The position numbers and the translations under genes were made by a program. Below, in pieces: positions 1 through 22,516 of a DNA stretch of 22,516 nt (the stretch's first letter is position 1; each line of letters begins with the position of its first letter). Location of the stretch: the IMG/VR virus record IMGVR_UViG_3300035666_000174, positions 1-22,516 of that record. The stretch is one strand, 5' to 3'. The notes under the pieces were generated by a model, which was not told where the DNA came from, ran no database searches, and saw only the letters and a list, made by a program, of their open reading frames with translations. The DNA is from a virus.

Positions 1-1
1 A

Positions 2-577
2 TCTTCAATTTATTCGTTCAATGGTGGTGTAGAGTTTATGAACGAACATCATAGTTGTGAGTTAAAACAAATTCAGACAGTTATAGAAAAGATAAATGCT
101 CGTAAGTTTAAAACGAAGGTTAGCAAAGAGAAGACGATCAAAGGAAAACTTCTGTATAGTCAGGCGAAATTGAATTCGGAGTTTAAAAGACTCTTCGGAA
201 CACAAGATATTGGTGGTGGGTGGGAAAGAAAAAGAATAGGCTGTGATTATGTTCCTCTTCAGTACAAGGACGGGTTTGTGCCCCAAACCAGATGTTTGAA
301 AGGTTTCAGAGAAATTGATTTTGTAAAATCAAAAGTTGGAGTGGAAGTTCAGTTTGGTAAATATTCATTCATGGTCTATGACATTCTAGGAAAGATTCCA
401 ATTTTTAAGAAACTAGGATTGATAGACTGTGGTGTAGAAATAGTTCCAACAAAAAGATTTGCGGAATCTATGTGTACTGGTGTATCATGTTACGAACAAT
501 TAGTGTGGGATTTGAACATGATAGGAAACACATCCCCTTCTGTTCCAGTTGTCGTTATAGGAATATCAGATAAGTAG
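2..577 (+). CDS. BstYI/BglII-type type II restriction endonuclease (5' end outside window)
   Basis: The product resembles R.BstYI, as I remember it, over nearly its full length: an N-terminal Y-S-x-N-G-x-E stretch, a K-T-K-x-S-K-E-K-T block, an E-V-Q-F-G-K-Y-S-F block and a C-terminal V-P-x-V-x-I-G-I block. Enzymes of this family cut DNA within GATC-centred sites (BstYI RGATCY, BglII AGATCT). The probable catalytic set is Asp94, Glu103 and Gln105, counted from the ATG at 38. This D-x8-E-x-Q spacing is the same as in BglII. The frame is open to the left edge, and the 12 codons before ATG 38 encode conserved family sequence, so ATG 38 is internal and the true start is a few codons outside the window. 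At 191 visible residues against about 200 for BstYI it looks intact. Hand-counted rows are only 28-38% G+C, far below the genes that follow. The methyltransferase starts 21 bases downstream. The family call is strong; the exact site is inferred. Confidence 0.88.
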   Translation, partial: SSIYSFNGGVEFMNEHHSCELKQIQTVIEKINARKFKTKVSKEKTIKGKLLYSQAKLNSEFKRLFGTQDIGGGWERKRIGCDYVPLQYKDGFVPQTRCLKGFREIDFVKSKVGVEVQFGKYSFMVYDILGKIPIFKKLGLIDCGVEIVPTKRFAESMCTGVSCYEQLVWDLNMIGNTSPSVPVVVIGISDK

Positions 578-598
578 AATTAAGTGGAATAATAGTAT

Positions 599-1765
599 AT
601 GAACACACACCGCATCATTCTTGGCGATTGTATTACGGGCATGAAGACGCTGCCTGACGGCTGCGTTCAGACTTGCATTACATCCCCACCGTACTTTGGC
701 TTGCGTGACTATGGAACAGGATCGTGGGAAGGAGGCGACATAGAATGCGATCATATTGATACTACTGCAATGGCAGAAAGGCTTCGGCAAAAGAAGTCTA
801 TGATTGCTGTTGGTGAACGAATGGATGGCAGTACAAGAACTCGTATTCACGATGAGCAGATTGGACAGGGAATTCAATATAACCATTCTTGCAAAAAGTG
901 TGGCGCAAAACGAGTAGATTCTCAAATTGGTCAGGAGGACACCGTGGACGGCTATGTGCAGAAGATGACCGAAGTGTTCCGCGAGGTGCGCCGCATCCTG
1001 CGTGATGACGGTACGCTGTGGCTGAATCTTGGTGACTCGTACATGGCTGCAAAGAATGTTGCACCGCCTCCACAGACCATCGGAGGTCAGCGTGGAATGC
1101 CATCGGATTTTGTACCAGGCAATCGCAAGGATCAGAAGGGGCTGAAGACCAAGGACTTGATCGGTATTCCTTGGCGCGTAGCCTTTGCACTGCAAGCAGA
1201 CGGATGGTATCTGCGACAGGACATTATTTGGAGCAAGCCCAATCCCATGCCTGAAAGCGTGGAAGACCGCTGCACGAAGTCGCATGAGTACATCTTCCTG
1301 CTGTCTAAGAAGCCGAAGTACTACTACGATCACGAAGCGATCAAGGAACCACTGGCAGAAAGTTCCGTTTCACGACTACAACAGAACATCCAATCACAAA
1401 CTGGTTCTACCCGAGCAAACGGTGGAGCAAAGACCAACGGCAACATGAAGGCTGTTGGTAATTTGAGTAGTGGACTAAAAAACAAGCGGTCTGTCTGGAC
1501 GGTAAACTCAAAAGGCTACAAGGGCGCACACTTTGCGGTGTACCCCGAGAACCTGATTGAGCCGTGTGTGCTGGCAGGATGTCCTGTGGGAGGAACGGTG
1601 TTTGATCCGTTCACGGGCAGCGGCACCACTGCTGTTGTGGCACTGAAGAACGGACGAAACTATATCGGGACTGAATTGAATTCTGAATATGTGAAGATTG
1701 CGGAAGAGCGGATTAAAGAATCCGTTCCACAAACCCTAGAGGAGATTTTAAATGAGCAAGTTTAA
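599..1765 (+). CDS. beta-class DNA methyltransferase (N4-cytosine or N6-adenine)
   Basis: An S-adenosylmethionine-dependent DNA methyltransferase of 388 residues. The catalytic motif IV, T-S-P-P-Y-F, lies at residues 28-33 near the N terminus. The SAM-binding motif I, F-D-P-F-T-G-S-G-T-T, lies at 335-344 near the C terminus. That order (IV, target recognition, I) defines the beta class. S-P-P-Y is common in N4-cytosine enzymes but does not exclude N6-adenine. A cysteine/histidine insert (C50-D-H, C98-x-x-C101) may bind zinc, as in a family often seen in phages. The gene follows the restriction endonuclease head to tail and is its likely protective partner. It could instead be a solitary phage methyltransferase beside which the endonuclease gene landed, since the two differ in base composition. 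The ATG at 599 has only a weak ribosome site. The 3' end overlaps the next gene by 14 bases. Confidence 0.9.
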   Translation: MNTHRIILGDCITGMKTLPDGCVQTCITSPPYFGLRDYGTGSWEGGDIECDHIDTTAMAERLRQKKSMIAVGERMDGSTRTRIHDEQIGQGIQYNHSCKKCGAKRVDSQIGQEDTVDGYVQKMTEVFREVRRILRDDGTLWLNLGDSYMAAKNVAPPPQTIGGQRGMPSDFVPGNRKDQKGLKTKDLIGIPWRVAFALQADGWYLRQDIIWSKPNPMPESVEDRCTKSHEYIFLLSKKPKYYYDHEAIKEPLAESSVSRLQQNIQSQTGSTRANGGAKTNGNMKAVGNLSSGLKNKRSVWTVNSKGYKGAHFAVYPENLIEPCVLAGCPVGGTVFDPFTGSGTTAVVALKNGRNYIGTELNSEYVKIAEERIKESVPQTLEEILNEQV

Positions 1766-2015
1766 GCCTATTGGAAAATGGATTTGGGTGCAATCGCACC
1801 TTGGCGGTCAGAAGGAAACCGAAGCAGGCATCATCTACAATGAAGTAGTGAAAACACAGTACATTTGGGCTACGGTTGTCGGAATTGGTGATAAGATAAC
1901 GGAAGACATCAAGGTTGGAGACAAGGTTCTGTGGGATCGCACCAAGAACCAAGGTCAGGGACATGATGGCAGGGACATGGTTCATCAGGACTGGATTGCA
2001 CTCGTTGAGCGTTAA
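1752..2015 (+). CDS. GroES-like co-chaperonin
   Basis: An 87-residue protein with the Cpn10/GroES layout: a short N-terminal strand, a glycine-rich mobile-loop segment (residues about 17-28, G-G-Q-K-E-T-E-A-G-I-I-Y), then V-x-G-I-G-D and the typical I-K-V-G-D-K-V-L-W turn. It is a little shorter than GroES (about 97) and T4 gp31 (111). Phage co-chaperonins cap the host GroEL and can be needed to fold the major capsid protein. No GroEL gene is visible here, so it would have to act with the host chaperonin. The start is set by a strong AGAGGAG at 1738-1744, 7 bases before the ATG. It overlaps the methyltransferase by 14 bases, and DNA polymerase starts 8 bases after its stop. The family is fairly certain; the capsid role is inference by analogy. 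Confidence 0.82.
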   Translation: MSKFKPIGKWIWVQSHLGGQKETEAGIIYNEVVKTQYIWATVVGIGDKITEDIKVGDKVLWDRTKNQGQGHDGRDMVHQDWIALVER

Positions 2016-2019
2016 GGAG
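2014..2019 (+). promoter_or_regulatory. Shine-Dalgarno for the polymerase GTG start
   Basis: AAGGAG overlaps the stop codon of the co-chaperonin gene and sits 4 bases before a GTG at 2024. It supports GTG as the true start of DNA polymerase, because no ATG fits nearby in that frame. Confidence 0.8.
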
Positions 2020-2023
2020 CATC

Positions 2024-4576
2024 GTGGACTTCTACACTTCCGTTGACATTCGTGGCAAGAACATCCTGTACCGTGGATGGAAGAACGGGCAGCGTCAGCA
2101 CCTCCGTGTGCCGTTCTGCCCTACCCTCTACATCCCGTCCAAGGACGCAGGAGAGTTCACCACCATCAACGGCAAGCCCGTGCAGCCCATTCAGTTTGAC
2201 GGCATCGGGGAAGCCCGCGAGTTCATTGACCGTTTCAAGGATGTCTCCAACTACGACATCTACGGAAACACCAACTTTGTGTATCAGTACCTTTACAAGG
2301 AGTTTCCCAATGAAGTCGATTACGACTTCAGCAGCCTCCGCATAGCCAACTTGGACATTGAGACATCGTGTGACGGCGGTTTTCCCACGCCATCCTCTCC
2401 CACGGAGCGGGTCATTGCAATCACGATCTCAATGAGTGACAAGACCTATGTGCTAGGCTTGGGAGACTTTCATATTGACGGCGAGGGAGTTTCCTGCATT
2501 CCTTATGATGACGAGCAAGAACTGCTTGCAGGGTTCATTGAACTGTGGAGGTTCCTTGATCCCGACATCGTGACAGGGTGGAACATCCGCTTCTTTGATA
2601 TTCCGTACCTTGTGGCGCGGATGAACTACCTTGAAGAAGGATGGGGGAACTCCCTCTCGCCGTGGGGCAAACTACGCGAGACTGTGGTGAATCGCATGGG
2701 ACGCGACCAGACCGCGTATGTGATCAGCGGCGTTGCCACGCTTGACTACTTTGAACTGTATCAGACTTTCACCTATGTGAAGCAGGAGTCATACTCCCTC
2801 AATCACATTTCCAAGGTGGAGTTGGGCGAAGAGAAACTGTCGTATGCGGAATACGAAACCATTCAGGAGTTCTACACACAGAACTTTCAGCGGTTCATGG
2901 AGTATAACTTCCAAGATGTGCGGCTCGTTGATCGCCTTGAATCCAAACTGAAACTGCTGGAACTGGCGGTGGCGTTGGCGTATTCGGCGCGGGTGAACTT
3001 TGAGGATGTGTTCTCTCAAGTCCGCACATGGGATGCCATCATCCACCACCACCTGATGAGCAAGGGCATGGTGATTCCGCAGAAGACCGATCAGAAGAAG
3101 GATGATCAGTACGCGGGTGCGTATGTGATGAATCCCATCGTGGGCAAGCACGATTGGGTGGTGAGTTTTGACTTGAACTCGCTGTATCCGCACCTCATCA
3201 TGCAGTACAACATCTCTCCCGAGACAAAAGACACCAATCCCGTGTGGCGGCGCGGAGCCATCTCTCCCGAGTCCATGTTGGCACGGAATCGCGGGGAAGC
3301 GGTGAAGGATTTCATTGATCCTGCGGAATATCTGAACTCCGCGAAGGCAGACGGCGTGAGCGTGGCGGCGAACGGCGTTGCGTTCGTGCGCGACCGCCAA
3401 GGCTTCCTGCCCGAACTCATGGAGAAGATGTACGCAGAACGCAAGCACTACAAGAGCCTGATGATCGCAGCACAGAAGCGGTTGGTGGACTTGGACAAGA
3501 ACGCTCCCGCCGAAGAGCGGCGCAAGATTGAGTACGAGATTTCCAAGTACCACAACTTCCAGTTGGTGCGGAAGATTCAGTTGAACTCCGCATACGGCGC
3601 AATCGGCAATCAGTACTTCAGATTCTTTGATGTGGCACTTGCGGAAGCCATCACGCTTTCGGGGCAGTTGAACATTCAGTGGATCGGTGACGCGCTGAAC
3701 AAGTTCCTGAACCGCATCCTGAAGACGGAGGGCGAGGTGTATGTGATCTACATGGACACGGACTCCGTATACTTGAGACTTGGCAAGGTGGTGGATTCGT
3801 CTTTCAAGGGCGAACGCGACACGCAACGGGTGGTGGACTTCCTGAACGGATTCTGTGAGCGGGTGATACAGCCACAGATTGAGCGGGAGTTCGCCACCCT
3901 TGCGGACTGCATGAACGCCTACTCCAACAAGATGGTGATGGGACGCGAAGTCATTGCGGAGAGCGGCGTGTGGACTGCGAAGAAGCGGTATATGCTGTCG
4001 GTGTGGGATGCCGAAGGCGTTCGCTACAAGACCCCGAAGTTCAAGATCATGGGCATTGAGACTGCGCGTTCGTCCACTCCTGCGTATGTTCGCAAGGCAC
4101 TGAAGACTGCCATTGAGATGGTGCTGATGCGTGACGAAGCCACGCTTCAGGAGTTTGTCCGCAAGACGGAGCGCGAGTTCAAGTCCCTGCCTGTTGAGGA
4201 AGTCGCCTCTCCCCGTGGCGTGAACGGCATGGACGAGTACTCGTCACCGCTCACGATCTACAAGAAGGGAACGCCCATCGCGGTGAAGGCGGCTCTGCTC
4301 CACAACGCTCTTGTCAAAAAGATGGGCTTGAGCAAGAAGTACCGCACCATCGGTGAAGGCGAGAAGATGAAGTTCATCTACCTGAAGACTCCCAATCCCA
4401 TCCACGAAGGCGTGATCGGTTTCCCCGTCACCATGCCGAAGGAGTTCGGTCTTCAGAAATACATTGACTACGACACTCAATTCAAAAAGACTTTCCTTGA
4501 GCCTCTACGCGCCATCACCGATGCGATGGGGTGGAGTCCCGAGGAAAGAAATAGTCTTGAGTCACTGTTTGCTTGA
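2024..4576 (+). CDS. Family B DNA polymerase with 3'-5' exonuclease (T4 gp43 type)
   Basis: The replicative DNA polymerase of the phage, 850 residues against 898 for T4 gp43. The proofreading domain shows Exo I (L-D-I-E-T, Asp111/Glu113), Exo II (G-W-N-I-R-F-F-D-I-P) and Exo III (Y-N-F-Q-D-V-R-L-V-D). The polymerase domain shows motif A (D-L-N-S-L-Y-P from Asp383), motif B (K-I-Q-L-N-S-A-Y-G from Lys517) and motif C (Y-M-D-T-D-S, Asp578 and Asp580). All expected catalytic carboxylates are present, so it should be active in both polymerisation and editing. Translation begins at GTG 2024. There is no sign of an intein or intron, which do interrupt this gene in some phages. The gene heads the replication block that continues with uvsX, helicase and primase. 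Confidence 0.97.
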   Translation: MDFYTSVDIRGKNILYRGWKNGQRQHLRVPFCPTLYIPSKDAGEFTTINGKPVQPIQFDGIGEAREFIDRFKDVSNYDIYGNTNFVYQYLYKEFPNEVDYDFSSLRIANLDIETSCDGGFPTPSSPTERVIAITISMSDKTYVLGLGDFHIDGEGVSCIPYDDEQELLAGFIELWRFLDPDIVTGWNIRFFDIPYLVARMNYLEEGWGNSLSPWGKLRETVVNRMGRDQTAYVISGVATLDYFELYQTFTYVKQESYSLNHISKVELGEEKLSYAEYETIQEFYTQNFQRFMEYNFQDVRLVDRLESKLKLLELAVALAYSARVNFEDVFSQVRTWDAIIHHHLMSKGMVIPQKTDQKKDDQYAGAYVMNPIVGKHDWVVSFDLNSLYPHLIMQYNISPETKDTNPVWRRGAISPESMLARNRGEAVKDFIDPAEYLNSAKADGVSVAANGVAFVRDRQGFLPELMEKMYAERKHYKSLMIAAQKRLVDLDKNAPAEERRKIEYEISKYHNFQLVRKIQLNSAYGAIGNQYFRFFDVALAEAITLSGQLNIQWIGDALNKFLNRILKTEGEVYVIYMDTDSVYLRLGKVVDSSFKGERDTQRVVDFLNGFCERVIQPQIEREFATLADCMNAYSNKMVMGREVIAESGVWTAKKRYMLSVWDAEGVRYKTPKFKIMGIETARSSTPAYVRKALKTAIEMVLMRDEATLQEFVRKTEREFKSLPVEEVASPRGVNGMDEYSSPLTIYKKGTPIAVKAALLHNALVKKMGLSKKYRTIGEGEKMKFIYLKTPNPIHEGVIGFPVTMPKEFGLQKYIDYDTQFKKTFLEPLRAITDAMGWSPEERNSLESLFA

Positions 4577-4582
4577 TTCGTT

Positions 4583-4604
4583 CACTACATACAGTATCTA
4601 ACCC
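4583..4604 (+). promoter_or_regulatory. Candidate phage promoter upstream of the 106-residue gene
   Basis: The 46-base gap after DNA polymerase contains CACTACATACAGTATCTA followed by ACCC. It closely resembles a segment in the gap before the ribonucleotide reductase gene (19986-20004, CACTCTACATACTCTACCC). Both lie 8-10 bases upstream of a purine-rich ribosome site. The recurrence suggests a phage promoter or processing element. No -35 element was recognised, and this is inference from two copies only. Confidence 0.35.
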
Positions 4605-4622
4605 CTAACAAAAGGATTCGTA

Positions 4623-4943
4623 ATGGCTACAAAGATCGTGAAGGTTCAGACTGGCGAAGAACTCATTGCTTCCGTCACCGAGAATTTTGAAGGCGATACC
4701 GTTGTGTCGTATACCCTCAAGAATCCGTGCATGGTTGTTCCCATGCCCACAAAGGGCGGCGGTGCAAATATTGCTGTCGTGCCGTGGATGGCTTCCGTGA
4801 AGGAGCAGAAGATGACGGTTCCTGCGTCCTATGTGATGTTCACCGCCGAGCCTGCAACCGATCTTGCAAACGAGTTCAACGGTGCGTTCAACGGGCTTGT
4901 GGTTCCCACCGCTGCTTCCGCAGGACTCAAACTCACCACCTGA
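4623..4943 (+). CDS. Small conserved phage protein, possible LSm/SH3-like fold
   Basis: A 106-residue protein beginning M-A-T-K-I-V-K-V-Q-T-G-E-E-L-I-A, with later L-K-N-P and V-V-P-W-M blocks. It resembles small proteins often found next to replication genes in marine T4-like phages; that recollection is not backed by a search. The short alternating beta-strand pattern (E-L-I-A-S-V, then V-V-S-Y-T-L-K-N-P) would fit a small barrel such as LSm or SH3, but no catalytic residue or nucleic-acid motif is evident, so no function is assigned. The start is supported by AAAGGA at 4611-4616, 6 bases before the ATG. The next gene starts within its stop codon (TGATG at 4941-4945), suggesting coupled translation. 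Confidence 0.8.
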   Translation: MATKIVKVQTGEELIASVTENFEGDTVVSYTLKNPCMVVPMPTKGGGANIAVVPWMASVKEQKMTVPASYVMFTAEPATDLANEFNGAFNGLVVPTAASAGLKLTT

Positions 4944-5119
4944 TGAGTACCCTAAATCTTGAATACTTGAAAGGTCTTCTCTCAAAAAGAAAAGACCTGC
5001 TGCGGCGTGAAACACAGCAGATGATCGTTGACAAACTTACGCCGTTGGATACAATACGGGCTAACGAGTCCGAGATGATGCTCATTGACGCACAGATGAA
5101 AGAATTGGAGAAAGCATGA
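4943..5119 (+). CDS. 58-residue hypothetical protein, predicted helical
   Basis: A short gene between the 106-residue gene and uvsX, starting in a TGATG overlap and ending in an ATGA overlap (5116-5119) with uvsX. This tight fit on both sides is the main evidence that it is real. The protein is rich in Leu, Glu, Lys, Arg, Gln and Met, with no proline except one near residue 34, and looks like a pair of amphipathic helices or a short coiled coil. The same frame is open upstream to 4727 inside the previous gene, but that extension is out of frame with the conserved protein there and the TGATG start is preferred. The function is unknown. By position it might assist recombination or helicase loading, but the sequence shows nothing specific. 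Confidence 0.72.
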   Translation: MSTLNLEYLKGLLSKRKDLLRRETQQMIVDKLTPLDTIRANESEMMLIDAQMKELEKA

Positions 5120-6195
5120 AACTAAAGGACATTCTGAAGGCAGCAGGAAACAAGTACGCCACCGTAGCCTCTGACGGCTTGGAGGGCAGCGATGTAAAGG
5201 GATTCATCTCCACGGGATCGTATGCGTTCAACGCACTGTTGAGCGGTTCCATCCACGGAGGAATGCCTGACAACAAGATCATTGCCCTTGCGGGTGAGCA
5301 AGCCACAGGCAAGACCTACTTTGCCCTGAATGTGGTGCGTGAGTTCCTGAACTCCGATCCCAACGCGATGGTCATGTACTTTGATACGGAGCAAGCCATT
5401 ACCACCGATCTGCTGAAGTCCCGTGGCATTGACACCGACCGCGTGGCTGTGCTGCCCGTGGCTACCATTGAGGAGTTCCGCCACCAGTGCGTTCTGTCGG
5501 TGGACAAGTACCTTGAAGCAGACAAGGACTCCCGCCCCCGCATGATGATCGTGCTTGACTCGCTTGGAATGTTGTCCACCGAGAAGGAGATGAACGACAC
5601 CGCAGAGGGCAAGAATACCCGCGACATGACTCGCGCACAGGTGGCAAAGGCAGCGTTCCGCGTCCTGACCATCAAGTTGGGTCATGCACGGATTCCCCTG
5701 CTGATGACGAACCACACCTACGATGTGGTGGGCGCGTATGTTCCCATGAAGGAGATGGGTGGCGGCAGCGGTCTGAAGTATGCCGCTTCCACCATCATCT
5801 ACCTGTCCAAGAAGAAGGACAAGGTGGACAACGAGGTGGTGGGCAACATCATCCACTGCAAGGCACACAAGAGCCGACTCACCAAGCAGGACAAAATGGT
5901 GGATGTGCAGTTGAATTTTGAAACTGGACTAAACAAGTATTACGGACTGCTTGACATTGCGCTGAAGCACGGTATCTTTACGAAGGTGTCCACGAAGATT
6001 CAGTTGCCCAACGGCAAGACCGTGTTTGAATCGCAGATCAACAAGAACCCCGAGAAGTACTACAACGAAGACATCCTGCGGGCTATTGACATTGCCTGCA
6101 AGAAGGAGTTCTGCTACGGCAAGAGCGAAGCACAGCAGGCAATGGATCGTCTGGCTGAACTTGATGAGGAACTTGGACTAAATGAGTCAAACTGA
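5116..6195 (+). CDS. uvsX: UvsX/RecA-like recombinase
   Basis: An ATP-dependent strand-exchange protein of 359 residues (T4 UvsX has 391). The Walker A motif is G-E-Q-A-T-G-K-T at residues 60-67. The Walker B strand M-M-I-V-L-D-S ends at Asp148. Downstream blocks (L-L-M-T-N-H-T-Y-D and G-G-G-S-G-L-K-Y) match the UvsX/RecA core regions that bind DNA and sense nucleotide. In T4 the protein drives recombination-dependent replication and repair, which fits its place between polymerase and helicase. The ATG at 5116 lies in an ATGA overlap with the 58-residue gene and has GGAG a few bases upstream. The 3' end overlaps the helicase gene by 14 bases. No anomaly was noticed. Confidence 0.93.
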   Translation: MKLKDILKAAGNKYATVASDGLEGSDVKGFISTGSYAFNALLSGSIHGGMPDNKIIALAGEQATGKTYFALNVVREFLNSDPNAMVMYFDTEQAITTDLLKSRGIDTDRVAVLPVATIEEFRHQCVLSVDKYLEADKDSRPRMMIVLDSLGMLSTEKEMNDTAEGKNTRDMTRAQVAKAAFRVLTIKLGHARIPLLMTNHTYDVVGAYVPMKEMGGGSGLKYAASTIIYLSKKKDKVDNEVVGNIIHCKAHKSRLTKQDKMVDVQLNFETGLNKYYGLLDIALKHGIFTKVSTKIQLPNGKTVFESQINKNPEKYYNEDILRAIDIACKKEFCYGKSEAQQAMDRLAELDEELGLNESN

Positions 6196-7597
6196 AAAAA
6201 CGATCCTGTCGGGACTGCTGAACGATCCCGAGTTCTGCAAGAAGACCATTCCATTCTTGCAGGAGGAGTATTTCCTTGATCGCGTGGATCGGGCTGTGTT
6301 CCGATCCATCAAGGATTTCGTGAATCAGTACAAGGGCATTCCCACAAAGGATGCCCTGCTTATTGCACTTGAAGACAACAAGGGATTGACGGAGGACGAG
6401 TTCTCCAAGTGCAAGAGCCTCGTAGGAGACATGGGGAAGTCCGCCAAGCAGGACACGCAGTGGTTGAGCGACACCACCGAGAAGTTCTGCAAGGACAAAG
6501 CCATCTATAATGCCATTCTTGAATCCATTCAGATCATAGACGGCAAGGACAAGGCACGGACTCCCCATGCTCTCCCCGAGATTCTTTCAAAGGCTCTCGC
6601 GGTTTCTTTTGACACGAATGTGGGACACGATTTCCTTGAGGACTACGAGTCTCGCCATGAGTTCTACCACAGGGTGGAGCGAAAGGTTCCGTTTGACTTG
6701 GAGATGTTCAATGCCATCACGAAGGGCGGTATCTCTCCGAAGACCCTGAACATCATCATGGCAGGAACAGGCGTGGGCAAGTCGCTATTCATGTGCCATC
6801 ATGCGGCTGCGTGTCTCATGCAGAACCGAAATGTGCTGTACATCACGCTTGAAATGGCTGAAGAGCGCATTGCGGAACGCATTGACGCAAACATCATGGA
6901 CATCACGATGGATGAACTTCAGGACTTGCCGCTTGAGATGTACGAGAAGCGACTGAAGGGTGCGACTCGTGGCGTGAGCGGCAAACTCATCGTGAAGGAA
7001 TACCCCACCTCCTTTGCGAATGTGAATCACTTCCGCATCCTGTTGGACGAGTTGCGACTGAAGAAGCAGTTTGTTCCCGACATCATTTTCGTGGACTACA
7101 TCAACATCTGCTCGTCTGCACGGTTCAAGCACGGCAACAACATCAACTCGTATGGCTACATCAAGGCTATCGCAGAGGAGTTGCGTGGTCTGGCGATGGA
7201 GCGGGATGTTCCCATCGTGAGTGCCACACAGGTGAACCGCGCAGGGTTCTCGTCCACCGATGTTGACCTGACCGATACTTCAGAATCATTCGGCTTGCCC
7301 CACACGGCAGACCTGATGATTGCCCTCATCACCACCGATGAGTTGGAGAAGGCAGGACAGATCATGGTGAAGCAGTTGAAGAACCGCTACAACGGCAAGG
7401 CTGCAAACAAGAAGTTCATCGTGGGCTTGAACTATGCGAAGATGAAGTTCTACGATATTGACAGCAGCGTTTCGGAAGACCTGATGGATGCAAACATCCA
7501 AAAGGGCGAAGGTGACGGATACGGATCAGGATACGGTGCCAAGGACTTCACGGCGAAGTTCGGCAAGAAGCGTGATACGAGTGATTGGAATATTTGA
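6182..7597 (+). CDS. DnaB-like replicative helicase (T4 gp41 type)
   Basis: A 471-residue protein, almost the length of T4 gp41 (475). The N-terminal third (about residues 1-150) is helical and probably contacts primase. The RecA-like motor core follows, with Walker A G-T-G-V-G-K-S at 195-201, an L-Y-I-T-L-E-M-A-E-E block typical of DnaB motif H1a, and Walker B D-I-I-F-V-D-Y at 300-306. Further on, S-A-T-Q-V-N-R matches the DnaB motif carrying the sensor glutamine and the arginine region. The C terminus is Gly/Asp/Lys-rich. It should unwind the fork 5'-3' as a hexamer and work with the primase encoded next. The ATG sits in a 14-base overlap with uvsX. Its stop shares TGATG with the primase start. 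Confidence 0.93.
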   Translation: MSQTEKTILSGLLNDPEFCKKTIPFLQEEYFLDRVDRAVFRSIKDFVNQYKGIPTKDALLIALEDNKGLTEDEFSKCKSLVGDMGKSAKQDTQWLSDTTEKFCKDKAIYNAILESIQIIDGKDKARTPHALPEILSKALAVSFDTNVGHDFLEDYESRHEFYHRVERKVPFDLEMFNAITKGGISPKTLNIIMAGTGVGKSLFMCHHAAACLMQNRNVLYITLEMAEERIAERIDANIMDITMDELQDLPLEMYEKRLKGATRGVSGKLIVKEYPTSFANVNHFRILLDELRLKKQFVPDIIFVDYINICSSARFKHGNNINSYGYIKAIAEELRGLAMERDVPIVSATQVNRAGFSSTDVDLTDTSESFGLPHTADLMIALITTDELEKAGQIMVKQLKNRYNGKAANKKFIVGLNYAKMKFYDIDSSVSEDLMDANIQKGEGDGYGSGYGAKDFTAKFGKKRDTSDWNI

Positions 7598-8589
7598 TGT
7601 CCACCTACATTGACAAGAAGTACATCAACATGGTGTCTCCCCAACTTGAGCGATTCAAATGGAAGACCCAAGCACTTGCAAATTGTCGCTGCCCCGTGTG
7701 CGGAGACTCGCAGCGCAACAAGAGCAAGGCGCGTGGTTTCTTCTTCCCCAAGAAGAACGACTATTTCTACAAGTGTCACAACTGTGGAGTGGGGCATTCC
7801 GTATACCGATTTTTGGAAATCGTGGCTCCTGCTCTGGCACAGGAATACGCGCTTGAACGGTGGCGAAACGGGGAGAACGGCAAGAGCAACTATGTGAAGC
7901 CTGTGGAGGCGGCTGTAGCCCTTCCAAAGGCACAGATACGGCTTCCTCCCGTGTCCACCCTGCCTGAAACGCACCCTGCACGACAATATTTGGAATCGCG
8001 CAAGGTTCCCCACACAGATCGGTTCTATTTTTCAAAAGCATTCGGAGATTGGGTGCGCTCCATTGACTCTACATATACTACCGTTCCGAATGACGAGCGT
8101 ATCGTCATACCATTCGTGAACAAAGCAGGGGAACTCCTCGCGGCGCAAGGACGCTGCTTGAGCGGTTCCAAAAATTCAATCCGATACATTACCGTGAAGT
8201 TCACCAAGGACGGACGAGCGGTCTACGGCGAAGATCGGTTGGATTATTCAAAGAAGGTGTACGCCGTTGAAGGTCCGATTGACTCTGTATTTCTTCGTAA
8301 CTCTATTGCTCTTGCTGGCAGCGAACTCGCTCACGCCACGAAACTGTTTCGTGATTGCGTTGTTGTATACGACAATGAACCACGCAATCCCGAGATTGTA
8401 CACAAGATGGAAGACGCGATCCGTAGCGGCTATACCGTCTGTGTGTGGAACAGCAGCATCGGAGAAAAGGACATCAACGACATGGTGCTTGCAGGACGAT
8501 CTCCCGAAGAGGTTCAAGCCATCATTGACGAGTGTTCGTGCAGCGGTCTGACTGCACTGGCACGGTTTTCACAATGGAGAGTGCGATGA
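7597..8589 (+). CDS. DnaG-type primase (T4 gp61 type)
   Basis: A 330-residue primase, close to T4 gp61 (342). The N-terminal zinc ribbon has Cys32-P-V-Cys35 and Cys60-H-N-Cys63, and recognises template for primer synthesis. The Toprim catalytic domain shows V-E-G with Glu225, and Asp259-N-E in V-V-V-Y-D-N-E, the metal-binding acidic residues. A final G-E-K-D-I-N-D-M-V block matches the end of Toprim domains. I place the start at 7597, inside TGATG shared with the helicase stop. An in-frame ATG at 7585 would add four residues (MEYL) but lies within helicase coding sequence and lacks the coupling arrangement. The 3' end overlaps the next small gene as ATGA. Confidence 0.92.
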   Translation: MSTYIDKKYINMVSPQLERFKWKTQALANCRCPVCGDSQRNKSKARGFFFPKKNDYFYKCHNCGVGHSVYRFLEIVAPALAQEYALERWRNGENGKSNYVKPVEAAVALPKAQIRLPPVSTLPETHPARQYLESRKVPHTDRFYFSKAFGDWVRSIDSTYTTVPNDERIVIPFVNKAGELLAAQGRCLSGSKNSIRYITVKFTKDGRAVYGEDRLDYSKKVYAVEGPIDSVFLRNSIALAGSELAHATKLFRDCVVVYDNEPRNPEIVHKMEDAIRSGYTVCVWNSSIGEKDINDMVLAGRSPEEVQAIIDECSCSGLTALARFSQWRVR

Positions 8590-8831
8590 GCGAATACAAA
8601 CTAGATCCAATGCACGATTTTTGTAACTCCGAAAACGGTAAATTACTGCATGATCGTATTTCACAAATGGACACCCTACAGCGTGTAGAGGTCGCTTCCA
8701 TGTGTCAGATGTTCTCGTTCTGGCGAGAGATACAGGAAACTCTGTTTGCCGCTGCGGAGGAGATCAAGCGGCTTCGTGCGCGTGTAAGTGAATTGGAGGG
8801 TGCAAATGGAAAAGCAGATAAAGATTCTTGA
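8586..8831 (+). CDS. 81-residue hypothetical protein
   Basis: A small acidic gene between primase and ThyX. It starts in an ATGA overlap with the primase stop, with GGAG at 8576-8579 upstream, and runs 26 bases into the ThyX gene. The middle (about residues 25-75) reads as a long helix with heptad-like spacing ending in R-V-S-E-L-E-G, so a short coiled coil is likely. No enzyme motif is visible and the function is unknown. An in-frame ATG at 8574 would give four more residues, and a still earlier one at 8532 is implausible because it lies deep inside primase. Confidence rests on the tight overlaps rather than on recognised homology. Confidence 0.7.
   Translation: MSEYKLDPMHDFCNSENGKLLHDRISQMDTLQRVEVASMCQMFSFWREIQETLFAAAEEIKRLRARVSELEGANGKADKDS
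8795..8800 (+). promoter_or_regulatory. Shine-Dalgarno deciding the ThyX start
   Basis: GGAGGG lies 5 bases before the ATG at 8806. This strong site favours 8806 over the in-frame ATG at 8788, which would add six residues that look like read-back through the preceding gene. Confidence 0.8.
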
Positions 8832-9531
8832 CAACGGATTCGTGCAGTATGTTGACCACATGGGCAGCGATCTCACGGTGGTCAACTCTGCGCGTGTTTC
8901 TTTCAACAAGGAGAGCGATTGGGAATCCGAACCTGATTGGCGAGGCTACCATCCGCGCACACTTTCCGACAAGGACAAGAAACTCATCGGGTATCTTGCC
9001 AAGCACAAGCACTGGACTCCGTTCGCGCATCCACAGATCACCCTGCGGATCAAGGCTCCCATCTTCATTCGCACCCAACTCTTCAAGCACAAGGTTGGAT
9101 TCACCGAGAACGAAGTCAGCCGCCGCTATGTGAGTGATCCGCCGACCGTGTATTTTCCACATTGGCGCGGCAAGCCCACAAACGGCGCAAAGCAGGGGTC
9201 TGAAGACTTCATGCCCATAGATGATGCGTACAACACCGTGAGCCGCCACTACGAAATGTGTGTGCGGGAAGCACTGTTCTCCTACGAACAACTCCTGAAG
9301 TTGGGCGTGGCTCCTGAACAGGCACGGGCTGTGCTGCCGCAGGGAACCTATACCGAATGGTGGTGGACAGGTTCGCTTGCAGCGTTTGCGCGGGTGTATG
9401 CACAGCGCAGCGATCCTCATGCCCAATGGGAATGCCAGCAGTACGCAGCGGCGTTCGGTGAGATCATTGCACCCATTTTCCCCCATTCGTGGGCGGCTCT
9501 GACGCAGAAAGCACCCATCCCTGAAGCCTAA
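8806..9531 (+). CDS. thyX: Flavin-dependent thymidylate synthase ThyX
   Basis: A 241-residue ThyX, which methylates dUMP to dTMP using methylene-tetrahydrofolate and FAD/NADPH, normally as a homotetramer. The signature region is at residues 94-108: K-H-K-V-G-F-T-E-N-E-V-S-R-R-Y. It departs from the textbook R-H-R-x-x-S-x-N-E-x-S-x-R: both outer arginines are lysines and one residue is inserted before N-E. The downstream L-P-Q-G-T-Y-T-E-W-W-W-T-G-S-L and A-Q-W-E-C-Q-Q-Y-A blocks match the substrate- and flavin-binding C-terminal half. I recall similar F-K-H...N-E-V-S-R-R-Y forms in phage ThyX proteins, so activity is still likely. The gene overlaps the 81-residue gene by 26 bases. With the ribonucleotide reductase it points to phage-driven dNTP supply. 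Confidence 0.92.
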   Translation: MEKQIKILDNGFVQYVDHMGSDLTVVNSARVSFNKESDWESEPDWRGYHPRTLSDKDKKLIGYLAKHKHWTPFAHPQITLRIKAPIFIRTQLFKHKVGFTENEVSRRYVSDPPTVYFPHWRGKPTNGAKQGSEDFMPIDDAYNTVSRHYEMCVREALFSYEQLLKLGVAPEQARAVLPQGTYTEWWWTGSLAAFARVYAQRSDPHAQWECQQYAAAFGEIIAPIFPHSWAALTQKAPIPEA

Positions 9532-9534
9532 ATA
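9527..9534 (+). promoter_or_regulatory. Candidate T4-type late promoter box before the collagen-like fibre gene
   Basis: CCTAAATA overlaps the ThyX stop codon and matches the T4 late consensus TATAAATA at 6 of 8 positions. Initiation 6-7 bases downstream would fall at about the fibre ATG, giving an almost leaderless message, which weakens the call. Confidence 0.3.
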
Positions 9535-9539
9535 CAGGG

Positions 9540-12059
9540 ATGACCTACTTCAACGATTCTCCCAAGCCCACAGAGCCACGCCGAACTGCTGCTGTTTCCA
9601 GTGGTCAGTTTGAGTCGGGTTCCGTATTTCGTTTAGTGCGCGAAATCCGTGGTTCCGCGTACTCTGTGGGCGATCAGTTCATGCTGGTGGAGAGTGAAGA
9701 CTGCCATGATCCCAACACGCTTGTATTGGGCGGCGTAGGCGAAAACTACTTTATAGACCCCCGTGGCAAGCCGCTAAAGATAGAGGCAGGGGACACACAG
9801 ATTGACTCTATTTTTGAGTTGGTTCGGGAACCGCAGCGCGAGGTGGTTGAGGAGATTGGAGCCGAGGACGCTCCACCCCGTCTTGTCACAGCCGAGCAGT
9901 TCAAGACTTTCCGCGAGGGTCTTGCTGGCGTTCTGAACGAGATTGCCGCTGTTCGTTCCACTGGCGGGGAGCGTGGAGATCGCGGTCCGCGTGGCTACAC
10001 AGGGGTTCAGGGCGACAAGGGTGATGTCGGACTGCAAGGACCGCAGGGTGAAAGGGGTGAGCGTGGTGAAAAGGGAGAACAGGGCGAGAAAGGCGATACG
10101 GGTGAGCGTGGACCGCAAGGGGAGCGTGGGGAACCTGGTCCGCAGGGTGATCGTGGGGAACAGGGAGAACGCGGTCCGCAAGGGGAACGCGGAGAACGCG
10201 GTGAACAGGGAGAACGGGGCGAGAAAGGCGATGCGGGTGATCGCGGCGAAGCAGGAGCAGAGGGTCCGCAAGGACCGCGTGGTGAGCGCGGTGCTGATGG
10301 TTCTGCGGGTGCTGACGGTCGTGATGGTGCTATTGGTCCGCGTGGCGAACGGGGCGAAAAAGGTGAACGCGGTGCTGAAGGCGCGATGGGTAAGCCTGGT
10401 TCAAACGGTGCAAAAGGCGAGAAAGGCGACAAGGGAGATGCTGGCGAGTCTGGAGTTGTAACCGCAAAGTTCCCGTTGGTCTATGACGCAGCCGAAAAGT
10501 CCATCTCTATTGATGAAGCACGCCTAGACAAAATTCTCAAGAAGATCATGGGCGGCGGCAAGGTGTCGCCGCAGGACATGGGTTGGCTTGCGTCCACTGG
10601 CGGCGGTGGCAAGGTGGCTGTGTACATCAACGGCTCCAAGATCACGCCTGATGTTCGCACACTGGACTTTACAGGCGCAGGAGTCACGGCTAGCAAGGTG
10701 GGCGGCAAGGTCACCGTGAACTTTACAGGCACGGGAGGCGGCAGCAGCGGTGGTGTGGCTAGCGTGAACGGATTGAGTGGTGCGGTTTCCATTGTGGGCG
10801 GAACCGATATTTCCATCAGTCCAAGTGGACAGACTCTCACCATTAACTACACGGGATCAAGCGTTTCCAATGCCGTGACATCGTTCAACGGCAATACGGG
10901 TGCGGTGCAGGGTGTATCAGCAGCAGCGGCAGGCACAGGCATATTTGTTTCTGCTGCAACTGGTTCCGTAACTATCACCAACACGGGTGTGCAGTCATTC
11001 AATGGCAAGACAGGACCAATAAATTTTGTCGCACAGCAGGGCATAACACTGTCCGTGTCTGGCACTACCACAAGCATAAGCCTTAATTACCTTCAAGGCG
11101 CGTCTGCAATTGCCACAACCAAAAATCCTGAAAAAAATGATTGGCTTGTTTTGCAGGACAATGGTTCTCCGTATTCCATGCAGAGAACACAACTAGGGAA
11201 TATTTCGTATCTGTTTTTAGGTACACAGGCAACGAAAGACTCTAGTTCATATTTTAGAATGGCAACAAACATCAACGGCGTTGCCAAAACCGTTGATGAC
11301 CAGTATGTTTCATTTAACGACATATCATCTGGTGTTCTACAGTCCATTCAGGGTGGAACCGACATATCGGTTTCCGTTTCAGGCACTACATTCACCATCA
11401 ACTACACCGGAACGGGTGGTGGGGGAGGATCGGGCGGAAACGCCTTCTTCTATCAGAACACCACTCCCGTAGGAGCAACCTATGGAGACAGATGGCTGAA
11501 CTCTAACAGCGGTTCGGAGTATGTGTTTGTATACGATGGAGACTCACCGCAGTGGATTCAGCCAGCGGTTCCGAGCGGAGTTGGTGCCACAGGACCACAG
11601 GGAGCAACAGGAGCAACTGGTCCTCAAGGGGTTCAGGGTAATACTGGTGCCACAGGTGCTACTGGTCCGGCGGGATCGGCAGGAGCAACAGGTACAACAG
11701 GACCAACAGAGGATGTGCTGTCTCTGTATATTGATTCCACCCCCGATGATATAAGCACAGGAAATAAGGCATTCCGACTCATACCGTATGACTGTGAAGC
11801 ACTTGAGTGGTATGTTGTTGCGGGGCAAACAGGATCGGTACAATTTGATGTCAAAAAATCATCGTTTGCAAACTACCCCACCACCTCTTCCATCGTAGGA
11901 TTGGACTATCCGGGCTTGAGCGGAGCGTTCAAGGCTTCAAACACAGGCATCACCGCATGGTCAGGAATGAGTGCGGGGGACATGGTGGACTTCATCATAA
12001 ATAGCAATACGGGAATACAGAGCGTAGGATTGTTCATCAAGATCAGGAGAATCACATGA
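9540..12059 (+). CDS. Collagen-like tail fibre / adhesin protein
   Basis: An 839-residue virion protein. Residues 1-140 form a compact N-terminal region that may attach to the tail or baseplate. Residues 143-304 are 54 uninterrupted Gly-X-Y triplets, very rich in Arg, Glu, Lys and Gln, so a charged collagen-type triple helix and trimer formation are expected. Residues about 305-660 are beta-rich with G-T-D-I-S-x-S and S-F-N-G-x-T-G-A-V repeats. A second run of 14 Gly-X-Y triplets (682-723, mostly G-A-T and G-P-Q) follows. The last 115 residues form a globular tip. The architecture is that of a phage side or short tail fibre. One 38-residue module (nt 10881-10994) is shared with two genes downstream. 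The ribosome site is poor (AGGG touching the ATG). The ATGA at the end overlaps the next gene. Confidence 0.88.
9966..10454 (+). repeat. Collagen-like coding repeat (54 Gly-X-Y triplets)
   Basis: A 9-base codon-level periodicity with GGN as every third codon, dominated by units coding [12 protein letters not shown] and GPQ. It also creates long spurious open frames in other registers. Slippage or unequal recombination here would change the length of the fibre shaft without breaking the frame. Confidence 0.9.
10881..10994 (+). repeat. 114-base fibre module, copy in the collagen-like gene
   Basis: Encodes S-F-N-G-N-T-G-A-V followed by a V-S-A-A / G-T-G-I / T-I-T-N-T-G-V pattern, 38 residues to the next S-F-N-G at 10995. 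The same 38-residue module with the same length occurs at 14755, 15360, 15474 and 15885 in two other genes. Confidence 0.85.
11583..11708 (+). repeat. Second collagen-like coding repeat (14 Gly-X-Y triplets)
   Basis: Fourteen Gly-X-Y triplets, mostly G-A-T and G-P-Q, encoded near the 3' end of the fibre gene. They are less charged than the first run and precede the C-terminal globular domain. Confidence 0.85.
11996..12003 (+). promoter_or_regulatory. Candidate T4-type late promoter box before the 807-residue virion gene
   Basis: CATAAATA matches the T4 late consensus TATAAATA at 7 of 8 positions and lies 52 bases before the ATG at 12056. It is inside the coding sequence of the preceding fibre gene, so its presence may be accidental. 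Confidence 0.35.
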
Positions 12060-14479
12060 AAGCAGCGGTAGAACATCATTTCACAGGTGCAACACTAGGA
12101 TTCACTGGTGGTCTTCCACCTGTTGGTTCAACTGCGGGTGGCTACGACTCCAGCAAGACCCTGCTCTCCTCGCTCATTCGCCAAGCCACGGGATCAAACC
12201 CCGAGGACAAGTACATTTCTCCCGATCCCGCAGCCATCGTGAACATTCCCGAAGTGTTTGTTGGCTCACAGTTTATGCCCCATGTCTACAAGTGGTCAGA
12301 CAACATCTACTGGATTTTTGCAGCGACTAATGCTAGTGCCGCAGCAACAAGAACCATAACACTCACGGAGTTTAACTCAAGCACATTTACCTTGACCTAC
12401 AAGGGATTCATCACGCTATCAGGAACCACGGTCGCAGGAAGCAAAACAGTTCGTTCGATTCGTGGAATCGTGTATAAGCATACATCAGGAACAGTTTCCA
12501 CAAGTGGCTCTTCCACCACCATCACAGGGTCAAGCACACAGTTCACCACCGACCGTATTGCAGTTGGAGCAAGAATTGGATTTGGAACCACAGACCCAAC
12601 CGCAGTCACCACATGGTATGAGATTACCGCTATTGCAAGCGACACTTCGCTCACAATCAGCGCACCCGTAAATTTGAACGCAGGCACATCGTATGTCATT
12701 GAAGAAATTCGTCTTGCAGTTGCAGTAACAAACTCATCACCTATTAACGGTGGAGTGCATCTCATCAAGGGATTGAACCACGGTACATTCACAAGTGGTG
12801 GAACAACCATTACTGAAGCAACCACAACAGACAATATTCGTGCATCGTATTTGCTTACGGATGCGGTAGGAACTTTGGGAACTGCTACGGCAACGGTGAC
12901 ATACAGCACTACAAATATATTGAGTTTAACTGGTCACGGACTCAATGTGGGTGATGCTGTTCAGTTCACTACTACAACCACCCTACCAACAGGATTGGCT
13001 GCGGGAACCACTTACTATGTTATTGCCACAAATCTTGGAGCCAATCAGTTTTCTGTTTCCACATCTTTCAATGGCTCCATAACATCTATTACTGCTGCGG
13101 GTTCGGGAACACACACGGTTCACTCTGTCAGTAATAGAATTGCAGCAACGCTTGCGGTGGATGATGACGGTCGTAGTGCCACGAGCCACGATTTATACCT
13201 TGTGAATGCCGCAAACTGCCAAGTAGTCAAATACAACATGCGAGCAGCATTGACTGTTGGCGCACTTACAGGTGGTCCTGCAAGCGGAACAAGCGTGAGC
13301 GCATTCGTCCACAAAACAGGAACAGTTGCGATTACAGGAACCATTTCACAGGTCAACAGCGGAAGAATCTTCACCGTGAATCACGGTTCAGCATCTGGTG
13401 TCAAGAGTCTGTATTTTGTTACCACAACCAGAGTTTACCGATGTCCTGTGTCCTCTCTCACAAATGCAAGTACATCTTGGCTTCAGGATTCTATGGTTGA
13501 AGTTCCACCCGGCGGTTCGGTAACATATACCACACTTTCAACAATGTCTCAAGTAGATTACTCTTCTACAATTGATCGTCTATTCATAACAAACACAGGC
13601 GGAAGATTGGGAACTTATGTGACTCCGTATGTCACAGGAGGAGAGCAGTTTGAGAAGTATATTGGAGCAAACCTTAGCCGATTGAAACTTACTACTACCC
13701 CATCAGGTGCAAGCGATGGTCTGTTTCCTCAAGCATCTTTAACTATTTGGACAGAAGACGGTTGGATGTTTGCAATTCCAAACTCAACAACATCCGGACA
13801 AAACTGGTTGTATGTGTTCCCGTTCGGCGTAGATGCGTATTACGAATCCACAAGCAGACAGGCAGTCATTACTCCTAAACTCGCAACCACGAACGCAAGC
13901 AAACTTTACCATGTGTATGTTGACCATATGGAATATGTAGGAGACTACGGACTCGGATTTCCTGTTGAGTCCTACAAGAAGTGGTATCGCACAAGTGGCA
14001 TAGACGATAATAGTGGTGCATGGACAGAAATTGCTACAGCAGCGGATTTGGAAGCCGCTGCTGTATCTGATTACATTCAGTTCAAGATTGCGTTTGATAT
14101 CATGGGTGAAATCTGCACCCCAACCCGCATCTATTCCATCACCTGTCTGTATGAGGACACTAATCAGGATTCGCATTATCAGCCATCCTTGTCCAAGTCC
14201 TCCACCGCAAGCAAGATATTCGCATGGAAACAGGTTGCTGCATGGGGATCAAATATCCCAAATATGAGAATTCGTTTGTATGATGCAAGCAACAACAATG
14301 AACTACTGAATGATACTGTCACTCTGTCCTCCTACGGTACATGGCAGTATTCGACAGACGGCACGAACTGGAATTCTTGGAGTGCCGCACAGGATACTAT
14401 TGGAAACTACATTCGCTATACCGCAACGGGTTTTGGATACAGCGGAGTCACCGTCAGAGCATTGCTGACACAGGCATAA
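12056..14479 (+). CDS. Putative virion (tail/baseplate-associated) protein with phage beta domains
   Basis: An 807-residue Thr/Ser/Gly-rich protein with no signal peptide or membrane segment. Residues about 145-218 (G-S-S-T-x-F-T-T-D ... W-Y-E-I-T-A-I-x-S-D-T-S-L-T-I) and about 281-356 (G-H-G-L-N-V-G-D-A-V-Q-F-T-T-T ... G-T-T-Y-Y-V-I) are two small beta-domain types that recur in many phage tail proteins. The part from about 370 to 640 has alternating strands with Y-F-V-T-T-T-R-V-Y-R and D-R-L-F-I-T-N-T-G, compatible with a beta-propeller. It starts in an ATGA overlap with the collagen-like fibre gene, so it is co-translated with adhesion proteins. The exact role is not recognisable; a tail-fibre connector or a large distal fibre part are both possible. 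Confidence 0.78.
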   Translation: MKAAVEHHFTGATLGFTGGLPPVGSTAGGYDSSKTLLSSLIRQATGSNPEDKYISPDPAAIVNIPEVFVGSQFMPHVYKWSDNIYWIFAATNASAAATRTITLTEFNSSTFTLTYKGFITLSGTTVAGSKTVRSIRGIVYKHTSGTVSTSGSSTTITGSSTQFTTDRIAVGARIGFGTTDPTAVTTWYEITAIASDTSLTISAPVNLNAGTSYVIEEIRLAVAVTNSSPINGGVHLIKGLNHGTFTSGGTTITEATTTDNIRASYLLTDAVGTLGTATATVTYSTTNILSLTGHGLNVGDAVQFTTTTTLPTGLAAGTTYYVIATNLGANQFSVSTSFNGSITSITAAGSGTHTVHSVSNRIAATLAVDDDGRSATSHDLYLVNAANCQVVKYNMRAALTVGALTGGPASGTSVSAFVHKTGTVAITGTISQVNSGRIFTVNHGSASGVKSLYFVTTTRVYRCPVSSLTNASTSWLQDSMVEVPPGGSVTYTTLSTMSQVDYSSTIDRLFITNTGGRLGTYVTPYVTGGEQFEKYIGANLSRLKLTTTPSGASDGLFPQASLTIWTEDGWMFAIPNSTTSGQNWLYVFPFGVDAYYESTSRQAVITPKLATTNASKLYHVYVDHMEYVGDYGLGFPVESYKKWYRTSGIDDNSGAWTEIATAADLEAAAVSDYIQFKIAFDIMGEICTPTRIYSITCLYEDTNQDSHYQPSLSKSSTASKIFAWKQVAAWGSNIPNMRIRLYDASNNNELLNDTVTLSSYGTWQYSTDGTNWNSWSAAQDTIGNYIRYTATGFGYSGVTVRALLTQA

Positions 14480-14480
14480 A

Positions 14481-14621
14481 ATGGATGACATCATTTTCTA
14501 CAGCGAATACTTCTTTCTTGATATGCCAGTACAGGCATCGGGAACGATATCTGCATTTGAGGCAGACAGTTCGTGGTTTGTACTGAGACTGGCGTTGCCC
14601 GAGAGAATATCCGTAGGTTAA
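14481..14621 (+). CDS. 46-residue hypothetical protein in the fibre cluster
   Basis: A small ORF that exactly fills the gap between the 807-residue and 100-residue genes: its ATG begins one base after the previous stop and its TAA is one base before the next ATG. The protein begins M-D-D-I-I-F-Y-S-E-Y-F-F-L-D and is mixed aromatic, acidic and hydrophobic, with no motif I recognise. It lacks a clear Shine-Dalgarno, so translation would depend on reinitiation. Leaving it out would leave a 143-base hole in an otherwise gapless operon, which is the main reason to call it. It may be a small virion or assembly protein; the function is unknown. Confidence 0.55.
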   Translation: MDDIIFYSEYFFLDMPVQASGTISAFEADSSWFVLRLALPERISVG

Positions 14622-14622
14622 T

Positions 14623-14925
14623 ATGCCCATCAACTTTCCAGCATCTCCCGCCCCGAACGAAACCTACACTTATTCCGGTTCCACATGGAAATGGAATGGT
14701 GCTGCATGGGACTTGACTGTTGGAGCCATACAAACCACCGAAGACTATGTGATTTCGTTCAACGGAGTCACGGGTGCGGTGCAGGGGGTTTCTGCGGCTG
14801 CTTCAGGCAGCGGAATCGCGGTTTCGGCTGCAACAGGTTCCGTGACCATTACAAATATTGGAGTGGTGTCGTTCAATGGGCTTACGGGTGCGATCACGGC
14901 AGTTGACGGGGGAACCTACGCCTAA
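14623..14925 (+). CDS. Short fibre-like structural protein with the shared 38-residue module
   Basis: A 100-residue protein. Residues 1-30 (I-N-F-P-A-S-P ... Y-T-Y-S-G-S-T-W-K-W-N-G-A-A-W) resemble a short N-terminal segment common in phage tail-fibre proteins. Residues 45-82 are one full copy of the 38-residue S-F-N-G module, followed by the start of a second (S-F-N-G-L-T-G-A-I). It ends G-G-T-Y-A. It looks like a truncated or miniature relative of the large fibre encoded next and may be a fibre cap, adaptor or recombination product. The ATG follows the 46-residue ORF by one base. Its stop overlaps a late-promoter-like CCTAAATA, after which the large fibre gene starts 26 bases further on. 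Confidence 0.75.
   Translation: MPINFPASPAPNETYTYSGSTWKWNGAAWDLTVGAIQTTEDYVISFNGVTGAVQGVSAAASGSGIAVSAATGSVTITNIGVVSFNGLTGAITAVDGGTYA
14755..14868 (+). repeat. 114-base fibre module, copy in the 100-residue gene
   Basis: Same 38-residue unit as at 10881 and 15360, with the next S-F-N-G beginning exactly 114 bases later at 14869. Confidence 0.85.
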
Positions 14926-14928
14926 ATA
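14921..14928 (+). promoter_or_regulatory. Candidate T4-type late promoter box before the large fibre gene
   Basis: CCTAAATA matches TATAAATA at 6 of 8 positions, in the same sequence context (GCC-TAA-ATA) as the box at 9527. Initiation about 6 bases downstream would leave a short leader carrying AGGAAG at 14938-14943, 8 bases before the ATG at 14952, which is a sensible arrangement. Confidence 0.4.
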
Positions 14929-14951
14929 TTGGCACATAGGAAGCACACCAC

Positions 14952-17900
14952 ATGGGAACAGAAATCACATTCCGTAGAGGCTCAAACTTCCCCACCTCGG
15001 GGTCGGGAATTACTCTATCGGAACCAGTATTTGAAACCACGCTGAAGACTTTCCACATCGGCTTGGGTCACGGAGTCACTGCGGAGTGGGTTGGCGCACC
15101 CATTAGCGGCTTGAGCGCGGAGATTGCAGCAGGCATTACCTACAAGATTCCCACTCTTGCGGCGGTCAAGAACTACATCGGTGGACTGTGCTACGGGAAC
15201 ACTGCTGGAGGTGGAACATCCATCACTCAGTATGTTGCTTCTTTAAACGGACTCACGGGTGCAGTTGGATTGGCAGGCGGAACGGACATATCCGTTGCCA
15301 TTTCTGGACAGACCCTCACCGTAAATTACACTGGCTCAAGCGTTTCCAATGCGGTCACCTCGTTCAACGGACTCACTGGTGCGGTTCAGGGCGTATCGGC
15401 AGCGGTTGCTGGAACGGGAATCTCCGTTTCTGGAGCAACAGGTGCGGTCACCATCACCAACACTGGTGTGGTGTCGTTCAACGGCAACACTGGTGCGGTT
15501 CAAAGTGTGTCTGCTGCTGTTGCAGGAACAGGCATATCTGTATCGGGTGCAACTGGTGCAGTCACCATTACTAACACAGGCGTTCAATCATTCAACGGAG
15601 TCACAGGAGCCGTTACTGGCGCATCGCTTGGTGCAAACACCTTCACGGGGCTACAAACCCTGAATGCAGGACTCAGCGCATCTGCCGTCTATGTGTCCAC
15701 TGGTTCAACTTTTGCAGGATTGGTGACCTTCACCAATGGCGTATCTGCCGCTGGAACAATTACTCTTGCGTCACCCAATCTCACGGGAACACCAACCGCA
15801 CCAACTGCGGCACTAGGCACCAACACCACACAGATTGCCACCACTGCTTTCGTACAGTCAGAGATTGTGGCTGATACGGTCACGGCGTTCAACGGTCGGA
15901 CTGGTGCGGTTCAGGGTGTCTCTGCTGCCGTGGCAGGAACAGGTATATCCGTTTCTGGCGCAACAGGATCAGTAACCATCACCAACACTGGTGTACAGTC
16001 GTTCAATGGCAACACAGGAGCAGTCACAGGCGCATCGCTTGGTGCAAACACATTCACTGCCCTGAACTCCTTCAACGCAGGCATCAGTTCTGTTGGTGGA
16101 ACATTTAGCGGCGATATTGTTAAATTCTTAAGTGGTTTGTCTGCTTCTTTTGTGAGAGTCGGCTCGCTTGAATCAAACAATAGCAATCCTGTTACTCTTT
16201 CCGATAATAGACTCCGATTTACAGTAGTAGGATTTCCCACTTCATCCTATACAACTCTTCAGGCAGATCCCACCACATCAGCCGACCGAACAGTAACTCT
16301 CCCTGACGAAAGCGGAACCGTTGCACTCACATCCCAACTCATGGGTGCAGTGAACGGCTCAACCGCTGCAACCACCGCTGTTACCTCGTTCAACGGACTC
16401 ACGGGAGCGGTCGGCGGGGTGTGTGCTGCACAGGCAAACACATTTACCGCGCTACAGTCGTTCGCTTCAGGAATATCTGCCAGCGGAATCACCGTTGACG
16501 GTGCAATAGAAATAAACAGAAGACCATATTGGAATTTGGGTTCAGATGAAAATGTAGTGAACGGTGTGTCTGCTCTGTTACTGCAAGGAGCAACCCTAGG
16601 ATACGCTTCAAGAATTTCGGTAAATGGATATTCCTTTCTTGGAAACACTGGTTCGGTTGATCTGATTCCATACAACGGAATTGTATATGTTCGTCGCGGA
16701 GAATACGGTGATCGTGATCTTCCAGCGGCTGCTAGTTGGACTTCTTCAATTTACATAGAAGAGAATCAGGTTTTTGTAGGAAGATACTACGGAATCATTA
16801 CAGTTCCGGGTTCTCTGACCGCAAACAGAACGGTAACGATTCCCAATGCTAGTGGAACCCTTGCACTCACATCCCAACTCATGGGTGCAGTGAACGGCTC
16901 AACCGCTGCAACCACCGCTGTTACCTCGTTCAACGGACTCACAGGCGCAGTCACAGGTGTCACGGTGGGTGGTGCAAACACCTTTACAGCACTGAATACT
17001 TTCAATGAAGGTATCAGTGCGGCAGGAGCCACATTTGCTAGTAATATCATCGTGAACACCATGACGGTTGGTCGCGGAAATACTAGCGGTGCTGTATCAA
17101 ATACTGCTTTGGGAGTCAGTGTGTTGGCTGTGAACAGCGGCACATTCAACACAGGAGTCGGAAACTCTGCTCTAACCGCAAACACGACTGGTGGCTCCAA
17201 CACAGCGGTGGGAAGACGCGCACTGTTTGTAAACACCACTGGCTCATCCAACACAGCGATTGGTCAAATTGCGCTCGGTGCGGTCACTGGGGGTGTGTTC
17301 AACACCGCGATTGGTTCAGACTCTCTGTCTTCAACACTGGTAAGCAACAGTACAGCCGTTGGAGCAGGAGCAATACAGTATAATGTGAGCGGCAACGACA
17401 ACACTGCTGTGGGTGCGTTTGCGGGATCGTTCTGGGGTGAAGGGTCTACGGCATCCATTTTATCGAATCAGTTGCAGACTGGTGCGGGCGGTGTTTACAT
17501 TGGATACTACGCTCGCGGATCAACATTTAATCAAACAAATGAAATCGTAATCGGAGCCAACGCTGTGGGCGGTGGCTCAAACACTGCCGTGATTGGCGCA
17601 ACCTCACAGGTTTCTGCAACAGTTTACGGGTTGTTCAACGCGCCTAGTGGCGTGTGTGCCAGTGGAGCAACATTCTCTGGACAGGTACGGGTAAACGGAA
17701 ACCTGTTTGCCAACAACATCGTGAACGCCTTGAACGGCTTCACTGGTGGTGTCACCCTTGCAGCAGGCACAGGCATCTCGGTTAGTGGTGCAACAGGTGC
17801 AGTCACCATCACAAACATCGGTGTACAGTCATTCAACGGACTCACAGGAGAGGTTGGTGGAGTGTGTGCGGCACAGGCAAACACATTTACCGCGCTGAAC

Positions 17901-18899
17901 TCGTTTAACGCAGGAATCAGTTCAGCAGGAGGAACCTTCAGCGCACTCACAAGATTCACTGCGGGAATTAGTGCTTCTGGTGGAATGACTCTCGCGGGAT
18001 TTTTACAGGGAACCACTGCAAACTTCACAGGCACTGTCACAGGAACAACTTTTATTGGTGGTTTGAGCGGAAACGCCACAGGTATAATCATAAATGCAAG
18101 CAGTTCTTCTTCAGAATTGTTTCCAGTTTTATGCACATCCACAAGCAGTACTGTGGCAAGAGCAGATACAGTTGCACCGAGAGTTTCTATTATTCCAAGT
18201 ACGGGACAACTGACTGCCCCTGTCTTTAGAGTTGCATCTACTGCATCTGGTGGGGCTTTTACTGAAATAACGGACGCTGGAATCATAACTGCTAATAGTG
18301 ATTTAACACTGCTCTGCGATGCAAACATTCTTTCTTTGGGAGATGTTAATTACATCACTAATGGCTGTAAAATCGTAATTGATAACAGTAGTGGTTTAAT
18401 AGATGTTAACGCAGTAGGATCTCCACTAACTTTAACTGGCTCATCCGTATCTGTTAGTGGACTATTAAATGCACCCGATGGAATCAGTTCAGCAGGAGGA
18501 ACCTTCAGCGCACTCACAAGATTCACTGCGGGAATTAGTGCTTCTGGTGGTGTAACCTTTAGCGGAACTGTTTCATCTGACACTGGTTACAGAATAACTT
18601 CTAGTGCAATCAACGCACAGACAGGAACCACATACACTTTCCTTGAGAGCGACAACGGCAAGGTACTGACCTTCAACAACGGCTCCGCAGTCACCGTGAC
18701 CATCCCCACCGCGTTACCAGTGGGTTTCAACTGCACTGCCATTCAGTTGGGGGCTGGACAGGTTGGATTTACCGCAGCAAGCGGACTTACCCTGCAAAGT
18801 TACGGATCGCAGTACCGACTAATTGGACAACACGCATCCGCAACTATCATTGAATACTCGGCAAACATCGTGAACCTGTCAGGAAACCTTGTTGTATGA
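14952..18899 (+). CDS. Large repetitive tail fibre protein
   Basis: A 1315-residue fibre. The N terminus (T-E-I-T-F-R-R-G-S-N-F-P) is followed by a modular shaft built from S-F-N-G-x-T-G-A-V units, three of them full 38-residue modules (two in tandem at 15360 and 15474). These alternate with A-N-T-F-T-A-L-x-S-F-N-A-G-I-S and F-x-G-x-I-S-A-S-G blocks. Residues about 714-828 contain N-T-A-x-G repeats with A-L-x-x-N-T-T-G-x-S, like the YadA-type left-handed beta-roll found in trimeric adhesins and phage fibres. The C-terminal 95 residues (Y-T-F-L-E-S-D-N-G-K-V-L-T-F) resemble a common phage fibre tip domain. No endosialidase-type chaperone is visible. The start has AGGAAG 8 bases upstream. The stop overlaps the next gene as ATGA. 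It probably forms a trimeric host-recognition fibre. Confidence 0.87.
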   Translation: MGTEITFRRGSNFPTSGSGITLSEPVFETTLKTFHIGLGHGVTAEWVGAPISGLSAEIAAGITYKIPTLAAVKNYIGGLCYGNTAGGGTSITQYVASLNGLTGAVGLAGGTDISVAISGQTLTVNYTGSSVSNAVTSFNGLTGAVQGVSAAVAGTGISVSGATGAVTITNTGVVSFNGNTGAVQSVSAAVAGTGISVSGATGAVTITNTGVQSFNGVTGAVTGASLGANTFTGLQTLNAGLSASAVYVSTGSTFAGLVTFTNGVSAAGTITLASPNLTGTPTAPTAALGTNTTQIATTAFVQSEIVADTVTAFNGRTGAVQGVSAAVAGTGISVSGATGSVTITNTGVQSFNGNTGAVTGASLGANTFTALNSFNAGISSVGGTFSGDIVKFLSGLSASFVRVGSLESNNSNPVTLSDNRLRFTVVGFPTSSYTTLQADPTTSADRTVTLPDESGTVALTSQLMGAVNGSTAATTAVTSFNGLTGAVGGVCAAQANTFTALQSFASGISASGITVDGAIEINRRPYWNLGSDENVVNGVSALLLQGATLGYASRISVNGYSFLGNTGSVDLIPYNGIVYVRRGEYGDRDLPAAASWTSSIYIEENQVFVGRYYGIITVPGSLTANRTVTIPNASGTLALTSQLMGAVNGSTAATTAVTSFNGLTGAVTGVTVGGANTFTALNTFNEGISAAGATFASNIIVNTMTVGRGNTSGAVSNTALGVSVLAVNSGTFNTGVGNSALTANTTGGSNTAVGRRALFVNTTGSSNTAIGQIALGAVTGGVFNTAIGSDSLSSTLVSNSTAVGAGAIQYNVSGNDNTAVGAFAGSFWGEGSTASILSNQLQTGAGGVYIGYYARGSTFNQTNEIVIGANAVGGGSNTAVIGATSQVSATVYGLFNAPSGVCASGATFSGQVRVNGNLFANNIVNALNGFTGGVTLAAGTGISVSGATGAVTITNIGVQSFNGLTGEVGGVCAAQANTFTALNSFNAGISSAGGTFSALTRFTAGISASGGMTLAGFLQGTTANFTGTVTGTTFIGGLSGNATGIIINASSSSSELFPVLCTSTSSTVARADTVAPRVSIIPSTGQLTAPVFRVASTASGGAFTEITDAGIITANSDLTLLCDANILSLGDVNYITNGCKIVIDNSSGLIDVNAVGSPLTLTGSSVSVSGLLNAPDGISSAGGTFSALTRFTAGISASGGVTFSGTVSSDTGYRITSSAINAQTGTTYTFLESDNGKVLTFNNGSAVTVTIPTALPVGFNCTAIQLGAGQVGFTAASGLTLQSYGSQYRLIGQHASATIIEYSANIVNLSGNLVV
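15360..15587 (+). repeat. Two tandem 114-base fibre modules
   Basis: Units begin with TCG or TCA of S-F-N-G at 15360, 15474 and 15588, exactly 114 bases apart. They differ mainly at third codon positions, so the protein repeat is better conserved than the DNA, indicating selection on sequence and length. Confidence 0.9.
15885..15998 (+). repeat. Further 114-base fibre module
   Basis: A-F-N-G-R-T-G-A-V version of the 38-residue unit, followed by S-F-N-G at 15999. A shortened 34-residue relative (A-L-N-G-F-T-G-G-V) runs from 17727 to 17828. Confidence 0.85.
16321..16402 (+). repeat. 82-base exact direct repeat, copy 1
   Basis: Identical by eye to 16861-16942, exactly 540 bases (180 codons) downstream in the same gene. 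It encodes L-T-S-Q-L-M-G-A-V-N-G-S-T-A-A and runs into S-F-N-G-L-T. Perfect identity, including silent positions, indicates recent duplication or gene conversion. Confidence 0.95.
16861..16942 (+). repeat. 82-base exact direct repeat, copy 2
   Basis: Second copy of the repeat at 16321-16402. Recombination between the two would remove or duplicate 180 residues in frame. Confidence 0.95.
17913..17983 (+). repeat. 71-base exact direct repeat, copy 1
   Basis: Identical by eye to 18480-18550, 567 bases (189 codons) downstream. It encodes G-I-S-S-A-G-G-T-F-S-A-L-T-R-F followed by T-A-G-I-S-A-S-G-G. Confidence 0.95.
18480..18550 (+). repeat. 71-base exact direct repeat, copy 2
   Basis: Second copy of the repeat at 17913-17983. 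The offset is a whole number of codons, so exchange between the copies keeps the fibre gene in frame. Confidence 0.95.
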
Positions 18900-19687
18900 T
18901 TATTCCAAGCGGAAAGTCTGGAACAGTTGGAAGTTCAGCGCGAATAACAAACGATGTTATTGCATTTGTAGACTTTAGCAATGACTACGGGTGGGCAGGT
19001 AACACCGCAAACGATCTGTCGAATCGTTCGGTAAAGTACTCCACACCAGGCGGGTTTATATCTGTGGTGTCAGGCTCCAATGCGGAGCCAGGCTACATTG
19101 AATTGGACGGCGGTACGGATTACTTAATTGCAGGTAGCACACTTTCCGATTTTGCTACCGTAACAGCAATTACTATTGATGCTTGGGTTAAATTGGACAC
19201 TATTAATTCTGGTGTAAGAGCCATTGTATCAAATAACAGTACCACAACAGGGTTAGAACACAGAGGATTTGCAGTGATTGCAATCTCTGATGGGTTGGGA
19301 ACTTGGCTTCCTAGAGTAAATGTCAATGCTGGAGTAGGTTCATCATCTATTGCAAGTTTCACTGGATTGACCGCTTCAGCAGGACAATGGGTAAACTTGT
19401 TTGTGGTGATACGAGACATAGGAGTGCCAGCATCTGCGATGGCAACGGATGCAAAAATGTTTAATCCATCAGGAATTTCTGCATCTAGTTTTAATTTGAC
19501 TACTATTGGTGGTTCCTCTCACGGTCTTACTAGCACCAATGCTTTAGCAATAGGAAGACGATCTACCGTAGCAACACAGTATTGGGACGGCTCTATTGGT
19601 GCTGTAAAGATATACAATCGTGCGCTGTCGGAAAATGAAATGAATCTCAACTATGACCGATCCAAGAAACGCTATGGTCATTCATAA
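18896..19687 (+). CDS. LamG/concanavalin A-like lectin-domain protein
   Basis: A 263-residue protein that reads as a single LamG-like jelly roll: D-V-I-A-F-V-D-F-S-N near the start, Y-I-E-L-D-G-G-T-D-Y-L at about 65-75, I-T-I-D-A-W-V-K-L at about 90, W-V-N-L-F-V-V-I-R at about 165 and the closing W-D-G-S-I-G-A-V-K-I-Y-N-R-A-L-S at about 230. Such domains usually bind carbohydrate. At the end of a fibre cluster this suggests a receptor-binding adhesin for host surface glycans. There is no signal peptide, as expected for a virion part. It starts in an ATGA overlap with the large fibre gene and ends with a 14-base overlap into the next gene. The fold call is fairly secure; the ligand is unknown. 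Confidence 0.82.
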   Translation: MIIPSGKSGTVGSSARITNDVIAFVDFSNDYGWAGNTANDLSNRSVKYSTPGGFISVVSGSNAEPGYIELDGGTDYLIAGSTLSDFATVTAITIDAWVKLDTINSGVRAIVSNNSTTTGLEHRGFAVIAISDGLGTWLPRVNVNAGVGSSSIASFTGLTASAGQWVNLFVVIRDIGVPASAMATDAKMFNPSGISASSFNLTTIGGSSHGLTSTNALAIGRRSTVATQYWDGSIGAVKIYNRALSENEMNLNYDRSKKRYGHS

Positions 19688-19928
19688 CACTCCCATTTTC
19701 TACGCAGTGATTCCCTCCTCGGCAGTGGACTCCGTGGACTATGGGCAGACTCTATGCACACGAGAAGGCGTTCGGTTTTCACTTGACGGCAGCAAGTGTA
19801 TTGTAAAGTGGGTGGGAAACACTGTGCCTACTTCAATTTCTGCAATTGGTGAACACGAAGGACTGTATACCGCAAATGAACTATTAGCCATTGTTTCTGG
19901 TACGGATTGGGAGCCTCCCGAAGCGTAA
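19674..19928 (+). CDS. 84-residue hypothetical protein closing the fibre operon
   Basis: A small protein, M-V-I-H-N-T-P-I-F-Y-A-V-I-P, ending in a Trp/Pro/Glu-rich tail (G-T-D-W-E-P-P-E-A). The start at 19674 is chosen because it gives a 14-base overlap with the preceding gene, the same overlap seen at 1752 and 6182. The in-frame ATG at 19653 would add seven residues that are out-of-frame read of the LamG gene end. No domain is recognised. The length and strand-rich pattern suit a minor virion or fibre-associated protein, and its position just before a strong terminator makes it the last gene of the adhesion operon. Confidence 0.7.
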   Translation: MVIHNTPIFYAVIPSSAVDSVDYGQTLCTREGVRFSLDGSKCIVKWVGNTVPTSISAIGEHEGLYTANELLAIVSGTDWEPPEA

Positions 19929-19952
19929 ACCAAATACTCATCCGATTACTTT

Positions 19953-19972
19953 AGAGGGGCGAAAGCCCCTCT
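19953..19972 (+). terminator. Rho-independent terminator after the fibre operon
   Basis: A perfect 8-bp stem AGAGGGGC / GCCCCTCT closed by a GAAA tetraloop and followed by TCTTGTT. It separates the adhesion operon from the ribonucleotide reductase gene. Confidence 0.88.
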
Positions 19973-19985
19973 TCTTGTTATGATG

Positions 19986-20004
19986 CACTCTACATACTCT
20001 ACCC
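19986..20004 (+). promoter_or_regulatory. Candidate phage promoter upstream of the ribonucleotide reductase
   Basis: CACTCTACATACTCTACCC, directly after the terminator, resembles 4583-4604 in the only other clear operon-internal gap. A gene placed just behind a terminator needs its own promoter, which supports the reading. No -35 box is evident. Confidence 0.4.
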
Positions 20005-20024
20005 AATAACCAAGGAGTAAAAAC

Positions 20025-21944
20025 ATGAAGCGATTGCCTACCCTCTATCAGGATTTCATCCACCTTTCCCGTTACAGCCGTTGGATTGAATCCGAGAAAC
20101 GCCGTGAGTCTTGGGAAGAAACGGTTGACCGTTACTTTCGCTTCTTTGACGAGCATTTCACAGAGAAGGGCATCAAGATAAATAAGGCAGTCCGCGAAGA
20201 ACTCCGTGAAGCGGTTCTCAACCTTGAGGTGATGCCGTCCATGCGGTCGCTGATGACCGCAGGCGAAGCCCTCAAGCGCGACAACACCGCAGGCTACAAC
20301 TGCTCCTATGTCGCGGTGAACAAGGTTCGCGCATTTGATGAGATACTGTATGTTCTCATGTGCGGAACGGGTGTAGGCTTTAGCGTGGAGAGGCAGTATG
20401 TGGAGAAACTTCCTACAATTGCTGAAGAGTTTACGAACAGCGATACTCTCATTGTGGTCAAGGACTCCAAGGAAGGTTGGGCAAAAGCCTACCGAGAACT
20501 GGTATCCCTACTTATTGGAGGTCAAATCCCCCGATGGGACTTGTCTCACATTCGTCCTGCTGGTGCGCGCCTCAAGACTTTCGGTGGACGCGCAAGTGGA
20601 CCTCAGCCGCTTGAAGACCTCTTCCGATTTACCGTCAGCACTTTTAAGAAGAGTGCTGGCAGAAAACTCACCTCCATTGAATGTCACGACATTATCTGTA
20701 AGATTGCAGAGATTGTCGTTGTCGGAGGTGTCCGTAGATCGGCTCTTATCTCGCTATCCAATCTCACGGACGAGAGGATGCGTGATGCAAAGGTTGGGCA
20801 GTGGTGGTTGGACAACCCCCAAAGAGCGTTAGCGAACAACTCCGTAGCCTTCAAGGAGAAGCCAGAGATCGGCACATTCATGGAGGAGTGGCTGTCGCTC
20901 TACAAGAGCAAGAGCGGTGAGCGCGGCATCTTCAACCGTCAAGCCGCACAGAAGACGGTGGAGAAACTTGGTGATCGCCGTGATGCCTCCTACGAGTTCG
21001 GCACAAACCCCTGCTCCGAGATCATTCTCCGCGACAAGGAGTTCTGCAACCTGTCCGAGGTGATTGTCCGCGCCGAGGACACTCCTGATACCCTGAAGCG
21101 CAAGGTTCGTCTTGCTGCCATTCTTGGCACATGGCAAGCCTCGCTCACCTATTTCCCGTATCTCAGCAGCGATTGGAAGCGCAATTGTGAAGAGGAGTGC
21201 CTGCTTGGTGTTTCGCTCACAGGCATTCTTGACAACCACTTCATGCGAACGCAGGGCGACAATCTCAATGTGCTGCTTGAACTGCTCAAGGCTGACGCGG
21301 TTGCCACGAACAAGGAGTGGGCTAAAAAGATCGGCATCAACCCCGCAGCGGCTATTACTTGCGTGAAGCCAAGCGGCACGGTGTCACAGTTGACGGATGC
21401 GGCTAGCGGCATCCATGCTCGTCACAACGAGTACTACATCCGCACTGTTCGTGCCGACCGCAAAGACCCCATGTGTCAGTTTATGATTGACAAGGGATTT
21501 CCTGCGGAGCCGTGTGTCATGCGTCCTGATCACACTATGGTGTTCTCGTTCCCGCAGAAGGCTGTGGGATCGGTGACGCGCAACGACATGACTGCGATTG
21601 AACACCTTGAACTGTGGCTCACCTATCAGCGTCACTGGTGCGAACACAAGCCAAGCATCACGGTTACTGTTCGTGAGCATGAGTGGATGGAGGTTGGTGC
21701 GTGGGTGTACGCGCACTTTGACGAGATCAGCGGCATTTCGTTCCTGCCCCACTCCGATCACACCTATCAACAGGCTCCGTATCAGGACTGCACACAGGAG
21801 CAGTATGAAGCCGCTGCGGCTAAACTGCCGCAGTCCATTGATTGGAGTGAACTCACACAGTACGAGAAGTCTGACACCACGAAGGGAACGCAGACCTTTG
21901 CGTGTTCAGGCGACAAGTGCGAAGTGGTTGACTTGACTACATAA
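20025..21944 (+). CDS. nrdJ: Class II adenosylcobalamin-dependent ribonucleotide reductase
   Basis: A 639-residue monomeric-type class II reductase, shorter than Lactobacillus leichmannii RTPR (739) but with the same catalytic spacing. The redox pair is Cys93 (A-G-Y-N-C-S-Y) and Cys341 (F-C-N-L). The thiyl-radical cysteine and catalytic glutamate are Cys330 and Glu332 in N-P-C-S-E-I. The C-terminal shuttle cysteines are Cys627 and Cys632 (C-x4-C). These correspond to RTPR C119, C419, C408, E410, C731 and C736. It reduces ribonucleotides to deoxynucleotides without oxygen, using B12, so the host must have cobalamin. AAGGAG at 20012-20017 lies 7 bases before the ATG. It is a single-gene transcription unit flanked by two terminators. 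No intein or intron was seen. Confidence 0.94.
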   Translation: MKRLPTLYQDFIHLSRYSRWIESEKRRESWEETVDRYFRFFDEHFTEKGIKINKAVREELREAVLNLEVMPSMRSLMTAGEALKRDNTAGYNCSYVAVNKVRAFDEILYVLMCGTGVGFSVERQYVEKLPTIAEEFTNSDTLIVVKDSKEGWAKAYRELVSLLIGGQIPRWDLSHIRPAGARLKTFGGRASGPQPLEDLFRFTVSTFKKSAGRKLTSIECHDIICKIAEIVVVGGVRRSALISLSNLTDERMRDAKVGQWWLDNPQRALANNSVAFKEKPEIGTFMEEWLSLYKSKSGERGIFNRQAAQKTVEKLGDRRDASYEFGTNPCSEIILRDKEFCNLSEVIVRAEDTPDTLKRKVRLAAILGTWQASLTYFPYLSSDWKRNCEEECLLGVSLTGILDNHFMRTQGDNLNVLLELLKADAVATNKEWAKKIGINPAAAITCVKPSGTVSQLTDAASGIHARHNEYYIRTVRADRKDPMCQFMIDKGFPAEPCVMRPDHTMVFSFPQKAVGSVTRNDMTAIEHLELWLTYQRHWCEHKPSITVTVREHEWMEVGAWVYAHFDEISGISFLPHSDHTYQQAPYQDCTQEQYEAAAAKLPQSIDWSELTQYEKSDTTKGTQTFACSGDKCEVVDLTT

Positions 21945-21977
21945 AAGAACCCCACGGAATATCGCATCTCCCGTCCG

Positions 21978-21999
21978 ACAACCCCCGAAAGGGGGTTGT
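21978..21999 (+). terminator. Rho-independent terminator after the ribonucleotide reductase
   Basis: A 9-bp stem ACAACCCCC / GGGGGTTGT with a GAAA tetraloop and a following TTCTTTTT tract. It has the same loop as the terminator at 19953. Confidence 0.92.
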
Positions 22000-22052
22000 T
22001 TCTTTTTACAAATCTAGACATTTTTATTCCGCCAAGTCCACTAGATAATTAC

Positions 22053-22516
22053 ATGAAGAGAGGTGCAGTCCATTCTCTTCTCTTGGCGTTTGCACTCGTC
22101 TTGCTGCAAGCCTGTGCATGGGACATCGCCGCCGCCACTGCGCCGAAGAGCGCACCCCCGCCGAAGAGCGGGGAGATTGAACTCGTAGAAGCCCCCGTGG
22201 AGCCAGTCTTCATGCGGGGCTTCTCTCGTATTTCTGAATGCGAAGACACCACTGTGGGTGCTTTGGCACGGGAGGATGGCACGGTATACGGTAGCGGTGT
22301 GCTTGTGGGGGCTTCCCATGTTCTCACTGCCGCGCACTGCACGGAAGGGATAACACCCTACTGGTTCATCTCTGGCGGGGAATTCTTCAAGATCCGCTCT
22401 GTCACCGTGCATCCACAATACAAAATTGGAGAAGTGATTTTTGTGGATCTAGCCATGCTGCGCTTGGATGCGCCTTGCCCTGCCACACCCGCTACGCTGC
22501 CACAGGAGGGCTGCCA
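22053..22516 (+). CDS. Predicted lipoprotein trypsin-like (S1) serine protease, 3' end outside window
   Basis: The reading frame is open to the window edge (154 codons plus). The N terminus is a lipoprotein signal: M-K-R, a hydrophobic stretch and a lipobox L-Q-A-C with Cys21 as the likely lipidated residue. A Pro/Ala-rich linker (about residues 27-50) leads into a chymotrypsin-fold domain. G-S-G-V-L-V ... H-V-L-T-A-A-H-C carries the catalytic His95, and V-D-L-A-M-L-R-L carries the catalytic Asp132. The catalytic Ser lies beyond the edge. The product would be exported by the host and anchored in a membrane, which is unusual for a phage gene beside a reductase. It could modify the infected cell surface, resist a host factor or act at lysis; none of this is shown. 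The ATG lacks a good Shine-Dalgarno. Confidence 0.85.
   Translation, partial: MKRGAVHSLLLAFALVLLQACAWDIAAATAPKSAPPPKSGEIELVEAPVEPVFMRGFSRISECEDTTVGALAREDGTVYGSGVLVGASHVLTAAHCTEGITPYWFISGGEFFKIRSVTVHPQYKIGEVIFVDLAMLRLDAPCPATPATLPQEGC

Follow-up and report, generated by a model that had tools for sequence, protein, structure and literature searches.

Why would a T4-like phage carry a serine protease behind a lipoprotein leader, and where in the infected cell would such an enzyme act? The question is posed by one edge of the window analysed here, i.e. an entire IMG/VR record of 22,516 bp, where an open reading frame runs from an ATG at position 22053 to the last base (154 codons) and the catalytic serine falls beyond the end. 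The preliminary description had read this stretch as a lipobox followed by a trypsin-fold domain with TAAHC and DLAML motifs, and this is confirmed by the reading frame, the motifs and the Pfam Trypsin match (E-values of 1.7e-7 for the fragment and 4.5e-14 for the full protein, far above chance). The overall explanation that we favour, and hold to be probable with moderate confidence, is that of a tethered periplasmic S1-type protease, encoded in an accessory slot of the phage genome and cleaving envelope proteins.

The complete gene and its family

The remainder of the gene was found in contig L002, which matches the final 3813 bases of the window with 100% identity and carries a complete copy at positions 3350-4123, encoding 257 amino acids without a frameshift and with a stop codon (protein ending ...GTIWFGDSGGAIYDNSG...PCN). 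L002 supplies the sequence WFGDSGGAI including Ser207, and with it the G-D-S-G-G serine motif for which an extension of the sequence had been proposed; the concern that a frameshift or a missing catalytic serine might lie past the edge is thereby removed. The catalytic triad of the full protein is His95, Asp132 and Ser207 (GDSGG). Features of the locus are collected in Table 1.

Table 1. Features of the protease locus. Positions refer to the window unless a contig is given.
Feature	Position	Strand	Evidence
Ribonucleotide reductase (adenosylcobalamin-dependent NrdJ type), constant left flank of the slot	20025..21944	+	phrog_367, E 1.6e-188
Intrinsic terminator of the upstream reductase	21977..22007	+	Stem and T-run, folding energy
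Trypsin-fold lipoprotein gene, 5' 154 codons, cut by the contig end	22053..22516	+	Open reading frame, Pfam Trypsin, L002 overlap
Lipoprotein signal peptide MKRGAVHSLLLAFALVLLQAC, predicted lipidated Cys21	22053..22115	+	Sequence; lipobox Cys in relatives
Pro/Lys-rich linker, low confidence, ~codons 22-55	22116..22217	+	pLDDT, megablast ends, drop in identity
Catalytic His95 codon (TAAHC motif)	22335..22337	+	Kept in every relative covering the position
Catalytic Asp132 codon (DLAML / VDLAM motif)	22446..22448	+	Kept in every relative covering the position
Subtilase in the slot	L128:1337-2743 (also L129-L133)		Pfam Peptidase_S8, PF00082

A scan of IMG/VR with the fragment gave 19 relatives, and with a full-length alignment at least 96, of which 80 were kept; 78 loci were analysed, corresponding to 58 distinct sequences. 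Among these, His95, Asp132 and Ser207 are unanimous wherever the position is covered, the retrieval patterns including WFGD and so biasing the neighbourhood of the serine, not the serine itself. The family is further marked by the motifs GT[IV]WFGDSGG, which is conserved, and YGTxxEEP. Whole-gene dN/dS values of 0.13-0.32 in 13 pairs point to purifying selection, as expected of a selected enzyme.

No close relative was found among the isolate phages of INPHARED: tblastn with the proteins of the window fragment, L002 and L093 gave no match, and the L076 protein gave only weak matches, to other peptidases. A scan of cellular genome contigs with the family alignment likewise returned no relative, with a motif-dependent procedure that used phage-specific patterns and was not exhaustive, and 294 Planctomycetota genomes yielded only distant trypsin-domain matches (best E 1e-15).

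Leader, fold and specificity

By a motif test, the N-terminus has the make-up of a lipoprotein, with a basic n-region, a hydrophobic core and a lipobox with an invariant cysteine (LQAC, codons 18-21, positions 22104-22115). All 54 distinct relatives whose N-terminus is intact carry this cysteine, at a distance of 17-21 residues from the start, the assignment being one of motif only and the start codons having been picked with the lipobox in view. The lipobox is retained even where overall identity is down to 34%.

AlphaFold prediction with 15 close sequences gave a pLDDT of 68.6, and a model based on 43 sequences (pLDDT 81.6) was used instead. It comprises an N-terminal helix, a disordered linker (pLDDT below 50 at residues 20-45) and a double-barrel domain that is confident from residue ~50. 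The nearest structures in Foldseek were elastase, chymotrypsin and trypsin (best E 4.6e-12; TM-score of 0.76 for elastase, normalized to the target), and many viral trypsin-like proteases, some of them from phages, were matched as well. The chymotrypsin double beta-barrel, a Pfam Trypsin score of 53.2 bits against a gathering cut-off of 20.6 and the triad order His-Asp-Ser all place the protein with the S1 proteases. It is not a trypsin sensu stricto: all 58 sequences have Thr201, six residues ahead of Ser207, in the place of Asp189, so that cleavage after Arg or Lys is not expected and the word trypsin names the fold only. From established knowledge of S1 enzymes, a neutral P1 residue would be preferred. 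There is no sign of zymogen activation, since the Arg of an RGF motif ahead of the domain is not kept across the family.

Genomic neighbourhood and carrier phages

The upstream reductase was most similar to a phage cobalamin-dependent RNR (NrdJ; 65% identity). The protease gene had been described as lying directly downstream of the reductase terminator, and this terminator proved real: a 10-pair stem (21977-22000) is followed by TCTTTTT, with a folding energy of -18.7 kcal/mol (z -3.3). The protease gene would thus be transcribed separately or depend on read-through. No sigma-70-like promoter was found in 21850-22300, and inspection of 22010-22052 revealed no clear Shine-Dalgarno sequence ahead of the ATG. 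Many relatives have a TAGATATTTAC-like stretch adjoining the start codon.

In nearly all surveyed loci the protease gene sits between the RNR to its left and a RuvC-like gene to its right. Farther right, ~1 kb downstream and on the opposite strand, most loci encode a 98-aa lipoprotein and a 145-aa membrane protein. In L015 these are found at 7637-7933 (-) and 7945-8382 (-), the 98-aa lipoprotein having a C-terminal membrane segment; it diverges fast and its 145-aa neighbour (phrog_38283) is conserved, and the two could form a lysis or envelope module. Neither neighbour carries a lysis annotation, phrog_38283 being labelled 'unknown'. A motif scan of a 150-kb relative identified only two convincing lipoprotein-like genes, i.e. 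the protease and a homolog of the 98-aa neighbour.

The carriers are T4-like phages, as judged by gp23, gp43, UvsX and a gp41-like helicase. The polymerase of the window belongs to family B, with a cyanophage gp43 as nearest match (49%), and the window also encodes a UvsX-like recombinase, a DnaB-like helicase, a primase and ThyX. Large relatives span 96-150 kb; gp23 is present in three of five, and four of four large contigs encode a gp21-type prohead protease (PF03420) of their own. Both gp23 and the polymerase are nearest to those of cyanophages; psbA and cpeT are absent from six large, incomplete contigs, an absence that does not exclude a cyanobacterial host. The clues to the host, among them a Phycisphaerae relative of the subtilase described below, are weak and contradictory. 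Elsewhere in these genomes, the 150-kb relative encodes, next to a tRNA cluster, a permuted tmRNA that includes a tag peptide (L103:6387-6801). The window itself encodes three very large proteins of 839, 807 and 1315 aa (9540-18899), probable tail fibres in which collagen repeats or SFNGLTGAV-type motifs recur, and a possible phage-borne restriction-modification pair, in which a restriction-endonuclease-like gene (38-577, phrog_28079) adjoins a DNA methyltransferase (599-1765).

An accessory slot for proteases

A search based on RuvC returned 570 relatives, of which the nearest 80 were kept. The slot between RNR and RuvC holds the trypsin-fold lipoprotein in 73 of these 80 loci (31 by direct test and 42 as contigs already in the protease lists), a subtilase in six and nothing in one, L127, where RuvC follows directly after the RNR terminator. 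In the RNR phylogeny L127 branches from within the trypsin carriers. The slot is accordingly accessory among the nearest 80 of the 570 RuvC loci. The subtilase has 468 aa, with a match to PF00082 (E 3e-43), a weak prodomain match and a dockerin-like C-terminal repeat, and a protein of a Phycisphaerae MAG (51%) is the one cellular relative that turned up. Its N-terminus has a short hydrophobic stretch without a basic residue, which makes its export less certain. That an unrelated protease can take over this position is the best hint of selection on proteolysis outside the cytoplasm, and supports extracytoplasmic proteolysis as the selected trait of the slot.

The gene had further been suggested to be host-derived cargo. 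Its accessory, cargo-like nature is borne out by the one empty slot and the six loci with another protease. Host derivation is weak or unproven, given that no close cellular relative was found in the scans described above and that the composition is only mildly atypical: the GC content of the gene is 0.57, where the window as a whole has 0.51, and its codon fit is the poorest among the genes compared, with a GC3 inside the range of the other genes.

Exchange of catalytic domains

In pairs of loci with RNRs at least 95% identical, the median identity was 95% for the leader and 68% for the catalytic domain (range 44-100); the corresponding medians of RuvC, the 145-aa protein and the 98-aa lipoprotein were 96%, 92% and 63%. 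L014 and L041, for example, share 98% identity in RNR, 95% in the leader, 51% in the catalytic domain and 98% in RuvC. Identity falls within or just past the linker (codons 22-60) and is back up at RuvC, which places the left edge of the exchanged segment in the linker or shortly beyond; megablast matches of several relatives stop at ~22232. One group of catalytic domains, group B, forms a single clade in the domain tree (support 93/85) and requires six changes on the RNR tree. AU tests rejected both holding group B together on the RNR data (p 2e-88) and the converse on the catalytic data (p 3e-96), with very large likelihood gaps of 383 and 141, the groups having been named after the identities were seen, so that the p-values should not be read as coming from a test registered in advance. 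Catalytic domains are thus swapped between near-identical phage backbones, and the pattern is one of exchange of old, functional alleles, not of point-by-point positive selection.

Relation to known proteases and phage lipoproteins

The phage protease shares with S1 (PF00089) and Trypsin_2 (PF13365) enzymes the triad order, the GDSGG motif and the double-barrel fold, and departs from S1 in the Thr at the Asp189 position, the lack of a conserved zymogen-activation Arg, the lipoprotein leader and motifs of its own. HtrA, DegP and DegS are trypsin-fold enzymes of the periplasm, the compartment proposed here for the phage protease. Assignment to HtrA/DegP was rejected: the 257 residues contain no PDZ domain, Pfam gives only Trypsin and Trypsin_2, and matches to the NCBIfam HtrA models lie far below their cut-offs. 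No match to Peptidase_S77 (T4 gp21 prohead protease) was found in the phage protease.

Trypsin-like peptidases of phages have already been annotated elsewhere, and the nearest annotated phage proteins are those of PHROG 9683 ('protease') and USN15568.1 from Brevundimonas phage vB_BpoS-Kikimora, which share the trypsin-like domain. The peptidase of this jumbo phage, a member of another phage group, is ~27% identical over part of the domain and is encoded next to the portal gene. It too has a hydrophobic export-type leader but, by inspection, no lipobox, the sole Cys of the leader preceding further hydrophobic sequence. Among characterized phage proteases we know of none that functions as a lipoprotein of the host membrane, and limited literature searches revealed none. 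Phage T5 encodes Llp, named as a superinfection-preventing lipoprotein (PMC9409062). Llp resembles the phage protease in being a phage-encoded lipoprotein at the host envelope and differs from it in being a 77-aa non-protease.

Proposed function

From its sequence, the gene product is predicted to be a catalytically competent chymotrypsin-fold (S1-type) serine protease, exported by the Sec pathway and then lipidated at Cys21. In a host of Gram-negative type, a flexible linker of ~30 residues would tether it to the membrane and leave its catalytic domain in the periplasm. It would be produced during infection, set off from the upstream RNR by the terminator, and its most likely substrates would be proteins of the infected cell that belong to the envelope or are exposed to the periplasm. 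As to its purpose, we rank superinfection exclusion, by removal of a receptor or entry factor that competing phages use, slightly above help in lysis, and the latter above nutrient supply. Exchangeable alleles in an accessory slot are easier to reconcile with a variable target on the outside than with a constant step in lysis; allele exchange is common in phages and by itself no pointer to competition between them.

A role in lysis or release is a possible, if rather unlikely, alternative. The tethered protease, in concert with the nearby membrane proteins, would here weaken the envelope or clear envelope protein, and so let the progeny escape. The 98-aa lipoprotein and the 145-aa membrane protein, which are encoded in most loci and could be a lysis module, keep this role in play, but both are convergent with the protease instead of co-directional and without lysis annotation, and the protease is absent in one locus and swapped for a subtilase in others. 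Less likely still is an auxiliary gene for nutrition, i.e. a host-type exoprotease feeding amino acids to the infected cell. The subtilase, with its dockerin-like tail and sole Phycisphaerae relative, would suit such a role. The trypsin-fold form, however, is tethered, small and devoid of binding domains, no close cellular homolog of it was found, and an infected cell has little time for scavenging by exoproteases.

A protease for virion assembly or maturation, as the position of the Brevundimonas phage peptidase beside the portal gene might suggest, is very improbable: all intact relatives have the lipoprotein leader, the gene lies beside RNR and RuvC instead of head genes in a slot that can be empty, and the phages encode a dedicated gp21-type prohead protease, which leaves capsid maturation independent of the trypsin-fold protein. 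Although the window ends within the gene and the GC content is somewhat above its mean, a switch of the contig to host DNA or a pseudogene can be ruled out for practical purposes, since phage genes flank the protease on both sides and continue past it in dozens of contigs, in support of its description as phage-encoded, and the reading frame is intact and under purifying selection.

The tethered periplasmic protease might be taken one step further, to a distinctly tentative proposal that we doubt more than we credit: the slot would be dedicated to exported proteases, of S1 and S8 folds and with traded domains, whose proteolysis at the surface excludes competitors while the target keeps shifting. 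If true, superinfection exclusion would here proceed via enzymatic destruction, not blocking. A widespread group of uncultured T4-like phages in environmental samples probably invests in proteolysis outside the inner membrane of the host, and its exchanged alleles, substitute subtilase and empty slot offer natural comparisons for testing the roles of phage envelope proteases.
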